57,909 bases of DNA, taken from a virus. The stretch is from positions 1 to 57,909 of IMG/VR virus record IMGVR_UViG_3300030430_001633; one strand, given 5' to 3'. Shown here one piece after another: positions 1-57,909 of this stretch. Position numbers and translations under genes: made by a program. Positions within the stretch are counted from its first letter, which is position 1; every line of letters starts with the position of its first letter. The notes under the pieces are model-generated. The model saw only the letters and a program-made list of their open reading frames with translations, had not been told where the DNA came from and did no database searches.

Positions 1-386
1 GTTTTACCGTTTGGTATGGATACGGTGGCTCCGCTACCCTGTTGAATCGTCGCACTGCGACTGCCGGACAGGGAATTTTTAATAACAAAAAACTTAGTGG
101 CTGTGTTTGGGGCGATTGTTACGACGTTTACCCCGCCTAAATCTGAACCACCGTCTTTAAGATTTATGACAGAAAACATGCCAGTCTGTACATTACTTTG
201 TCCAGACGTGGGAGATGCCGCACGAATTGTAAGATCTGTGGTCAAATCAGAGGCAGTTAAATCTGCCGCACCAGTGACTCGGTCAAAAATATCAAAGTTA
301 AAATTAGTGACATCGCCCCAAGTGCCTGAAAGTTCACCTGTGGCGGGTTTTTCTATACCTAAATTTGTGCTGAAAGAACTTGCCAT
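1..386 (-). CDS. Tail fibre/virion protein, N-terminal part (gene spans the window ends)
   Basis: The first 128 codons of a 190-residue protein whose remainder lies at 57723-57909. Reading off position 1 leaves two bases (AC) of a codon. The G at position 57909 (minus strand) completes ACG (Thr) and the frame stays open to a stop at 57723. The start ATG at 386 has an AGGAG six bases upstream. The N-terminus (NLGIEKPATGELSGTWGD) resembles a small structural protein often seen beside tail fibre genes in marine phages. It lies between the repeat protein at 396-1088 and the fibre genes at 53.3-57.7 kb, so a tail-tip or fibre-associated virion role is inferred. No enzyme motif is visible. Confidence 0.8.
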   Translation of the reverse strand, partial: MASSFSTNLGIEKPATGELSGTWGDVTNFNFDIFDRVTGAADLTASDLTTDLTIRAASPTSGQSNVQTGMFSVINLKDGGSDLGGVNVVTIAPNTATKFFVIKNSLSGSRSATIQQGSGATVSIPNGK

Positions 387-395
387 GTATTGCTC

Positions 396-1088
396 CTACG
401 CCGCTATCTCTGTCCAATCAGGATTCTGCGAGGGTGTCTCTTCAGACCATGATGGAGAAGCTGCTTCTACTTCTGTCCAATTTGGAGTCTGGCTAGGCAC
501 AATACTCGTGTAGATTTGAACTATACCAATATTTCCAGTTCCTGCAACCCCCGTGAAGGCATATGTTGACTCTATGGTGGGGACAGTAGTAGCTTGTCCA
601 GTACCACTTACACCAGTCACAGAAAGTAAAGAAGACCCTGTAATTGTTGCAGAGCCTACTGATCCTGTGCCAGCCGCACCCGTAACAGCTACGGTTGCGC
701 CTGCCGTAACAGACTCATCACCAAAACTGACTGTAGCTGAAACACCAACTCCAGCTACATTTGCAGCACAATTAGTCTGTTCATCACCGACTGCGGTGGT
801 GCCTACAACATTTGTGGGAGATACGAGAGCGGTGCCTGTTAAGGTAGCAGAGCCGACTGCTCCTGTTGCAGCCGCACCCGTTGGGGCGACTACGGCAGAT
901 GCTACAACAGATTCAGAGCCTAAAGCAGAGGTGGCGGCAACGCCTGTTACCGTTACTAATGCAGACGCCGCGACAGATTCAGAGCCTAAAGCTGTGGTTC
1001 CAGCAACACCAGTGACAACGACGGGTATGGCTTGGTTCCAAGCACCTTGACCCCAAGTACCGCGTCCCCAGCCCGTGATGTTTGCCAA
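396..1088 (-). CDS. Repeat-rich virion structural protein
   Basis: A 230-residue protein made mostly of imperfect repeats of about 20 residues. Each has a V-T-G-V-A-(G/A)-T-x-A-(L/V)-G core followed by S-E-S-V or S-A-T-L, giving a low-complexity, beta-prone chain. The N-terminus is short and Gly/Trp-rich (WGRGTWGQGAWN). The C-terminus carries three Trp-containing motifs (PNWTEV, PSWSEE, PDWTEI), which look like a distinct attachment segment seen in marine phage structural proteins. It ends 10 bases before the start of the next gene and is part of the late block. The exact role (fibre accessory, capsid surface or other) cannot be read from the sequence. Confidence 0.65.
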   Translation of the reverse strand: MANITGWGRGTWGQGAWNQAIPVVVTGVAGTTALGSESVAASALVTVTGVAATSALGSESVVASAVVAPTGAAATGAVGSATLTGTALVSPTNVVGTTAVGDEQTNCAANVAGVGVSATVSFGDESVTAGATVAVTGAAGTGSVGSATITGSSLLSVTGVSGTGQATTVPTIESTYAFTGVAGTGNIGIVQIYTSIVPSQTPNWTEVEAASPSWSEETPSQNPDWTEIAA

Positions 1089-1100
1089 AGTACTACTCCA

Positions 1101-1556
1101 TTATGCTATACGGATAATGGCGTTACTAGCATCTGCTGTGGGGAACTGAACCGTAAAAGTGCCTGAAGTTGATGTTTTATTGGACGTAAAGTCCAGCACA
1201 GCAACAGCTTTGTTACTGTTTGTGCTATTATAAATCAACGCACCCATCGCAGTAATTGTAGCTGTGGTAAAACTCAAATCTGCAAAATCAGTAAATGCTG
1301 TAGTGCCAGATGTTGTCGGTGCTATTTTGGTGAGAGTGCCTCCCCCTGTGGCGTAAGTGCCACTTGAAGCCACCTCTCCCGTGGTAGTAAACGCGGTCGT
1401 AGATGCACCTAATGTTGCAGTGGTGCTTGATTTACCCCCGCTACTTTCCGCATAAAGAGCGAGTTTAAACGCATTCCCGTTAGTCGCAAAATTATGGGTA
1501 CCAAGCATCAACTCTTGTTTAAATGCTGTACACATCGCTTGAGCAATAGCCATCAT
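1101..1556 (-). CDS. Conserved marine-phage virion protein
   Basis: A 151-residue Thr/Ser/Ala-rich protein. An N-terminal segment (AIAQAMCTAFKQELMLGTHN) is followed by a beta-rich body with no enzyme motif. I recognise the N-terminus as a common small structural protein of marine phages, usually encoded close to tail fibre genes, but its place in the virion is not known to me. Translation may start at the first Met or the next one (Met-Met-Ala). The start overlaps the stop of the upstream gene by 4 bases, so the pair is probably translationally coupled. Confidence 0.65.
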   Translation of the reverse strand: MMAIAQAMCTAFKQELMLGTHNFATNGNAFKLALYAESSGGKSSTTATLGASTTAFTTTGEVASSGTYATGGGTLTKIAPTTSGTTAFTDFADLSFTTATITAMGALIYNSTNSNKAVAVLDFTSNKTSTSGTFTVQFPTADASNAIIRIA

Positions 1557-1840
1557 AACCTCCCAATAGCATCAGCCAGTTCATGTTGACCTGCCTCACG
1601 AACCTTGGCGCAAATAGTAGCACGTTCTTCTTTTCTCGCCAACTCTACATAGTATTGCACTAGATTTCTGACCCTATCTTTAAAAACTTCTGCTTGTAGA
1701 CGTATAGGCTCTGGGGCTTCATCGGCGATGTAAATGATTTTATTTGCAGCCATGTCCGCTATTTGATCATTTGATAAACCGCCATTATCAGATGTAATTA
1801 CACTCACTGCGCCTACACTAGCGATATTTACTTCAAACAT
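1553..1840 (-). CDS. Small conserved hypothetical protein
   Basis: A 95-residue protein starting at MFEVNIASVGAV. The start at 1840 is chosen because GGGAGG at 1848-1853 lies seven bases upstream of it, whereas Met codons at 1846 and 1861 lack a properly spaced ribosome site. The start overlaps the end of the upstream gene by eight bases. The first half looks beta-rich. The second half is helical and charged (EAPEPIRLQAEVFKDRVRNL), like other small proteins placed between phage adaptor and fibre genes. Function unknown. Confidence 0.6.
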   Translation of the reverse strand: MFEVNIASVGAVSVITSDNGGLSNDQIADMAANKIIYIADEAPEPIRLQAEVFKDRVRNLVQYYVELARKEERATICAKVREAGQHELADAIGRL

Positions 1841-2510
1841 TGTCATGCCTCCCAAAAACAATAGGGTCAGATTCTAGCGGCTCAGGAGGTTCATACTCTG
1901 ATTGTTTAGTAATCAACAAGCTACCATTTTCCACAGTCTGTACCAGAGGATCCTCTAATCTGTGGTAACCATACAATTTTTCATTGTCTGGCACATTCGT
2001 ATCTAAAAGACTAGACCTGCTCGCCACCTCTATTTTTATGCCCTTACATACTGCGATAGCACACCAAAACTCTACACAAGCTCGCCCTGCCTCAGCCATG
2101 CTCACGTTTTTATAAGTGTAGTCTATGCCATACATACAAATCTTTGTGGCTTTTTGCCATATCGCGTAAGCGACGGCATAAGCTACAGTGTTATTGAAAT
2201 AACAAAAACCTAAATCTGTAGCTATTTCTTTTAGCGGGTATAATTCTAAATTTTTTACTCGCTTGTCGAGTTGACAAGTAATAATCGGTTTCTTATTTTC
2301 TTTTAAAAACTTACGAGCTATTCCTGTTTGTGTTCCCGCATTTTCAGTATCTAAAAACCTAGAGACTGGATCCATCATAAACGTCTTATCAACGTGAATG
2401 ATGCCTCCGATACAATTAATACCCCACACTTCATCAAACTCGTGAGAAGCAACCCGAGCAGCTATATAGTCAGAATAACTACCACCAAGCCCAACAATCG
2501 CAATGTTCAT
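1833..2510 (-). CDS. Rossmann-like conserved phage protein
   Basis: A 225-residue protein opening with MNIAIVGLGGSYSDY, a beta-strand plus glycine-rich loop resembling a Rossmann-type nucleotide-binding start. A second hydrophobic strand (ATKICMYGIDYTY) sits near residue 130. Similar proteins occur in marine phages and prophages among structural genes, where they are annotated only vaguely. No catalytic motif is clear enough to name a reaction. It overlaps the genes on both sides by 4-8 bases, inside the late block. A role in the virion or in modifying host surface or nucleotide substrates are both possible. Confidence 0.6.
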   Translation of the reverse strand: MNIAIVGLGGSYSDYIAARVASHEFDEVWGINCIGGIIHVDKTFMMDPVSRFLDTENAGTQTGIARKFLKENKKPIITCQLDKRVKNLELYPLKEIATDLGFCYFNNTVAYAVAYAIWQKATKICMYGIDYTYKNVSMAEAGRACVEFWCAIAVCKGIKIEVASRSSLLDTNVPDNEKLYGYHRLEDPLVQTVENGSLLITKQSEYEPPEPLESDPIVFGRHDNV

Positions 2511-3358
2511 GTGCGAGGTCTCGTAGGTAAACCTGTTCTATACGCATCTGTGTTTTCCCTAGCCTCAGCTAAATCTTTAATTCGGCCAAGTGACTCTATA
2601 AATCGGCCGTTATATAAATCCATAATATCTTTTTCGCCCTTCATATAAGTGTATGCTTCAACAAGACACCCATAGAGCATAGTATTCGGAGCATTTTCAC
2701 TAAGGAATGTTTTTCGAGTATCTGCGCTAGTAGAAACCACCGTGCCAGTGGCAGAGCTAGTGGCTCCTGTTACTGTTTCGCCAACAGTAAAATCTGCGCT
2801 AGGAATCACCACAGTTAATACAGAACCACCACCCCCTGAATTTATCGTTGTAGTTGCACCGCTAGTCCCACCAGTGATCGTTTCTGTATTTGCAAAGGTC
2901 CCACTTACACTCGACAAAGTAAGCTCAAAAGTGCTGGCTGTGAGACTTTCAGGGCGATAATAGTAATGTAGTTCAGAACTAAAAGCTGCGTTTGGCACAG
3001 GCGACAATATGAAATTTTCATAATCAAAAACAGCGTAGTATCTTGGTATACCTGTGCTGTTATCAGGATTAAATTCTTGTAAATAATTCACATCTTTTTG
3101 CTGAAGAAATACTTTGTTGCTTGAGTTTGTGATAGACAAGCTAAACGCGGCAAGGAAATCAGTAGGCATAGCTAAAAATTGATTACCCGTACTGGTATTT
3201 CCAGTCACGTTTTTACGAAAAAATTCTAAATCTACTGTGGTGAAAATGCGTTGCTCTGTTGATTTAATAAAATCTGACAAATGAGAAACAAAGCTAGACT
3301 CTTGGTTCTCGGTATAATCTTTAATAGAGTTTTTTAATTCTGTGTAAGTATAGCTCAT
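2507..3358 (-). CDS. Head-tail adaptor-like protein (DUF6682-like)
   Basis: A 283-residue protein. The N-terminal 70 residues (TYTELKNSIKDYTEN, then FIKSTEQRIFTTVDLEFFRKN) match the helical start of phage adaptor proteins that bind the portal ring. The C-terminal part (NTMLYGCLVEAYTYMKGEKD to the end) is the usual helical end of the same family. Between them, at about residues 140-210, is a beta-rich insert of two related repeats (GTFANTETITGGTSGATTT and FTVGETVTGATSSATGTVV), which looks like an added surface domain. It lies next to a second adaptor-type gene (3666-4352), consistent with a two-part connector below the portal. Confidence 0.6.
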   Translation of the reverse strand: MSYTYTELKNSIKDYTENQESSFVSHLSDFIKSTEQRIFTTVDLEFFRKNVTGNTSTGNQFLAMPTDFLAAFSLSITNSSNKVFLQQKDVNYLQEFNPDNSTGIPRYYAVFDYENFILSPVPNAAFSSELHYYYRPESLTASTFELTLSSVSGTFANTETITGGTSGATTTINSGGGGSVLTVVIPSADFTVGETVTGATSSATGTVVSTSADTRKTFLSENAPNTMLYGCLVEAYTYMKGEKDIMDLYNGRFIESLGRIKDLAEARENTDAYRTGLPTRPRT

Positions 3359-3669
3359 GACGTGCTCACCGTAACCGTGCCTACACTTCCAGTGGCTTCG
3401 AAAGAAGTCAGCTTAGTTCCAATTAAACCTAGACCCACATTTGTATAAACCGTAAAAGGTATATTGTCTTCTTTAACATCAATGCGCGGCTCATGCAAAA
3501 CTTGTGGCTCAAAAGGTGGTGAGCTAGGCTCTAATTGAGGATGCTTTGGCTCAAAACAATCTGGACAAGTTTTAAGACCAGTCCACTCTTTACGCAACTT
3601 AAGGTATCGGTACCTTTGTCCACATCTATCGCATATCGCTAAAGATTTTCTGCCTGTCGCATACTTCAT
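3355..3669 (-). CDS. Zinc-ribbon virion-associated protein
   Basis: A 104-residue protein with an N-terminal four-cysteine zinc ribbon (Cys-x2-Cys near residues 13-16, Cys-x2-Cys near 35-38) followed by PKHPQLEPSSPPFEP. This arrangement recurs in marine phage structural clusters. The C-terminus ends in EATGSVGTVTVSTS, almost the same as the end of the unrelated protein at 51166-51453. It overlaps both neighbours by 4 bases and sits between the two adaptor genes. A structural or assembly role is inferred from position; no enzymatic residues are seen. Confidence 0.6.
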   Translation of the reverse strand: MKYATGRKSLAICDRCGQRYRYLKLRKEWTGLKTCPDCFEPKHPQLEPSSPPFEPQVLHEPRIDVKEDNIPFTVYTNVGLGLIGTKLTSFEATGSVGTVTVSTS

Positions 3670-4352
3670 GAGATAAACGTATAATAATCTCTGCTAGGGG
3701 TCAGACTGAGTGTGGCTCTGTCTCTATCTTCTGAGGCTGCTCTTTCAAACTCTTCTTCGTAAACAGCTTTTAATATTTGCACTCTTTGTGGAGCTTTCTT
3801 CAAAGCAATATAATAAGCCAACCCAGCAGCCAGACACGGATAAAATCGGAACGGCACATCTAAAGTATTTAACGAACTATCTGCATCATCCATTCTAGTT
3901 AGTCTATCAAAAACTAAAGTATAGGTTTCCACACTGTCCGGAGTAGGCCATAGCTTTACAATTGGGTTGATTTGTCTATCAACATAAAACTGCGTAGGTT
4001 TACCAGTGGTGTTTTTGTTAGTGATACTCAAATATCCATCGCGGCTCAATCGACTCAATGAAATATCTGACTGGTTGGTTCCTGTGCCTGTGCGAATGAC
4101 AGCACTGAGGATATCTATTGTATCGATGCCCAAATTGTAGTTTGCAGTGCCAGCCGTCAAAGTAGTTGACGTTTGAGTCATTGTCCAACGATTTAAGCCC
4201 CTATTAGCCCAATCAGCTAACATGAGGTTGAGGGAGCGGGTGGCTGTTTTAAGGTCATACCCTGTACGAACCTCTAAGCCACACCGCTCAAAAGCCTCTT
4301 CGACGTAATCAGCTACATCGAGCTCAAAATCATTTGAACCTGATAGAGCCAT
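3666..4352 (-). CDS. Head-tail connector/adaptor protein (P22 gp4 / T7 gp11 class)
   Basis: A 228-residue protein. The N-terminal helices (VADYVEEAFERCGLEVRTGY, then TATRSLNLMLADWANRG) are typical of the first adaptor ring of marine podoviruses, followed by a beta-rich middle with conserved PTQFYVDRQ and a helical C-terminus. Adaptors of this class bind the base of the portal after packaging and join it to the tail. It is transcribed with the second adaptor (2507-3358) and lies downstream of portal and capsid genes, as expected. Assignment rests on pattern and position. Confidence 0.6.
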   Translation of the reverse strand: MALSGSNDFELDVADYVEEAFERCGLEVRTGYDLKTATRSLNLMLADWANRGLNRWTMTQTSTTLTAGTANYNLGIDTIDILSAVIRTGTGTNQSDISLSRLSRDGYLSITNKNTTGKPTQFYVDRQINPIVKLWPTPDSVETYTLVFDRLTRMDDADSSLNTLDVPFRFYPCLAAGLAYYIALKKAPQRVQILKAVYEEEFERAASEDRDRATLSLTPSRDYYTFIS

Positions 4353-4634
4353 TTAGCTGTATGGCCCTTTGATCATTTTTGAGCTTACTTTGCCACCGAC
4401 TGCGCCGCCTTTGTTCATCATTCTACGTTTGCCGCCCATTGCGCCACCCTTGGACTTCATCATGCGCTTACCGCCCATAGCACCGCCTTTGGACTTCATC
4501 ATGCGTTTTTTGCCGCCCATTGCGCCACCCTTAGACTTCATCATGCGCTTTTTGCCGCCCATGGATCCACCTTTGGACTTCATCATGCGCTTCTTCTTAC
4601 CGCCATTGGCGTTACCCTTCTTCTTCATCGCCAT
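4353..4634 (-). CDS. Lys/Gly/Met tandem-repeat basic protein
   Basis: A roughly 93-residue, strongly basic protein made of about five tandem copies of M-M-K-S-K-G-G-(A/S)-M-G-G-K-(K)-R, ending in MIKGPYS. Translation probably begins at MAMKKKGN (4634), inside the end of the upstream gene, with a GAGG nine bases upstream; a longer frame starting at 4667 is less likely. Related Lys/Gly/Met-rich repeat proteins are common in marine phage late operons. Charge suggests binding to DNA or to a capsid surface, but no function is established. Confidence 0.55.
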   Translation of the reverse strand: MAMKKKGNANGGKKKRMMKSKGGSMGGKKRMMKSKGGAMGGKKRMMKSKGGAMGGKRMMKSKGGAMGGKRRMMNKGGAVGGKVSSKMIKGPYS

Positions 4635-5316
4635 CTTCGTTTTCCTCTTCCGCGTAGAGATTATCAAAAATCTGATTTACGTCCATTGTATAATCTAAAT
4701 CAGACTTTGAATAGTGTATGTGTTGAGAAGGCTTGAAATCAGGTGCGCCTTCGCCTGTTTCAAACCAAGCAGGATGCGTGACTCTTACACGATTATTAGG
4801 CAAAGCCACGATATTTCCAGTCCACTGACCAGCGTCTAGTAGCTCTAACACATGGCTTTGTTTGTGTTGAGCCGGATCATCTGCTATCTCACTCTCAGTG
4901 TAGTCCACTGTAAAGTAATACTTCGCGGGGAAAAATTCTCCGTCAATTTTAGCAATCCATGGGCAGGGCGTAGCCCTGTTAATCTTGTACACAGCATGCG
5001 TGTGAGACATACAGTCCCACGGTTGAGCCGCGTGTACCGGCATGGGGTCAGGCCACTCCTCGTAGGGGGTATCCCCCACTAAAGCTGTTATGGGCATCCT
5101 AGCCCACATGGCCCCGCCATGAACGTTCGGCTCATCGTTAATTTCAGCCTCACAACCTGTAAAAATCACCTGAAAACTCAAACATCTGTTTGGCATTGTA
5201 GTTACTGCTACAGCCATTGCATGAAGGAACTCGCCGTGGTGGTCTTCATGATTGCAAGTATATTCCTTCCTTACCCAACATTTGAAGTAAGGGATATTAC
5301 TTGTTAGATAACTCAT
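4612..5316 (-). CDS. Conserved marine-phage protein of unknown function
   Basis: A 234-residue protein rich in His, Cys and Trp. The N-terminus carries C-x-W-x-R-x-E-Y-T-C and H-E-D-H-H-G-E-F, possibly metal-binding. The middle has MPITALVGDTPYEEWPDPMP and WDCMSHTHAVYKI. The C-terminus is acidic (AEEENEDGDEEEG). I recognise the overall sequence as a conserved protein of uncultured marine phages but know no function. It sits among small basic proteins in the late block, overlaps the repeat protein by 23 bases and its upstream neighbour by 4. Confidence 0.6.
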   Translation of the reverse strand: MSYLTSNIPYFKCWVRKEYTCNHEDHHGEFLHAMAVAVTTMPNRCLSFQVIFTGCEAEINDEPNVHGGAMWARMPITALVGDTPYEEWPDPMPVHAAQPWDCMSHTHAVYKINRATPCPWIAKIDGEFFPAKYYFTVDYTESEIADDPAQHKQSHVLELLDAGQWTGNIVALPNNRVRVTHPAWFETGEGAPDFKPSQHIHYSKSDLDYTMDVNQIFDNLYAEEENEDGDEEEG

Positions 5317-5600
5317 GCTTTACTTTTTTTCTTTGCCTTTGATTTTGGCTTCGGTTTTTTGCCTTTGCCAAAAATGTGAGCGTCAACTTTTGCTGCCTTA
5401 CCTCCGGTGAGGACGCTGTTTACTCTTGCCATAGCCCACTGATTAGGGGAAGTTCCCGGACGGTGGCCTGTTCGATAAGCAGCTAGACCTTTGTTATAAA
5501 CTCTTTTTAGCTGCCCCGTTGTCACTTTTTTTCCTTTTTTACGAGCAGCTTCAGCTTTCTTTTCCAGAGACTTCACAACCGACGCGCTAAGTGCCATCAC
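5313..5600 (-). CDS. Small basic conserved protein (DUF5824-like)
   Basis: A 95-residue protein. The centre holds KGLAAYRTGHRPGTSPNQWA, then MARVNSVLTG, a strongly conserved motif in phage proteins of the DUF5824 type (recalled by eye). The C-terminus is a poly-Lys/Pro tail (KGKKPKPKSKAKKKSKA). The protein is small, very basic and presumably soluble. It overlaps both flanking genes by 4 bases inside a run of small basic late proteins (4.3-6.6 kb). Function unknown. Confidence 0.65.
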   Translation of the reverse strand: MMALSASVVKSLEKKAEAARKKGKKVTTGQLKRVYNKGLAAYRTGHRPGTSPNQWAMARVNSVLTGGKAAKVDAHIFGKGKKPKPKSKAKKKSKA

Positions 5601-5884
5601 TTTCCCCTTTCTTTTCTCAAGGCCTCTTTGCCCTTTTTGAAAATATCAACTACTTTATCTTTACCCATAACCTTAGCTCGTTGTTCACCAACAGTTAAGA
5701 TTTGTATTTTTCTTGCAAAAGGCTTTCTAATTTTCTTAACTTTTGCGACTGTCGCTCGAGCATCTGCTGGAGTAGCGAATTTAATTCTAACTGTGTCTTT
5801 AGGGTTCTCATCAGTGTAGAGCCTACGTCCTGATCCTTTTGGTTTTTTCCCTGTGCCAACTTTAGGATCTTTTTTTCTTGCCAC
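5597..5884 (-). CDS. Small basic conserved phage protein, GTG start
   Basis: A 95-residue protein beginning at a GTG (5884) as (M)ARKKDPKVGTGKKPKGSG, with GGAGG eight bases upstream. A longer frame from 5956 has no such site. The body RRLYTDENPKDTVRIKFATP followed by ADARATVAKVKKI is a conserved module in marine phage genomes of several morphologies. The start lies within the last codons of the gene at 5862-6164. Highly basic; function unknown. Confidence 0.65.
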   Translation of the reverse strand: MARKKDPKVGTGKKPKGSGRRLYTDENPKDTVRIKFATPADARATVAKVKKIRKPFARKIQILTVGEQRAKVMGKDKVVDIFKKGKEALRKERGK

Positions 5885-6164
5885 GAGTAGAGCCTCCAAA
5901 TACTTTTTTAAATTTCTTGGTATATTTAGACTCTTTAGTCTTTCTTCTAGCTCCACTGCTTGTGAAGTCTGTAGAAAATTTATACGCGGAAGGATCCCTA
6001 GGCGATTTCTTTCTATTACGCTCTATCTCTTTTTTACGTTTAGCTTTCTCAGCAGAGCTAAGACCAGCTAAATACTTAGCTGGCACTTTCGGCTTTTTAC
6101 GCTTTTTCCTAGAAGCAGGGGCTTTTTTAATTTGTTGCGCCATATTGCCTCTCGTCATAGCCAT
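5862..6164 (-). CDS. Small very basic conserved phage protein
   Basis: About 100 residues from MAMTRGNMAQQIKKAP. The core KVPAKYLAGLSSAEKAKR and the later YKFSTDF / KYTKKFKKVFGG segments are familiar from marine phage genomes. The start at 6164 overlaps the stop of the 52-residue gene upstream (TAATG). An alternative start at 6143 has AGAGG four bases upstream, so the exact start is uncertain. Lys/Arg content is over 30 percent, suggesting nucleic-acid or capsid binding. Function unknown. Confidence 0.6.
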   Translation of the reverse strand: MAMTRGNMAQQIKKAPASRKKRKKPKVPAKYLAGLSSAEKAKRKKEIERNRKKSPRDPSAYKFSTDFTSSGARRKTKESKYTKKFKKVFGGSTRGKKKRS

Positions 6165-6322
6165 TAGAATAACCTCGGGATTGCAGCCGCTGCTATAATC
6201 AAAACAGCTATGCCCCACAGTCTCATATCTAATTTATCAAGCTGTTTTTGTATTTCTGCATATCGCTCGCTGCAATCTGCTTCATGTTTTTCCAACAGCT
6301 TTAGAACATCATCTGCTTTCAT
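6164..6322 (-). CDS. 52-residue coiled-coil plus membrane-segment protein
   Basis: A small gene found by reading the gap between its neighbours. ATG at 6322 overlaps the preceding stop (TAATG), and its own stop overlaps the next start in the same way. The product has a charged helical N-terminus (KADDVLKLLEKHEADCSERY), a heptad-like stretch (AEIQKQLDKLDMRL), one hydrophobic segment of about 17 residues (WGIAVLIIAAAAIP) and a three-residue tail RLF. This design (coiled coil, then one membrane helix) is shared by small phage membrane proteins, including some lysis accessories. No specific role can be claimed. Confidence 0.65.
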   Translation of the reverse strand: MKADDVLKLLEKHEADCSERYAEIQKQLDKLDMRLWGIAVLIIAAAAIPRLF

Positions 6323-6606
6323 TACCAAGCCTTACAGGACCAGTATCGTGCGCTGAATTTATCCTTAGCGGTATCACATCTATGCCTTGCACGGAAAGAC
6401 TTTCTCCTTCCGGGTTGGTCTTTTTTGATGGACATATTCGGATCACCAAAACGCACCAGTTTTACCTGATTGCCTTTTTTAGCTAGAACAGCAGACTTCT
6501 TAGGCCCATTTGGGGTTTTTTTAGGTTTGTTATATCCAGAAAAAGTCTCCCCTCTGTAAGACAATCTTCCAGAGGGGCTCCTTTTTACATCTTTGGTGGT
6601 CGCCAT
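6322..6606 (-). CDS. Conserved small basic protein (DUF6321-like)
   Basis: A 94-residue protein whose C-terminal half is highly conserved in phages: VKLVRFGDPNMSIKKDQPGR, RKSFRARHRCDTAKDKFSAR, YWSCKAW. The His/Cys pattern (RARHRC, then WSC) could bind a metal, but the family is known to me only as a domain of unknown function (DUF6321, recalled). It is coupled to the membrane protein downstream by TAATG and shares one base with the gene upstream at 6606. Confidence 0.65.
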   Translation of the reverse strand: MATTKDVKRSPSGRLSYRGETFSGYNKPKKTPNGPKKSAVLAKKGNQVKLVRFGDPNMSIKKDQPGRRKSFRARHRCDTAKDKFSARYWSCKAW

Positions 6607-7010
6607 TAGTTATATTCCTTACGCACCTGTAGGATAATCGTATAACTGTCAGCAGAACTGTGGCCTACAGTGGTAAACAAAATATCTCCTGTCTTACCAG
6701 ACCCAGCGTTGTTGATTATGCCACCGAAGCTAGTGTAGTCATGATAACCACTTTGATTCTCACCGAGTTCAATAGCTATCACATTTGAGGTCGCATCAAA
6801 AAGTAGCTGCACCTTCATGCCATTGCACTGCCACCATATTTTTTCTATAGAAGCACCCGTGCAGGTTTTACCTACATCATTAGCAGAAAGAGAGCTTACA
6901 TCTACTTTTGCTACCGCACTTTCTCCGGAACCATCAGAGATGTTAGTAAACTTCAAGACGGCGGTTTTAACACCGTCTATTAAAGTTTGTGAAGTGACTG
7001 CATCAGCCAT
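6606..7010 (-). CDS. Virion structural protein, beta-rich
   Basis: A 134-residue protein with a conserved C-terminal half (SIEKIWWQCNGMKVQLLFDA, GYHDYTSFGGIINNAGSG, TGDILFTTVGHSSADSYTI). It is a recurrent small structural protein of marine phages, found also near capsid genes of T4-like cyanophages. Predicted mostly beta-strand, without enzyme motifs. It lies 12 bases after the next upstream gene and just downstream of the capsid module, so a capsid or decoration role is plausible but unproven. Confidence 0.6.
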   Translation of the reverse strand: MADAVTSQTLIDGVKTAVLKFTNISDGSGESAVAKVDVSSLSANDVGKTCTGASIEKIWWQCNGMKVQLLFDATSNVIAIELGENQSGYHDYTSFGGIINNAGSGKTGDILFTTVGHSSADSYTIILQVRKEYN

Positions 7011-7022
7011 AACAATCTCCTA

Positions 7023-7643
7023 TTAGTAAACGGAGTATTCCAGCTCTACTGTGAACCTTCCTGCTGTGACATCCGCGTTTACAGTGGTCGTGGCTCTGGC
7101 ATACAGATGCACGTTTGCAACGGCTGCGGTAATGTTCGGAACAAAGATATGGTAATTACCAGCAGTGTCATTAAAGTTGATATCAATCTCAGTAATAGAC
7201 TGAGTTGCGCTCAACTGCTCGTTAAATGAGGTAACACCCGCACCAACAATCTCAGTGCCTGAAACAGCGGCATTTGTTGCGGTTCCACTCGTAGAACTCA
7301 AAGCAAGGTTACCTGCAAGAGTTTGACCAGCAGCGGTTGTAATCCCAATAAGAGCACGATGAATAAAAATCTTGCTAGGTGTAACAAGATCATCAGGTGC
7401 ATCTACATTCAGGGTTCCTAGTTCTACAAGACAATCGCCGTCGGCATACGCGGTTGAAGCTGCATTAGTTGCTGCAAGCGTACCTGCAAAAGATTGAATT
7501 TTGCGAGTACCCATAGAAATGAGCTGACCCGTGGCATTTACAGAAAAACCCGTTTCTGTAATCGCACCTGTAGTCGCACTTTCATTGATAACTTTAAAAC
7601 CGCTTTTGGAACGCACTGGTCCCGAAAAGGTAGTAGTAGCCAT
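7023..7643 (-). CDS. Virion structural protein
   Basis: A 206-residue protein beginning MATTTFSGPVRSKSGFKVIN, an N-terminus I recognise from marine phage structural proteins encoded immediately downstream of the major capsid gene. The body is Ala/Thr-rich and beta-prone with ITEIDINFNDTAGNYHIFVP near the C-terminus. It is separated from the capsid gene by a strong terminator, so its expression may depend on readthrough or a weak promoter. Probably a capsid-associated or head-surface protein. Confidence 0.6.
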   Translation of the reverse strand: MATTTFSGPVRSKSGFKVINESATTGAITETGFSVNATGQLISMGTRKIQSFAGTLAATNAASTAYADGDCLVELGTLNVDAPDDLVTPSKIFIHRALIGITTAAGQTLAGNLALSSTSGTATNAAVSGTEIVGAGVTSFNEQLSATQSITEIDINFNDTAGNYHIFVPNITAAVANVHLYARATTTVNADVTAGRFTVELEYSVY

Positions 7644-7710
7644 GTTTCTCTCCTGTCGTGGCTAATGTCAGATCTACTTCAGATCTGTCAGGGATATAAA
7701 GACTATAAAC

Positions 7711-7737
7711 AAAAAAAGGGCGGCTCGCAAGCCGCCC
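7711..7737 (-). terminator. Rho-independent terminator after the major capsid gene
   Basis: On the minus strand, an 8-bp GC-rich stem (AGGGCGGC-type arms at 7718-7725 and 7730-7737) with a four-base loop is followed directly by seven T residues (7711-7717). It lies 18 bases after the capsid stop codon, which is the textbook layout for an intrinsic terminator that caps a highly expressed gene. Confidence 0.85.
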
Positions 7738-7754
7738 CTCGGAGGTTTTTGAGT

Positions 7755-8663
7755 TTAGGCTCCAGGAGAACCAAACACACAACGGGGATCCGAAACACCG
7801 AAGCTATAACGCTCACGAGCCTTATAGCGGACGTTACCCGTATCGAAGTCGCCTTCCATAGAAGTCCTGATAGCTGCTCGCTCAAAGTGCTTGAAGCCAT
7901 TGGGTGCATCTGTCTTGATAAAGAACGCATCTGTATCAGTCAGGAAGTTGTTTACAACATAACCCTCAGGCAACATACCCATGTTGCGGAGAGCGTTGAT
8001 GTCGTTATCTGCGGTACCGACACGCATCGTTGATGCCATCAGACGCTCAGCAACGAACTGAAGCGCAGAAGGAATAATCAACTTACGACCCTGCACAGCG
8101 ATTTTCAGACCACGCTCATCAATGAACGCCGCGATATCAATCAACGACTGCTCAAGTGATGTTTCGTTAAGGTCTGCTGCGGTGCTGAGCTCATTACGGA
8201 ACGTGCCACCACCATTTGTGGGGTGGTCAGTAGCGCAGAGCTCTTTGCCGTCACCGATAGCAAAGGTGCTATCAAATGCGTTGTTAAGAACAGCAGCGGC
8301 CTTCACCTGCTTAGTGTTAGACATCGAACGAGCAAGCGCACGAGTATAACGAGAGCTCAGGCGGTCATAAAGGTTATCCTCTACAGCCTCCTCAGTAATC
8401 GCAAACGCGAGTGCAATAGTCTCGTGTGTATAACGAGCAGTAAACGATTCGTTCGCAGTATCGAATGAAACTGCTTGGCCTTCACCCTTGACAGGTGCAG
8501 CCCCGAATCCTGAAAGCATTACTTCCTCTTCAAAAGCCCGATCCGAAGTTTCGGTTTCAAAGATTTCAGTATGCTGGTTTTCGTAACGGTCATACTCCAT
8601 ACCGAAAAGAGCGTTCAATCCTGGCTCTAGTTCTTTGAGGAGTTGGGATCTTGCAATAGCCAT
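7755..8663 (-). CDS. Major capsid protein (HK97 fold, Mu gpT-like)
   Basis: A 302-residue protein that forms the icosahedral shell. Features that identify it: an N-arm with an acidic EEEVMLSGFG segment near residue 45, SFDTANESFTARYTHETIAL (typical of HK97-fold P-domain/E-loop borders), the ELCATDHPTNGGGTFRN motif near residue 140 shared with Mu gpT-like capsids, and VQGRKLIIPSALQFVAERLM in the A-domain region. It follows the decoration and scaffold genes and has its own strong terminator at 7711-7737, consistent with very high expression. No prohead protease is recognisable nearby. Confidence 0.88.
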   Translation of the reverse strand: MAIARSQLLKELEPGLNALFGMEYDRYENQHTEIFETETSDRAFEEEVMLSGFGAAPVKGEGQAVSFDTANESFTARYTHETIALAFAITEEAVEDNLYDRLSSRYTRALARSMSNTKQVKAAAVLNNAFDSTFAIGDGKELCATDHPTNGGGTFRNELSTAADLNETSLEQSLIDIAAFIDERGLKIAVQGRKLIIPSALQFVAERLMASTMRVGTADNDINALRNMGMLPEGYVVNNFLTDTDAFFIKTDAPNGFKHFERAAIRTSMEGDFDTGNVRYKARERYSFGVSDPRCVFGSPGA

Positions 8664-8675
8664 CTCTAGTCCTCC

Positions 8676-9290
8676 TTAAGCGATGCCAGTGGTTGAAGTA
8701 TGATGCGGGATATTCAGCTTCACTAGGAGGATCACTCCTGCTGAAGCATAGTCAATCCCAGGAACATCCTTGATACCCACAATCCGGAAATTATCCGAAG
8801 TAGTGGTGGCTCCTGCGGTAGAAACAGAAATCTCACCTGCGGAGATACCATTTGCAGTTTCAGAACCAAAGCCAGTGCCTTCTGCATTTGAGTGGATCAA
8901 AGCAGTTGCGGTTGCAAGGTCAGTCAGACTTGCATCAGCTTGGCACTCGTATACTTGATGAGGATCATCGTATACAAACACAGTTGCTTCTGTGCCAGAC
9001 TTCAAAGAAGCCGTTCCAGGATATTTATTATCGAAGGTTGGCGTACCGTCGAGTGCAGTGTATTCACACCCTGCCATAACACCTAGGATCGCTACCGAAC
9101 CACCATCTGCCGCACTTACATCCACGAGACCGTTAGAGAGGGGAATCACCATATCACCTTGATGGATCGCTGATGAGGAACCTGCTACACCCGGAATCTG
9201 TACTTTGTAAGGCGTCAAACCCATGGAATTGGCGTTCGAGCCTAGTTTGTTATGAGGACGCAAACCAAACGGCGAATCAGTATTTGCCAT
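8676..9290 (-). CDS. Capsid decoration/head structural protein
   Basis: A 204-residue protein starting MANTDSPFGLRPHNKLGSNA, the typical beginning of marine phage head decoration proteins encoded directly upstream of the major capsid protein. The body contains QIPGVAGSSSAIHQGDMVIP and ILGVMAGCEYTALDGTPTFD, both beta-rich. No catalytic residues are apparent. It is 12 bases before the capsid start and 19 bases after the gene at 9310-9768. Such proteins bind the outer capsid lattice and stabilise the expanded head; this is inferred from family resemblance and position. Confidence 0.7.
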   Translation of the reverse strand: MANTDSPFGLRPHNKLGSNANSMGLTPYKVQIPGVAGSSSAIHQGDMVIPLSNGLVDVSAADGGSVAILGVMAGCEYTALDGTPTFDNKYPGTASLKSGTEATVFVYDDPHQVYECQADASLTDLATATALIHSNAEGTGFGSETANGISAGEISVSTAGATTTSDNFRIVGIKDVPGIDYASAGVILLVKLNIPHHTSTTGIA

Positions 9291-9309
9291 GATTTTAGTC
9301 TCCTAACAA

Positions 9310-9768
9310 TTATTCGGAGTTGTTTCCGCTTCCGAAAGTTACACGAGATTGCCGCTCAGGTTTACTGATCGGCATGGATGGATGTTGTTCCCGCATAAGG
9401 TCATTGTCAACGGCAGTCATTTGATCACGCGTTTGACCGCGATAATAAGCATTGCGCTGTTCTCTAGACTCTACGGGGAACCTTGCGAGCACCAAACCGC
9501 CTACCCCAATCACTCCGGCGTGTTTGCCATCTTGAACAGTAGGGGCTTCAAAGTCTGGGTACTCTTCGGCGCGAACAAGATCAAAGCCTTCGCGTAGGCG
9601 AGCAGATAAGTTTTTCTTATCATCGTAACCCATGACTGATTCACGGATCCAACGATGAACAAATCCCTCTGGAGGATCTGGAGCGTCTAGTTGAGACGGT
9701 GGACGCCACGGTGTAGCGCGGCTAGTTTTTTCCCTAGTCTGGGAAGTGCGTGGGGTTCTTTCGGTCAT
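9310..9768 (-). CDS. Conserved protein between scaffold and decoration genes
   Basis: A 152-residue charged protein starting MTERTPRTSQTREK. The ATG at 9768 has GAGG six bases upstream; the upstream GTG at 9780 overlaps the scaffold stop and is less likely. The conserved part is PWRPPSQLDAPDPPEGFVHR, WIRESVMGYDDKKNLSARLR and EGFDLVRAEEYPDFE. Proteins with this W-R-P-P-S ... F-V-H-R-W-I-R pattern recur in marine phages at this position. Function unknown; a head-assembly or virion role is inferred from location. Confidence 0.6.
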   Translation of the reverse strand: MTERTPRTSQTREKTSRATPWRPPSQLDAPDPPEGFVHRWIRESVMGYDDKKNLSARLREGFDLVRAEEYPDFEAPTVQDGKHAGVIGVGGLVLARFPVESREQRNAYYRGQTRDQMTAVDNDLMREQHPSMPISKPERQSRVTFGSGNNSE

Positions 9769-9776
9769 CACCTTCC

Positions 9777-10670
9777 TCACGATTCTTGCAGACGCAAAAG
9801 CTGTCTTGCATATTGTTCATTAGTTATACCAAGTTTACGAGCGATTGCAACTTGAGATTCTGTTAGCTTTACAGATTTTTTATTTGACCTTTGTGCATTA
9901 CGATTAGCACCGGCTACTACCGGCCCAGAGCTTCTGGCTTGTTTAGCCCCGAACTTGTGTGGAAACTCGCTGCGTATCCGTGTATCGAGCTCTTGGTAGT
10001 ACTCATCACTCTGTGGGTCAAAACCCTCAGTTTCTATCAAACTTTTGTGGATACTAAAAGCTGTCAGAGTCATCGGTTCATCTGTACCAAACCATTCATT
10101 CTTATCAGCCCACGCCTGCGCTTTAGGGTCAATCTGAGCTGGTGCCTGTGGCTGTGCTACCTGAGGCTGCTCTGCGACTTGTTGCGCTTGTGCCTCGCGT
10201 TGTCGCTTAACATAAGCAAGCCGCTCGTTATCTTGCGCTAATTTTGCTAAAGCTGTTTGTGCTTCTACCTGTGCGTCAATATCTCCACGATCAATTGCTT
10301 CACGCAAACCATTGCGTAAAGATTGTTCCTGATAAGCTACACGGTTCTCAAACTCAGTAACAAAAGACTCATCTAATGATTGAGTTTTCTTGGATGAATC
10401 ATCGAGTTGTTTTTGTACAGACTGAGCGTATTCTAGTGCAGCTTTTTCTCGTCTTTCAGCTTCACGCATTTTTGCTGTGAGCTTACTAATCCGTTTCTGC
10501 ACACTTTCGCTATACGACTCTAATTCATCATCAGAGGCTTTTGCTTGTTCTTCTACAACCTCAGCTTCTACAGATTCTTCTTGAGGTTTTTCTTCTTTCT
10601 CAACCTCAACTTCTACTGTGTCTTCTTCAAAGAGCTCGTCTTGGGCTTCTTTTTGCATGGTAGACTCCAT
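9777..10670 (-). CDS. Scaffolding protein
   Basis: A 297-residue protein typical of podovirus internal scaffolds. It has an acidic N-terminus (residues 10-60, many Glu/Val), a long coiled coil at about residues 60-170 (EREKAALEYAQSVQKQ and following), a Gln/Ala/Pro linker, a conserved globular part (WADKNEWFGTDEPMTLTAFS, then the SEFPHKFG stretch) and a basic C-terminal helix-turn-helix that would bind capsid protein. It lies immediately upstream of the decoration and capsid genes. Its job is to nucleate and size the procapsid, then leave before packaging. Confidence 0.85.
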   Translation of the reverse strand: MESTMQKEAQDELFEEDTVEVEVEKEEKPQEESVEAEVVEEQAKASDDELESYSESVQKRISKLTAKMREAERREKAALEYAQSVQKQLDDSSKKTQSLDESFVTEFENRVAYQEQSLRNGLREAIDRGDIDAQVEAQTALAKLAQDNERLAYVKRQREAQAQQVAEQPQVAQPQAPAQIDPKAQAWADKNEWFGTDEPMTLTAFSIHKSLIETEGFDPQSDEYYQELDTRIRSEFPHKFGAKQARSSGPVVAGANRNAQRSNKKSVKLTESQVAIARKLGITNEQYARQLLRLQES

Positions 10671-10673
10671 GGT

Positions 10674-11108
10674 TTAAACGTGCAAAATATCTTCGGGGTC
10701 ATTGATAGTGGCAAGGATCTCGTCATCATTAAGAAGACGCACCTCACCACCTTCAATCTTAAAACGACTTCCTGCGTATCTACCAAAAATCACCCAGTCA
10801 CCTTCTTCACACCAAGGTTTCCAGTTCTTAGTAGGATCCACAGGGTCACCAAATTTTTGGGGATCTTTGTATGCAAGGGGGCCGACTTTGAGCACAAAGC
10901 CACAAACTGTAGCAAGTGCCTCGCGTTCTATCGCTTGGTCGGGTAGGATAACGCCGCCGTCTGTTTTCTTTTTACCCTTAAAAGGTAATATCAAAATACG
11001 CCAGCCTGTCGGTTGCGGCAGTTTTTCTAAGGCAGGGGTTTCGGGGGTTTTTGCTTCTTTAGCTTTTTGTTTAGCAATATAATCTGGTACGAGAAGTGTT
11101 TTACTCAT
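10674..11108 (-). CDS. GroES-like co-chaperonin (Cpn10 family)
   Basis: A 144-residue protein whose middle matches the Cpn10 fold: PTGWRILILPFKGKKKTDGG then VILPDQAIEREALATVCGFV, with a VGPLAY turn, a GDWVIFGRYAGSRFKI segment and RLLNDDEILATI at the end. The K-x-T-D-G-G-V-I-L-P stretch corresponds to the mobile loop that binds GroEL. It is longer than GroES (about 97 residues) because of an N-terminal extension and an insert (YKDPQKFGDPVDPTKNWKPW). Placed directly before scaffold and capsid genes, it probably helps the host chaperonin fold the capsid protein, as T4 gp31 does. Confidence 0.8.
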   Translation of the reverse strand: MSKTLLVPDYIAKQKAKEAKTPETPALEKLPQPTGWRILILPFKGKKKTDGGVILPDQAIEREALATVCGFVLKVGPLAYKDPQKFGDPVDPTKNWKPWCEEGDWVIFGRYAGSRFKIEGGEVRLLNDDEILATINDPEDILHV

Positions 11109-11301
11109 CTATATCTGACACCTTTTTTAGCAGGTCTTTAAGATCCTGTTCAGTTTGTGCAAGTTCACCGAGACGAGCTCGGAGTTCCTTGAAAGCAGTA
11201 AAGTCCGCTACAGCACCATGACAAATGGTTTCTTGTATTGAACTTTTCCGTTCGCGCATCATCTTAAGCATATTTTCATATATGTAAAGATCATTCGACA
11301 T
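11101..11301 (-). CDS. Small coiled-coil protein
   Basis: A 66-residue, mostly helical charged protein (YIYENMLKMMRERKSSIQET; C-terminal ELRARLGELAQTEQDLKDLL with heptad-like leucines). It overlaps the lysozyme gene by 11 bases upstream and the co-chaperonin gene by 8 bases downstream. Small helical proteins of this kind are found beside lysozyme genes in marine phages; no function is known. Confidence 0.6.
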   Translation of the reverse strand: MSNDLYIYENMLKMMRERKSSIQETICHGAVADFTAFKELRARLGELAQTEQDLKDLLKKVSDIDE

Positions 11302-11743
11302 CAGTCAACGCTCTCATGCGTTTTACGAGCCGTTTAGCTCTATTCGGCACTTGATCGTGCCAGCGGCTATCTACCATCTCATCAGCAGCGCGATTCCAAT
11401 CCCGTGCATCCACACCAGCTTTCATACCTTTAAATTTAGATAAGCGTGGTCGCCCCATGTTGAACATCATATTCGCGATGATAAGTTGGCACTCTTCTGG
11501 CAGCTCATCAAAATCATCATACAAAACTTTGCACTCATCTAGAGTTGAAGCGATGTCGAGACTAAATACTTGGCGTACTCGCTCTTCATCTACAGGGGTG
11601 CCTACCGCCTGACCATACTCAGGGTCTTGTTCTACTACGAGGTGGCCGATGCCGAACGTCGGCAACCCTAAATGATCAAGATACACTTCAAACTTACAGC
11701 CTTCATCCTCTGCAAGTTCTTCACGCAATTTGTCTTTGTTCAT
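11291..11743 (-). CDS. T4-type lysozyme (endolysin, GH24)
   Basis: A 150-residue muramidase that cleaves peptidoglycan at the end of infection. The catalytic triad lines up exactly with T4 lysozyme: Glu14 (in EDEG), Asp23 (in YLDHLG) and Thr29 (in LPTFGIGH), each offset by three from T4 E11, D20 and T26. The conserved FGIGHLV and the later NMMFNMG segment support the fold. No signal peptide is visible, so export depends on a holin; candidate holins are encoded just upstream (11889-12735). Confidence 0.88.
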   Translation of the reverse strand: MNKDKLREELAEDEGCKFEVYLDHLGLPTFGIGHLVVEQDPEYGQAVGTPVDEERVRQVFSLDIASTLDECKVLYDDFDELPEECQLIIANMMFNMGRPRLSKFKGMKAGVDARDWNRAADEMVDSRWHDQVPNRAKRLVKRMRALTDVE

Positions 11744-11892
11744 TTTTTCCTCTTACTCGCCGCACCACCACGTTTTTTAGCAGTTCGTGCAGCAGCCTTA
11801 AAATCTGCTGCGCTTGGTGCGCCCTTCTCTCCGGGTTTCCGCATACGCTTACCGCTTTTTCTGCGTTTGTGTATGTTTCTGTACAAACTCAT
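11740..11892 (-). CDS. 50-residue basic protein between holin and lysozyme genes
   Basis: A gene found by reading the gap. ATG at 11892 overlaps the upstream stop by 4 bases (ATGA) and its stop overlaps the lysozyme start in the same way, so the three genes are tightly coupled. The product MSLYRNIHKRRKSGKRMRKP, then GEKGAPSAADFKAAARTAKK, ends in a Lys/Arg tail. The KRMRKPGEKGAPSAADF pattern recurs in marine phage genomes. Very basic, no membrane segment; function unknown. Confidence 0.7.
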   Translation of the reverse strand: MSLYRNIHKRRKSGKRMRKPGEKGAPSAADFKAAARTAKKRGGAASKRKK

Positions 11893-12293
11893 TTTGTTAA
11901 CCCTTTCGCTTTCTCATATGTCCGCATACCACCTAGCCCCAACATACCCATCAGCACTGTAAGTAAACTGCCCATATCAAACTCTGGGAGTTGTTCTGGT
12001 GTTACAGGTATTTCGGGGAAGGTCATCATCGCAAACACCACTATCGGGTGTAGGATAAAATGATAAGCAAGAGCAACACCACAAGTCCAGCCGATAAAAG
12101 GTCTCCAACCCGCAACGAATATACTTCTATGCTGAGCTTCTGCTTTATTGACTTCCACTTGAGCCATCGCTGACTCATGTGCATGTTTTTCAGCCATTGT
12201 AGCAATTTCATGAGCTAACTTCGCCTTCTGATCTTTGTCTTCAACAAACTTATCTAGCAGCCCTGTAACGGGGCCAATCAACGCTTGAATCAT
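11889..12293 (-). CDS. Holin-like membrane protein (3-TM gene-transfer-agent holin family)
   Basis: A 134-residue protein with an N-terminal amphipathic/helical region rich in Glu/Lys/His (residues 12-57), then SIFVAGWRPFIGWTCGVALA, a W-R-P-x-x-G-W pattern typical of the 3-TM holin family, a second hydrophobic stretch (YHFILHPIVVFAMMTF) and a third near residues 107-121 (GSLLTVLMGMLGLGGM). Such proteins form lesions in the inner membrane to release endolysin. Its position two genes before the lysozyme fits that role. Confidence 0.72.
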   Translation of the reverse strand: MIQALIGPVTGLLDKFVEDKDQKAKLAHEIATMAEKHAHESAMAQVEVNKAEAQHRSIFVAGWRPFIGWTCGVALAYHFILHPIVVFAMMTFPEIPVTPEQLPEFDMGSLLTVLMGMLGLGGMRTYEKAKGLTK

Positions 12294-12526
12294 CTGTCAT
12301 ATATCCTTACTGTTTTAGGGTCTACGGTACGGGGTACACAATAAGCCGTAACTCTATCCTTTGGGTCTAAATACGCGCTGTATTGATAATTACCATACCG
12401 CTTCACTACTTGACTCGCATACCAGTTGCAATCTGTAATAGATCTCCAATACATATTTCCAGATTCTAGTTTGCGAAACTCACCCGTGCCTAAATACACA
12501 AGTAACAAAAACACATCCACGGTCAT
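12290..12526 (-). CDS. Small secreted or membrane-anchored protein
   Basis: A 78-residue protein with a hydrophobic N-terminus (MTVDVFLLLVYLGTG) that could act as a signal anchor. It is followed by GEFRKLESGNMYWRSITDCN, two cysteines (about residues 33 and 63) and a basic C-terminus. It sits between two holin-like membrane proteins, so a lysis accessory role (for example spanin-like) is conceivable, but no Rz/Rz1 signature such as a lipobox or long coiled coil is present. Conserved in marine phages; function unknown. Confidence 0.55.
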   Translation of the reverse strand: MTVDVFLLLVYLGTGEFRKLESGNMYWRSITDCNWYASQVVKRYGNYQYSAYLDPKDRVTAYCVPRTVDPKTVRIYDR

Positions 12527-12528
12527 GC

Positions 12529-12735
12529 TTATTCGCCTTTGTGTTCATGCCCCATCCATATCCCAAAAACACCAGTCATGACACCCATCACAACAGAAAC
12601 AAAAGCAGACTGTGAAGCTGTTGGCTCTGGTAAAGACATAAACCATTCAGCACACCGCCAAGACATAGCTGTGCTTACCAACATCATAAAACGTGGCAGA
12701 ACCTTCCATTTAAGGAACTGCTCAACAGTTATCAC
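12529..12735 (-). CDS. Small two-helix membrane protein, holin candidate
   Basis: A 68-residue protein with two probable membrane segments (about residues 13-32, VLPRFMMLVSTAMSWRCAEW, and 44-61, SAFVSVVMGVMTGVFGIW) and a short charged C-terminus (GHEHKGE). This is the layout of class II holins. It belongs to the same lysis cluster as the 3-TM protein and the lysozyme. Which of the two acts as holin or as modulator cannot be decided from sequence. Confidence 0.6.
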   Translation of the reverse strand: MITVEQFLKWKVLPRFMMLVSTAMSWRCAEWFMSLPEPTASQSAFVSVVMGVMTGVFGIWMGHEHKGE

Positions 12736-13088
12736 TTAACACCCCTAAATTTTATTCCCCGTAGCGCAGCACCAGCTCCCCGTGAGATACCAGCATTTGT
12801 AGCTCGATTGCTAGTAGCATCCATCACAGCTTCGCCGCCTGAGGCGAGCTTGACGCCCCTGCCTTTGAGAATATCTGCCCGAGTGACTTTACCATCGCCT
12901 GTAAGGTCAGGGAATCCACCTTTTTTCATTTTCACTCTACCGCCTCCTGCTTTCTTTTTCCTCCCTGTTTTAGCATCATAGCCAAACTCGAGGAACATCA
13001 TTTGCTCAATCTCTTGTACCTTATCATCATCGCCAGCGGCAATGGCATCATTAAGCTGGTCTTTAAGTTGTGCTACTCGTTCTGACAT
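12732..13088 (-). CDS. Basic protein with dockerin/EF-hand-like motif
   Basis: A 118-residue protein. The N-terminal 35 residues form an acidic helical segment. A KKKAGGGRVKMKKGG linker leads to FPDLTGDGKVTRADILKGRG, which matches a dockerin/EF-hand calcium loop (Asp, Gly-Asp-Gly, Asp at suitable spacing). The C-terminus is Gly/Arg-rich and ends GIKFRGVK. This calcium-loop module is common in marine phage late genes; its binding partner is unknown. Overlaps the membrane-protein gene downstream by 4 bases. Confidence 0.6.
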   Translation of the reverse strand: MSERVAQLKDQLNDAIAAGDDDKVQEIEQMMFLEFGYDAKTGRKKKAGGGRVKMKKGGFPDLTGDGKVTRADILKGRGVKLASGGEAVMDATSNRATNAGISRGAGAALRGIKFRGVK

Positions 13089-13098
13089 TTAGGCCTCC

Positions 13099-14136
13099 TT
13101 AAATACCCACTTTGGGTGTTTGCGAACCAAGCATCTGCTCACTATAAAATTCAAGCAAAGTTTTATCAGTGAGCGGGTCGGCAAACCCACCCATAGGCTT
13201 ATCGCCCACTCTTTCCGGCATCGGGTTGTCGCCAAACATAGTAATAAGTGGCCTTGTATCAACGCCTTCAAATACTGATCGTGTAGGTGGAGTGAACACC
13301 CCAACATCTGATTGACTCTGCAGATAATTATCTATCTTGGCACGATTAAGATCTCTTGCTTTATCGCGCTCATACTGCTCCCCAAACATCCTATCCATGC
13401 GAGCATCAAACTCTGCATCAGTCTCTGCGGCATAATCAGGAGGAACAGATGTTGGTCTTGCTGCTATTCTAGTAAAACCACTCGGTGCGATAGTATTAGG
13501 TGTAAACTCTATTTCTGGTATTGGCGCATCATCTGGGCGACCTGTAAACTCGATGGAGGGTATCGTCTCGTTTACCGGAGATGCTGGCTCTGTGGCTGCT
13601 TGATTAGCTGCGAGACGGTTCGCAATAGTTACAGCTAATTGCGATGCCTGAGGCAAGCCAAGAGCTGTTGGCACTGCACTCAATATACCTAATGGGGTTT
13701 TTCTTCCTGGAACCACATTATCATAAACATTTTTTAAAAACGGTTTAGAAGTATCATACCCTATGGCTTTAAGTGCTTTGTCACCCACACTCGGTGAAGT
13801 AATACCAAAGGCCTCTTGTTTATCGCCATAACGATTCGCTAAAATATCTTGGGCATTTTGATTTGTATAGCTGTCCGCAAAAACATTTACGCCAGCATCA
13901 ATATCACGATTAATTTTTTCTACGAGTGCTTCAATGCCTGAAGGCTGGTTACCCTCTGTACGGCTTCCAGGACCGTCTTGCCGACCTCTACCCGCACTAG
14001 ACCTGCTGCTCCTACCTGCGCTGGCGCGGCCTCCCCCTCTACCACCACGGGGTCCTCCCCCACCACGCGAGCTGCTTCTGCCAGAAGGGTCTCTCGCCCT
14101 AGAAGATTCCCTTTCCCCCGCAAAACCGCGTGGCAT
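13099..14136 (-). CDS. Hypothetical virion-associated protein with Arg/Gly/Ser-rich N-terminus
   Basis: A 345-residue protein. The first 60 residues are an extremely Arg/Gly/Ser-rich disordered tail. Residues 65-180 hold helical segments (IEALVEKINRDIDAGVNVFA; GILSAVPTALGLPQASQLAV) and a short hydrophobic stretch. The rest is Pro/Thr-rich and ends KVGI. It directly follows the portal gene, sharing one base at 14136. The disordered basic tail suggests binding to DNA or to acidic capsid proteins. I do not recognise the family. Confidence 0.55.
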   Translation of the reverse strand: MPRGFAGERESSRARDPSGRSSSRGGGGPRGGRGGGRASAGRSSRSSAGRGRQDGPGSRTEGNQPSGIEALVEKINRDIDAGVNVFADSYTNQNAQDILANRYGDKQEAFGITSPSVGDKALKAIGYDTSKPFLKNVYDNVVPGRKTPLGILSAVPTALGLPQASQLAVTIANRLAANQAATEPASPVNETIPSIEFTGRPDDAPIPEIEFTPNTIAPSGFTRIAARPTSVPPDYAAETDAEFDARMDRMFGEQYERDKARDLNRAKIDNYLQSQSDVGVFTPPTRSVFEGVDTRPLITMFGDNPMPERVGDKPMGGFADPLTDKTLLEFYSEQMLGSQTPKVGI

Positions 14137-16520
14137 TATTGTCCCCTCTGGTTTTGTTGCTGCCGTTGAATAGCGATCTGCGCTCGCATATTGGCAATAT
14201 CCTCTGTTGAAGCTATGCGCTCACGGGCGATATCAGCATTTTCTTGGCGAGCTTGTGCATCAAGCTGAAGTTTTTGTTGGTCGTTCTGGTTATCCATTTG
14301 CATTTCACGTTCGCGCAATGCCAACTCTTGTTTCTTAATTTCTACCAGCGGGTCACTCTGTGGCTGCGGCGGCTGCTGTTGCTGGAACTCTGCCATAAGC
14401 TGCGCTTGGATTTGTGCAATAGCTGCGGCCTGTGCTTCAGGTGGCTGTTGCTGCATCTGCGGGTTAGTAGCCATTTGTTGTTGATAAACAACTTGCGCCT
14501 TCATACCAATATGCTCGTAGATATGTTTTTCTAACGTCAGCAATATCGGCGGCTGCATTTGCGCTACCCGCGATTGCATATAAGCTAAATGCACAGCGAT
14601 ATGTGCATCATGGTCTTGGTCTGGGAATGCTTGCATTTTACCCTGCCCACCAGCCGCCTGACTGGCAAACTGGTTTTCAGCAGCAGGATCCATCGGCTGT
14701 GGTTGTGGCTCAGGTTTCAAAACCTGCTCAACATTATCTACACCTAATGCTTCGTATACTCGGCGATATGCCTCACGCAAATTGTGCATCTCTGGTGCAG
14801 CGGTAGCTAATTTGAGTTGTTCCTGTGCTAAAACTACCCTTTGTGACATACTGAAGATATTTGGGTCACTCACGGGGATAATATCTACCCGTGCGTCAAA
14901 ATCAGTAGCCTTAATCTGCACATCGGGGCGAACTTCGTATGGATACGGGGTAGGGTCTTCAGCAAATAACCGTGCAAGCATCTTTAATTCTTGTTTCAGG
15001 CTCGTATGCAGCCTTTTATGCACCGCACTTATGATTTTTGCGCCACGTTCTAGTAGTGCGATGGTAGTGCCAACCGGCATCTCTTGTCTGCTATCACCAA
15101 CACCAATATCTGTAGTGCCAATAAATCGTTGGGCAGACTCAATTACAAAACCCATTAGCTGAAACAGTGTGCCAGACGGCTCTTTGTAGGGCAAAGCCAT
15201 CAAACTTGTGCGAATATCGCCTCCAGGGATGTCAATATCCCTAAATTCTCCCGGATGGAGAGGCATTTGTTCATCGGCAATCCGCAACCCGCGAGCTTTA
15301 AATCCTGCTGGCATATTACTCAGCGTTCCAGAGTCAATAAGCTGCCGTAAATTGGCCGTAGCTGTCCTACTCAAGTTTCCAAGCAGGTGAATTAGGCCAA
15401 AACCATAAAAACCAAGTCCTGGAGTGAACTTATATTGAACAAAATGAGGTATTTTCTTCTTCATTTTATCATTTTGTGCAAAATTTCGCCGCACAGACAA
15501 AACTTCGTCACTATCTGCGCTCACTGTGGCGATATAAGGCAGTTTTATGCCTGTTTCTTCATTATCCTCGCCTACATCGGGATATTCTTCAAGGTCTAGA
15601 TAACAATGGCACTCATACAAAGTTACTTCTTCGCTATCACCAGCAGCTTCACGGCCTGATAATTCATCATAAGCCTCGCGCACATCGTCAGTTTCGGTAG
15701 TATTATCGCCTTTTACCTCTAAATCGCGGTAAAAACCGTTTACTTGGAGTTTACGAAGTTCATTTTTTGACATCCGAATGATGTGAGTCACACGTTCTGC
15801 TGATGCCAAATCAGTTGCCGTGTACGGTGCAACAATATCTTCAGCCGGAACAAACTTACTTACCGGCCTACCGAGCACATCATCACGGTAAATTTTCTTA
15901 AAAGCACTGCCACTCAAGCCCAAATAGTAAAGCATCTGGTCATATTCAGGCTCGTATTCTTCCATCTCATACATAATTTGGTAATTCATGTAATCTTGGA
16001 CGCGTTTTGCCTGTGCTTCTACTTCTGGAGTAGCTTCACCAACAATATTTCCGCGCACTGGCCCACCACTGGGCAACATCTCTTTATATGCACCAGCTTG
16101 AAACTGCGTTACAGCTTCATTTAATATGGGGTGGATAACACCAGTAGCACCATCAAACGGTTCAGTACGGTTCTCATACTTCAAACCGAGTAATTCTAAA
16201 CCGTTTGTATAAGTTTCTACCCATTCATCACGGCTAGTCTTATCATCATCAACACTTTGACTCACATAACTAGCAATATCAGCTAATGTATCATCACTCA
16301 GTGAATCTACCAGATTGCCATAAAAATCATCTGGCTCTTCACCCACTGGGCTATCTTTACCAAAAACTACCTCTACACCACCTTCTTCAGACGGCTCAAC
16401 TGTAATTTCTAAAAAATCTGCTTCTTTCTCAAGCAGGGCATCTTCTACACCACTAAAGGTATCATCAGGGGCTTGGATTAAAGAACGGTCAATGTTACTC
16501 GGGCGCGGGTTTGTTGCCAT
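14136..16520 (-). CDS. Portal protein (podovirus type)
   Basis: A 794-residue protein that forms the dodecameric DNA channel at one capsid vertex. The acidic N-terminus (to about residue 80) is followed by a conserved portal core (SRDEWVETYTNGLELLGLKY, EPFDGATGVIHPILNEAVTQ, then a YYLGLSGSAFKKIYRD region). The C-terminus from about residue 640 is a Gln/Met-rich helical region (MAEFQQQQPPQPQ and following) typical of the barrel/tail of large podoviral portals. The length is similar to P22 gp1 (725 residues). Directly downstream of the terminase large subunit and sharing one base with it at 16520. Confidence 0.87.
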   Translation of the reverse strand: MATNPRPSNIDRSLIQAPDDTFSGVEDALLEKEADFLEITVEPSEEGGVEVVFGKDSPVGEEPDDFYGNLVDSLSDDTLADIASYVSQSVDDDKTSRDEWVETYTNGLELLGLKYENRTEPFDGATGVIHPILNEAVTQFQAGAYKEMLPSGGPVRGNIVGEATPEVEAQAKRVQDYMNYQIMYEMEEYEPEYDQMLYYLGLSGSAFKKIYRDDVLGRPVSKFVPAEDIVAPYTATDLASAERVTHIIRMSKNELRKLQVNGFYRDLEVKGDNTTETDDVREAYDELSGREAAGDSEEVTLYECHCYLDLEEYPDVGEDNEETGIKLPYIATVSADSDEVLSVRRNFAQNDKMKKKIPHFVQYKFTPGLGFYGFGLIHLLGNLSRTATANLRQLIDSGTLSNMPAGFKARGLRIADEQMPLHPGEFRDIDIPGGDIRTSLMALPYKEPSGTLFQLMGFVIESAQRFIGTTDIGVGDSRQEMPVGTTIALLERGAKIISAVHKRLHTSLKQELKMLARLFAEDPTPYPYEVRPDVQIKATDFDARVDIIPVSDPNIFSMSQRVVLAQEQLKLATAAPEMHNLREAYRRVYEALGVDNVEQVLKPEPQPQPMDPAAENQFASQAAGGQGKMQAFPDQDHDAHIAVHLAYMQSRVAQMQPPILLTLEKHIYEHIGMKAQVVYQQQMATNPQMQQQPPEAQAAAIAQIQAQLMAEFQQQQPPQPQSDPLVEIKKQELALREREMQMDNQNDQQKLQLDAQARQENADIARERIASTEDIANMRAQIAIQRQQQNQRGQ

Positions 16521-17983
16521 CAGTAATATATCCTTTGCACAGGAACAGCTTCATCTTCTTCATAATCTTCGGGGTGCTGTATAAATCCACCCTCTCTAAA
16601 TCTGCGTAAGGCTTGGGTAACTGTGTCAACGTAATCGTCGTGCTCTCCCGCAGGAAACGCCGCACACTCTTCTACGACTTCTTCTGCCCAACGTGTATCC
16701 GGAGCCCATACTAAACCACTTTCAAACAACGGCGCAATAGAGTTGACTCTTGTAAACTTATCGTTACCTCTACTCGGCGTATAATTCATCACAGGTATAC
16801 CCATATTGCGTAATTCTTGAGTAAGCGGCATACCACTGGCTTTTGCTTCAATCAATACACACTCTGGTTCCCAATACTTATACTCATCTAAAGCTAATCG
16901 CCGTAGCTCGGGGAAGTCCCACCTACCACGTTTAGCATCAACTAGAATAATGTTTGGTGGTCCACCTTCCTCTGGGTGGAAAACACCCCATGTGGTAATC
17001 GCACTGTAATCAGCAGTCTCTTTTTTACTAAACGCTGTATCATAAGACTGCATCACATATTCTAAACGTGGGATATCTTCTTTCTGCCACACCTGCCACC
17101 AATCACGTTTCAGTATCGCGGCAACATCGCCAGTAGGGTTCTGCTGCCATTGGGCTTCCCATTTACCTACTGACAAACTTCCCTTAACAGAAAGCAAATC
17201 TTCCTTTTTCCAAAACTCAGGCCAGAGGGGGTCATCACTCTCAGGCATCAAAGCAGGAAACTCTACTACTTCCCACTTATCTGCCAGTATATCTCTACCC
17301 TGCTGCTTTATCAATTTGCCCGTTAAATCATTCTCTGCCCAACGGGTCATAATTATTACGATAGCACCTCCCGGCTGCAAACGCTGGCGCGGCCCTGATG
17401 TATACCATTCATAAGCATGTTCTAATGCTGTGGGGCTAAGTGCATCTTGTTCACTGTGCGGGTCATCAATAATCAACAAATCCGCTCCACGACCCGTCAC
17501 CGCACCACCTACACCAGCCGCAAAATACTCTCCACCCTTACTAGTCTCCCATCGGCCAGCAGCTTGGCTGTCAGCGCGTAACTCTACTCCACTAAAAATT
17601 TTTGTATATTCTGCAGAGTTCATCAAATTACGCACCTTACGACCAAACCTAAAAGCCAACTCAGCCGTGTGCGTTGTCTGCATTATCTTTAAACGTGGGT
17701 TCTTACCCATCAACCAACTCGGCAATAAGTAACTGCCAAATTCACTCTTAGTATGGCGCGGGGGCATATTCACAATTAACCGCTTTAAATCCCCACTGGC
17801 TATGCGGTTAAACTTCTCAGCCATAATCTTATGGTGGCGGCCATTTATAAACTCAGGCCAAACCATTTTTACATACTGCATAAAATCATTCTGGCTGGCC
17901 TCTGCTTGGCTAATCTCTTTTGCACGGTCTAATAAATGGGCGTACTTCTTTAATTGCTCTTCAGGGACTAGCTGAATGTCCAT
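16520..17983 (-). CDS. terL: Terminase large subunit
   Basis: A 487-residue packaging motor: an N-terminal ATPase and a C-terminal RNase H-like nuclease that cuts concatemeric DNA. Walker A-like MPPRHTKS is at residues 73-80, Walker B LLIIDDP at 169-175, and a coupling TRW motif follows near 213-215. Nuclease acidic residues are visible in QSYDTAF (Asp315), VLIEAK (Glu379) and HDDYVDT (Asp449/450/453). A sigma70-like promoter lies just upstream (18011-18039), and this gene begins the late block. The small subunit is encoded 3.7 kb away (21648-22184). Confidence 0.92.
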   Translation of the reverse strand: MDIQLVPEEQLKKYAHLLDRAKEISQAEASQNDFMQYVKMVWPEFINGRHHKIMAEKFNRIASGDLKRLIVNMPPRHTKSEFGSYLLPSWLMGKNPRLKIMQTTHTAELAFRFGRKVRNLMNSAEYTKIFSGVELRADSQAAGRWETSKGGEYFAAGVGGAVTGRGADLLIIDDPHSEQDALSPTALEHAYEWYTSGPRQRLQPGGAIVIIMTRWAENDLTGKLIKQQGRDILADKWEVVEFPALMPESDDPLWPEFWKKEDLLSVKGSLSVGKWEAQWQQNPTGDVAAILKRDWWQVWQKEDIPRLEYVMQSYDTAFSKKETADYSAITTWGVFHPEEGGPPNIILVDAKRGRWDFPELRRLALDEYKYWEPECVLIEAKASGMPLTQELRNMGIPVMNYTPSRGNDKFTRVNSIAPLFESGLVWAPDTRWAEEVVEECAAFPAGEHDDYVDTVTQALRRFREGGFIQHPEDYEEDEAVPVQRIYY

Positions 17984-18010
17984 AAACTAAGGTTCCTCAA
18001 TAAAGCGAAT

Positions 18011-18039
18011 ATTTTATAAATATATCGAAAATTTTTCAA
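18011..18039 (-). promoter_or_regulatory. Probable late promoter before terL
   Basis: On the minus strand a TTGAAA -35 (18034-18039) and a TAAAAT -10 (18011-18016) are separated by 17 bases. This is five of six bases matching the sigma70 consensus in the -10 box and four of six in the -35 box. It ends about 28 bases before the terL ATG and would drive the whole late block. No phage RNA polymerase gene was seen, so host polymerase use is expected. Confidence 0.65.
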
Positions 18040-18200
18040 GGGCAATGAACCTATGACGTTTCAGCATCAACAGGGGTACGTCATCTCGGCTTTTGATCGA
18101 GTAGGGTCAATATCCTGAAACTTTTTTGTTATCACACGATTTGTCCAAAACTTGGCTATACACCGAGGTACAGCCAAGGGGACGGTCTCGCGGGGGCCAC

Positions 18201-18258
18201 AAAAAAAGCCCCGCGCTAGGCGGGGCCAAGGTGGCGGGGGTACCCTAGGCACCCCCGC
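18201..18258 (-). terminator. Double-hairpin terminator after the first paralog cassette
   Basis: On the minus strand two GC-rich hairpins follow the stop codon of the gene at 18266. The first has a 7-bp stem at 18234-18240 / 18252-18258; the second has a 7-bp stem (18208-18214 / 18220-18226, loop of five) followed by seven T residues (18201-18207). The second is a clear intrinsic terminator. Together they isolate the cassette from terL. Confidence 0.8.
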
Positions 18259-18265
18259 GCTGCGG

Positions 18266-18709
18266 TTACTTGGTAGGCTGGGGCTGCGCTACCAGTTTAA
18301 CGTAGCCAGTGCCCCATACCGCGCTGCTAGGGCTGTAGCCGCCGTTAAGCAAAGCCAGCAGGCAAATTGGCTTTTTGCTGCTGTGGCCTAGCGGCTTAGC
18401 TGCGGCCAATATTGCGGCAAGGCTATTATTGCCGTTAACACCGTTAAGCAGCCAGCCCTGTATTGTGGCGCGCACGCCACCGGCCTTGCCGTTAAAGCCA
18501 AACGGTACAGGCTGCGGCTGGTCAAGCTGCACGTTTGGCAGCGGCACAACTTGCACATTATGCAGGTTGCCGCCCGCGTGCTGCTGCACAAACTGCCAAA
18601 TGCAAGCGTAGGTTAACTCGTTACCTGTGTGTTGCAGGGTTGCAGCCTTAACGGTGGCTGCTTTAACCGTGGCCTTTTGGGTGGCCTTACCCTTTTTAGC
18701 GTTTTGCAT
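18266..18709 (-). CDS. Unrecognised protein, paralog A of a two-gene family
   Basis: A 147-residue protein of unknown function. A Lys/Ala/Thr-rich N-terminal tail (residues 1-30) precedes a compact domain (IWQFVQQHAGGN, QPVPFGFNG, GGVRATIQGW, PLGHSSKKPICL, GGYSPSS). Over 107 ungapped residues it shares 68 identities with the protein at 19138-19557 (hand count). Conserved His, Gly, Cys and Trp positions suggest a defined fold. It has its own promoter, 5' stem-loop and terminator. Base composition differs from the surroundings: 38 of 60 bases in 18301-18360 are G or C, against 16 of 60 in 18721-18780. Possibly a moron; I do not recognise the family. Confidence 0.7.
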   Translation of the reverse strand: MQNAKKGKATQKATVKAATVKAATLQHTGNELTYACIWQFVQQHAGGNLHNVQVVPLPNVQLDQPQPVPFGFNGKAGGVRATIQGWLLNGVNGNNSLAAILAAAKPLGHSSKKPICLLALLNGGYSPSSAVWGTGYVKLVAQPQPTK

Positions 18710-18738
18710 TTTACAAGCCTTTCTTTGCTGTAATGCAG

Positions 18739-18756
18739 GTAAGCGTTATTGCTTAC
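18739..18756 (-). promoter_or_regulatory. 5' stem-loop in leader of paralog A
   Basis: On the minus strand GTAAGC-AATAAC-GCTTAC forms a 6-bp stem with a 6-base loop, placed where transcription from the promoter at 18764-18791 would begin. The equivalent hairpin in paralog B (19583-19600) reads ATAAGC-AATGGT-GCTTAT. The outer pair changes from G-C to A-T with pairing kept, and the AAT loop start is conserved. Confidence 0.6.
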
Positions 18757-18763
18757 AATTTTT

Positions 18764-18791
18764 ATTATAAGCATTTAAAAGTCAATAACAA
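18764..18791 (-). promoter_or_regulatory. Promoter of paralog A
   Basis: Minus-strand -10 TATAAT (18764-18769, perfect) and -35 TTGTTA (18786-18791) with a 16-base spacer, about 55 bases before the ATG of the gene at 18266-18709. The leader then holds the stem-loop and an AGAAAGG ribosome site. Confidence 0.65.
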
Positions 18792-19108
18792 CCCCCTAAC
18801 CTAACTTTTTTTAATTTTTATTAACGAGAAAATGCCAAGACATATTAGCATCAGTATCAGTATCCACATCGCGCTGCTCCTTTGTTTGCGTTGCTATTTC
18901 TGTGGCAGTTCAGAACATTCCTGACCAATCCTATTTTGTTCGCCAAAATCCTCTAAAATCTTCACGCTGCGCGACGATGATTGATGACGACCGATGATAC
19001 ATCTAGAGGGACATTGATTGATATATATAGACTTAGGCCTATATATATCGGTCTTCGTCTAGGATGGGAGTCATCATCCTTCCTCCTCAACGATGGTCCT
19101 CGGTGAAA

Positions 19109-19130
19109 GGGGACGCCCGTGGACGTCCCC
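19109..19130 (-). terminator. Terminator after paralog B
   Basis: Minus-strand hairpin with a GGGGACG / CGTCCCC 7-bp stem (arms 19124-19130 and 19109-19115, 8-base loop) followed by a short TTT, eight bases after the stop codon of the gene at 19138. The U tract is short, so efficiency is uncertain. Confidence 0.55.
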
Positions 19131-19137
19131 CCGATTG

Positions 19138-19557
19138 TTAACCTTTGACTACCAGCTTGACGAACGGAGTCATCCAGTATTTGCTAGACGGTGAATATCC
19201 ACCGTGCATCAAGGCGTGTAGGCAGACTGGCTTTTTGCGCGAGTGTCCTAATGGTGCTGCCTTATTGAGTGCTGCCTTTAGCGACGTGTCGCCGTCTACA
19301 CCAAACAACATCCAATCTTGGATGGTCTGGCGTACACCACCCGGACGTCCACCATAACCAAAGGGGACGGGCTGCACGGACTCCTTGTCAACATTGTCTA
19401 GCGGCACAATGTGGACGTTCGCCTCGTTACCGCCAGCGTGCTCTTGGACGAATTGCCAGATCTGGTCGTACGAGATCTCTGCATCGGTGACAAGGAGCTC
19501 AGCTGATTTAACGACAGCTTTGGCGGTGGACTTTTTAACAGATTTTTTAGCAGTCAT
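19138..19557 (-). CDS. Unrecognised protein, paralog B of a two-gene family
   Basis: A 139-residue protein with a basic Lys/Ala/Ser-rich N-terminal tail and the same compact domain as paralog A (IWQFVQEHAGGN, QPVPFGYGG, GGVRQTIQDW, PLGHSRKKPVCL, GGYSPSS). 68 of 107 aligned residues are identical without gaps. As a protein it is far better matched to paralog A than the DNA composition would suggest, so the two copies may have arrived separately or diverged in different hosts. It has its own promoter, leader stem-loop and terminator. No signal peptide or membrane segment. Function unknown. Confidence 0.7.
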   Translation of the reverse strand: MTAKKSVKKSTAKAVVKSAELLVTDAEISYDQIWQFVQEHAGGNEANVHIVPLDNVDKESVQPVPFGYGGRPGGVRQTIQDWMLFGVDGDTSLKAALNKAAPLGHSRKKPVCLHALMHGGYSPSSKYWMTPFVKLVVKG

Positions 19558-19582
19558 GACATGTCCTTTCTACGACATCTCT

Positions 19583-19600
19583 ATAAGCACCATTGCTTAT
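19583..19600 (-). promoter_or_regulatory. 5' stem-loop in leader of paralog B
   Basis: Minus-strand ATAAGC-AATGGT-GCTTAT, a 6-bp stem and 6-base loop at the expected 5' end of the transcript. It corresponds to the hairpin at 18739-18756 before paralog A, with one compensatory pair change. Confidence 0.6.
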
Positions 19601-19606
19601 GAGTAT

Positions 19607-19650
19607 AGAGTAGCACCTAGGATTTTTATTGACAAGTCATTAATTGTCAA
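19607..19650 (-). promoter_or_regulatory. Promoter and operator-like inverted repeat of paralog B
   Basis: Minus-strand -35 TTGTCA (19630-19635), 17-base spacer and -10 TACTCT (19607-19612) with a TG extension just upstream of the -10. The -35 lies in a perfect 7-bp inverted repeat, TTGACAA-N8-TTGTCAA (19629-19650). The same geometry (arms with an 8-base spacer over a TTGTC -35) is seen before the SNF2 gene at 40535-40558, suggesting repressor binding. Confidence 0.55.
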
Positions 19651-19769
19651 AAAACATCAGCGTCATCATCTATCATCATCAGGTCTGCGAATCCTCGTAA
19701 ATCGTCAGCCGACAATGATTGAGGAAGATTGATGAGTTGACTCTGGACAGAAGATGATTGATGACAAAA

Positions 19770-20210
19770 CTAGACTTCGTCCTCCCTTGTGATGGGAGAT
19801 GAGGATGATAAAATATGATTGATGGCCCCCGCCCAATCGTAAGGAATCCCTGAGCTCCAGTCAGGGGACAATGGTCCGTCTTTCTCTGTCTGTCCTGCTA
19901 TCTCCATGGCCCTAGAACCGTGAAATATATTTATAGTTCGGGAAGAAGGATGACCAACCAAGTTCCAGACATTACCAGATTGTCCGCTATATCTTATCTG
20001 CCAAGCAATTTGATGAGGACGAAGTGCGATCTTGTTTAGTGAGTTTAACCTATGGACCTTCAGCTCAAGCCAAAAAGCATAGCCGTCAAGTATGCCGTGC
20101 AAGTCAGGTACTCCAGGACTAGACCAAGACTCTAGGCGCGTCCAAAACACGCCTAGCTCCTTAGTTCCCTCACGGAGATTTTTCCACAATGTGGACTCTG
20201 GTTTACTCAC
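19770..20210 (-). CDS. PD-(D/E)XK nuclease, VRR-NUC-like
   Basis: A 146-residue protein with a nuclease core: Glu5 in the first helix, SPGVPDLHG (Asp36), FWLELKV (Glu49-x-Lys51) and PHQIAW (Gln67). The order E, G-x-P-D, E-x-K, Q matches the VRR-NUC group of PD-(D/E)XK enzymes, which includes structure-specific and Holliday-junction-type nucleases. The C-terminal half (from about residue 85) is variable. The start overlaps the upstream stop by 4 bases. A role in recombination or in resolving replication intermediates before packaging is inferred. Confidence 0.72.
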   Translation of the reverse strand: MSKPESTLWKNLREGTKELGVFWTRLESWSSPGVPDLHGILDGYAFWLELKVHRLNSLNKIALRPHQIAWQIRYSGQSGNVWNLVGHPSSRTINIFHGSRAMEIAGQTEKDGPLSPDWSSGIPYDWAGAINHILSSSSPITREDEV

Positions 20211-20416
20211 CGCAAACCAAGCCGACGCTGCTCTGCTTTGCTCATCGGAAACGACTCACAGATCTGTTCGCCGTCGCGCGTGATACGGATGTAGTGCTTG
20301 TAGAGATTTGTCTCAGCATACTCAAAAGCCTTTCCCTCATCCTTAAATCCAGCCACATACGCCCAGTCATCTGTAGACGCGTGGTATTTCTCAATGGTGT
20401 AAAATCCTGGTTGCAT
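20207..20416 (-). CDS. Small hypothetical protein
   Basis: A 69-residue protein (MQPGFYTIEKYHASTDDWAY, ending KAEQRRLGLR) with an alternating beta/alpha look and no recognisable motif. It is the first gene after the promoter at 20448-20475 and has the recurring CTCGTAGAAAGGAG leader seven bases before its ATG. It overlaps the VRR-NUC gene by 4 bases. Function unknown. Confidence 0.55.
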   Translation of the reverse strand: MQPGFYTIEKYHASTDDWAYVAGFKDEGKAFEYAETNLYKHYIRITRDGEQICESFPMSKAEQRRLGLR

Positions 20417-20447
20417 CTGTCTGCTCCTTTCTACGAGCGTTGTTACA

Positions 20448-20491
20448 ATAATAAAGTAACAAAGGGGACAATCAATGACACCCCCTTTGTT
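20448..20491 (-). promoter_or_regulatory. Terminator-like hairpin overlapping a promoter
   Basis: A 10-bp inverted repeat (AACAAAGGGG / CCCCTTTGTT, 20458-20467 and 20482-20491) follows the stop of the gene at 20503. Inside it starts a minus-strand promoter: TTGATT (20470-20475), 16-base spacer, TATTAT (20448-20453). The hairpin could end upstream transcripts while the promoter starts the next unit. Confidence 0.5.
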
Positions 20492-20502
20492 GTCTTGTTG
20501 TG

Positions 20503-20718
20503 TCAGCTATAAATGCTGTCGGCTACAGACTTACGCATAAACCCGATAATCTCTAGGTTGTCAACGAAGTTGTCCCATCCTTGGTTCCAGTCATCCTTGG
20601 TGTAGGGTGTCCAGTCTGCTGATCTGTCTCGGTTTATTTCTTCCAAGACCTGAGTAAGATCCCAGACAAACCTTTCGCCTGTCTGGGTATCCCGCACAAT
20701 GTAGCGCATATCACTCAT
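20503..20718 (-). CDS. Small hypothetical protein
   Basis: A 71-residue protein starting MSDMRYIVRDTQTGERFVWD. The start at 20718 overlaps the upstream gene by 8 bases, with GGATGAAC before it; a Met at 20724 is an alternative. It contains a Trp/Asp-rich middle (DWTPYTKDDWNQGWDNFVDN) and a hydrophobic C-terminal helix. Function unknown. Confidence 0.5.
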   Translation of the reverse strand: MSDMRYIVRDTQTGERFVWDLTQVLEEINRDRSADWTPYTKDDWNQGWDNFVDNLEIIGFMRKSVADSIYS

Positions 20719-20902
20719 GTTCATCCAACCTGAACATCTGGATCTGGTTTTGGCACTGGGGACAAGGGGTTTTGTCCTCATCGGTTAGGTGTCTGGCATA
20801 ATTATTGCCGAGCATCGGCATCCCACACAAGGTAGTCGGCTCATTGGGTATCTGCCAATGCTGCTGGCCGAGACGTTTAGTCCACTCATACAACTGTGTC
20901 AT
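20711..20902 (-). CDS. Small zinc-binding protein
   Basis: A 63-residue protein with a probable Cys-His-Cys-Cys zinc site: TTLCGMPM (Cys26), ARHLT (His38) and PCPQC (Cys47, Cys50). This resembles small treble-clef-like or zinc-ribbon proteins found widely in phages, whose partners are unknown. It overlaps the genes on both sides by a few bases. Confidence 0.55.
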   Translation of the reverse strand: MTQLYEWTKRLGQQHWQIPNEPTTLCGMPMLGNNYARHLTDEDKTPCPQCQNQIQMFRLDEHE

Positions 20903-21210
20903 TGGAACCTCCCCTGCTCAAGTGCTGCCTCGTTGTTCCAGATAGCTTCGTCAGACTCGTCGTAGCTGTCTTGGTCAACCTGCTCATCCTCGAGAGCGTC
21001 CATGAATTGTATGGCAGCCACGCGGTTGTCGTAATCGCGCTTGGCCTCGTCGTAGCTGTTGTAGATGCGTATGTTACCAGAGATACGCTTGGGAGTAGCA
21101 AGGCCATCCTCGCGGAAAACCATCCAGCCTATGTTGATAGGCGCGTAACGCAGGACTGTTTGTGAGCGTCCCTCGTTAAACACATAAGTAAGGTCTTTGG
21201 GCATCTTCAT
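20899..21210 (-). CDS. Small acidic hypothetical protein
   Basis: A 103-residue protein starting MKMPKDLTYVFNEGRSQTVL. The start at 21210 is set by GGAG six bases upstream; a longer frame from 21267 would run through the promoter and leader. The C-terminal third is strongly acidic (DALEDEQVDQDSYDESDEAI). First gene of a transcription unit with promoter at 21241-21269. Function unknown. Confidence 0.55.
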   Translation of the reverse strand: MKMPKDLTYVFNEGRSQTVLRYAPINIGWMVFREDGLATPKRISGNIRIYNSYDEAKRDYDNRVAAIQFMDALEDEQVDQDSYDESDEAIWNNEAALEQGRFQ

Positions 21211-21240
21211 TGTGAGCTCCTTTCTGTGAGCGTTGCAATA

Positions 21241-21297
21241 ATTATAAGGTAATACAAGTGACGGCAAGTGATAAGTCTTTTATGCTCACTTGCCGTC
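21241..21297 (-). promoter_or_regulatory. Promoter and upstream hairpin at 21.25 kb
   Basis: A perfect minus-strand TATAAT (21241-21246), with only weak -35 candidates (TTGCCG at a 15-base or ACTTGC at a 17-base spacer). Upstream of it a 12-bp stem (GACGGCAAGTGA / TCACTTGCCGTC, 21260-21271 and 21286-21297) follows the stop of the gene at 21305 and may act as terminator or operator. Confidence 0.5.
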
Positions 21298-21304
21298 CTA
21301 TTAA

Positions 21305-21577
21305 TTAGTAGTCACGCAAAAACTGCTTGAGCTCAAACAGGTGGGCGTCCTCGGCAACGGTAGTTGCGTAGGTGCAGTCAACCTTGCAGTCATCATTGTT
21401 AGTGTTTGTAATGGTGACGTGCGTCTCATGCTCAAAACCAACTATGCTTATTTGCCTCAAATCATCAAGGCAGCATAGCACCCTGTCATCAGTGACCTCA
21501 AGGTGTGTTGGCTGTATTGCGTGATAGTCAACCCAGTGGTGCAACACTGCGTCTCGGGTTTGTTCAAAGTAGTTCAT
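21305..21577 (-). CDS. Small hypothetical protein
   Basis: A 90-residue acidic protein (MNYFEQTRDAVLHHWVDYHA; LEVTDDRVLCCLDDLRQISI) with several cysteines and no recognisable motif. It is expressed from the distinctive promoter at 21610-21646 through an AAAGAAAGGA leader nine bases before the ATG. It is followed by a strong hairpin at 21260-21297. Function unknown. Confidence 0.5.
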   Translation of the reverse strand: MNYFEQTRDAVLHHWVDYHAIQPTHLEVTDDRVLCCLDDLRQISIVGFEHETHVTITNTNNDDCKVDCTYATTVAEDAHLFELKQFLRDY

Positions 21578-21609
21578 CGTAACGTGTCCTTTCTTTGACT
21601 GTTGTTACA

Positions 21610-21646
21610 ATTATACTATGCCATAGTTGAGTAAAAATGATAACTC
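21610..21646 (-). promoter_or_regulatory. Conserved 37-base promoter element, copy 1
   Basis: Minus strand: GAGTTATCA (21638-21646), 14 bases, TGGCATA (21617-21623), one base, then TATAAT (21610-21615). The identical arrangement and length occur at 24095-24131. GAGTTATCA begins directly after the stop codon of terS. The downstream sequence TTGTAACAAC is shared with the leader at 20.44 kb. Confidence 0.65.
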
Positions 21647-21647
21647 T

Positions 21648-22184
21648 TTATTTGTCGCTATCTTCATGCTCAATAATCATGTTCCCGTCTGCGACGACAG
21701 CCAGCGCGGGGAACTCTTCCTGAATCTTTTTAATTTCTCGCATCACTTCATCGCGGCTCATCTGGTCAATCTTCCCATGGAGGATTTCTTTACGATCTAT
21801 ATAGATCCCAGCAGCCTGTCCTCTAGACTTCTCGGCAGCGACGGCAGCAGCAAAATTTCCTCCCGTCATGGCAGCGTCACGGATCTCTGCAAGTTTTTTG
21901 ACATGACCTTCAAAGCTCACCTCATACTTACGAGCCAGCTCTTGCTTCAGTTCACGGATCCTCTCCACGACATGGGGATACCGCTGCCCATTGAGTAATT
22001 GTGAGGCAATGGCATGGGCAGACTTCACAGAATATCCAGCGCGGACTGCTGCCTCAGTCTGGGAAATATCCTCACAGACGTAGAGTCGTGCAAATTCTTC
22101 TTGTTTCGGCGTGATGGATTTTTCTTTGCGCGGATTTGCGACGACATCGAGTGTGGGTTTATGAGTCGCTTTTGCCAGAGCCAT
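21648..22184 (-). CDS. terS: Terminase small subunit
   Basis: A 178-residue protein that recognises phage DNA and regulates the packaging motor. The N-terminal region (SITPKQEEFARLYVCEDISQ, TEAAVRAGYSVKSAHAIASQ) is the helix-turn-helix DNA-binding domain of the Terminase_2 type, at about residues 23-65. The rest is helical (HVVERIRELKQELARKYEVS) and would form the oligomerisation core, with an acidic C-terminus (EHEDSDK). It is 3.7 kb from terL, with a nuclease, small genes and two cassettes in between. AGAGGAGAGG precedes the ATG. Confidence 0.85.
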   Translation of the reverse strand: MALAKATHKPTLDVVANPRKEKSITPKQEEFARLYVCEDISQTEAAVRAGYSVKSAHAIASQLLNGQRYPHVVERIRELKQELARKYEVSFEGHVKKLAEIRDAAMTGGNFAAAVAAEKSRGQAAGIYIDRKEILHGKIDQMSRDEVMREIKKIQEEFPALAVVADGNMIIEHEDSDK

Positions 22185-22211
22185 GTGACCCCTCTCCTCT
22201 TAGCGATGGGA

Positions 22212-22286
22212 TACTTTGCATAATAGGACCAAAACAGAATTTTGTTAAATTCAAATTTATCGCAGATTCAACCGCGCGGACGGAAA
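22212..22286 (-). promoter_or_regulatory. Bipartite regulatory element, copy 1
   Basis: Minus strand: TTTCCGTCCGCGCG (22273-22286), 37 bases, then GTTTTGG-N-CCTATTA-NN-CAAAGTA (22212-22235). A second copy is at 40373-40446, with 14 of 14 and 21 of 24 bases matching and a 36-base gap. In this copy TTAACA-N17-TATTAT could serve as -35 and -10, about 35 bases before terS. Confidence 0.65.
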
Positions 22287-22530
22287 TACTTTCGTTGAGA
22301 TATTGGTTATTGAACCATCAACCTACCCACAACTCATTGAATATATGTGGATACCCATATATCGTATATTTTCAATTCATAAAAAACAAATTTACTCCCA
22401 TCCATCATTCACCCCTATATACCAAACTGACCAATTTAGGGGGTTACCTACCTACCACCCCCTGCCTTTGAGACGATCGAGCGGCGTCGAGAAGCGGTCT
22501 TTTTTGCCTCGCGAACCAAGTTTAGTGGGT

Positions 22531-22560
22531 AAAAGACCCCCAGCCGTTACCGACTGAGGG
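22531..22560 (-). terminator. Terminator after the HTH gene
   Basis: Minus-strand hairpin with a 10-pair stem (arms 22551-22560 and 22537-22546, including two G-T pairs), a GTAA loop and a TCTTTT tail (22531-22536). It lies about 30 bases after the stop of the gene at 22590, in good intrinsic-terminator form. Confidence 0.65.
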
Positions 22561-22589
22561 CAAGTTTAGGGAGGAATTATGAAGCAAGG

Positions 22590-22880
22590 TTACTTCTTCA
22601 CGTCCCACCCTAACATAGATTTCACACGTTGCCACATATCAATCCAAACATTTTGCGACGGAGGTGCGGAACCCAGAGCTTTTTGGCTCTTGTTATTAAA
22701 CTGGTCTACGGAGATGATTGGGTTAGGCATGGTCTCGGTTGGCACTCGACTATAGAGCACATACGTTAGTTGATTCATAGTCAGGTTATGATTGCGGCTC
22801 AACTCGCGGAGGGTATCCCCCGCGAGCTTATCTGCATGAACCTCATCAATCAACCGTTGAGTGTACTTTTTACGCGGCAT
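22590..22880 (-). CDS. Small helix-turn-helix DNA-binding protein
   Basis: A 96-residue protein starting MPRKKYTQRLIDEVHADKLA, with GGAGG seven bases before the ATG at 22880. Residues 18-45 (GDTLRELSRNHNLTMNQLTY) form a resolvase-like helix-turn-helix, with a basic N-terminus. The C-terminal half is unstructured, then amphipathic (VWIDMWQRVKSMLGW). It overlaps the RHH/winged-helix gene upstream by 11 bases and is followed by a terminator. Likely a transcription regulator of the phage; its target is unknown. Confidence 0.6.
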   Translation of the reverse strand: MPRKKYTQRLIDEVHADKLAGDTLRELSRNHNLTMNQLTYVLYSRVPTETMPNPIISVDQFNNKSQKALGSAPPSQNVWIDMWQRVKSMLGWDVKK

Positions 22881-23334
22881 CGTTTTCCCTCCTGCGAATA
22901 ATCTCACGGGCTTTAGCCGTCCCCTGCGCCGTGATGTGGTACTTATGGGGCTTATCATCGCCTAACCGCTGGGCGTCACCACGCCTTGCCAGATTGTAGA
23001 GCGCACCCGAAGGGTCTTCAATCTCTGCAATATCCATAAAGTCACGGGCTGTCAGGGTAGCATTAGTTTCGTACAACCTCAGTAGGATCTCAGCGGTGCC
23101 ACCGTAGCTAATCAGCTTGCCTCCCCTTTTACTCCGCTTGACTTTAATCTTACTCGTAGGAGCCGCGACGGTAGGGGCTGGCATAGTCTGGCTTGTAGGG
23201 GTGACCATGCCATTCTTTATCATCCAGCGGATCTGCATACCAACGGTGCGGCACTCAGCATCGGCTACGGTCTTCAACAGGTTGTACGTATCAATGTCAA
23301 CCGAGATAGACTTATACTGTTCGGGATCGGCCAT
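22870..23334 (-). CDS. RHH plus winged-helix two-domain regulator
   Basis: A 154-residue protein with two apparent DNA-binding domains. Residues 7-40 (YKSISVDIDTYNLLKTVADA, then ECRTVGMQIRWMIKNG) fit the ribbon-helix-helix fold of Arc/MetJ-type repressors. Residues 75-150 (ATLTARDFMDIAEIEDPSGA, NLARRGDAQRLG, KYHITAQGTAKAREIIRR) look like a winged helix. A Pro/Ala/Lys linker joins them. Leader AGAAAGGACC precedes the ATG. It is a good candidate for the protein binding the inverted repeats in the early promoters, although that is inference. Confidence 0.62.
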   Translation of the reverse strand: MADPEQYKSISVDIDTYNLLKTVADAECRTVGMQIRWMIKNGMVTPTSQTMPAPTVAAPTSKIKVKRSKRGGKLISYGGTAEILLRLYETNATLTARDFMDIAEIEDPSGALYNLARRGDAQRLGDDKPHKYHITAQGTAKAREIIRRRENDAA

Positions 23335-23569
23335 TTTTCTTGGTCCTTTCTTCCAATAGGGCTACTTCTCTAGCCTTGTTTGCAATCATGCTTTCTAAGA
23401 TTGCTCTGGCCTCTGGACTACGAAAGCACACCGTAGCCAGAGTGTATGAGAGTAGACCGCACTCACGGTCTACCTCGTAATTTTTGTTACCTTGCTCCAG
23501 AGTATACTGGAACTCATCTAGGTTACGGAGGTGTTTAATCGCACCCCGCACCTCACTGTAAGTAGTCAT
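23312..23569 (-). CDS. Small helical hypothetical protein
   Basis: An 85-residue, mostly helical protein (MTTYSEVRGAIKHLRNLDEF; ARAILESMIANKAREVALLE) with a basic C-terminus. It overlaps the regulator gene by 23 bases and its upstream neighbour by 4, so it is part of the same operon. No recognisable motif. Confidence 0.5.
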   Translation of the reverse strand: MTTYSEVRGAIKHLRNLDEFQYTLEQGNKNYEVDRECGLLSYTLATVCFRSPEARAILESMIANKAREVALLEERTKKNGRSRTV

Positions 23570-24036
23570 GAGATGTCGATATCTACATTGAAAGTAACCT
23601 TATCACGCAGTATTTCTAACACGCGGTCTTCAAGGTCACAGTCAGCAACGTAGTTATCAAGATCGTCTCGTGTAGCAACCTCATCACGAGCACCCTCTAC
23701 CTCATCATCTAACTCTTGTAGCTTGGTTTCTAGGTCAATCACACGAGCGTAGATATCATCTACTGTTTTACCAGCAGCATCTAAGTTTTGCTGGCCTATA
23801 GACATATCTTTCAACTTGTAAAGTAAACCCATGATGTGCTGCATATCAGCACCAAGGTTCTCAAACCTGCTACGCACATCACTTATGCGTTGAGCCTGTG
23901 CATTGATTGGGTTAACCTCATCACGAGCGGCAATGTCTGTACACACAGCATTGTCTACTTCACTACTCTCAGGCACAGCAGTAGCAGCACCAGACAAACC
24001 AGATACAACAGCATTAGCTTCAACTTTCTCAGTCAT
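23566..24036 (-). CDS. Acidic coiled-coil hypothetical protein
   Basis: A 156-residue acidic protein with a disordered Ala/Val-rich N-terminus and a long helical/coiled-coil region from about residue 45 (QAQRISDVRSRFENLGADMQ; DDIYARVIDLETKLQELDDE). The C-terminus is short and beta-like (KVTFNVDIDIS). First gene of the unit driven by the conserved promoter at 24095-24131. Possibly a structural adaptor or anti-host protein; function unknown. Confidence 0.5.
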   Translation of the reverse strand: MTEKVEANAVVSGLSGAATAVPESSEVDNAVCTDIAARDEVNPINAQAQRISDVRSRFENLGADMQHIMGLLYKLKDMSIGQQNLDAAGKTVDDIYARVIDLETKLQELDDEVEGARDEVATRDDLDNYVADCDLEDRVLEILRDKVTFNVDIDIS

Positions 24037-24094
24037 AACCTACTCCTTTCTTGAGCGGTCGGTGGTTACATGATAGAGAGGCTCTCTACCACTA

Positions 24095-24143
24095 AATATA
24101 GTATGCCACAACAGATATTAGGTGATAACTCGTTTGTTATCAC
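24095..24143 (-). promoter_or_regulatory. Conserved 37-base promoter element, copy 2, with palindrome
   Basis: Minus strand: GAGTTATCA (24123-24131), 14 bases, TGGCATA (24102-24108), one base, TATATT (24095-24100), matching the copy at 21610-21646. It overlaps a perfect palindrome, GTGATAAC-N6-GTTATCAC (24122-24143), that begins in the stop codon region of the upstream gene. A near-copy of the palindrome lies at 35432-35450. Confidence 0.62.
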
Positions 24144-24385
24144 TAAAACCGTGGCTCATCTTTCCAATACAGATTGCCATACTCATCTACAATACAATCA
24201 CGTTCGGGGTCAAGTTCTACTTCTCCAGAACCTTCACATTTATCGCACTCATCCATGTAACCTTCTAAGTATCCACCATTCATATAGTCAATGACGGGAC
24301 GTTCATACTCGCAAGTCCCCTCACCACCACACTGGGGGCAAGATACATGGGTGACATTATCATCTACAGGTACTAGATTGTGCAT
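24143..24385 (-). CDS. DnaJ-type zinc-finger small protein
   Basis: An 80-residue acidic protein starting MHNLVPVDDN, with GGGG before the ATG at 24385. It has two C-x2-C-x-G-x-G motifs: CPQCGGEG and, about 33 residues later, CDKCEGSG. This is the pattern of the DnaJ cysteine-rich domain, here with one pair of motifs, so one zinc site. Such stand-alone domains may bind unfolded proteins or serve as small structural folds. No J domain is present. Confidence 0.6.
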   Translation of the reverse strand: MHNLVPVDDNVTHVSCPQCGGEGTCEYERPVIDYMNGGYLEGYMDECDKCEGSGEVELDPERDCIVDEYGNLYWKDEPRF

Positions 24386-24397
24386 AGGTGACCCCAC

Positions 24398-24583
24398 TTA
24401 TTTTAAGGAATAAGAAATACTACGACGAGCATGATTACGGTCATAAGGTCCATTTCCATAACGCTGTGTCTCCTTTCTAGAGAGTTTCATGTACTCATTT
24501 AACCAGCAGGAATAGCAGAGATAACCGATTGGCTCAGCTACCTCCGCTGGATCATTGCACTTATCACACTTCCGTTTTTTCAT
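24398..24583 (-). CDS. Small zinc-ribbon protein
   Basis: A 61-residue basic protein starting MKKRKCDKCNDPAE, with GAGG six bases before the ATG at 24583. Cys-x2-Cys (CDKC) and a second Cys-x2-Cys (CYSC) 17 residues later form a zinc ribbon. The C-terminal half is basic with Tyr/Asn/Arg (RYGNGPYDRNHARRS). Function unknown. Confidence 0.5.
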   Translation of the reverse strand: MKKRKCDKCNDPAEVAEPIGYLCYSCWLNEYMKLSRKETQRYGNGPYDRNHARRSISYSLK

Positions 24584-24785
24584 CACGGGCCTCAAACAGC
24601 GGTTTGAAAGCTACGTTAACCGAGCGCAGTGGTAGATGGTCAGATATAATACAGTCTAGCTCAAAAGAGTCAATGCCAAGACCTGACATTCCCTTTTTGA
24701 ACTCATCATCATCTATATTCCCTTGCGTCCAGTCGTGGATCAGTTCATCATAAGTGCCTAACCACAAGTCTCCCATTCTACCCAT
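24564..24785 (-). CDS. Small acidic hypothetical protein
   Basis: A 73-residue protein (MGRMGDLWLGTYDELIHDWT; GNIDDDEFKKGMSGLGIDSF) with a helical acidic character and no known motif. GGGGG lies six bases before the start. It overlaps the downstream zinc-ribbon gene by 20 bases. Function unknown. Confidence 0.48.
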   Translation of the reverse strand: MGRMGDLWLGTYDELIHDWTQGNIDDDEFKKGMSGLGIDSFELDCIISDHLPLRSVNVAFKPLFEARDEKTEV

Positions 24786-25040
24786 TTAATCCCCCAATCC
24801 GTGAAAGATGTTGTGAAACCACACCGGCTTACTCTTGTCGAGTTTTAGCTTACCGTTGACCCAGTCATAATAGCCATGGATTTTTGGCTTACGTCTCCCT
24901 TTCAAGACCACAATCTCTTTAACATCGGTGGTGGCTTTGGGAGATCTCTGTAGATGAGCCTGTACCAGACTTATCTTAGAATAGATAGGCGTGAGAGAAA
25001 CCCCCTCACGCGAGTTGTGGTAAACAAGAGCAGAGTACAT
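24786..25040 (-). CDS. Small basic hypothetical protein
   Basis: An 84-residue protein starting MYSALVYHNSREGVSL. The ATG at 25040 is preferred over two upstream GTG codons because AGGGGG is spaced before it. It has a Lys-rich middle (EIVVLKGRRKPKIHGYYDWV). No recognisable motif. Confidence 0.48.
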   Translation of the reverse strand: MYSALVYHNSREGVSLTPIYSKISLVQAHLQRSPKATTDVKEIVVLKGRRKPKIHGYYDWVNGKLKLDKSKPVWFHNIFHGLGD

Positions 25041-25049
25041 CACCACCCC

Positions 25050-25262
25050 CTATTGAAACAAAAGGTTGTAGTCGTGAGCGTACAAGAAGTCGTCAAAGCT
25101 ACCATCACATGTTGTTAGCTTCCAGATTTCCCATTCGTACAAGAAAACCTGAGCAGCCTCACCCTGTAAGAAGAATGACCAGCCAGCCTCATGCTGTTTA
25201 ACAGTGACGCAGCGTTCACCGTTAAACTGCTCATCCTGCATTGAATAACCACCAATAATCAT
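25050..25262 (-). CDS. Small hypothetical protein, first gene of a unit
   Basis: A 70-residue protein (MIIGGYSMQDEQFNGERCVT; GWSFFLQGEAAQVFLYEWEI) rich in aromatic residues. The leader carries CTCGTAGAAAGGAG six bases before the ATG, and the promoter at 25299-25326 lies upstream. An internal Met (MQDEQ) is a possible alternative start. Function unknown. Confidence 0.5.
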   Translation of the reverse strand: MIIGGYSMQDEQFNGERCVTVKQHEAGWSFFLQGEAAQVFLYEWEIWKLTTCDGSFDDFLYAHDYNLLFQ

Positions 25263-25298
25263 GGCTCACTCCTTTCTACGAGTTTAAGTTACAGTTTA

Positions 25299-25326
25299 AT
25301 TCTAAAGCATTACCTATTGAAGACAA
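25299..25326 (-). promoter_or_regulatory. Sigma70-like promoter at 25.3 kb
   Basis: Minus-strand TTGTCT (25321-25326), 16-base spacer, TAGAAT (25299-25304), followed by the recurring CTCGTAGAAAGGAG leader of the gene at 25050-25262. The 218-base gap behind it (to 25480) holds no gene that I can see. Confidence 0.6.
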
Positions 25327-25480
25327 TAACAAATTACTCAAAAGAGAGCAGTTTTGCCTCATGCTCAGGAGTCTTTGGTCATAGGTTGTTCAACTCTGTT
25401 TTTTCGGATCCCTAGTACCAGAGTTATGGAGCTCCTAGGTTAACGTCCCTAAACTTGCATCGGCGTAGGGCGGCCTGACC

Positions 25481-25870
25481 TTAGTATTCAGTTGGCAACA
25501 TCAAGATACCACTTCCCGAAACATGACGGCCAGTAGTCAAGATAAACTTAAACTCAGACGGCGCAGGTAAATCCGTATACTCAATATTACGAGTATGCAG
25601 CGTTATCGGACCATCACCTTTATCACCGTCGGTACCTACAATCACGGCAGAGTTATCATCATTTACCGTTACCTCAATAAAGATAATATACTCTTCTTCA
25701 CTGAGCAATGGCACAAACTCGGTAGCCACGATATCCATAAGCCAGTAAGCTCCGGCTTTTTCGGCGAAATACTTAGTCCCATCAGTAAGCAACAGGTCGC
25801 GGACCATAGGCAGTTTATGATGGTAGTAATGCTCAGTTCCGTGGAACCCAGATAAATCAACAGCTTGCAT
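25481..25870 (-). CDS. DUF6876-family protein
   Basis: A 129-residue protein whose layout matches the DUF6876 family: FHGTEHYYHH near residue 8, LLLTDGTKYFAEKAGAYWLM around 26-45, IIFIEVTVNDDNSAVIVGTD in the middle and NIEYTDLPAPSEFKFILTTG towards the end. The family is found on phages and plasmids and has no assigned biochemical function. It forms its own transcription unit (promoter at 25911-25939). Confidence 0.65.
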   Translation of the reverse strand: MQAVDLSGFHGTEHYYHHKLPMVRDLLLTDGTKYFAEKAGAYWLMDIVATEFVPLLSEEEYIIFIEVTVNDDNSAVIVGTDGDKGDGPITLHTRNIEYTDLPAPSEFKFILTTGRHVSGSGILMLPTEY

Positions 25871-25910
25871 ATCTAACTCCTTTCTACGAGTGTTGGTTGC
25901 TGTTAGCTAA

Positions 25911-25939
25911 TATATAGGTATAGATATTTTGATAGACAA
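25911..25939 (-). promoter_or_regulatory. Sigma70-like promoter at 25.9 kb
   Basis: Minus-strand TTGTCT (25934-25939), 17-base spacer, TATATA (25911-25916), then a leader ending CTCGTAGAAAGGAG six bases before the ATG of the DUF6876 gene. Confidence 0.6.
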
Positions 25940-25956
25940 AAATTATATTCTCACGT

Positions 25957-26202
25957 TTAGTCTTCATTTGGAGCAGTCCATTTAGCTCCCACTAGATATC
26001 CGCACTCTCCACAACTGATTTGACCCTCCATGTGAGAAATGAGATTGAACGAGCTAGATCCACAGAGCGAGCAGAGTAGAACCTCTACCTCATGCTCAGT
26101 GACCACTAAATTCTTCTCCTCTATGATGGGGACTTTTTCTCGTCGGATGAAAGGGATGACATTGTCTCTCTCATGAATGGGGGAGTTGGCCTTCTGCGCC
26201 AT
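25957..26202 (-). CDS. Zinc-ribbon protein with long overlap of its neighbour
   Basis: An 81-residue protein with two Cys-x2-Cys pairs (LLCSLCGSS near residue 44 and ISCGECGYLVG near 64), a classic zinc ribbon. The ATG at 26202 has GAGG eight bases upstream, inside the coding sequence of the preceding gene. If both frames are used they overlap by 82 bases. N-terminus NSPIHERDNVIPFIRREKVP is predicted flexible. Function unknown. Confidence 0.55.
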   Translation of the reverse strand: MAQKANSPIHERDNVIPFIRREKVPIIEEKNLVVTEHEVEVLLCSLCGSSSFNLISHMEGQISCGECGYLVGAKWTAPNED

Positions 26203-26627
26203 ACACTAAACCTCGCTTTTTCATAGATGTAATAATTTTGGTACGCCGTGATTGTATCAGAATGTTTATATTCATCGGGCATAGCTTGATAAGGTTTAGT
26301 AAACCCTCTAGCGTCTAGCCCTATTGGTGGACATCGTAACATTGCGAGAATCCTCCCACAATCATGGTATTTGTCAAAACGATAAGTGTATTCTTTACAA
26401 AGAGCTACACCTAGTTTCCACAACCACCGATAATTTTCTACTGTTTGACCTGCCCAAAGAGTGCAGCCATGTTTCGGGCTGAAGGGTTTATAGGGCGCGT
26501 CACCTTGGTAGCGGTGATGCACACTACTTAACATCTGGCAGGTTTCTAGTGGCATCTTTATAACGTGCTTATCATTGTGCCACTGAGCGCAGATTACTTG
26601 GTCCCAATCGATAATAAATATATTCAT
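26121..26627 (-). CDS. Conserved phage protein of the pyrimidine-dimer-glycosylase-annotated family
   Basis: A 168-residue protein starting MNIFIIDWDQVICAQWHNDK, with GAGG five bases before the ATG at 26627. It contains DKHVIKMPLETCQMLSSVHH, then HGCTLWAGQTVENYRWLWKL, and QAMPDEYKHSDTITAYQNYY. This order is familiar from phage and cellular proteins sometimes annotated as pyrimidine dimer DNA glycosylase; that function is not established to my knowledge. The final 30 residues overlap the next gene and may be a late extension of the frame. Confidence 0.6.
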   Translation of the reverse strand: MNIFIIDWDQVICAQWHNDKHVIKMPLETCQMLSSVHHRYQGDAPYKPFSPKHGCTLWAGQTVENYRWLWKLGVALCKEYTYRFDKYHDCGRILAMLRCPPIGLDARGFTKPYQAMPDEYKHSDTITAYQNYYIYEKARFSVWRRRPTPPFMRETMSSLSSDEKKSPS

Positions 26628-26647
26628 CCACACCTCACATCAACCCC

Positions 26648-26688
26648 CTGCACCACAAACTCATTCCGTGCTCGAGCCTGTGGTGCAG
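26648..26688. repeat. 10-bp inverted repeat
   Basis: CTGCACCACA (26648-26657) and TGTGGTGCAG (26679-26688) form a perfect 10-bp stem with a 21-base loop, between the genes at 26121 and 26731. No T-tract follows on either strand, so it may be an mRNA structure or protein site rather than a terminator. Confidence 0.5.
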
Positions 26689-26730
26689 AGTTATATAAGG
26701 TATAGCTTACAAGCGGAACGAAGACTGCTC

Positions 26731-26907
26731 CTATTTGTTCACTAACTTCGTACTTATGTTACTTAGATAAAACAAAGTTTCCTCTGAGTAATCTTTCAAG
26801 GCTTCACGGATTGCTTCTCTGTGGTCTGAGGTGTTTACAACAAATGTATCCGTAAACTCTACCGGATTAAACAGAGAAACATTTACCTCACAACATACTT
26901 CATTCAT
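26731..26907 (-). CDS. Small hypothetical protein
   Basis: A 58-residue protein starting MNEVCCEVNVSLFNPVEFTD, with GGAGG five bases before the ATG at 26907. It contains a beta-like first half and a helical second half (DHREAIREALKDYSEETLFY). No motif recognised. Confidence 0.48.
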   Translation of the reverse strand: MNEVCCEVNVSLFNPVEFTDTFVVNTSDHREAIREALKDYSEETLFYLSNISTKLVNK

Positions 26908-26990
26908 AAGAACCTCCAAGGTTAGGTGTTGCAGTACGTTAACGCCGGAATACCTGCAACATTTATGCCCTGAACGTTCTTATGATATCA

Positions 26991-27281
26991 TTAGACGTAA
27001 TCACCACTGTGGATTGCTGCCTCAATTTCTTCATCAGTCATCTGATCAAAATCTAAATCTTCTATTCTTTTCGTCGGTCTGCGATATTTCCTTCTATTTA
27101 TTTTCGGCGGCTTGGTTTCTACTACTTTTTTCTTGACGACAGTTTCTTTTTCAGGTTTTAATACTTCTATTGTGTAATATCGGGTTTTACATTTCTTACA
27201 TTCTCGTCGCCTCATGATGGTATCCTCAAAAGGTCGACTATCATAAACTCCGCTTTTACCTCCACACTTGATACAGTTCAT
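26991..27281 (-). CDS. NrdR-like zinc ribbon without ATP-cone
   Basis: A 96-residue protein. Residues 1-40 match the N-terminal zinc ribbon of the NrdR repressor: MNCIKCGGKSGVYDSRPFED with Cys3, Cys6, Cys28 and Cys31, and the D-S-R-P-x-E-D ... R-R-R-E-C-x-x-C signature. NrdR normally continues into an ATP-cone that senses dATP/ATP. Here that domain is replaced by a basic linker (KKKVVETKPPKINRRKYRRP) and a short acidic tail. It may bind NrdR boxes of host ribonucleotide reductase operons without nucleotide control. GGAG is six bases upstream of the ATG. Confidence 0.68.
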   Translation of the reverse strand: MNCIKCGGKSGVYDSRPFEDTIMRRRECKKCKTRYYTIEVLKPEKETVVKKKVVETKPPKINRRKYRRPTKRIEDLDFDQMTDEEIEAAIHSGDYV

Positions 27282-27290
27282 AATCAACTC

Positions 27291-27815
27291 CTATGGTGTT
27301 AAACTATTATGATTCAGCACCGCCTCTACTGGTTTAAATTCTTCATCACCAGAAAACTTTTCGTAAAGATATTCAACTCCAGTTTCCATAATCCTTTTCA
27401 TCTGTGGGTTGCCCCCAGAGTGACGTTTAGTGTAGAGCACGAGCTCTAACATATCTGCCATTTTAAGTCTTCGTTGCTCTTCTAGGGTGAGCACGAACAC
27501 CAAACCTAACTCTTCTAATACTTTTTGTTCTGCTTTTTCAAAGGCTTGTTTTATTTCAGGGTAATCCCACTTAGCAGTGGCAGGTGTATCACCCAAAATT
27601 AATTCTGGTACGTCGTGATACAACGCAGCCATTATTAATTGCTTGCTGCTATCAGGCCATAGTTGATCTATCAAAACACTTACTGCATATGAATGTGCTC
27701 CCACGGTTTGCCTTTCTGATTGCATCGCAACCGTATGATATCGTAATAAAAACTGTGCATCCCAAACAGCGGATATAGTCTTAATTTTTTGTATTGTGTT
27801 GCATTTCTGTGCCAC
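27291..27815 (-). CDS. HD-domain 5'-deoxynucleotidase, YfbR-like
   Basis: A 174-residue protein of the HD phosphohydrolase superfamily. Metal ligands are His41 (GAHSYAV), His67-Asp68 (LYHDVPELI) and Asp121 (KMADMLEL), with Glu71 next to the HD pair. The GDTPATAKW segment matches YfbR-type enzymes, which dephosphorylate deoxynucleoside monophosphates. It appears to use a GTG start (27815) with GGAG nine bases upstream, overlapping the DNA polymerase gene by 35 bases. It could lower dTMP or dUMP pools if the phage replaces thymine. Confidence 0.75.
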   Translation of the reverse strand: MAQKCNTIQKIKTISAVWDAQFLLRYHTVAMQSERQTVGAHSYAVSVLIDQLWPDSSKQLIMAALYHDVPELILGDTPATAKWDYPEIKQAFEKAEQKVLEELGLVFVLTLEEQRRLKMADMLELVLYTKRHSGGNPQMKRIMETGVEYLYEKFSGDEEFKPVEAVLNHNSLTP

Positions 27816-29721
27816 CGTCTTTTACTCCTCTGAGCCAAGGTTTTTCTGCGAATGTTTGTTTAGCCTCTCCCCAGTTAGGGCCGAACTCTGCATCTACAAT
27901 AGAAGGCACCTCTAGCTTTACGCAGTTCTCCATAATTTCAGTAATCTGTTTTGCCTGAGCTTCACTTTCAACAGAGATGTCCAGCTCATCGTGAACTTGA
28001 ATCATGGGTAATATGCCTTCGTCAGCTAGAGCAACCATCGCTGCTTTTGTTTGATCTGCCGCACTGCCCTGTATGAGTTTATTAAGAGCCTTATATGTAA
28101 ACGCCCTTTTGATTCCTGGGCCATGCTCAGCGTAGGCTTCTTGGTAAGTCATAGGCTTCCAGCTTCCGTATTTGTTTGGCTCCCACTTATCAAAGCGGCA
28201 TCTACGGCCTAACAAGGTACGGATTACACCACGGTTATTGGCACGATTAGTGCTGTACTCACTGAGCTCGCGTACAAAGGGGACTTTGTCATGGTAAGTA
28301 GCAAACAAATCCTGAGCATCTTCAAACTCTAGGCCAAGACTCGCCGCCAGTTTTTTACTCCCCATCCCATAAAACAAACCAAGGTTGATATCTTTAGCCT
28401 GTTTGCGTGGCACACCCACAATATCAGCAGCCATCTGATGGAAATCTGTACGGGGGTCGGTATTATATTGTTCAGCAAAGTCTGAAGCCCCTCTGAAGCC
28501 CATCAGTTTGGCATAATGCACAACTATGCGCGGTTCTTGGCTGGAGTAGTCGAACGCGCCCCACTGACAGTCTTGTTCGGGTATGAATAAGCTACGGATC
28601 ATTGGCCCTATTTCGCCATGCCGTGCTGGGATTTGTTGAAGATTCGGGTTGCTGTAGCTGAATCTACCTGTAACGGTGCCGCCATCATCACTGCGGAGTG
28701 GGTGCAGTTCAGCGTGTATCCTACCATCTACCTGATGTTTGAGTATAGTATCTACAAATGTTGATCTAGCCTTTTGGTACTCTCGGGCCTGAACTATCAT
28801 TTGTGGTACTTCATGTGGGTGGTGGCTCAAGAAACCTTTAGTAAAGCTCGGTGCGCCCGTCTTTTCTGTTTTATTGTACGGTAAGTCTAAGGCATCAAAT
28901 GCTTTAGCAACACTTTCAGCCGCCCATATCTCTACTTCTACACCTGTTTGTCGTTTTACATGGCCGAGAAGTTTCTGTTCTTTTGCAAGCAACTCTTCTT
29001 TGATGCGCTCACATTTATCTAAATCTACTCTTACGCCGCGTTCTCGCATGGGGATTATTGTTTTAAGAACATTGAGTTCAAGGTTAAAGATATCTTGTAT
29101 ATCTTCTTTTATTATTAAAGTCTTAAAATGCTGCCATAGTCTCAATGTCAGGGCGGCATCTTGCTCTGCATATTTACCCACATGATGTGCGGGTAACCGA
29201 TACATCTCACTCTTGGCATTTACACCAAATGCGTCTGCGGCTTCTCGCAACTCAGCTTCGCTTTTACGCTCTTGTAAGTAATCCCGCCCGATAGCGTTTA
29301 GGGCATAGCTGAACCTGTTTTCGTCGAGCAAAGGTGCCACGACCATTGTGTCAATGATTCTGCCGTAGGTCCGCAGACGGGGCCAAACATTCTCTGCGAG
29401 CAACCAGCCAACATCATAAGGAGCGTTATGGAAAATATAATCTCTATCTTTTTGAACAACATCGCGCAACCAACCTAAAGTTTTCTTAACATCAAAGTTA
29501 GGGCCGATCTCGTGACGAATGGGGAAGTACCATTGGTCACCTTCAACAGCCACCGCAATGCCGATAATGTGGCCGTCTCTCCTAGCCCAACCACTACCCA
29601 TAGTGATTAGATTAGGGTCGCGTGTTTCTAAGTCAATAGCAACCTCTTTCGCCCCTGATATATCGGGGTAGCCATCAGGCATGACCCACTCAGTCGGCGG
29701 TTGAAATAGGGGGTACTGCAT
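27781..29721 (-). CDS. polA: Family A DNA polymerase with 3'-5' exonuclease
   Basis: A 646-residue replicative polymerase. The exonuclease has Asp30/Glu32 (AIDLET), Asp103 (NAPYDVGW) and Tyr184-Asp188 (YAEQDAA). The polymerase domain has TGRFSYSNPNLQQIP (351-365), motif A AFDYSSQEPR (Asp391), motif B RKQAKDINLGLFYG (Arg439, Lys443, Leu447, Tyr451) and motif C QVHDEL (His577, Asp578). Leu447 corresponds to E. coli F762, a Leu substitution linked to slower, more accurate synthesis in some phages. No 5' nuclease or DnaJ-like insert is present. It lies downstream of the putative base-modification genes. Confidence 0.92.
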   Translation of the reverse strand: MQYPLFQPPTEWVMPDGYPDISGAKEVAIDLETRDPNLITMGSGWARRDGHIIGIAVAVEGDQWYFPIRHEIGPNFDVKKTLGWLRDVVQKDRDYIFHNAPYDVGWLLAENVWPRLRTYGRIIDTMVVAPLLDENRFSYALNAIGRDYLQERKSEAELREAADAFGVNAKSEMYRLPAHHVGKYAEQDAALTLRLWQHFKTLIIKEDIQDIFNLELNVLKTIIPMRERGVRVDLDKCERIKEELLAKEQKLLGHVKRQTGVEVEIWAAESVAKAFDALDLPYNKTEKTGAPSFTKGFLSHHPHEVPQMIVQAREYQKARSTFVDTILKHQVDGRIHAELHPLRSDDGGTVTGRFSYSNPNLQQIPARHGEIGPMIRSLFIPEQDCQWGAFDYSSQEPRIVVHYAKLMGFRGASDFAEQYNTDPRTDFHQMAADIVGVPRKQAKDINLGLFYGMGSKKLAASLGLEFEDAQDLFATYHDKVPFVRELSEYSTNRANNRGVIRTLLGRRCRFDKWEPNKYGSWKPMTYQEAYAEHGPGIKRAFTYKALNKLIQGSAADQTKAAMVALADEGILPMIQVHDELDISVESEAQAKQITEIMENCVKLEVPSIVDAEFGPNWGEAKQTFAEKPWLRGVKDGGTEMQHNTKN

Positions 29722-29866
29722 TGCCTTTTACTTTCATCGGTTGCTTACATCTGGCACAAACGGGCCACCTGTTTTTTAAATTACGAAAAGTGACTGTGCG
29801 TGTTGCACCACACTCGCAGGATGCTTCTACTTGTTTATCTAAGTTACTTTCTTTTTCCTGACTCAT
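29690..29866 (-). CDS. 58-residue zinc-ribbon protein upstream of DNA polymerase
   Basis: A gene found by reading the gap. ATG at 29866 has GAGGG seven bases upstream; the stop is at 29690. It overlaps the upstream gene by 23 bases and the polymerase start by 32. Two Cys-x-Cys/Cys-x2-Cys pairs (ASCECGATRT and VCARCKQPMK) form a zinc ribbon. N-terminus MSQEKESNLDKQVEA is charged. Its tight position suggests a role with the polymerase, but no function is known. Confidence 0.6.
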   Translation of the reverse strand: MSQEKESNLDKQVEASCECGATRTVTFRNLKNRWPVCARCKQPMKVKGNAVPPISTAD

Positions 29867-30200
29867 TCTTTACCCTCAGCGACATCTCAGCTTCTACGAG
29901 GAAAAGATACCTGCGTAAATCCCGTATGTCGTCTAGTATACCTTCTTCACGGGTATCTTTAGATATAGCAGCAAACACATCGTAATGGTGTTCGTTTACT
30001 TGCTTTTCTAGCCTGTCCCACTTACGCGCCAGCATCATAAACGCACCCACACCGCCGCGCTGTTTCCAGCTATCGCCGTAAGATTGCTCAGCTTCTTGGA
30101 GCTTTACTGTATCCAAACTAGCAAGAACATCTACTTGCCGGATAATTTCACTGGGTTGGTCTTTCATTTTATCTTTCATGTATTGCTCGTGCCTTTTCAC
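29844..30200 (-). CDS. Conserved phage protein of unknown function
   Basis: A 118-residue, helical, charged protein. The conserved signature is SYGDSWKQRGGVGAFMMLAR, KWDRLEKQVNEHHYDVFAAI, then EEGILDDIRDLRRYLFLVEA. Many phages encode a protein with this G-D-S-W-x-x-R-G-G ... A-R-K-W-D-R pattern near DNA metabolism genes, but its role is not known to me. It overlaps ThyA-like gene by 4 bases upstream. Confidence 0.65.
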   Translation of the reverse strand: MKRHEQYMKDKMKDQPSEIIRQVDVLASLDTVKLQEAEQSYGDSWKQRGGVGAFMMLARKWDRLEKQVNEHHYDVFAAISKDTREEGILDDIRDLRRYLFLVEAEMSLRVKNESGKRK

Positions 30201-31174
30201 CTCAATCTCCTATCTAGCCATTCCATACAAGCCTTACGCCATGCACGGTCACCTATAGAATGAGCATGGTAATATGCGCTTGTATAATTTTTTGCTTTCC
30301 AGCAACGCCAAGATAATCTCATCTGGGCGCAGGTATCACCTAAGTAAGTGTTCTCATATTCCAGCCTATCTATATCTTCAAACCATTCTAGTAATTCTTT
30401 GTCAAAGGTAGAAGGCTCATCAATCAAAGCAGGTGGCGTATATTTCAAGCCGTCTTCACTCAAAGTAAGGTAAGGCTCATATTGCGGCTGCATACCGTCT
30501 AGTTTTTTAAGCACATCTACATATGCGTGTAGATTATTACTGAACTGATAATAGTTACCTATGCCGTATCCAAGCATCCCTGCCATGTATTCTAACAAGA
30601 CAGACATATGCACAGCATTTGCACCAAACGCTCCCCAGATCATATCGTTACTGCGATTGCACACAGTCATATGCAAATCTTCATCGCGCTCCCAAAACAT
30701 AATCTGCGTATTACAGGGATAATCTTTACCATCGTTAGTTTCAACTAAGTCTTGGCGTGGATCCCACATACCAACCACAACTCTGCGATCATTAGGATAA
30801 GTGCTCAACCTAAACAATGCTTTTTGTAACTGATCTTTGCCGAACCAGTTACGCCACCTATATCCATATGCACCGTGAAAAGTCACCCCATCATCGCTGT
30901 AGGTGTTCATCCTGCCGTTAAACTGGCTAATCCAATCCACATCGTTACGCCCTGCCAACATCCACAAGCTCTCCATCAAGTGGAAATACGGGTTAGCATC
31001 GCGCTCATGGTAAAACAGCACTCGCTCACGGCTGTGGGTGTAAGTAGTTGTCACAGGTGTAGGGAACTCTAAGGCAGCACCGTTACGAGTTTGCACCTCT
31101 ACACCACTGCTTTCAATACCTTGCTTGGCTAGATAAAGGGCCTCACTTACCCCACGAGCATTAATTGATTGCAT
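30197..31174 (-). CDS. Thymidylate synthase superfamily enzyme (ThyA-like; dUMP methylase or hydroxymethylase)
   Basis: A 325-residue enzyme of the ThyA fold. The nucleophile is Cys154 in DYPCNTQ. Phosphate and base contacts are in NRSNDMIWGAFGANAVHMSV (Arg174, Asn176, Asp177; Asn186 aligns with E. coli Asn177), followed by YYQFSNNLHAY. Asn186 favours a uracil substrate over cytosine. Members of this superfamily make dTMP, or hydroxymethylate dUMP or dCMP for phage DNA modification; sequence alone does not decide. It sits 58 bases after the glycosyltransferase gene and in the same strand block as the AGPT-Pplase-like gene, which favours a modification role. Confidence 0.78.
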   Translation of the reverse strand: MQSINARGVSEALYLAKQGIESSGVEVQTRNGAALEFPTPVTTTYTHSRERVLFYHERDANPYFHLMESLWMLAGRNDVDWISQFNGRMNTYSDDGVTFHGAYGYRWRNWFGKDQLQKALFRLSTYPNDRRVVVGMWDPRQDLVETNDGKDYPCNTQIMFWERDEDLHMTVCNRSNDMIWGAFGANAVHMSVLLEYMAGMLGYGIGNYYQFSNNLHAYVDVLKKLDGMQPQYEPYLTLSEDGLKYTPPALIDEPSTFDKELLEWFEDIDRLEYENTYLGDTCAQMRLSWRCWKAKNYTSAYYHAHSIGDRAWRKACMEWLDRRLR

Positions 31175-31232
31175 ATAACGCCTCCTCGACGTGCTAAAAG
31201 GTTATGGGCGGGGGTAAGGTACCCTAGCACCC

Positions 31233-32507
31233 CTAAGATGCTCGAGCGGGGTCTGCAGACCTAATGCCGAAAAACTCGAGGTTCTTGTGGCACCTTTGCA
31301 TAGCCAATGTGTCAGGAGTACCTACGCTTAATCCATTCGTATCCATTACTAAGTCAACATACTCTTGTGCTACATTCCGCATATCAAAACGCTTTAGGAG
31401 TTCTAGGTTGTTTTCCTTTATCCTGAGCCACTGGTTCTTATCATGTATGGCTTTATCAATAATATCAGCAAACAGGAAAGGCTGAGCTTCAGCAGGTATT
31501 TGGATGAAGTTTTGCCCTGCCTTAAATATCTCACTGTTTTTCATGCCCCAATCTGTAGCGACAGGTACCGCACCACAGATGATTGCTTCTACAGTAGTCC
31601 GGTTAAAATGTGCGCCGAACTTAGAATACTTTTTACTGTAACTCGGGTCAATCTGTAGCTTGACTGTTTTTAGTATCTCAAACACTTTGTCATTAGTTAC
31701 CGTACCTAAATGCTCCATACCAAAACGCTTGGCTCTGTCCCATATGCGGTCGCCAGTTTCATCAAAGTATTTTGGTTTGCACTTATCTGGGCTAGTCATG
31801 TAGCGGTACTCAATGCCTTCTCCACCAATGAGCTTGCGCTCACTGTTGGTCATATATCTTATGGCACGAACTAATGTGTCTACACGCTTCCAAGCCTTAA
31901 ATACTTGGATAGCTGCAAACCCATCACGTTTTTCAAAGTCAGTCCAACCATCGGCACCGCTTATATCAAAAGGGTTAACAATCAACTTGCGCGGTATGGG
32001 CAGCATGTCGCCAGAGTGCATGGCAGATTCATGAACGCAGACTGCCGCATGAAAGTTGTGCTTTTGGTAGATCAAATGCGGGTAAAGCTCAGGCAGGTTA
32101 CCATCATGAATGATGGCTATGTTTTTACTGCCGTGGTCGTACAAATCTAGCCAATCTTGGACATCCTTATTTTCCTTATTCAAGGTTGGCACAGGGATGT
32201 GCCACAGCACGGCGTCATACTTGCTGCACTTCTGCTTAAACATATCCCTTTGGTATTTTGATTTGTACGGAACTTTAGGCATTCCTACCCAACCCCTAGC
32301 TTGATGGTGGGGGTATCCGGTGCCTACCTTACGGTATTGATCAAAGTTTTTAGGAGGTGTAAACCTACCGATTATTTTTTCTTTAGGCACGAGCATGGTA
32401 AAGTCAACCTCGTGGCCTAATTCTTTTAAACCTTTTGCAAGATACTCTGCGTGGTTAATTATCCCACCATAATCCTGTATCTGATACATTGTCATAAGAA
32501 ACTTCAT
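31233..32507 (-). CDS. GT-B glycosyltransferase, GT4-like
   Basis: A 424-residue protein with the two Rossmann domains of the GT-B fold. The N-terminal domain shows YQIQDYGGIINHAEYLAKGL. The C-terminal donor-binding domain shows FAAIQVFKAWKRVDTLVRAI near residue 200 and a FNRTTVEAIICGAVPVATDW motif near 320, the usual donor-site loop. The sugar donor and acceptor are unknown. Its start overlaps the AGPT-Pplase-like gene by 4 bases, and the ThyA-like gene follows. Modification of bases in phage DNA, or of a cell-surface glycan, are the alternatives; the context favours DNA. Confidence 0.75.
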   Translation of the reverse strand: MKFLMTMYQIQDYGGIINHAEYLAKGLKELGHEVDFTMLVPKEKIIGRFTPPKNFDQYRKVGTGYPHHQARGWVGMPKVPYKSKYQRDMFKQKCSKYDAVLWHIPVPTLNKENKDVQDWLDLYDHGSKNIAIIHDGNLPELYPHLIYQKHNFHAAVCVHESAMHSGDMLPIPRKLIVNPFDISGADGWTDFEKRDGFAAIQVFKAWKRVDTLVRAIRYMTNSERKLIGGEGIEYRYMTSPDKCKPKYFDETGDRIWDRAKRFGMEHLGTVTNDKVFEILKTVKLQIDPSYSKKYSKFGAHFNRTTVEAIICGAVPVATDWGMKNSEIFKAGQNFIQIPAEAQPFLFADIIDKAIHDKNQWLRIKENNLELLKRFDMRNVAQEYVDLVMDTNGLSVGTPDTLAMQRCHKNLEFFGIRSADPARAS

Positions 32508-33400
32508 TCTACGGCTCCTTGTGGTACTTCATTAAATAAGTCTGGCTTGTAGACGCTACGCGGTCGCCCTTGGCCTAACCTTACACGTTCGTACTTGTCC
32601 CATTCGCATAAGCTATGTTCAATAGTACGCATATCCACTTGATCAAGTGGCACATGGGGCATGATGTAAAACGGGGCCGTTGATAACAACTTACGCATGA
32701 AGTCATTTGCCACAGCTTGCGTCATACCTTTTTTAAGAGGGTTACCTAATATTCGGTTTAGTCCTCGTATAGCTCCCGGCCCAGCGTTCGCCCAGCTATT
32801 ACGGTCTTTTGCCGATGATAGTACAGGCGTGTAATTGAGGTCCGTAACGACCTCGTATGACATAAAACCTCCCCCTCCCCATCCCCGATAGGCACCCATC
32901 GCCTCATGTAAGGCTTGGAGCGACTGCGTGGTTTGGGCAATCTGCGCCAACGCTTCTTTGTTTTCCCAGATAGGGGCAAGAAAATGGTCAACCACTACCT
33001 CTGACTTTGGTAACTTGAGTCCTTGGTTAGTGATTATATATGCACCAGTAAACGTCCGTAAGCCCTGTTCAATGCGAGAGTTTATCAGGTCTTTAGTAAA
33101 TGTCGGGTTAAACTCTTGCGACCAGCCGTGTTGCTCGGCAAACTCACTGGTGCCAATCATACGAAACAAACAACAATTAAATATAATCTCACCGTGGGGA
33201 CGGTTGTGGTTAGGGTCTGTCCAGTTTTCCCGCATCCACACAGTAACCCTATCGTTCTCACGGAACGGGTTTGTAAATTTAAACTCTTGTAAGATGGGGT
33301 CATCTGTCCATGGAGCAGAAGCACCCGACCTCCTGCGTAGGTAGATCGAGTGCCTCTCATTAATCCACCCGAAGTAACTTTCTATAGCTTCGGTGAGCAT
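32504..33400 (-). CDS. AGPT-Pplase/5-hmdU DNA kinase-like protein (DNA glycosylase superfamily)
   Basis: A 298-residue helical protein. The N-terminal signature RRRSGASAPWTDDPILQEFK followed by FTNPFRENDRVTVWMRENW (residues 22-60) is what I recall for the alpha-glutamyl/putrescinyl thymine pyrophosphorylase clades. These proteins are related to DNA glycosylases and act on 5-hydroxymethyluracil in DNA, adding phosphate or pyrophosphate so the base can be further modified. Later conserved parts are IIFNCCLFRMIGTSEFAEQH, FTGAYIIT and AMGAYRGWGGGGFMSYEVVT. The adjacent glycosyltransferase and ThyA-like gene fit a hypermodification pathway. Enzyme activity is not established here. Confidence 0.72.
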   Translation of the reverse strand: MLTEAIESYFGWINERHSIYLRRRSGASAPWTDDPILQEFKFTNPFRENDRVTVWMRENWTDPNHNRPHGEIIFNCCLFRMIGTSEFAEQHGWSQEFNPTFTKDLINSRIEQGLRTFTGAYIITNQGLKLPKSEVVVDHFLAPIWENKEALAQIAQTTQSLQALHEAMGAYRGWGGGGFMSYEVVTDLNYTPVLSSAKDRNSWANAGPGAIRGLNRILGNPLKKGMTQAVANDFMRKLLSTAPFYIMPHVPLDQVDMRTIEHSLCEWDKYERVRLGQGRPRSVYKPDLFNEVPQGAVE

Positions 33401-33403
33401 ACG

Positions 33404-33985
33404 TTACTCCTCTAGCTCAATAACACCAGCTTTCAAAGCCAGCTTAATATCTACACCGCATCCTGGAGCAGGTGTCAGTGCGCGAAGTTTAGCCATCGCT
33501 TCACCAACAGTGGCACTCTCCATAATAACTTTCATATTACGGTAACGATTAGTGCCTTCACGGGCGGTGGGTGCATCCATCAGCACCTTAATCTTGGCCT
33601 CGTTATTAAAACGTGGGCGTGTCTGCTTTTTCTTCTCAGTAACTACAGGGGCAGGAGCTTCATTCACTACCTGTGCAACTTCAGACATACTTGTCTCCTC
33701 TTGGGGTTTCCATAGTTTGGCCTTTTTCACTACCACTGTGTGAACATAGTCGGCCGCTTGCTGGTGGGAAACGAATGTAACGTCCCCACATAAACAGGTA
33801 GCTATCTCATATAACTCTTCTAACGAGCAAAAATCAACTAGCTGCCTGTGGGAATCACCATTGTAAATAATGCTATACTCATTTACAGCGTCACACGGCT
33901 TCATAGATTCCAGTGTGTGAAACTTATAAATCGTGTAAGCAGGGCCAGCACTTCCTGGGATACCCTCACAAATAGCATAGAACAT
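33404..33985 (-). CDS. Two-part hypothetical protein with an internal start
   Basis: A 193-residue protein. The N-terminal half (MFYAICEGIPGSAGPAYTIY; a Cys-rich LYEIATCLCGDVTF) looks like one small domain. The C-terminal half (residues 100-193, MSEVAQVVNEAPAPVVTEKK, ARFNN-like basic part, GVDIKLALKAGVIELEE) resembles a separately encoded phage protein family ending in I-x-x-A-L-x-x-G-x-I. An AGAGGAG six bases before Met100 (33688) suggests a second in-frame product of 94 residues. First gene of the modification operon; AGAAAGGGAG leader before the ATG. Function unknown. Confidence 0.55.
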   Translation of the reverse strand: MFYAICEGIPGSAGPAYTIYKFHTLESMKPCDAVNEYSIIYNGDSHRQLVDFCSLEELYEIATCLCGDVTFVSHQQAADYVHTVVVKKAKLWKPQEETSMSEVAQVVNEAPAPVVTEKKKQTRPRFNNEAKIKVLMDAPTAREGTNRYRNMKVIMESATVGEAMAKLRALTPAPGCGVDIKLALKAGVIELEE

Positions 33986-34005
33986 TTACGTCTCCCTTTC
34001 TATGG

Positions 34006-34043
34006 AAAATGGCATGGTTCATTCTACTTAATGAACCATGCCA
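34006..34043 (-). terminator. Hairpin terminator after the DUF932 gene
   Basis: A perfect 14-bp inverted repeat (TGGCATGGTTCATT / AATGAACCATGCCA, 34010-34023 and 34030-34043) with a 6-base loop, followed on the minus strand by TTTT. It lies 21 bases after the DUF932 stop codon and just before the leader of the gene at 33404. Confidence 0.65.
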
Positions 34044-34064
34044 CGACAAGAACTACTTTGTCAA

Positions 34065-35093
34065 TTAGGCAGCTTTGGCATACTCCAAAGCCTTTGTCAG
34101 TGCCTTGCGTTTAGTATTGGCACCCTGCCCGAACCAAGCGGAATGCAACGCATTACCCTCAGCTTGCGAACGCTTTTGGTGATCCACCACATACGTTACC
34201 GCATTGAGCGCACCCCACCATGTCCCTTTAGCAGAACTCATGCTGGCTCCTGGACTGGTGTGCAGGGCGTCATTTACAAGTTCGGCCGTGCGCTTGAACT
34301 CATCGCGCAGGGGTGGCAGGTCATCGCTGTTGCCAGCTTTGGCTCGCTCAATCAGCAGTTTTGGTTGGAACAACTCAGCAATGAAGTTATCTACATCAAA
34401 CTCCTTTGCTCGCTTTTTAGCCAAGAACTCAGACTGCTCCTTGAACTGCTGCATTTGCTGACCGCTAATACCCAAAGCCTCTTCAGCAGCCTTGTGTATT
34501 TCCTCATCAAACATTTGCAGGTGCAGCACACGGAAGCGGTTGCCATCCATGTTCATAGCTTGGGTGAGAGTGTTGTTACACACAACACGGATGGGGGTAA
34601 ACATAATAGTCATTGCTTTACCCACTTGGTGACTGTTGTTCAAGAGTAGGTAACCCTTAACCTCATCATCACCACCGAGGCTAAACTTATCGGTGAGCTT
34701 TGCCAGCCCCCAAATATCTTTACCCTCTTTTAAACTACCCGCTGTTTCCATGGTCATCTGACCTGCATCGGTGAACTTTTTAAAGAAGTCCATAACCTCA
34801 GCATTTTGGAACGGGACGTAACCCTCACCGCAATGTGAGAGCACTTTGTTATCGCTGTCGCGTACCAAGAAGTATGCGTCAGGTGCGCGTATAAACCCTG
34901 CTTCACCAGTGGGGTCCACAATGTTCCAGCAATCAGGCTTGTCAACTGTATACGCTGGACGCTTGCTAACATCCCAATCAAGGCCAGCAGCTACCAGCAT
35001 TTCTTGGGGGGACATATTGCCGTCAACAGGTGTTCCTACGCTGTGCCAAGGAACCTCTCCAGCATATGCCATAGTCTCAACCATATGTGCCAT
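34065..35093 (-). CDS. DUF932 phage/plasmid-type protein
   Basis: A 342-residue protein of the DUF932 family found on phages and plasmids. Identifying parts: PWHSVGTPVDGNMSPQEMLV near residue 14, WDVSKRPAYTV, EGYVPFQNAEVMDFFKKFTD around 90-110, ETAGSLKEGKDIWGLAKL, IRVVCNNTLTQAMN near 170, and a helical C-terminus. The family has no firm biochemical role, though association with plasmid and phage replication regions is common. Leader CTCATAGAAAGGAG precedes the start. Confidence 0.75.
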   Translation of the reverse strand: MAHMVETMAYAGEVPWHSVGTPVDGNMSPQEMLVAAGLDWDVSKRPAYTVDKPDCWNIVDPTGEAGFIRAPDAYFLVRDSDNKVLSHCGEGYVPFQNAEVMDFFKKFTDAGQMTMETAGSLKEGKDIWGLAKLTDKFSLGGDDEVKGYLLLNNSHQVGKAMTIMFTPIRVVCNNTLTQAMNMDGNRFRVLHLQMFDEEIHKAAEEALGISGQQMQQFKEQSEFLAKKRAKEFDVDNFIAELFQPKLLIERAKAGNSDDLPPLRDEFKRTAELVNDALHTSPGASMSSAKGTWWGALNAVTYVVDHQKRSQAEGNALHSAWFGQGANTKRKALTKALEYAKAA

Positions 35094-35114
35094 AATATTA
35101 CTCCTTTCTATGAG

Positions 35115-35375
35115 CTACTGTGTAGGCATGGTTACAGATGGCAGGTCATTGAAAGTTTCGTAAGAAACATCAAGCCATACCTTTTTGGTTGGAGCCACCA
35201 TTAGCTCCAGCCGAACTTCCTGTTCGTTGTGGTCCATAGAAAACACAACAGGAAATTTAGTGTCGTCATCGAGTGACGTAATGAAATCGTTGTTGAGCGA
35301 ACGGTTGCGGTTGTTTAGTATCGCATCATTGTTAGCTTCAATCAACGACTGTTTAGTAAAGTAACTTACTATCAC
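35115..35375 (-). CDS. Small hypothetical protein, GTG start
   Basis: An 86-residue protein reading (M)IVSYFTKQSLIEANND from a GTG at 35375, with AGAAAGGAG six bases upstream. An ATG at 35396 is in frame but lies within the ribosome site itself, so it is rejected. Mostly beta-rich C-terminus (KFPVVFSMDHNEQEVRLELM). Function unknown. Confidence 0.5.
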   Translation of the reverse strand: MIVSYFTKQSLIEANNDAILNNRNRSLNNDFITSLDDDTKFPVVFSMDHNEQEVRLELMVAPTKKVWLDVSYETFNDLPSVTMPTQ

Positions 35376-35431
35376 GGCAAACTCCTTTCTGTGCATTACC
35401 GTTACCTAAACTTACCCCCCACCATTTACAT

Positions 35432-35450
35432 TGATAACTCTTTTGTTATC
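35432..35450. promoter_or_regulatory. Palindromic operator-like element
   Basis: Plus strand TGATAACTCTTTTGTTATC. It matches the element at 24123-24141 in 18 of 19 positions. GATAAC and GTTATC arms flank a 6-base spacer. It overlaps the stop codon of the UvrD-like helicase and lies upstream of the leader of the gene at 35115-35375. No TGGCATA box follows here, unlike at 24.1 kb. Confidence 0.55.
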
Positions 35451-36966
35451 CACTGGGTAGAGCATAACCCTGACTAAACATAGGGTGTATCAAATGCAGG
35501 GTATCGGTAGCTCTAGTCAAGCCAACGTAAAACACTCTAGCTTCATCATCTGTATGGGTGTCTATTTTACGCCACATACTATATGGCCTACGCATAGTAT
35601 CAGTTAAGAGCATCACGTTAGTTGCTTGCGCCCCTTTAGCTGAGTGGATAGTAGATATCCTTATGCGGGGTGTTGCTGTCAGGCTTTCACCTTTTCTTAA
35701 ACAAGCCTTTATGTAAGTGCGGTCTCTTTCATTTATCTTGCCTAGCCCAATATCCCAAGGCTGACTGTGCAATAATCCATGGTCTCTTTGTAATTCTTCA
35801 AGGCTGTAAAAACTAGAATCATCACCATTCGGCATAGTTTTAAATCCGTATGCCACCTGTGAGTTTAGCAGCATATGCTTGTAGACTAACCTCACTTGCT
35901 CAGAACTCAGGCGGTTGCCATCTCGCAAATGTTCCCAATACCGCACAGCTTCTAAGACTTTACTGTCTATACTTGTTGAACCATTATAAATGTACAGGTG
36001 TCCTCGGCGGCGCACCTCTTCTTCTATTTGTTGCGCCCCACGAGTAGTGCGGCTCATCAACAACCAGTCACCTGAACTGAGGTCAACCTCTTCGGAGTGG
36101 CGATGCCAAAAGATATAACCATCACCTTTTTTGGGTTCAAAAATTTTGTCCCGCCTTCCTACGATTCTTTTTATAACTTTGTGGCTAAGTGCGTGATGCA
36201 AGGAGGGGATGCGGTAGGACTTATCCAAGAGGGTAACTTCCCCCTGCAATCCTACAAAATGGTCTACGTCTGCGCCAGCATAACGGAATATGGCTTGGTC
36301 ATCATCTCCCGCCACATAGCATTCACGGCTATTTTTCTCTAGCAGATTCACCATTTCCCATTGCAGGGGTGATAAATCCTGTGCTTCATCTATAAATACT
36401 ACTTCTAAACGTGGGCAGAGTTCTTGGTCTACAAAAGTTTCTAACATCCCTGCGTAATCTTGTAAGCCATAGGCTTTTTTCCAGTGCCGTAATCCTCGGT
36501 CTACATACTCAACGCGTGACCAATCTGTTTTGAGTGGCACATTACTCTGGTTATAAACTTGACGTAACGGCTGTCTCATAATACGAGACACATTTATAAT
36601 CTCTAAAAACTTATCCCCATATCCAAAGTCCTTGTACGGCCCCTGCTCTGTTGGGGTGCCGCCATAAAACTTTCCTATCTTTAACCAATCAGCGACCTCT
36701 TGGTATTTTTCTGAGGTCATTACCTGTGAGTGGTTTAAGCCAGACATTAGGAACCCCAAGCTATGCAGGGTGCGAAAGTATGGGAGCTCTTTTTTAGTTA
36801 AGTTGAACTTTTCACAGGCACGGTCTATGGCTTCCATAGCTGCCCTACGGGTAAAGGCAAAGTAACCGATGCGGTCTGGTGGCACTCCAGATTGCATATA
36901 TTGTTCAACTAAATGAAGGAGCCTAGTTGTTTTGCCTGTTCCCGGAGGTCCTAGTACGATATGCAC
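35446..36966 (-). CDS. Superfamily 1 DNA helicase, UvrD/Rep-like
   Basis: A 506-residue ATP-dependent helicase. Motif I GPPGTGKT (6-13), Ia-like FAFTRRAAMEAI, motif II VVFIDEAQD (189-197), motif III YVAGDDDQAIFRYAG (217-231), motif IV-like LDKSYRIP, motif V ISTIHSAKGAQATNVML and motif VI YVGLTRATDTLHLI are all present, so it is complete but shorter than E. coli UvrD (720 residues). It begins at GTG overlapping the primase stop (TAGTG). As no DnaB-type helicase was found, it may unwind at the fork or aid recombination. Confidence 0.87.
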   Translation of the reverse strand: MHIVLGPPGTGKTTRLLHLVEQYMQSGVPPDRIGYFAFTRRAAMEAIDRACEKFNLTKKELPYFRTLHSLGFLMSGLNHSQVMTSEKYQEVADWLKIGKFYGGTPTEQGPYKDFGYGDKFLEIINVSRIMRQPLRQVYNQSNVPLKTDWSRVEYVDRGLRHWKKAYGLQDYAGMLETFVDQELCPRLEVVFIDEAQDLSPLQWEMVNLLEKNSRECYVAGDDDQAIFRYAGADVDHFVGLQGEVTLLDKSYRIPSLHHALSHKVIKRIVGRRDKIFEPKKGDGYIFWHRHSEEVDLSSGDWLLMSRTTRGAQQIEEEVRRRGHLYIYNGSTSIDSKVLEAVRYWEHLRDGNRLSSEQVRLVYKHMLLNSQVAYGFKTMPNGDDSSFYSLEELQRDHGLLHSQPWDIGLGKINERDRTYIKACLRKGESLTATPRIRISTIHSAKGAQATNVMLLTDTMRRPYSMWRKIDTHTDDEARVFYVGLTRATDTLHLIHPMFSQGYALPSG

Positions 36967-38489
36967 TAAATGATGCCCTCCGCTGCTGGCAAGTCTGGTA
37001 ACGGTATATCGGTATCTTCACCTTGGAAAAACTCCTGCGGCAAAGACCAAACATGAACACCTTTTCCTCTCACACGCCAGAACATCTTTTCTGCTTGTAT
37101 GTTCTGTAATCGCAATGTGATCTTGTTAGAAGTGTAGTGGTTAAAGTCATTTACCGACAAGTGCTTTTTCACATCCTTTACTTGGAAGAATACCCTGCCA
37201 TCTACCCAAACAGCCACGCCTTGAAGTATGTCTTCGCGTTCCTCACCCTTGGCACGTTCACAACAAAAAGCGTGAAGCAGATCTTCAAACTCGCCTTTTA
37301 TGGTAGCGTCGGGTGGCACCTCCACTATAGTCAGATTATCCAAGAGTAACTGAATACGAGTCTGCCATGCTCGTTGGTTTACGGTCACAGGAAACTTATT
37401 TATTTGGGCCACACATTCTTTTTGAAACTGTGACTGGCTGGTAAGCCCATTGGTAGATAACTCTAAGCGTTCGCCATCTACATCTAATATCCATATTGGT
37501 GGGTCACCATCAATCTTCGTAAGGCTGGACATATCGTTACCGATACCTGTTGGCCCTACTCCATACTTCCTGCCTTTACATATTTCTTTATCGCAAAAAG
37601 GTTTGATGGGTTGGTCTTCACATTTGTAGAAGTAATCCTTTTTCTTTAGCTGGCGTATAACCACACCGACTTCGTTATGGCTGAGCGGTGGGTGTAAGTA
37701 ATCCATGTTGTATCTCTGAACAAGAACTTCCCAGTTCTCCTCATCAAACATACGAGCATACACACCTAGATTAAACAGGGCGTTATTTCTAGAACCCTCT
37801 CCAAAACCCTTACTGCAAAGATGCTGCAAACATGGTGGGCCTTCTTCTAAGATACCCTCTTTAGTTCCAAAGCTCATGTTTAGCTTACGGAACTTAGCGG
37901 GTGTCATCACAAACCCACTTGCATACTCTAAGAATGCTTCAGTGTCTAGCGCATCCCCATTATCATCAAACCCATATCGTGTGGAATTATCGCCGCCGTG
38001 ATAAGGCATATTCAAAAAGTTACCTGTATCGCCACGGTCTATCAGAATAGTGGTTTGTTTGGGGAATATCTCACTCCCCGAATAACCAAGGGCCGCGCTT
38101 AATTCTGTCATGCGCCGCTGCACTTCTTCAGCTTCTACAAGTTCACTTAGAAAAACCCAAACGTGCGCCCCGCCAGACTTAGTCCTACCCACTATGGCAG
38201 GGATATTATTTTCGCGTAGGGTGGTTACTAATTCTTTATGGCTGACATCGTATTGATCTATATCAATGGCACCCCACTGACATAAGTTATCGCTCCTGAT
38301 AGGTATGATACCAAGCCCTGTGCCGCCTTTTAAATGTTCCTCCCACATTTCAAGAGTGGTTGGTTCGCGGATAACTTTAGCTTGTCCTTGTTTCTTACCA
38401 TCAGTAGACCGGCTGGTCTTTACAACGTATGTGCCATGAGCAATATCGCTGCCTTTAAATAAATCATTAAACTTCTGTGCAAGTGACAT
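36966..38489 (-). CDS. Archaeo-eukaryotic (AEP) primase/prim-pol-like protein
   Basis: A 507-residue protein starting MSLAQKFNDLFKG at 38489, with GGAGG five bases upstream. The catalytic metal site is WGAIDIDQY (Asp76, Asp78 from this start) and the nucleotide-binding motif is KSGGAHVWVFL (His109). The order D-x-D then S-x-G-x-H is that of AEP primases, most like those of prophages and TOTE-type systems. A Cys/His segment (CEDQPIKPFCDKEICKG) around residue 310 may bind zinc. The C-terminal 170 residues are a helical/winged region. It is paired with a UvrD-like helicase. Confidence 0.75.
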   Translation of the reverse strand: MSLAQKFNDLFKGSDIAHGTYVVKTSRSTDGKKQGQAKVIREPTTLEMWEEHLKGGTGLGIIPIRSDNLCQWGAIDIDQYDVSHKELVTTLRENNIPAIVGRTKSGGAHVWVFLSELVEAEEVQRRMTELSAALGYSGSEIFPKQTTILIDRGDTGNFLNMPYHGGDNSTRYGFDDNGDALDTEAFLEYASGFVMTPAKFRKLNMSFGTKEGILEEGPPCLQHLCSKGFGEGSRNNALFNLGVYARMFDEENWEVLVQRYNMDYLHPPLSHNEVGVVIRQLKKKDYFYKCEDQPIKPFCDKEICKGRKYGVGPTGIGNDMSSLTKIDGDPPIWILDVDGERLELSTNGLTSQSQFQKECVAQINKFPVTVNQRAWQTRIQLLLDNLTIVEVPPDATIKGEFEDLLHAFCCERAKGEEREDILQGVAVWVDGRVFFQVKDVKKHLSVNDFNHYTSNKITLRLQNIQAEKMFWRVRGKGVHVWSLPQEFFQGEDTDIPLPDLPAAEGII

Positions 38490-38508
38490 CAATCCCTCCA
38501 AATAAGGT

Positions 38509-38577
38509 GGGACGGTGTACCCGCCATGTCAGGAAGTACACCGTCCCGCAACCGTGGGGCGATCAACCCCCACAGTT
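38509..38577. repeat. Two adjacent hairpins before the primase gene
   Basis: A 12-bp perfect stem (GGGACGGTGTAC / GTACACCGTCCC, 38509-38520 and 38536-38547) and a 10-pair stem (38550-38559 and 38568-38577, one G-T pair) fill the gap between the ssDNA-binding-like gene and the primase. Neither has a T-tract on the minus strand. They may be an attenuator, an mRNA-processing structure or a protein-binding site. Confidence 0.6.
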
Positions 38578-38580
38578 GAA

Positions 38581-39384
38581 CTACATTATGCCGTCACCAG
38601 CATCGTCTTGCATTTTGGCAGATTTATCTTCTTTGACCTGCACTTCACCTGCTTGGATAGATTCAGCAAACTTCATAGCAGTTTCAAACAGGGTGGCATC
38701 GTTAGGATCTTCTGGGTTAAGGCCACGCTCCCGCGTAACATCGTACCCAAACCACGAACCTTTATCGTTTTGCTCTGGCACGGTAACCAGCCGATATACT
38801 TGCGACATTAGCGGCAACACATACAAACCGTTCTCGCCTTGCGCGGTTAGCGACTGCGCTTGGGTCATCCACTTACGCGCCTTTTTAAGTTGCGTAGAAG
38901 ACATCGTAATCAGAGCACGTTGCCAGCCCATATCTGGGTGCGCGAACAGCACGAAAAACTGCGCGGTATTACTCAGTAGGTTACCATTGGGTAATACATC
39001 CTGCCCTACGTCATTCCGCGTAGTGGTGCCTACAATAGGATTAGTGGTCTCATAGGATTCTACATATCCCCCGCCTTGCTCCCGTGGAGTCCACTCAACG
39101 AACCTACGGTTATAGTGGCAAGGTATCACCAACAAACCCTGTTCTCCGTCGTACACCTCGTTTAGCACGGTATTAAACAGCATCCCCGCTTCGGCACCCT
39201 CTACATACTTACCGTCACGCTTATTTACTTGCGGACTAAGCTGGGCCAATACGCGGATAAACGGGATTGACAGGTCTTCGGATGTTACCTCGCTAAACCC
39301 TTTATTACCGAACTGCTCAAAACCACCGAACACGGCGGGTGCGTTGTTTTCTTTAACAACGACTTCTTTCTTTGCTTCTGCCAT
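38581..39384 (-). CDS. Putative ssDNA-binding/recombination-associated protein
   Basis: A 267-residue protein. The N-terminus (APAVFGGFEQFGNKGFSEVT, IPFIRVLAQLSPQV) and core (GLLVIPCHYNRRFVEWTPRE, LITMSSTQLKKARKWMTQAQ, PLMSQVYRLVTVP) form a beta-rich, conserved phage protein. The C-terminus is acidic and ends DDAGDGIM, like the acidic tip of single-stranded DNA-binding proteins. It is encoded two genes from the start of the early operon, directly before primase and helicase. The assignment is by pattern and context only. Confidence 0.5.
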   Translation of the reverse strand: MAEAKKEVVVKENNAPAVFGGFEQFGNKGFSEVTSEDLSIPFIRVLAQLSPQVNKRDGKYVEGAEAGMLFNTVLNEVYDGEQGLLVIPCHYNRRFVEWTPREQGGGYVESYETTNPIVGTTTRNDVGQDVLPNGNLLSNTAQFFVLFAHPDMGWQRALITMSSTQLKKARKWMTQAQSLTAQGENGLYVLPLMSQVYRLVTVPEQNDKGSWFGYDVTRERGLNPEDPNDATLFETAMKFAESIQAGEVQVKEDKSAKMQDDAGDGIM

Positions 39385-39386
39385 GA

Positions 39387-39938
39387 TTATTTCCTCTTCT
39401 GTATCTTGGCTTTTTCACCGATGAATATACCGAACAAGTCATGTGGGATATTCAAACCCTGTTCAGTTTTTTCACGCACCCATGCTTTCAGGGTCATAGG
39501 CTCTACCCACTTTTTTGTATTGACGGGCATACCTCGGCCAGCCAACTCACTTGCAAACTGTTCAGCTTGCTCTTCCTGACCACGCACAAAATTAGTGGCT
39601 ACTTGGTTTTTAATCAGGTCGCCAAAATCGTTATCAACCAACCAAGTAAACGCCTCATCAGCTCTGTCTTTTGGTATGGACGCGCTGTAAAACGTGCTTA
39701 CACTAATGCTTGAACCATCATCCAGTTTGAGTTCTGAGATGTTGTGCTCAGCCATTGCCGCTGGGAGTTGATCTTCAGCAATAGCCTTTAGATCACTCTT
39801 TGCAGTTTTCAGTTCTGCCTCTAAGTCAGCTACCCTTTGCTCAACCTGCAACTGCATTTGAGCTAGTTTACTAACCTGTGACAAACCTGTTTCGTTTACA
39901 GTGCTGAGCTTTTTAGCAGCACTTTCAAAGTCAACCAT
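39387..39938 (-). CDS. Conserved phage protein with coiled-coil N-terminus
   Basis: A 183-residue protein starting MVDFESAAKKLSTVNE at 39938, with AGGAGG five bases upstream. Residues 20-60 form a coiled coil (LQVEQRVADLEAELKTAKSD). The conserved globular part contains LKLDDGSSISVSTFYSASIP, then AFTWLVDNDFGDLIKNQVAT, and TLKAWVREKTEQGLNIPHDL. This family is widespread in phage replication regions, with no established role. It overlaps the upstream gene by 8 bases. Confidence 0.6.
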   Translation of the reverse strand: MVDFESAAKKLSTVNETGLSQVSKLAQMQLQVEQRVADLEAELKTAKSDLKAIAEDQLPAAMAEHNISELKLDDGSSISVSTFYSASIPKDRADEAFTWLVDNDFGDLIKNQVATNFVRGQEEQAEQFASELAGRGMPVNTKKWVEPMTLKAWVREKTEQGLNIPHDLFGIFIGEKAKIQKRK

Positions 39939-40260
39939 CACCACCTCCTGGACGGAAATTAAGGTCAGCAGACAATGGGAAATATTTACCCTCTTGCCTG
40001 TCCCACTTCAGCATTTTAAACCGCCCACCATTGGCACGAGAGGCCATAGCAGCAGCTAAAGCAATAGCCGCTGGATCCCCTGCCAGTAGAAGGTAGTCAT
40101 CATCGGTGAACTTACCGAGCTTTCTACCCATACGCCTTATAGTAGGCTGGGTAGAATAACTGGCTTGTTCCCCTGCGGGAAGCAGTATTTCTATATCGCC
40201 GAAGCTCGTAGCATCTGTGATGTCACGGCCCCGCATCTCCTGTGTTATAAATACAGTCAT
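39931..40260 (-). CDS. First gene of the early operon, hypothetical
   Basis: A 109-residue protein starting MTVFITQEMRGRDITDATSF at 40260, with AAGG six bases upstream; an earlier frame start at 40308 is less likely. Conserved-looking parts are IEILLPAGEQASYSTQPTIR, LGKFTDDDYLLLAGDPAAIA and LKWDRQEGKYFPLSADLNF. The order suggests a small beta/alpha protein. It is the first gene downstream of the bipartite element copy at 40373-40446. Function unknown. Confidence 0.58.
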   Translation of the reverse strand: MTVFITQEMRGRDITDATSFGDIEILLPAGEQASYSTQPTIRRMGRKLGKFTDDDYLLLAGDPAAIALAAAMASRANGGRFKMLKWDRQEGKYFPLSADLNFRPGGGDG

Positions 40261-40372
40261 CTCATGCCTTTCTCCACATGGGTTGTAGTATGAAACTAGG
40301 TTTAACATATAGCGGCGTAGATTGCTTGTCTAGTTTGGTCAGTAATTTATCCGCTATATCCAATATATTTTC

Positions 40373-40446
40373 TACTTTGTTTAATAGGCCCAAAACCTAT
40401 TGTAAGATAATAAAAAGTTTTTCTAAACAAGTCGCGCGGACGGAAA
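40373..40446 (-). promoter_or_regulatory. Bipartite regulatory element, copy 2
   Basis: Minus strand: TTTCCGTCCGCGCG (40433-40446), 36 bases, then GTTTTGG-N-CCTATTA-NN-CAAAGTA (40373-40396). It matches the copy at 22212-22286. Here the segment also forms AATAGG-N7-CCTATT. No good -35 lies at 17 bases from TATTAA, suggesting an activator-dependent promoter or another kind of site. Confidence 0.62.
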
Positions 40447-40534
40447 AAGTAGCATATATCGTAACGGTGATATCGGAAAATGTTAAAAAACAAAATAACG
40501 GTTGCACGTCATCCTGTCCTATATAGCAAAGTAA

Positions 40535-40579
40535 TAAGACAAAACTGTTCTTGTCTTAGTTACATAGGTTTGGCAGAAT
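40535..40579 (+). promoter_or_regulatory. Promoter and operator-like repeat of the SNF2 gene
   Basis: Plus strand: TAAGACAA-N8-TTGTCTTA (40535-40558), with the right arm providing a TTGTCT -35 (40551-40556), then 17 bases and a weak CAGAAT -10 (40574-40579). The ribosome site AGAAAGAGGAAACG precedes ATG 40608. Confidence 0.5.
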
Positions 40580-40607
40580 AAGTATGTTCCAGTAGAAAGA
40601 GGAAACG

Positions 40608-42053
40608 ATGAGGTACAAATTTAAATACAAGCCCTACGAGCATCAGCTCGAGGCTTTGAAAAAATCTTGGAATAAACCGTATTACGCCCTGTTTATGGAC
40701 ATGGGTACAGGTAAGTCCAAAGTTCTTATCGACACTATAGCCATGCTCTATGATAAGGGTGAGATTGATAGTGCTTTGATTATTGCGCCTAAAGGTGTGT
40801 ATAGAAACTGGGAGCGCAAAGAGCTACCCACACATATGCCTGACCACATTAAGATGAACATCGTTACATGGTCACCGGAACAAACACAAAAGAAACAAAA
40901 AGAACTTGATACCCTGAAACAAGTTACTGAAGATTTACAGATATTTCTTATGAATGTAGAGGCTTTGTCCACTAAACGTGGCCTCGAACAAGCAGATAAG
41001 TTTTTGTTTACTCATAGGGCTATGCTGGCAGTGGATGAAAGCACCACTATTAAAAGCCGCACAGCTCAGAGAACTAAGAACCTCATTAAGCTGGGTAAAA
41101 ACGCACCTTACAGACGCATACTCACAGGCTCCCCTGTAACTAAATCACCACTTGATTTGTTTACGCAGTGTGAGTTTCTTGAGCATTACGTTCTCGGGCA
41201 AGGTAGTTTTTGGACTTTTCAAAACAGATATGCCAAGATGGTGCGTAGGACTATGGGAGCGCACAGTTTCAATCAGATTGTCGGCTACCAAAATTTAGAT
41301 GAGCTGAACGGTATTATCGAGCCGTTTAGTTTTAGAGTCCGCAAAGAAGAATGCTTAGACTTACCTGACAAAGTATATACACGGCGCACGGTTGAGCTCA
41401 CTTCTGAGCAAAAAAGGCTGTATGAGCAGATGAAAAGTATGGCCCTAGCCATTGTCGAAGGTGAGGATGGTGGCATGATTTCTGCCCCAACAGTGCTGAC
41501 TCAAATACTTAGACTGCAACAGGTATGTTCTGGGTTTGCTAAGTTTGAAGATGGTAGAACGGTAGAAGTTCCAAGTAATAAACTCAATGAGTTAATGTCA
41601 TCTTTGGAAGAAATAGATGGCAAAGTTATTATCTGGGGTAACTTCACACATGATTTGTTGTTGATAGAAAAAGCTCTGGTAAAGGAATACGGACAAGAAA
41701 GTGTAGAGCTATTCTATGGTGATACACCTGCTGATGAACGCCAGCTTATCGTAGAGCGGTTCCAAGACCCACAAGACCCATTGCGGTTTTTTGTAGGCCA
41801 GCCACGCACAGGCGGGTATGGGCTGACCCTAACAGAAGCTAAGACAGTTATATATTACAGCAACGGTTATGATTTAGAAGTGCGCCTGCAAAGTGAAGAT
41901 AGAGCGCACCGCATAGGTCAAACAAACAAAGTCACATACATAGATATTGTGGCAGAAAAAACTGTAGATGAAAAAGTAATCCGTGCTTTGCGTGATAAAA
42001 TAGACATCAGCAGCAGAGTGTTAGCTGAAGGTTATAAAGAATGGATTATTTAG
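40608..42053 (+). CDS. SNF2-type superfamily 2 helicase/ATPase
   Basis: A 481-residue ATPase with the two RecA-like halves of SF2 enzymes. Q-like start YKPYEHQLEAL, motif I MDMGTGKSKV (31-39), Ia IIAPKGVYRNW, motif II AVDEST (141-146, DEST instead of DEAH), motif III LTGSPVTK, motif V-like QPRTGGYGLTLTEAKTVIYY and motif VI SEDRAHRIGQTNKV. The SNF2-type R-A-H-R-I-G-Q is clear. Such phage proteins translocate on duplex DNA and may remodel DNA-protein complexes, act in replication or recombination, or counter host defences. It is the only plus-strand gene; its stop overlaps the stop of the opposite gene by 4 bases. Confidence 0.85.
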   Translation: MRYKFKYKPYEHQLEALKKSWNKPYYALFMDMGTGKSKVLIDTIAMLYDKGEIDSALIIAPKGVYRNWERKELPTHMPDHIKMNIVTWSPEQTQKKQKELDTLKQVTEDLQIFLMNVEALSTKRGLEQADKFLFTHRAMLAVDESTTIKSRTAQRTKNLIKLGKNAPYRRILTGSPVTKSPLDLFTQCEFLEHYVLGQGSFWTFQNRYAKMVRRTMGAHSFNQIVGYQNLDELNGIIEPFSFRVRKEECLDLPDKVYTRRTVELTSEQKRLYEQMKSMALAIVEGEDGGMISAPTVLTQILRLQQVCSGFAKFEDGRTVEVPSNKLNELMSSLEEIDGKVIIWGNFTHDLLLIEKALVKEYGQESVELFYGDTPADERQLIVERFQDPQDPLRFFVGQPRTGGYGLTLTEAKTVIYYSNGYDLEVRLQSEDRAHRIGQTNKVTYIDIVAEKTVDEKVIRALRDKIDISSRVLAEGYKEWII

Positions 42054-42751
42054 TTTTGTGAATCGCGTATACCTTTTAATACTTCATATACATCTGGGGG
42101 AGGTGGTTGGTCTAAATCCCACTGACAAAGGTATTCTCTAGGTTTCCACTCACCATACTCAAAGAAATTAGTCTCTTGCGTATTGTAAGCACCCCTGTAG
42201 ACACAAGCCTCTTTATTTTTATCTATCTTCATACACTTTACTAATCGGCAAGTAGTCAAATCATTTGCTGCTTGTGCGTTTGCTGAGTGAGCTTTGAGCA
42301 GTAAAACAAAAGCTGTTAGCACGGCTGCTCCCGCACCGGAAACAATAATCCACGCGACAATCTCTACAAACTTGCGCCGACGTTCTCTTTGACGGTACAG
42401 GGTTTCTTGTCTACGTTTACGGATCTGTCCTTCCATGCGTACAAGCTCATCCCATTTGGATTTACCCATAGTCAGGCTAATCCACTGCTTCAGCTCGTAT
42501 CTTTGTTGTTCCGCTTTTTGTTTGTTTGCAAAAGCTGTGATCGCCTCTTGCTCTACACTCTGACCACCGAATAGTTTTTTAAAGATAGGTGGGTTTTTAG
42601 CTTCTTTCTCCATCTGATCAAGGTCAGATAAAGCACCCATCCAACGTGAGAGGTCAGAGGCCATAGACTCAATGTCACGGCCTATTGCAAACCCTTTCTT
42701 TAGAGCTCCGAACGCCGCAGAAGCAGTAGCCATTGCGGTGACGGGATCCAT
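42050..42751 (-). CDS. Membrane-anchored virion-block protein
   Basis: A 233-residue protein at the end of the late block. N-terminal helices (AFGALKKGFAIGRDIESMAS; LSRWMGALSDLDQMEKEAKN), a highly charged helix (GQIRKRRQETLYRQRERRRK) and one strong membrane segment at about residues 127-150 (IVAWIIVSGAGAAVLTAFVL). It then has a Cys-containing C-terminal domain (about 80 residues). A positively charged stretch before the membrane helix puts the C-terminus outside the cytoplasm by the positive-inside rule. Conserved in marine phages next to ejection proteins; function unknown. Confidence 0.6.
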   Translation of the reverse strand: MDPVTAMATASAAFGALKKGFAIGRDIESMASDLSRWMGALSDLDQMEKEAKNPPIFKKLFGGQSVEQEAITAFANKQKAEQQRYELKQWISLTMGKSKWDELVRMEGQIRKRRQETLYRQRERRRKFVEIVAWIIVSGAGAAVLTAFVLLLKAHSANAQAANDLTTCRLVKCMKIDKNKEACVYRGAYNTQETNFFEYGEWKPREYLCQWDLDQPPPPDVYEVLKGIRDSQN

Positions 42752-45700
42752 TAGACTATTCCTGCTGATGCTTGCCCTGCTGCTCTACGTTTAGCGATAG
42801 CTATAGAAGTGGGGTCATTAGGAAATAATGTTTCTATACCCACACTCGCTGTAGAACCGGCAGGTGGTCGTGGTGGTTTAGGTTTAGGAGTAGGCGTCGT
42901 AATTCCTGGAGTGGGCGCATATATAAATGGTTGAGGGTCAGGCACCACAGGCGCAGGAGGTGGCGGCGTTTCTGTAACTGGTTGCTCGGGCATCTGTGGT
43001 TCAAGGATCAGTTCTTGTGTGGCACCCTCACCAGTAATGCCTTCACCGTAATCAACACCAATATTGAAAAGGAAAGCGTTTATTTTTCTTTTATTTGGCT
43101 CACTTGCTCCAAGCGGTGCGACAGATTCCCCACCCTCAGTAGTAAGTAATTTAGCAATATTTGGATCAAACATCGCTTCACGGAACAAAGCATCAGAGCG
43201 CACCCCTGATTGTTGCCTGATAGCTCGGCTGATTATGTAACCGACCATCGCTTTAGAACCAAGTCGGCCTTCTTGCACAGCGATAAAACGGTTAGAGATA
43301 CCCGCTGGGGTAGTGCCTAACGCACCTGTAAACCGACTGATAATGTCTTCATCTGTTACACCTTTGCCTCTAGAAATACCTGTTATGAGAACTCTTTCAG
43401 CAGCATCAGCTATCAAATAAAGGTTATCTACATGGCTTTTATCAAAAGCGGCATCTAAAACTTCCTCGTTTTTTACCATCCACTGTTTAAAAGCAGTAGG
43501 GCTTCCCAAAGCATCGGGTGCTTTTGCCAACATCTTTTCAGTTATCGCAGCACGGAAAGCCTGAGCACCTTGTTCAGCAGTATAACTATCTGTTGCCACC
43601 GAGGCGACTTCTCGTAACTGGCGCATTTTAGCGGGGTTTGTTAGAGCTTCTTTAAACAATTGATCAGGGCTTTCATTTCCTACCGCCCTTCCAACAGCTC
43701 CTATTAAAGTGTTACCTTGTATGGCTCTTCTTCTGGCAGTTAATTCAGATTGACGAGCTACTTGATCCTCAATCAGTTTTTGTGTGTCAAGTAAATCATC
43801 CAGCAAACCAAGCTCACTTAAAACTTCGCGGTTTTTATTTAGATAAGAATTAATCTTATCAGGGTTAAACACACCTTTATTATAATTATACGCGGTATCT
43901 CTAATCTGATCCAGCACAACAGCTTTCATAGCTCTCATATCGGCAGGTTTATCTGCAAACAATTTCATAAACTGTCGTGCAGTATTTGTATCGCTTAAGA
44001 ATGCTTTGACTACTTGTTCATCTGGCAAGTAATACTGTGGCTGCTCACCAGTAGATCCTGGTCCTTTAGCGGTAACTCTTATCACACCGCTACGCTCAAA
44101 AGGAGCCACTACGTTTTTATCGTATACTAAACGGAACTGTTCAAACTTTTCATTTGTTCTGCCATATGAAGTAGCCATGTTATCGAGTTGTTCGCTCAGT
44201 ATGGCAAGCGGCCTTACAGAAGAGTTATCGCCTTTAGCAAGAGCTACACCAATCGCACTACCAACTTGATCACGGAATGACTTCCAATCTTGGAAAGACA
44301 TTTTACCATCTTTAAATTTAAACTCTACAAACTTACGAACCAGTGGCGGTAAGCCTTCGTAACTGATAGCTTCCTTACCTGCCCTTGTCGTTAGGGCATC
44401 TCGCACAGCGGCTTGCGCCCCAGCCGTGGCATCACGGTTACCAACTGGATCAGCATCATTAATTTTGAGTTTTTTAGCTAATGCAGCAGCATCATCTTTA
44501 GCAGATTGTTGAGCATCAACAATCGTAGTGCGGATGTTATCTCCGATAGAAGCACGGTCACTTAATTTAGGGTATACCCCTGTATCAGCAGCGGTGACTA
44601 ATGCCCAAGAAGAAGTTATATCGTCTTCCTCTGCATTAATTCTGGCGTAAGTAGCCTCGTAAGCGTCTCTTGCTTGGTTATAAACATACAGGGGAGCATC
44701 ATCAATGGGACTACCTGTAAGTTCACCATCAATAAATTTTTGAGCCGCATTTAAAACATTATTTTTACGAGCGTTATTTGCACGAGTAAAAGCAGCGTCA
44801 CCAGTGCCTTCCATTCTAGCTTGAGTCGCCAGTAATGGTAAATCTAACGTGGCCTCTGCAGGACTGAGTGTAATTGGTGCATCTGCATACCCACCAAGGG
44901 TTGCTTCAATGTCAGCAGCTTTTCTTAAATTGTCTTGTGCTTCTGGAAAAGCAGCCGCTTCTTTTACTTCATCACCTAACTTAGCAAGAGCAGCTTGGCC
45001 TTCTGCACCCTCAGCAGGATCTACTTTTCCTGTAAGAACTTTAGCATCATCTATACCGCCTCTTATTTTAGATCCAGCCCAACTAAAACCTTTGCTAACA
45101 AATTTAGCTCCAGGAGTTTTCTTAGCACCGTAATATATACCCGCAGGAGCTAGAGGAACTAGACCGCCAAGCCCTGTATTTGTACCGAAGAGCTGTGTTT
45201 CTGCTTCAGCACCTGCACCAGAGGCCGCACCAAGAGCAGTTTCCGCAGCAACGGCAGTTCCGGGACTTGCCCTAAAAGGTGCGATCATAGTTTCTGCTAC
45301 ACGTTGAGCGGTGGTAGAAGCGGAAGGTGTTACAGCTCCCTTTGCTAAAACGTCAGTTCCTAAAAACGGTATTTTAGATCCAAGTCTAGTAACTTCAGTG
45401 GCTGGGATAGCAGCAGCTCTTGTTTGTAAACCGACCACAGGTACAGTCGCAGCGGTGGCTTGCCCTGCGCCACGAGCTATAGCAGCTAATTTACCTTCTT
45501 GTTCAGCTTGCCCTGCAAACCTGCCTGTTCCGTAATGAACCAAATAAGGGATAATAACTCTTTGGCTTTCATAATCTGAGCTATTAAAAACTCTTGATAA
45601 AAAGTTTCTATCAACAGTGCCTTCTTCTACAACACCCGCTGCTTCAAGCCCCCCAGCAACAGCATTTATGGCTGCATCAGGTAAATATAAAATAAGGTCA

Positions 45701-45972
45701 TTAAACCCACGAGTAAAATCACTAATTAGCCCAAGATCTACACCTGTGTAATCTTCTGGTGTTTCGCCGATAAAGGTTTCATCTGTTTCTGCTTGCCCTG
45801 TCACGCGGCTAGGCAATACATCTGCAGAGACACCTATTTCTGCTTGAGCAGGGGTTACTCCAGGATCCAGGGTCGGGTCACGGGGGTCACTCAACATTAA
45901 GTTAGGAGCTTTGTTCCGTTGGTAATCTTGTTGACCTTGTTGTGTAGGAGGCCCTATTTTAATAGCTGACAT
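42751..45972 (-). CDS. Large internal virion (ejection) protein
   Basis: A 1073-residue protein, the largest in the window. A disordered N-terminus (to about 110) precedes Ala/Gly-rich helical segments, a long helical core (residues about 300-950) and a Pro-rich C-terminus (VVPDPQPFIYAPTPGITTPT and KPKPPRPPAG) ending with ETLFPNDPTSIAIAKRRAAG. Size, Ala/helix content and its place after the tail stabiliser and other internal proteins fit podovirus proteins that are ejected with DNA and span the host envelope (compare T7 gp16, P22 gp16). No lytic transglycosylase motif was noticed. Confidence 0.65.
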   Translation of the reverse strand: MSAIKIGPPTQQGQQDYQRNKAPNLMLSDPRDPTLDPGVTPAQAEIGVSADVLPSRVTGQAETDETFIGETPEDYTGVDLGLISDFTRGFNDLILYLPDAAINAVAGGLEAAGVVEEGTVDRNFLSRVFNSSDYESQRVIIPYLVHYGTGRFAGQAEQEGKLAAIARGAGQATAATVPVVGLQTRAAAIPATEVTRLGSKIPFLGTDVLAKGAVTPSASTTAQRVAETMIAPFRASPGTAVAAETALGAASGAGAEAETQLFGTNTGLGGLVPLAPAGIYYGAKKTPGAKFVSKGFSWAGSKIRGGIDDAKVLTGKVDPAEGAEGQAALAKLGDEVKEAAAFPEAQDNLRKAADIEATLGGYADAPITLSPAEATLDLPLLATQARMEGTGDAAFTRANNARKNNVLNAAQKFIDGELTGSPIDDAPLYVYNQARDAYEATYARINAEEDDITSSWALVTAADTGVYPKLSDRASIGDNIRTTIVDAQQSAKDDAAALAKKLKINDADPVGNRDATAGAQAAVRDALTTRAGKEAISYEGLPPLVRKFVEFKFKDGKMSFQDWKSFRDQVGSAIGVALAKGDNSSVRPLAILSEQLDNMATSYGRTNEKFEQFRLVYDKNVVAPFERSGVIRVTAKGPGSTGEQPQYYLPDEQVVKAFLSDTNTARQFMKLFADKPADMRAMKAVVLDQIRDTAYNYNKGVFNPDKINSYLNKNREVLSELGLLDDLLDTQKLIEDQVARQSELTARRRAIQGNTLIGAVGRAVGNESPDQLFKEALTNPAKMRQLREVASVATDSYTAEQGAQAFRAAITEKMLAKAPDALGSPTAFKQWMVKNEEVLDAAFDKSHVDNLYLIADAAERVLITGISRGKGVTDEDIISRFTGALGTTPAGISNRFIAVQEGRLGSKAMVGYIISRAIRQQSGVRSDALFREAMFDPNIAKLLTTEGGESVAPLGASEPNKRKINAFLFNIGVDYGEGITGEGATQELILEPQMPEQPVTETPPPPAPVVPDPQPFIYAPTPGITTPTPKPKPPRPPAGSTASVGIETLFPNDPTSIAIAKRRAAGQASAGIV

Positions 45973-45981
45973 TTAAACCCC

Positions 45982-48537
45982 CTAGAAAGTTATATCTTTA
46001 CCGATTTCCAACAGAACTGGTGAGCCATCTCCTGGAATCAAGCTCGGTGAAATACCTTGCCGCGCTGCTTCTTCAGGAGTCATCTCTATAAATAGCCCAT
46101 TAAGTTTGTCTTTACCACCAGCAGTTGCTGCTGTGATGGTGAGTGCTTCATACTGTCCAGGAGCCTCAAAAATGATTGGGTCATTTTTGCCGCCTGTTGG
46201 AATCTCACGCAAGATAGGTATCTTTTCTTGATCACTGATAATACCACGGGCAAACGTAAGTTCGTTCTGCAAAATACGCATAAGCTCTTGGAATCGCACA
46301 GTAGACATATCTGGGTTTTTGAAGAAACCTGCGGGGTCTTCGTTCAGAGCCGCAATGAGCTCTTGTTCCCTGACGGCGTACCTATCTGAAAGTGCCAAAG
46401 CACGAGCTAGGTTACGAGAGAACAACTCCATACGTCTCCTACCCCGCTCGGTAGCAGCAAACTCCACCATATTATCCCATGAGTCAGGAGCAACTGAACC
46501 AACCACATTAGAAGTCCATGCTTTAACCGTATTTAGCGGACCAACTGCATCTGGGATAGAACCAAGGACTTCATTAGCAGAGTTGAGGGCGTTGGAAATA
46601 GAAATAACTTTGTTTTGGTTAGTTCTTATCGTAGACTCTGGTAGTGTCGCGGCGGCTATTCCAGGATTATCAACTGTTTCAACCAATGGGTTACCAGAAA
46701 CCAAAGCCCCCTTAGCATCGCGGACGGCTGGTTCAAGGGCATATGCTGCACCACCAAACTGCACTCCGTTGACTTGAGAAACAAAGCTCTCCCCCGCACG
46801 AGGACCTGCTTTAACAGTTACTTTTATACGGCCTACAGAATCTGGAGCGGAAACTTCAAGCACATCGGCTTCGTTACCTTCAATAAATCCTTGCGGTGCT
46901 TTTATCGCATCTTTTGCTTCACCTGTTGGTGAATAATAGTAATTACCCCCAAGGAAAAATCCAGCAAATTGGTTGAAACCAGATTTAGAACCCCTAGCTG
47001 GGATTATGTTACCATCTGCATCTGTTGATGCGATATCAGGAATAAGTAGATTTACCTTTTTAGCTTTGGAAAAATCTATTTCCCCTGTGCCATGAGCAGC
47101 AGCAAACGCATCTTTACTGTACGGGGCATAACCCTCAGGCACATCAATTAATCTGCCATTGTTGCCATCAATATATTTAACGCCATCAGCGGTGCGTCTT
47201 ACACCGATAATGTCAACCTTTTTAGTCTTCGGGTCATATTTACCCCATGTTTCAGTAGCCGTCACACCGTACTGATTAGCGGCTGACCAGTTTCTTACAG
47301 CAGTATCATTTACAGCTTTTACTGCATCGCCTTCTAACTTCAAGCCATAATTCACAGCTTCTTTTTGTGCAGATAATATTGCGTTTTCAAGGGTTGCACT
47401 TGCTGCCGCTGCTCTACCAAGAGCTGCATTCGCTACATTAAGTTGAGCAGAACGCAGTGCATCATCACGGCTTACAGATTCTTTACGGGCTGCGAGTTTA
47501 ATCGCGCGGTCTTGTTCTGCCTTTGCAGCGGCGATTTTACTAAGGTCAGGCGCAACCTCACCAGCAGCATCAATCGCTGCCCCTAACAAGGGTTTATCTG
47601 ACCCAGCAATGCTTTGACCAGCTTTTACGAGAGCGAGATATGCTTGTGTCTTAGCTGCATCATCTGCATCAGAACCTAACAAATCTCGATACTCTTTTAA
47701 TATTTCATCAGATGTTTTAGTTTTAGGCAGGAAGGGAGCCAGTTCTTTCATACTTCCTTGAATATCTAAACCGGCACCTCCAGTCATTTGATCTAGATAT
47801 GGTTTCATAATCCCCATATAATCACTGGCGTACCCACGCACTCTATTTTGATCAATACTTTGTAGAGGAGGTAAACTTTGCCCACCAAGATTAGGCAGGG
47901 TCATTGTAATCGGTTGTCGATTAACATTGAGGTTTACTCCCGGAACAATATTTGGGCGTGTAACGAGAGTGTTTTCTGCCTGTGGGCCAGAGCCAAACTG
48001 CCTCTTTACGGGTGTCTCGCCAGCTTGCATACGCGCTATCGCCTCACCCATTCCCGGAGCTTGTACAGGTGAGGCTACATTAAAATTTCCGGCGGGAGAT
48101 CCACCTCCCATCATGGGCATGGCATCTGCTATGCCTCCAGAGGGTGATTCTTCGCGAACCATATCCATCATGGTAAAGGTTGGTTGTACAAGGGCCAAGA
48201 CTGATTCAGGTGTTTTCTTAGCATCTGCTTGGCCTACAAACTCAGCCAGCTCACTGTAGCGTTCTTGTATACTGGCATCATCACCGCGCATGGCATTGAT
48301 TACTTCTTCTGTCGACTCTGCTGAGTCTATTTGGTTAAGCATATCTTGCATCCCGCCAGCCATCGCAGCAAAGCCAGCCTCGGCGGTCTGTTGCTCTGTG
48401 GCTGGGTCTACCAACCCAGAAGTAATTCCTGTCCCTACAGAAGTAGGGGGAGCCATAGGCTGTTGCATCATAGGCGGTTGTGCTTGCACCGCACCACCAT
48501 TTGCAAACATCCTCCTCTGCAATACGCGATTATACAT
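45982..48537 (-). CDS. Internal virion (ejection) protein 2
   Basis: An 851-residue protein. The N-terminus MYNRVLQRRMFANGGAVQAQ and Gln/Met/Pro-rich first 80 residues lead to a helical domain (about 220-430: DQMTGGAGLDIQGSMKELAP, KAEQDRAIKLAARKESVSRD) and a beta-rich middle. Near the C-terminus, RRRMELFSRNLARALALSDR and KNPDMSTVRFQELMRILQNE are helical. It lies between two other large virion proteins and overlaps the upstream gene by one base. Likely ejected with DNA; no enzyme motif seen. Confidence 0.6.
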   Translation of the reverse strand: MYNRVLQRRMFANGGAVQAQPPMMQQPMAPPTSVGTGITSGLVDPATEQQTAEAGFAAMAGGMQDMLNQIDSAESTEEVINAMRGDDASIQERYSELAEFVGQADAKKTPESVLALVQPTFTMMDMVREESPSGGIADAMPMMGGGSPAGNFNVASPVQAPGMGEAIARMQAGETPVKRQFGSGPQAENTLVTRPNIVPGVNLNVNRQPITMTLPNLGGQSLPPLQSIDQNRVRGYASDYMGIMKPYLDQMTGGAGLDIQGSMKELAPFLPKTKTSDEILKEYRDLLGSDADDAAKTQAYLALVKAGQSIAGSDKPLLGAAIDAAGEVAPDLSKIAAAKAEQDRAIKLAARKESVSRDDALRSAQLNVANAALGRAAAASATLENAILSAQKEAVNYGLKLEGDAVKAVNDTAVRNWSAANQYGVTATETWGKYDPKTKKVDIIGVRRTADGVKYIDGNNGRLIDVPEGYAPYSKDAFAAAHGTGEIDFSKAKKVNLLIPDIASTDADGNIIPARGSKSGFNQFAGFFLGGNYYYSPTGEAKDAIKAPQGFIEGNEADVLEVSAPDSVGRIKVTVKAGPRAGESFVSQVNGVQFGGAAYALEPAVRDAKGALVSGNPLVETVDNPGIAAATLPESTIRTNQNKVISISNALNSANEVLGSIPDAVGPLNTVKAWTSNVVGSVAPDSWDNMVEFAATERGRRRMELFSRNLARALALSDRYAVREQELIAALNEDPAGFFKNPDMSTVRFQELMRILQNELTFARGIISDQEKIPILREIPTGGKNDPIIFEAPGQYEALTITAATAGGKDKLNGLFIEMTPEEAARQGISPSLIPGDGSPVLLEIGKDITF

Positions 48538-49601
48538 TATATCAACCCCGTTTTATTTGCTGCGCCATACAAACCTAATCCTGTTGCTGCACCACCAACA
48601 ATTTGATTTAACAAGCTCGGATTAGCTGTAGCAGACTGAGTAATAGTTTGTTGAGTAGTCGGCGCACCACGCAAGATATCACTATAAAAACCGAGCCGTT
48701 GATAAGGCTCGAAAATTCTTTGCATTTGCGTTTGTCTTCCTGCCTCGAGCTGAGCTTGATTGATTTGCCTTTGTTGTTCACCCAGAGTAGCAAGCCTATT
48801 AATATCCTCGCCCCTCAACTTAGAACCTAACTCACCCAGAGCTGCTTGCTGCACCCCTAATGAGCCAATACCCTGACCTAATTGTCCTAATGAAGCACCT
48901 AACTGACCTGCTGAAACACCTGCTTGCCTGAGGGCATCCTGTTGAGTTAACCCTAATTGACCAAGGGTTTGTCCTGCTTGCATTTGCCTAGCTTGTTGAT
49001 TACTAAAATCAGCTCTAGCAGCTTGTTGGGCTTGTAAAAAATTATCTGCTTGGGCTTTTGCTAAGGCACTAGCACGGTTTCTATCTATTTCTCTTGCCGC
49101 TATTTCTGCTCTACTACCACCAAAAGCTCCTGCGCCTACAGCTTGCCCCGCTGCTTGACGCTGCTGGATATCATAAGCACGGTTAATTTCATCAGCAACT
49201 GCTTGCTGGTATGGATTCATATAAGCAGCAGCACCTGTGGTTGGGTCAAAAGCCTGAGCTGAACTTTCAACCATTCTTCGTGCCGCTGCTGTAGGGTCTT
49301 GTCCTGCGGCAGCGTAAATGTTACTCAACCCTGCTTGGATAGCTCCTTGGCCTGTACCAAAAGCGCCTAGACCTGTGCCAATAGTCCCAGCAGCTTGATC
49401 AATAAATGGTTGAAAACTACCAACCCCTCGCTGAGCTAATTGCTGAGCTCTTTGTCCTAATTGTTCTGTACCCGCCGCCGTTATATTAGGTAATCCACCC
49501 GTCGGAGGTCTCGCTACTAAATCTTTGGCTTGTTTCATTAAGCCAAGTTTATAAGCCTCTATTTCGGGGGCTTCTCTTTGAATAATGGTTTCTGTAGCCA
49601 T
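48537..49601 (-). CDS. Internal virion protein, Ala/Gln-rich
   Basis: A 354-residue, Ala/Gln/Gly-rich helical protein. Repeated motifs of the type L-G-Q-L-G and A-G-x-Q occur through residues 190-270 (GQTLGQLGLTQQDALRQAGV; LGASLGQLGQGIGSLGVQQA), suggesting a long helical bundle. The C-terminus has a hydrophobic glycine-rich segment (IVGGAATGLGLYGAAN) that could insert into membrane. Composition and position are like small ejection proteins (T7 gp14, P22 gp7 type). It shares a base with the genes on both sides. Confidence 0.62.
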   Translation of the reverse strand: MATETIIQREAPEIEAYKLGLMKQAKDLVARPPTGGLPNITAAGTEQLGQRAQQLAQRGVGSFQPFIDQAAGTIGTGLGAFGTGQGAIQAGLSNIYAAAGQDPTAAARRMVESSAQAFDPTTGAAAYMNPYQQAVADEINRAYDIQQRQAAGQAVGAGAFGGSRAEIAAREIDRNRASALAKAQADNFLQAQQAARADFSNQQARQMQAGQTLGQLGLTQQDALRQAGVSAGQLGASLGQLGQGIGSLGVQQAALGELGSKLRGEDINRLATLGEQQRQINQAQLEAGRQTQMQRIFEPYQRLGFYSDILRGAPTTQQTITQSATANPSLLNQIVGGAATGLGLYGAANKTGLI

Positions 49602-51079
49602 TACGCCCTCCGCTCAAAATCACGCATCATAGCGTACATTCGTTTAGCACCCTCTTTCCTATCACCACCTCCAGCACCGCGCACAGCAGCAGCATTCATC
49701 ACAAACTCACCATCACTCAACAGAGCGGGTATTGAATCACTGGTTGGTGTTCCGGGACCAACTATTTCGCCGCCTTGTGCAACAGTTGCAATATCTCCAA
49801 CAACAGGCAAAGTTGTGACAGGTTGGTCCCGATAATAGGGGTTATTCCCATAAAATTCTTCTGGGTCAAAAAAGGCCTCTGGGAACATTTGTTGATATTC
49901 TTCTGATGTATAACCAGTAGTATCATCAAGCCCATCGCCATCACTATCTGTAAATATTCCTAAGATAGCACCACCTGTAGCTGCATCAGCAGCAACCGCA
50001 CCCGCTGTGCCGAGTGCCGTGGCTGGACCAAATTTTTCTATAAAGCTAGGTGCGAGGTTTGCTCTGGCTGCTTTAGTAGCATCCGCAACAATCGCTGTTG
50101 TATCAATAGTTGGGGCGGGTAATCCTGCTGCCTCTAATGCACTTTTTGTTGCTTCTGCCGCTGCAATATCGCCTTGAGCTATTCTTGCTGCCTCTTGACC
50201 TACCGCTTCAGCGGAAGGTTGGATACTTGGTCTATTAGGACTAAAAGTCTCTGTAAATTTATCTTTTGCTTTTTCAAACAGGCTGCGCTCATCACCGACC
50301 CTGTCACTCAGGTTCTGTGAATCAGGGAACTCTATCTTTTCGCCTGTGAAATCTATGCCAGTTCCTCCCGCTTGTTGAGCTGCTTGCGTTCTAAGAGCTG
50401 CGAGTTGCGCCTGACCAGCTTGGCTCAATGGGTTTACAGGAGTGACCGCTTGTTTAAAGCTAAATGTACCTAGTCCTTGACTTGGGGCAGCGCGGCTTCC
50501 AAAGAAGCTGCCACTACCAAAACCCTCAGTGCCTCCAAACGCTAAATTACCTAACCCAGCCAAACCACCTGTAATCACTGCATTTCTAGCGGCTGTTTTA
50601 AAATCTTGCCCTGCTATTAGACCACCGGCCAAACTACCGATGCCTGTAGCAAAAGCCAGAGGCATTGCAGGGAGCAGGAACGGTGCCACAATGGGCAGTA
50701 CAATCGGGGCAATCTTTTTAGCTACTTTAGCTACTTTTTTGACTGCTTTTTTTACTTTCTTAAATATTTTTTTAAAGAAAAACTCTGCTTGCCCTGTAAT
50801 CGGGTTGATGCTGTTTAGTTCGTTACCAACGATGTAACGCTCTGGCTCAATACCCATCTCTTCCATCTGGGCAAACAGCATATCTTTAAGGCGTGGATTA
50901 TTTTCCAACACCTCCATAGGCACCATTGTTTCGCCTTCAGCGGCATGAACAATGTAAGTATCACCATTGCGTCCAAACTCAGCGAGCAGGTTTGCAGCGT
51001 GTTCATATTCTTGGATCCCGCCTTCAGGAACCAAGGGTAGCTCTTGAACTTCATAACCGAGTGCTGCAATACCTTGCAT
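49601..51079 (-). CDS. Virion structural/ejection-module protein with Ca-binding-like motif
   Basis: A 492-residue protein. The N-terminal region (IVHAAEGETMVPMEVLENNP, MEEMGIEPERYIVGNELNSI) is a conserved domain found in marine phage structural proteins. It is followed by a poly-Lys amphipathic stretch (FFKKIFKKVKKAVKKVAKVA), a hydrophobic segment of about 25 residues (IVLPIVAPFLLPAMPLAFAT), a Gly-rich region and, near residue 375, FTDSDGDGLDDTTGYTSEEY, a calcium-loop-like D-x-D-x-D-G repeat. The Lys stretch and hydrophobic segment could insert into the host membrane during DNA entry. Confidence 0.6.
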   Translation of the reverse strand: MQGIAALGYEVQELPLVPEGGIQEYEHAANLLAEFGRNGDTYIVHAAEGETMVPMEVLENNPRLKDMLFAQMEEMGIEPERYIVGNELNSINPITGQAEFFFKKIFKKVKKAVKKVAKVAKKIAPIVLPIVAPFLLPAMPLAFATGIGSLAGGLIAGQDFKTAARNAVITGGLAGLGNLAFGGTEGFGSGSFFGSRAAPSQGLGTFSFKQAVTPVNPLSQAGQAQLAALRTQAAQQAGGTGIDFTGEKIEFPDSQNLSDRVGDERSLFEKAKDKFTETFSPNRPSIQPSAEAVGQEAARIAQGDIAAAEATKSALEAAGLPAPTIDTTAIVADATKAARANLAPSFIEKFGPATALGTAGAVAADAATGGAILGIFTDSDGDGLDDTTGYTSEEYQQMFPEAFFDPEEFYGNNPYYRDQPVTTLPVVGDIATVAQGGEIVGPGTPTSDSIPALLSDGEFVMNAAAVRGAGGGDRKEGAKRMYAMMRDFERRA

Positions 51080-51165
51080 CTTAGTTTCTCCACAAGTTAG
51101 ATGCAGGGTAGCAATGCCTGAGATTTGCTATTTGCATCATAAACATAATTCTATCTTGGCGCAAC

Positions 51166-51453
51166 TTATGAAACACTTATCGTCACCGTGCCTACCGCAC
51201 CTGTCGCTTGAACACTTCCTGAATAAAAATCTTCAGCAACAATTACTTTTATAAACCCACCATCAGCTATAAAAAAATCACCACGTTCTAGAGCATTCGC
51301 AGCACCAGAACCTGGAATCCCTTGAAAATTAATCTTAGCATCGCGTACTTCATCTATCAAAAACTCTAGTGCTCTTGCTAATTGGTTTATGTAAACCTGA
51401 TCATATTGATTAGGCGCAACTGGTAAGATAGGCCGTACGACTTTTTTTGTCAT
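51166..51453 (-). CDS. Small structural protein between tail and ejection genes
   Basis: A 95-residue protein. The first half is helical with YDQVYINQLARALEFLIDEV, a recurring motif in small marine phage proteins. The second half is beta-rich and ends VQATGAVGTVTISVS, nearly the same as the end of the zinc-ribbon protein at 3355-3669. It overlaps the tail stabiliser gene by 4 bases. Probably virion-associated. Confidence 0.58.
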   Translation of the reverse strand: MTKKVVRPILPVAPNQYDQVYINQLARALEFLIDEVRDAKINFQGIPGSGAANALERGDFFIADGGFIKVIVAEDFYSGSVQATGAVGTVTISVS

Positions 51454-53318
51454 CGCCTACCATCCGGCCTCGCGTCTAGTCTAGGTGCTCCTAGTCGCCA
51501 TTTTACACCAGTGGCAGTGTTTTCTATTTTAATTGCCATTTGTCGACCACGGGCGCGTAAATCTATTTGATCTGTATATTGCTCAACTGGAGATGTAGCA
51601 GTGCGCGTAGCAGACCCTGAAGGAGATTCTGTAAAAGCGTCACCACCAAAATCACGACTCCTAACAGTGAACACCGCTGCTGGATTAGAAGCAGTTGATC
51701 CGTTAAATGTAAGATCGGGTAGAATACGGTTTACCAGCATAAATTGTTGCCCATCACCAATATCAAAGTCAGATGATTGAACAAACGCATTTACAGCCAC
51801 AGTGCTGTCACCACTTCTGTCATCTAAACCATCCTCATGATTTAGTAGATACCCATCTGTAGTTGTAGCTTGTGGGAAACTACGCAGTCCTGAAGCTCGA
51901 TCATTCCATGTAGTGCGAACCAAATTTCCGTAGTACCAAATCTGCTGCCCATAATTATAAATTACATAGCGGTCAATCTCAGTAGACCCTGATGAACAGT
52001 AAAACCACCAGATCTCAGTTTGGCTACCAATAGAACCAGCGTGAAATTTAAACGATTGCTGATTATTCATATCATTAAAAACATAATCACGAACACTGCA
52101 AGGCAGTGTTTGTATGCGACCATCGTAAACATAGAAATTTTCTTGGCCCATCCAGAACACAACATCATTTACTGCAATCGCTGTATTTGGGCCAGATATG
52201 CGGATGTTATCGCCAAGTAAAGATACTCCAAAAGTAAACGGAGCGCCTAAAAATTGCATGGAGTATAGCGATTGGTCTGTAAACACCAGTATTTGTCTAC
52301 TGGTTTGCACCGCAGTAATAATCTCACTGCCTTTAGATAAACGAATATCACCTGCTGTATTAGTTGCCGTGGGTGTAAAATCGGTTAAAGATTCTTGACT
52401 ACCAAAACGTATGAGGAGTGGATCTTGTGTATTAGTACCGATTATATTTGCACCAAATGCAATTACATGACGGTCAACGTCAGATACCAAAACTTTACGA
52501 GCGATTGTGGGTGTGTCACTTGCACCCGCTAAAGAAGAAAGTTCTACTGCTCTGGTGCTTACTCCATTTGTAGCATCCCAGTAGTAAATAGAACCATTCA
52601 TTACATTGAAAATTAAATCTTCGCCAAAATTATCCACTGCCCATAGCCGTAGTGTAATGCCCGACAACGCACCAGATGCAGAGCCCCATTCAAAACGACC
52701 CCATGTTCCCGCGCTCCAGCCTGATCCAAGAACAGTAGTATTAATACCTACGTTAATTTGAAAAGCTGCTGTTCCAGATGAGCCGCCGCCTGCTGTGCTA
52801 CCTGATGAGGCCGAGCCACCAGTATCTACTGTAAAAGTAGTGGTGCTAGGGACTGATGCTATAGTTTGTTCTTTATTAAGTTGAGCGGTAGTAATACCGT
52901 CTGTTGCAGTCAGGTTAGCTAGAGTAACGAAGTCACCCGCCTCTGCCCCATGTGCAGCTTGTGTGGTGATAGTTACCACACCACTCCCTGCCCCTCCAGT
53001 TGTATTTACTGGGTTACTTCCTAAACTGACAGTAGAGCGGATAGGTGTAATATCGTTAAATACACCTGCATCTTCCAAAAACACTTTTTTCTCAGTGCCT
53101 ACAAACAATAAGTTCTGAGATGCGAGTGTAACAAAATCAAATACCTTACGAGCGGTGCCAGTAAACTGGTTGTTAGATACCCTTGCCCAACCGCCTATGC
53201 GTTCAACATAACCATTACGAAACCGGATTTTATCACCATCAAACCAGCCGCCTTCATTAGAGTAGTTTGTTCCCTCCCTATTTATTCCGGGTTTAAATTG
53301 CAATTTGCTGAGAGGCAA
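51450..53318 (-). CDS. Tail needle-side stabilisation protein, P22 gp10-like
   Basis: A 622-residue beta-rich protein. The N-terminus (KLQFKPGINREGTNYSNEGG, WFDGDKIRFRNGYVERIGGW) is the typical opening of podovirus packaged-DNA stabilisation and tail-nozzle-type proteins of the P22 gp10/T7 gp12 class. Repeated beta-propeller-like strands follow (ILVFTDQSLYSMQFLGAPFT; AVNDVVFWMGQENFYVYDGR). An Ig-like Gly/Ser-rich insert lies near residues 105-175 (NPVNTTGGAGSGVVTITTQA). It ends with a Pro/Arg tail. It closes the channel below the adaptor rings and carries the fibres. Confidence 0.7.
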   Translation of the reverse strand: MPLSKLQFKPGINREGTNYSNEGGWFDGDKIRFRNGYVERIGGWARVSNNQFTGTARKVFDFVTLASQNLLFVGTEKKVFLEDAGVFNDITPIRSTVSLGSNPVNTTGGAGSGVVTITTQAAHGAEAGDFVTLANLTATDGITTAQLNKEQTIASVPSTTTFTVDTGGSASSGSTAGGGSSGTAAFQINVGINTTVLGSGWSAGTWGRFEWGSASGALSGITLRLWAVDNFGEDLIFNVMNGSIYYWDATNGVSTRAVELSSLAGASDTPTIARKVLVSDVDRHVIAFGANIIGTNTQDPLLIRFGSQESLTDFTPTATNTAGDIRLSKGSEIITAVQTSRQILVFTDQSLYSMQFLGAPFTFGVSLLGDNIRISGPNTAIAVNDVVFWMGQENFYVYDGRIQTLPCSVRDYVFNDMNNQQSFKFHAGSIGSQTEIWWFYCSSGSTEIDRYVIYNYGQQIWYYGNLVRTTWNDRASGLRSFPQATTTDGYLLNHEDGLDDRSGDSTVAVNAFVQSSDFDIGDGQQFMLVNRILPDLTFNGSTASNPAAVFTVRSRDFGGDAFTESPSGSATRTATSPVEQYTDQIDLRARGRQMAIKIENTATGVKWRLGAPRLDARPDGRR

Positions 53319-53327
53319 AACAGACTC

Positions 53328-54917
53328 CTATCCTTCCAATGCCGTCACACGAGCCTCAAGAGATTCAATCTTGGCAACGGCCTCTTTTAGAGCAGCGGTC
53401 AACAGAGGAACCAGCTTGCTATGGTCTATTCCTTGCATGATAGGAATTGTATTACCATCATCATCCAGCTTGTTATCACCAACCTTTACCCCATCAGGTA
53501 GTTTTTCTTCCTTCCCCCAAATAGCGACCTCATCCTTCACACCACTGATTGCTTCTGGAACGATGCTAGATACTTCATGTGCCAAGAAGCCATCGACGGT
53601 GGTATCGGGGCTTACAATAAAATTGAACCTTTTCGGTGCCAGTGCCTTCACACGGTCAATGGCTCCTGTCATATCAGCTACGTTTTCTTTTAACCGATAG
53701 TCTGAAGATGTGTTGAAAGCTGTTGCACTGTCGTTACTTTGTATAGAACCTACACGACTTGTGCCGGTGCCAACAAAAAAGTCAATCATGCGTCTAGTGC
53801 CGCTTGTGGTTCCATTAACAACACAGAAAGGTGAGTTGTTTGCTCCTCCTGCGTGTCGTGTGAACAAGCCGCCATCGGAATAATTTCCCCCCGTGGTATC
53901 ACCAACCATTACTTGGCCGCCACTAGCCACACGCATCCTTTCTACTCCTGACGACATAAACGCTAAGGTTGTGCTTCCAGCTTCAGTGCCAAAAGTGCCT
54001 ACATTGCTTCCATCTGTTTTGAAGGTGAAATTAGTTGCAACGCCGTCAGTAAAAGTAACTAATGTTCCTGTTGCACCATTGTTCAATTCTAATTTTCTTG
54101 ATGGTGATGAAGTTCCAATGCCTACGTTGCCACTGCTGTCCAAAACCATTTTAGCATCAGCAGAAAGACTAGCCTGTGAATTTGCATCAAATGCAAACAC
54201 TAACTTGTTTTCAGAATCATCAACACCAATTGCATAATAGTTACCGCCAGATTGACTTCCGCTCTGATAATTGTGGGCAAAACAAATCTGATGGTCTGCT
54301 GAAGTGCCATTACGATCCAGAATAATTATACCATCAGATGTGGTGTCTTGGATGTGCAGCTTCTTCTTTGGTGTGCCAGTTCCTATGCCAATAAAATCGT
54401 CTGAACCCTGCACAAAAAGTGCATTGGCATTGCCGTTGCCCTCGACACGGAAGTCGAGGTCTATGCTACCATTATTAAAAACTGTCTCTGATACCAAAAA
54501 ATCTGCTCTACTAACAAGAGAGCCAGCATTCATAGCTTTTATTTGTAATGCAGAACTTTCAGTTCCGTTAGAAGCATCTCCGATTTGAGTTGAAATGGAG
54601 GCAAATGTAGTTTCGTTCCCGCCGTCATCATCAGCAATAAATTTAATAGAACCAAGAAGGTCAGAGTCAGCAGGACTACCAGAGTCTCTTACCAAATCTA
54701 AAACAGGCCCAACACTTGCATCTGCATCTGTCGATGTCAGTGTTAATTGCGCGGTATTGTCAGAGGTAGTGATTGTTGCGCCAGCAGATGATGTGATTGC
54801 ACCAGTGACATCTAGCGTACCCGCTGCCGTTGCGTTGCCCGTGAGTGCGGTGGTGCCTGTAGCAGTGAGATCCGATATGGTCGTAATGGTTTTTGGTTCT
54901 TTACCTATGTATGGCAT
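53328..54917 (-). CDS. Tail fibre with intramolecular chaperone (peptidase S74)
   Basis: A 529-residue fibre. The N-terminus MPYIGKEPKTITTIS is the attachment part shared with the gene at 55192-56505. The shaft (20-400) holds beta-helix-like repeats and the common GNVGIGTSSPSRKLE motif. The C-terminal 120 residues (SSDYRLKENVADMTGAIDRV, then PKRFNFIVSPDTTVDGFLAH and EVSSIVPEAISGVKDE) match the endosialidase/S74 chaperone, with the Ser of the Ser-Asp-Tyr-Arg-Leu-Lys motif as self-cleavage site. It folds the trimer and is then removed. A coiled coil ends it (LKEAVAKIESLEARVTALEG). Confidence 0.85.
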   Translation of the reverse strand: MPYIGKEPKTITTISDLTATGTTALTGNATAAGTLDVTGAITSSAGATITTSDNTAQLTLTSTDADASVGPVLDLVRDSGSPADSDLLGSIKFIADDDGGNETTFASISTQIGDASNGTESSALQIKAMNAGSLVSRADFLVSETVFNNGSIDLDFRVEGNGNANALFVQGSDDFIGIGTGTPKKKLHIQDTTSDGIIILDRNGTSADHQICFAHNYQSGSQSGGNYYAIGVDDSENKLVFAFDANSQASLSADAKMVLDSSGNVGIGTSSPSRKLELNNGATGTLVTFTDGVATNFTFKTDGSNVGTFGTEAGSTTLAFMSSGVERMRVASGGQVMVGDTTGGNYSDGGLFTRHAGGANNSPFCVVNGTTSGTRRMIDFFVGTGTSRVGSIQSNDSATAFNTSSDYRLKENVADMTGAIDRVKALAPKRFNFIVSPDTTVDGFLAHEVSSIVPEAISGVKDEVAIWGKEEKLPDGVKVGDNKLDDDGNTIPIMQGIDHSKLVPLLTAALKEAVAKIESLEARVTALEG

Positions 54918-54932
54918 ACTCGTTCTCCTATA

Positions 54933-55181
54933 TCAAGACAACGAATTGTCAGAAGGGTCAAAAGTTTTTCCCTTAACATCAAACTGCGCAGCCCACTTAT
55001 CAATCGCAGCCTTTGAGGCATCGTATGCTTGTTTGACATAACTTTCATTGCTTGTGCCATCTACGAGTTTGATGCGTTTGTCGGTAATGAAAGCATTCCC
55101 GTCAGCATCTGTGCAAAGCAATCCCACTACTTTGTCACCATCTTCATCATAAAATTTATCCACGGTGTATGTGATGGACAT
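54933..55181 (-). CDS. Small protein between fibre genes
   Basis: An 82-residue acidic protein (MSITYTVDKFYDEDGDKVVG, then GNAFITDKRIKLVDGTSNES, ASKAAIDKWAAQFDVKGKTF). A beta-rich first half and a helical second half suggest a small fibre-associated or chaperone protein. It lies in its own short gap between two fibre genes, with no clear promoter. Function unknown. Confidence 0.55.
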   Translation of the reverse strand: MSITYTVDKFYDEDGDKVVGLLCTDADGNAFITDKRIKLVDGTSNESYVKQAYDASKAAIDKWAAQFDVKGKTFDPSDNSLS

Positions 55182-55191
55182 GTCTTTCTCC

Positions 55192-56505
55192 TTAGGTAAT
55201 GCCAGCGCCTATAAATTGAATATGAAAGGCTCTGGATGAACCAATCCTGTTTTTGAAAGTAATCTCGTGTCCACTTACGATTACACAAAAATTATTGTCA
55301 GTATCTCCCACAACAAAGTCTGCACCTGTTCCAAAATAGTTCGTTGTGTTCAGTAGAGTGGCAGAATTAAATCCTGCGGTGAATGTACCTCCAGAGCCAC
55401 CAGATGTTTCATAAATCAATAACATTCCACGCCCAGCTATTTGTGATGCAGAAGCATCGACAATGGTAACTGACGAGTCATCATCTACTGTAATACTTGT
55501 TTTGCTGCTTATAATTCCCGCAGAATTACGGCCATTGAAGTTGCCTAAAACACCATCGTTAGTAAGTTGGAGCCTTGTAGTGTTGTTACTAAATAAATTT
55601 AAACCATGATTGGTTGCCGCACCCACAACGGCAGTGCCACCGTCGTTGCCGATATTTACAGCAATACTATTACTTTCCGCGCGTAAGCTGTGATTGCTTT
55701 CAATAGGACCAGCAGCTTGAACACCTGTGTTTGCCGACAAAGCGGCAGAGGTGACGCCTACAAGCAAGTTTCCATTGTCATCTATTCTAGCCCTTTCACT
55801 GTTACCCGTGTAAAGCTGAAGAATGTCTGAACCATTTGCCCCAAGTGCCAACCCTGTATCTGTGTCTCCAAGACCAAATATTTGGTCTATAGACAAAATG
55901 CCAAGATGGCTGAGACGCATCTTTTCAACTGAACCATCAGAACCATCTGTGTTGGTTTCAAAAACTAAATCGGTATCATTACCCCCCAGCCGGTCAGCGA
56001 CGATTGCCGCTACCTCACGGTCTGAACCGGCGTCTGTAGTTCGCTTAAAACGAATACGGCTTTCGTTGCCGCTTGTGTTGTCAGCTTGACTGATTGTAAG
56101 AGCGTTGAACTCACCAGACGATGACGAAGATAAAGTTGCACCACCGCTCGCTGTAACTGCGCCAGTAAGAGTGGAGGTGCCAGTAACACTCAGATTACCA
56201 CCCACAGAGAAATCACTATCCACATCGCCGCTAAACACACTAAACGTATCGTAGACAATGATCTCTACTTGGTCGTTTGCAGTCAGTGCAGACAAACCAG
56301 CAATCGTGTTAGCGGTGTTGGTGTTGTAATCTGTACCAGCAACCAGTGCTACACCGTTTACTGACACATCTACAAAGTTGCCATCCGTAAAGGTAAGCGT
56401 ACCACCAACCGTCATGCTGCCAGATATCGAGGTTTCACCCCCGCTGGCAGTGAGATAATACCTAGCTCTAGTAGCTTGTGATGGTGTCTTACCTATGTAT
56501 GGCAT
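55192..56505 (-). CDS. Tail fibre protein
   Basis: A 437-residue fibre. The N-terminus MPYIGKTPSQATRARYYLTA is shared in its first residues with the fibre at 53328-54917, followed by ETSISGSMTVGGTLTFTDGN. The shaft has several beta-strand repeats (SVTGTSTLTGAVTASGGATL). The C-terminal 110 residues (ISSKTSITVDDDSSVTIVDA, FGTGADFVVGDTDNNFCVIV, GHEITFKNRIGSSRAFHIQF) look like a distinct globular tip, likely the receptor-binding end. It lacks the S74 chaperone. Confidence 0.72.
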   Translation of the reverse strand: MPYIGKTPSQATRARYYLTASGGETSISGSMTVGGTLTFTDGNFVDVSVNGVALVAGTDYNTNTANTIAGLSALTANDQVEIIVYDTFSVFSGDVDSDFSVGGNLSVTGTSTLTGAVTASGGATLSSSSSGEFNALTISQADNTSGNESRIRFKRTTDAGSDREVAAIVADRLGGNDTDLVFETNTDGSDGSVEKMRLSHLGILSIDQIFGLGDTDTGLALGANGSDILQLYTGNSERARIDDNGNLLVGVTSAALSANTGVQAAGPIESNHSLRAESNSIAVNIGNDGGTAVVGAATNHGLNLFSNNTTRLQLTNDGVLGNFNGRNSAGIISSKTSITVDDDSSVTIVDASASQIAGRGMLLIYETSGGSGGTFTAGFNSATLLNTTNYFGTGADFVVGDTDNNFCVIVSGHEITFKNRIGSSRAFHIQFIGAGIT

Positions 56506-56514
56506 TTACTTCTC

Positions 56515-57723
56515 CTAACAGGCCATCAAAACGCATGGTACGAGATAGCTGCCGTCATCGTAAGTGTGTGATTTATTAGTGCTAGTGACCTTCGCAATCG
56601 TCTTGCTGCGAACGATATCATCATCTTGCGGCTTGGCAGTGCCATCACCGGCTGACATCAGCAAGTCGCCTCGTGCTACTGTCGTACCCTGTGCAATGCG
56701 GATGACCATATCGCCGGTCATGGCGATGTTCATGTCGGCTGTGTAGTCCTCATCATCGTCGTCCCAGTTAACAAACACACCAGCCACGTTCACGTCACCC
56801 TCAACAGACGACACGGCCATACAGTTTAGCTGCTCGTTGTCCTCGGTCACGCCATCCTTTGTCCACTCAGCCATCTGGTCGAGATTAGTCATCACTGTAC
56901 CTTTGACAAGGCCGTCGATGCGGTTGCCGTCTGTGGCTTGTGACCAGCGGGAAAGGTGACCACCGTTGTATGAAACAGTGCTGCCAGACACGACAATGCT
57001 GCCCTCTGTAGTGTCAGCGTGCCTAAGTTGCACTAAAGTGCCGTCGCTTGTTTGACGATTAAGAATTAAGTTTATGCCACTTGTTGAAGTCATATGACAC
57101 TGCGCTTGGTTTCCCGGCTCAAATGCAAACCCCGACACTGTTTTGTCGGTGCTTGTCTTACCCATTAAAACAGCGCCACCTGTTTCGATTAAAAACCTGT
57201 TTGCACCGCCCGTCTCGTCACGAATTACGAAAGCGTTACTCTGGTCAGGTCGCACCTGCATAGAAAAACTTCTTGTGCCATTCGTTGTTGTAAGTGTCGC
57301 ATAATTAGACGAACCGGCTGTTATCGCAGATATTTGTGCGTTAGAGCCATCAGCGACGTTGGATTTGATGTCTCCATTCACTTCCAGTTTTACACTGGGG
57401 GAAGTCGTCCCGATACCGACATTGCCTTCATGCCGTATACGCATAACCTCGCTAATCGTTGGTGTGCCACTGCCTGTTGAAGCACCTGCTAAAAACGCTA
57501 TGCCACTACTGTCGCCGTTATCCTCATACACGCCTTTTATTCGAGCCTGTGTACCAGCGGAGCCTGTCGAACTATCTGAACTTACGAAGTCAATTTGTCC
57601 AAGCAATTCTGTGTCAGCACCAGTTGTGTCTGTGCTTGTAAGTTTAAGTGTTGCACCAGAAGAGTTTTCAACTTCTACATCAGTGTCAAATTTTCCGTCT
57701 GCTAAATCTCTTGCGCGTGTCAT
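56515..57723 (-). CDS. Tail fibre protein
   Basis: A 402-residue fibre. The N-terminus MTRARDLADGKFDTDVEVEN differs from the other two, but the shaft shares LKLTSTDTTGADTELLGQID-type and GNVGIGTTSPSVKLEVNG segments with the S74 fibre. The C-terminal 150 residues (VEGDVNVAGVFVNWDDDDED, TADMNIAMTGDMVIRIAQGT, SYLVPCVLMAC) form a separate domain, often found at fibre ends, followed by Cys. The start overlaps the preceding stop by one base (TAATG). Confidence 0.72.
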   Translation of the reverse strand: MTRARDLADGKFDTDVEVENSSGATLKLTSTDTTGADTELLGQIDFVSSDSSTGSAGTQARIKGVYEDNGDSSGIAFLAGASTGSGTPTISEVMRIRHEGNVGIGTTSPSVKLEVNGDIKSNVADGSNAQISAITAGSSNYATLTTTNGTRSFSMQVRPDQSNAFVIRDETGGANRFLIETGGAVLMGKTSTDKTVSGFAFEPGNQAQCHMTSTSGINLILNRQTSDGTLVQLRHADTTEGSIVVSGSTVSYNGGHLSRWSQATDGNRIDGLVKGTVMTNLDQMAEWTKDGVTEDNEQLNCMAVSSVEGDVNVAGVFVNWDDDDEDYTADMNIAMTGDMVIRIAQGTTVARGDLLMSAGDGTAKPQDDDIVRSKTIAKVTSTNKSHTYDDGSYLVPCVLMAC

Positions 57724-57909
57724 TAAGTAATCTCCATGATACTCGCCACAGTATCTAGACTACTGGCAACGCTGGATTGCACAATCAAGCTATGACCTGT
57801 TTCCATAACGATTTTGTTTCCAGACATGTACTCAAAGCTAGATCCAACAGGTATAGGAATGTCTTTAGCCAAAAACACCATATCACCAGCGTTCAGCTTG
57901 ATATCTGCC
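57723..57909 (-). CDS. Tail fibre/virion protein, C-terminal part (continues from position 1)
   Basis: The last 61 residues of the gene that starts at 386. The sequence reads ADIKLNAGDMVFLAKDIPIP, VGSSFEYMSGNKIVMETGHS, then LIVQSSVASSLDTVASIMEI-T and stops. This small beta-rich C-terminus shares one base with the fibre gene downstream. Together with 1-386 it forms a 190-residue structural protein of the tail fibre region. Confidence 0.8.
   Translation of the reverse strand, partial: ADIKLNAGDMVFLAKDIPIPVGSSFEYMSGNKIVMETGHSLIVQSSVASSLDTVASIMEIT

Follow-up and report, generated by a model that had tools for sequence, protein, structure and literature searches.

The 57,909-nucleotide stretch of DNA analysed here (the window; positions 1-57,909 of the record IMGVR_UViG_3300030430_001633, from an environmental, uncultured phage) quite probably encodes a kinase-free module that glycosylates 5-hydroxymethyluracil in DNA. 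In this module, a helical protein would serve as the shared base-recognition partner of interchangeable glycosyltransferases (GTs). The decisive evidence is comparative and rests on predicted genes, namely the co-occurrence of a GT with the helical protein and the exchange of one GT family for another. A sugar-bearing modified thymine had been raised as a possibility in an earlier note on this DNA, and it has survived the present tests: a GT was found in 77/77 informative loci, and the two enzymes that mark the known M6-type pathway, a P-loop kinase for 5-hmdU in DNA and ADDT (an amino-acid:DNA transferase), are missing from the record and from every relative tested. The sugar, its linkage and the enzymatic activity remain unproven, and there are no nucleoside data.

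Genomic context

The earlier note had described three adjacent minus-strand genes followed by those of a DNA polymerase and an HD enzyme. The coordinates of the three open reading frames (ORFs) were verified, and the two downstream genes are located where they had been placed (Table 1). Its list of neighbours omitted the conserved 118-aa gene lying in between. The four-base overlap that it reported between the GT and helical genes is present as ATGA and recurs in most relatives, which implies translational coupling. An identical gene order was found in dozens of viral contigs, and chance is thus excluded.

Table 1. Features of the modification region (window coordinates)
Feature	Position	Strand	Basis or remark
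YfbR-like HD 5'-deoxynucleotidase	27291-27815	-	PF12917, 4.4e-10
Family A DNA polymerase (PolA) with 3'-5' exonuclease	27781-29721	-	PF00476, 2.9e-61
Conserved protein, 118 aa, function unknown	29844-30200	-	Between hydroxymethylase and PolA
ThyA-superfamily enzyme, 325 aa, predicted dUMP hydroxymethylase	30197-31174	-	PF00303, phrog_5131, residues
GT-B glycosyltransferase (type I), 424 aa	31233-32507	-	PF00534, GT-B model
ATGA start/stop overlap of helical and GT genes	32504-32507	-	Sequence; -4 spacing in most relatives
HMUDK_hel (former aGPT-Pplase1), 298 aa, without kinase domain	32504-33400	-	PF18723
Protein of unknown function, 193 aa	33404-33985	-	Directly upstream of helical gene

Several neighbouring genes are also conserved. 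The 118-aa protein is 50% identical to Pam3_54, which is annotated as 'nucleotide modification', and is represented by 91 ORFs in the surveyed loci. The 193-aa protein is conserved in most relatives (83 ORFs). A homologue of the HD protein adjoins the hydroxymethylase gene in the phages M6 and Pam3, and the enzyme presumably clears away dTMP or some other nucleotide that would compete. PolA, which is presumed to incorporate 5-hmdUTP, is 50-56% identical to that of HTVC023P-type pelagiphages and places the window in the same phage lineage.

The HD gene beside PolA, with a weak match to a dATP triphosphohydrolase PHROG (3e-14), had also raised the possibility of a 2-aminoadenine (Z) genome. This candidate was rejected: the best matches of the HD protein are YfbR-like (Pfam) and phrog_6047 (unknown function). 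No adenylosuccinate synthetase (PurZ-like) domain was found among the window proteins scanned.

The record has no terminal repeat. When its ends are joined, an ORF reads through the junction, and some relatives align across it. On the strength of this continuous ORF, the record is probably a complete, circularly permuted genome, which is not proven. No match to 20 kb of the window was found in a nucleotide search of 50,697 phage genomes.

A probable dUMP hydroxymethylase

The ThyA-like protein matched Thymidylat_synt (PF00303) at 9.9e-21 and phrog_5131 at 1.6e-103. It retains C146, R166, S167, D169, N177, H207 and Y209 and is without W80 (one alignment only); both the catalytic Cys and the uracil-selective Asn177 are therefore present. 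The gene is annotated as a thymidylate synthase in most public phages, and an ordinary synthase, in a module that only raises dTTP, would also retain Asn177. Such a reading is scarcely credible given the substitutions L143D, H147N and H51N, the loss of W80 and the RSND..WG..GAN block, all common to this enzyme and the SPO1 dUMP hydroxymethylase gp29. The overall residue pattern is that of SPO1 gp29 and M6 gp58, not of E. coli ThyA, and the nearest relatives in the PDB are CMP hydroxymethylases. The enzyme is also 42% identical to gp58 of M6, a phage with 5-hmdU-derived bases (PMC6449724). Active-site residues and the closest solved structures thus bear out the earlier proposal that this gene makes hydroxymethyl-dUMP. 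5-Hydroxymethyl-dUMP is its probable product, an activity inferred from these comparisons.

A helical protein without its kinase

The first gene of the module had been assigned to the alpha-glutamyl/putrescinyl thymine pyrophosphorylase clade. The family was confirmed by a Pfam search, in which its product matched HMUDK_hel (PF18723) with E = 5.8e-50 (170.7 bits, cut-off 25). A complete pyrophosphorylase/kinase is not encoded, and only the helical partner is present, a protein previously known solely in company with a DNA kinase. This protein is 35-39% identical to M6 gp55, the partner of the kinase in M6, and its AlphaFold2 model is all-helical (pLDDT 91). No match was found in the PDB by sequence or by fold. 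In the absence of a solved relative, its role as the predicted recognition partner for 5-hydroxymethyluracil in DNA is inferred from gene company alone.

This homology, together with a gene neighbourhood otherwise the same as in M6-type phages, could mean that the M6 pathway operates after all, with an unrecognised kinase pyrophosphorylating 5-hydroxymethyluracil and the GT acting in a later step or on another group. Profile searches make this very unlikely. The kinase profile (PF18748) gave no match in the record itself or in 37 related viral records (28 + 9), and M6, Pam3 and TM26, used as positive controls, scored over the cut-off. The ADDT profile (PF18724) likewise had no match in the record and none over threshold in the relatives. 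Only three Walker-A-like motifs occur in the window, one of them within a recognised P-loop gene (UvrD helicase), and no spare P-loop protein was found there. The Nmad5, PLP and radical-SAM genes of the M6 set were not found in the window or, in relatives, within 6 kb of the helical gene. The absence of the kinase rests on one profile and on sequence searches, which a very divergent kinase could escape. Since both kinase and ADDT are missing, the pathway is probably not of the M6/phiW-14 type.

Could the helical protein itself be an enzyme, for instance an ADDT-related second transferase by which the glycosylated base is modified further? Sub-threshold ADDT matches were obtained in six related records (3.4e-6 to 0.002), inside the helical gene where they could be located, and many polar residues are invariant (R16, H17, D34, N44, E48, D50, E266, D268, K269 and R272). 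The profile-profile comparison with ADDT was not significant, and the same residues are unchanged beside four kinds of partner (the kinase and three GT types). A shared DNA-binding role fits this constancy better than an enzyme activity of its own, and a catalytic helical protein is considered unlikely.

Glycosyltransferases exchanged in one slot

The second gene was correctly called as a GT-B enzyme. Its product matched Glycos_transf_1 (PF00534) at 1e-6 (28.9 bits, cut-off 26.4), and its AlphaFold2 model (pLDDT 88) has a GT-B fold; by these two criteria the protein belongs to the GT4-like Glycos_transf_1 group. The GG loop (GGIINH), an HDG motif, a K/R pair (FKAWKR) and E307 are invariant or nearly so in 18 relatives. 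Fold matches include GT4 enzymes and the T4 alpha-glucosyltransferase (AGT), which has been solved with HMU-containing DNA; ordinary GT4 enzymes are the best of them, and AGT is one of many. The fold is also close to that of the GTs of phage SP-15. No DNA-GT family (AGT/BGT) was matched in Pfam or PHROG, and the likeness is in fold only. The enzyme is predicted to be a 5-hydroxymethyluracil-DNA glycosyltransferase; transfer of sugar to DNA is inferred.

Lipopolysaccharide and lipids are common acceptors of GT4-type GT-B enzymes. Given the fold matches, the GT might act on the host surface (receptor masking or superinfection exclusion) and be in the module by chance. A survey of 80 related viral loci with the helical gene argues strongly against this. 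All of the 77 with readable downstream sequence have a GT in the region, and it falls into one of three families: GT-B type I in 33, TAGT in 30 and a GT-B-like type II in 14. TAGT, a family of DNA-base glycosyltransferases of T6-like phages (PMC13390438), thus occupies the same slot. Swaps between families are repeated, with at least 10 changes of partner GT type on the helical-protein tree. In two loci (L027 and L028), type II stands in place of type I between flanks that are 78-92% identical to the window (72-76% for two small genes). The start/stop overlap with the helical gene also speaks against a chance neighbour. So does the distribution of the type I GT, for which 84,980 cellular genomes yielded a single relative, itself on a phage-like contig. 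A surface role for the GT is accordingly regarded as highly improbable, and DNA remains the preferred acceptor.

The three GT families have no clear sequence similarity to one another. Profiles of types I and II were collinear (E 3e-4, probability 39%, shallow alignments), so common GT-B ancestry of these two appears likely from the alignments but is not shown. TAGT usually occurs with a radical-SAM/SPASM enzyme, and type II sometimes with an FkbM methyltransferase. Neither type I nor type II was found in 50,697 phage genomes by tblastn. For the type I GT, the helical gene is adjacent or one gene away in 46/48 loci whose sequence covers the side in question; in the remaining two the genes are apart on the same contig. 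More distant type I relatives from other phages (30-39% identity; L154-L157) are still accompanied by the helical gene and the hydroxymethylase, with an altered gene order in three of them.

The coupling of a GT with an aGPT-Pplase gene, which the earlier note could not match to a described system, is therefore not unique. It is standard across a large related phage group and has been noted in passing for pelagiphages (PMC9599517), where its kinase-free nature was unrecognised.

A proposed pathway

In the proposed pathway, the ThyA-like enzyme would convert dUMP to 5-hydroxymethyl-dUMP, and the HD enzyme would probably lower dTMP. Host or unidentified kinases would supply the triphosphate, and PolA would use 5-hydroxymethyl-dUTP to replace T partly or wholly. 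After replication, HMUDK_hel may bind or expose 5-hydroxymethyluracil in DNA, a service that it is presumed to render the DNA kinase of M6-type phages; the coupled GT-B enzyme would transfer a sugar from an activated donor to the hydroxymethyl oxygen. Substrate, donor (most likely UDP-glucose) and linkage are all inferred. The predicted product is a base-J-like glycosyl-5-hydroxymethyluracil, and its inferred function would be to block restriction and other DNA-targeting defences. The T4 beta-GT is able to glucosylate 5hmU (PMC4111573).

A broader proposal, for and against which we find the case evenly balanced, is that HMUDK_hel is a general presenter of 5-hydroxymethyluracil in DNA and not a kinase subunit. 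Its catalytic partners would be of at least four kinds: TAGT, each of the two GT-B families and the P-loop kinase. A family of thymines bearing sugars would then be spread through a large phage group, some of them simple base-J-like glucosides and others with methylated or radically altered sugars, and recombination of GT cassettes would change the DNA coat.

Comparison with known systems

The M6 pathway is described here from published accounts (PMC6449724, PMC9599517, PMC11946847), Pfam names and general background. M6/YuA (Pseudomonas) and Pam3 (Pseudanabaena) likewise group the genes for the dUMP hydroxymethylase, HMUDK_hel, the HD nucleotidase and PolA in one neighbourhood. They differ in carrying the P-loop kinase, ADDT, Nmad5, PLP and radical-SAM genes, none of which is in the window, where a GT occupies the Nmad5 slot. 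The clusters of HTVC023P-type pelagiphages have been described as containing TS, aG/PT-PPlase1, a 5'-deoxynucleotidase and, in some, a 'beta-glucosyl-HMC-alpha-glucosyltransferase', and were read as M6-like (PMC9599517). Judged by its name, that GT is probably of the TAGT type. The two GT-B families, the kinase absence and the GT exchange are not part of that account.

The T4 alpha/beta-glucosyltransferases and T6 TAGT share with the window GT the GT-B (AGT) fold and the post-replicative addition of sugar to a base hydroxymethyl group. In those systems, however, the base is cytosine rather than uracil, there is no HMUDK_hel partner, and the window GT is not a member of their families by sequence. 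Base J of kinetoplastids resembles the predicted product, O-glycosyl-5-hydroxymethyluracil, and is a known case of a sugar directly on 5-hydroxymethyluracil. There, JBP1/2 oxidise thymine within DNA, whereas the window pathway would make 5-hmdUMP before replication; no TET/JBP thymine hydroxylase domain (Pfam) was found among the window proteins scanned. Carbohydrate on modified uracil or thymidine has been reported in DNA of SP-15 (Bacillus) and YerA41 (Yersinia) (PMC5977210, PMC9023294). In SP-15 the sugars are on a dihydroxypentyl chain, and YerA41 has a group of ~1 kDa; neither has been described with sugar directly on 5-hydroxymethyluracil.

Significance

As of 2019, a sugar directly on 5-hydroxymethyluracil was stated to be unreported in phage genomes (PMC6449724). 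If the proposal is true, viruses of bacteria would have a DNA modification new to them, base J might be made and mapped with the enzyme, and restriction and nuclease-based defences would be evaded by a new route. The replacement of one GT family by another at a single site suggests a cassette-wise change in the chemistry of the phage DNA coat. The PF18723 family also needs to be reread: it is named for a kinase, yet no kinase accompanies it in any close relative tested, and its real role is thereby open to direct test.

The Brevibacterium phage LuckyBarnes has consecutive genes for a hydroxymethylase-like TS, two GTs of the TAGT family and HMUDK_hel. It has been published as encoding a dCMP hydroxymethylase and two GTs (PMC6588365); the hydroxymethylase-like enzyme has a uracil-type Asn. 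Kinase and ADDT are absent as in the window, the difference being TAGT in place of GT-B. Since LuckyBarnes is cultured and has the same gene set, the idea can be tested now.

The three-gene module

The set of three minus-strand genes proposed in the earlier note is real and beyond chance. Open reading frames and profile matches agree for each gene, and the profile check against HMUDK_hel bears out the placing of the first, the helical gene, in the AGPT-Pplase clade. Like matches in public records carry either HMUDK_hel, its present name, or aGPT-Pplase1. The 4-base overlap of this gene with the glycosyltransferase (GT) gene is present in the sequence as ATGA. The DNA polymerase and HD enzyme said to follow the module were also found, as the ThyA-like gene is followed by a conserved 118-aa protein, a family A DNA polymerase (PolA) with exonuclease and a YfbR-like HD protein.

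Features of the window and of surveyed related loci (L numbers)
Feature	Location	Strand	Match or basis
HMUDK_hel family protein, 298 aa	32504-33400	minus	PF18723, E 5.8e-50
Glycosyltransferase, 424 aa	31233-32507	minus	PF00534, 1e-6, above curated cut-off
ThyA-superfamily protein, 325 aa	30197-31174	minus	PF00303, 9.9e-21; phrog_5131, 1.6e-103
NrdR-like zinc-ribbon protein	26991-27287		
Pyrimidine dimer DNA glycosylase-like protein	26121-26633		PF03013, 0.0012 (weak)
Apparent paralogues, neighbours	18266-18709; 19138-19557		IWQFVQ.HAGGN...
GroES (Cpn10)-like co-chaperonin, probable	10674-11108		sequence
Short repetitive ORF	4353-4667		MKSKGGAMGGKKRM repeats
Ends of the record	1-386; 57724-57909		
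NrdR-like gene, TAGT-type relative	L033:4001-4309		
TAGT, then radical-SAM/SPASM	L034:7196-8984; L072:6888-8658; L078:7478-9242		CNLACSFC motif
FkbM-type methyltransferases near GT	L064:8950-9594; L077:7988-8725		PF05050
FkbM-type methyltransferases near GT	L076:8938-9609; L085:7940-8377		own profile
SAM-methyltransferase-like proteins near GT	L155:4132-4791; L156:4330-4998		sequence alone
TS-like gene, two TAGT genes, HMUDK_hel	L159:4601-8616		

Alignment to E. coli ThyA and to the dUMP hydroxymethylase gp29 of SPO1 shows that the ThyA-like enzyme retains the catalytic Cys146, Arg166, Ser167 and the uracil-selective Asn177. L143D, H147N and the loss of Trp80 are common to this enzyme, SPO1 gp29, the hypermodifying phages M6 and Pam3, and all surveyed relatives. 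Since Trp80 of thymidylate synthase keeps water away from the methylene intermediate, the absence of this residue is consistent with hydroxymethylation. The nearest solved structures are CMP 5-hydroxymethylases (1.7e-16), followed by thymidylate synthases (3.6e-11), and along its length the enzyme shares 42% identity with gp58 of M6, whose DNA carries 5-hmdU-derived bases (PMC6449724). Given the residue pattern, these structures and the likeness to gp58, a uracil-type hydroxymethylase is the best assignment. The suggestion that this gene could make hydroxymethyl-dUMP thus stands as a prediction, its activity being inferred.

The AlphaFold2 model of the GT has a GT-B fold (88.3), and its top PDB matches are GT4 enzymes of the retaining kind with UDP- or GDP-sugars as donors. 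T4 alpha-glucosyltransferase is among the matches (1y6f, E 3.8e-11, TM 0.61), including structures solved with HMU-containing DNA (1y8z and 1y6g). The viral matches include two glycosyltransferases of SP-15, a phage with a hypermodified uracil bearing a sugar (PMC5977210). The GG loop, HDG motif, Lys/Arg pair and Glu307 are invariant or nearly so across 18 relatives, so the GT looks like an active enzyme, although this is inferred from conserved residues. Sugar transfer to 5hmU in DNA is chemically feasible, since T4 beta-GT can glucosylate this base (PMC4111573).

Exchange of glycosyltransferases in one slot

Searching 2.9 million viral contigs with the helical protein as query yielded 80 loci, and the genes in them were labelled with profiles derived from those of the window, M6, Pam3 and Sonora. 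A GT was found in 77 of them; the other three break off no more than about 200 bases from the helical gene. The slot between the helical and hydroxymethylase genes is filled by the GT-B of the window (33 loci), by TAGT (PF20691; 30 loci) or by a second GT-B-like family (14 loci). The last has no Pfam match and aligns end to end with the GT-B of the window by profile comparison at low probability. These loci are not all independent. A tree of 58 distinct helical sequences (that of the window included) and three kinase-bearing controls requires no fewer than 10 switches in partner type. The sharpest exchange is seen in L027 and L028, where the GT is swapped for the other GT-B-like family; identity to the window is 78-92% for helicase, DUF932, helical protein, hydroxymethylase and PolA and 72-76% for the two small genes.

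Further enzymes accompany some GTs. A radical-SAM/SPASM enzyme follows TAGT in the same stretch in 27 of 30 TAGT loci, which suggests that the sugar or base is modified by radical chemistry. FkbM methyltransferases occur in 6 of 14 loci of the second GT-B-like family, and a sugar carried by the base could be methylated.

The association of GT and helical gene could reflect inherited position or shared function. Started from the GT, a search gave 52 viral loci (a short fragment left out) and, out of 84,980 genomes, one cellular contig, which has the same phage gene order. This contig (L158, PANU01000095.1), from a Flavobacteriaceae genome bin, is probably a mis-binned viral contig. The helical gene adjoins the GT or is one gene away in 46 of 48 loci in which the relevant side is readable. 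The other two GTs (L137 and L138) lie on the same contigs as L092 and L097, where the helical and hydroxymethylase genes lack a slot gene; the GT had thus moved yet stayed in the genome. In four loci of other phages (L154-L157), GTs only 30-39% identical still neighbour the helical and hydroxymethylase genes, and gene order has changed in three. As moved and divergent GTs keep this company, functional linkage is much better supported than inherited position.

Absence of the kinase and ADDT

In M6, Pam3 and Sonora, the helical gene is preceded by ADDT and a separate P-loop gene, which in M6 and Pam3, where it was tested, matches the 5-hmdU DNA kinase family PF18748. Neither kinase nor ADDT was found in the window, and the profiles marked no kinase, ADDT, Nmad5, or PLP and radical-SAM genes of the M6 set within 6 kb in any of the 80 loci. 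The kinase search gave no match in any of 28 whole related viral records (M6 and Pam3 being positive), in nine more, or in LuckyBarnes, MW202897 and Pajaza; Rhizobium phage TM26 did match, and PaMx11 only weakly. In the search of the 28 relatives and the two controls, M6 and Pam3, ADDT exceeded the cut-off only in the controls. Sub-threshold matches occurred in six relatives, and the one whose coordinates were determined falls within the helical gene.

The weight of these absences depends on completeness. The window is one virus record of 57,909 bases. A reading frame runs unbroken across its joined ends, and alignments to some relatives span the join, so it probably represents an entire genome that is circularly permuted. 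Its PolA is 50-56% identical to those of HTVC023P, HTVC027P, 023Pt_psg01 and DSL-LC04. Three of these genomes were inspected, and in them PolA has the helicase directly upstream or separated from it by two small genes; in the window, the interval holds DUF932, a 193-aa gene, the module and the 118-aa gene. The module therefore has the appearance of a unit inserted or lost within a known phage lineage.

Proposed pathway

Judging from its residues, the ThyA-like enzyme would convert dUMP to 5-hmdUMP, and PolA would incorporate the 5-hydroxymethyl nucleotide into DNA. The helical protein, whose role is inferred, may then recognise 5-hydroxymethyluracil. Its AlphaFold2 model is all-helical and confident (91.2) and resembles no solved structure in the PDB. 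The GT would glycosylate the recognised base, as its gene company and fold indicate; donor and linkage are inferred. Glycosylated 5-hydroxymethyluracil is a likely product class, and whether the helical protein presents the base independently of its partner is about an even call. No later report of such a system was found in the open literature, subscription papers being outside the search. Pieces of it are thus already known. What appears to be new is the architecture without a kinase, the presence of three GT families in a single slot, and the swapping of one for another.

Additional observations

The cultured Brevibacterium phage LuckyBarnes (L159) has an enzyme published as a dCMP hydroxymethylase whose residue 177 is the uracil-type Asn; the genes tabulated for this phage lie in a row. 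The NrdR-like gene of the window is immediately past the HD gene, and a similar gene lies between the helical gene and TAGT in many TAGT-type relatives. The PF03013-like gene is conserved close to the module, with about 30 ORFs in the survey, and might have a role in base handling or repair. The function of the two paralogues is unknown, and the repetitive ORF is rich in Lys, Met and Gly. A scan of the other proteins of the phage gave a PF00166 match (2.6e-11) without naming the member; it was linked to the GroES-like gene by sequence.
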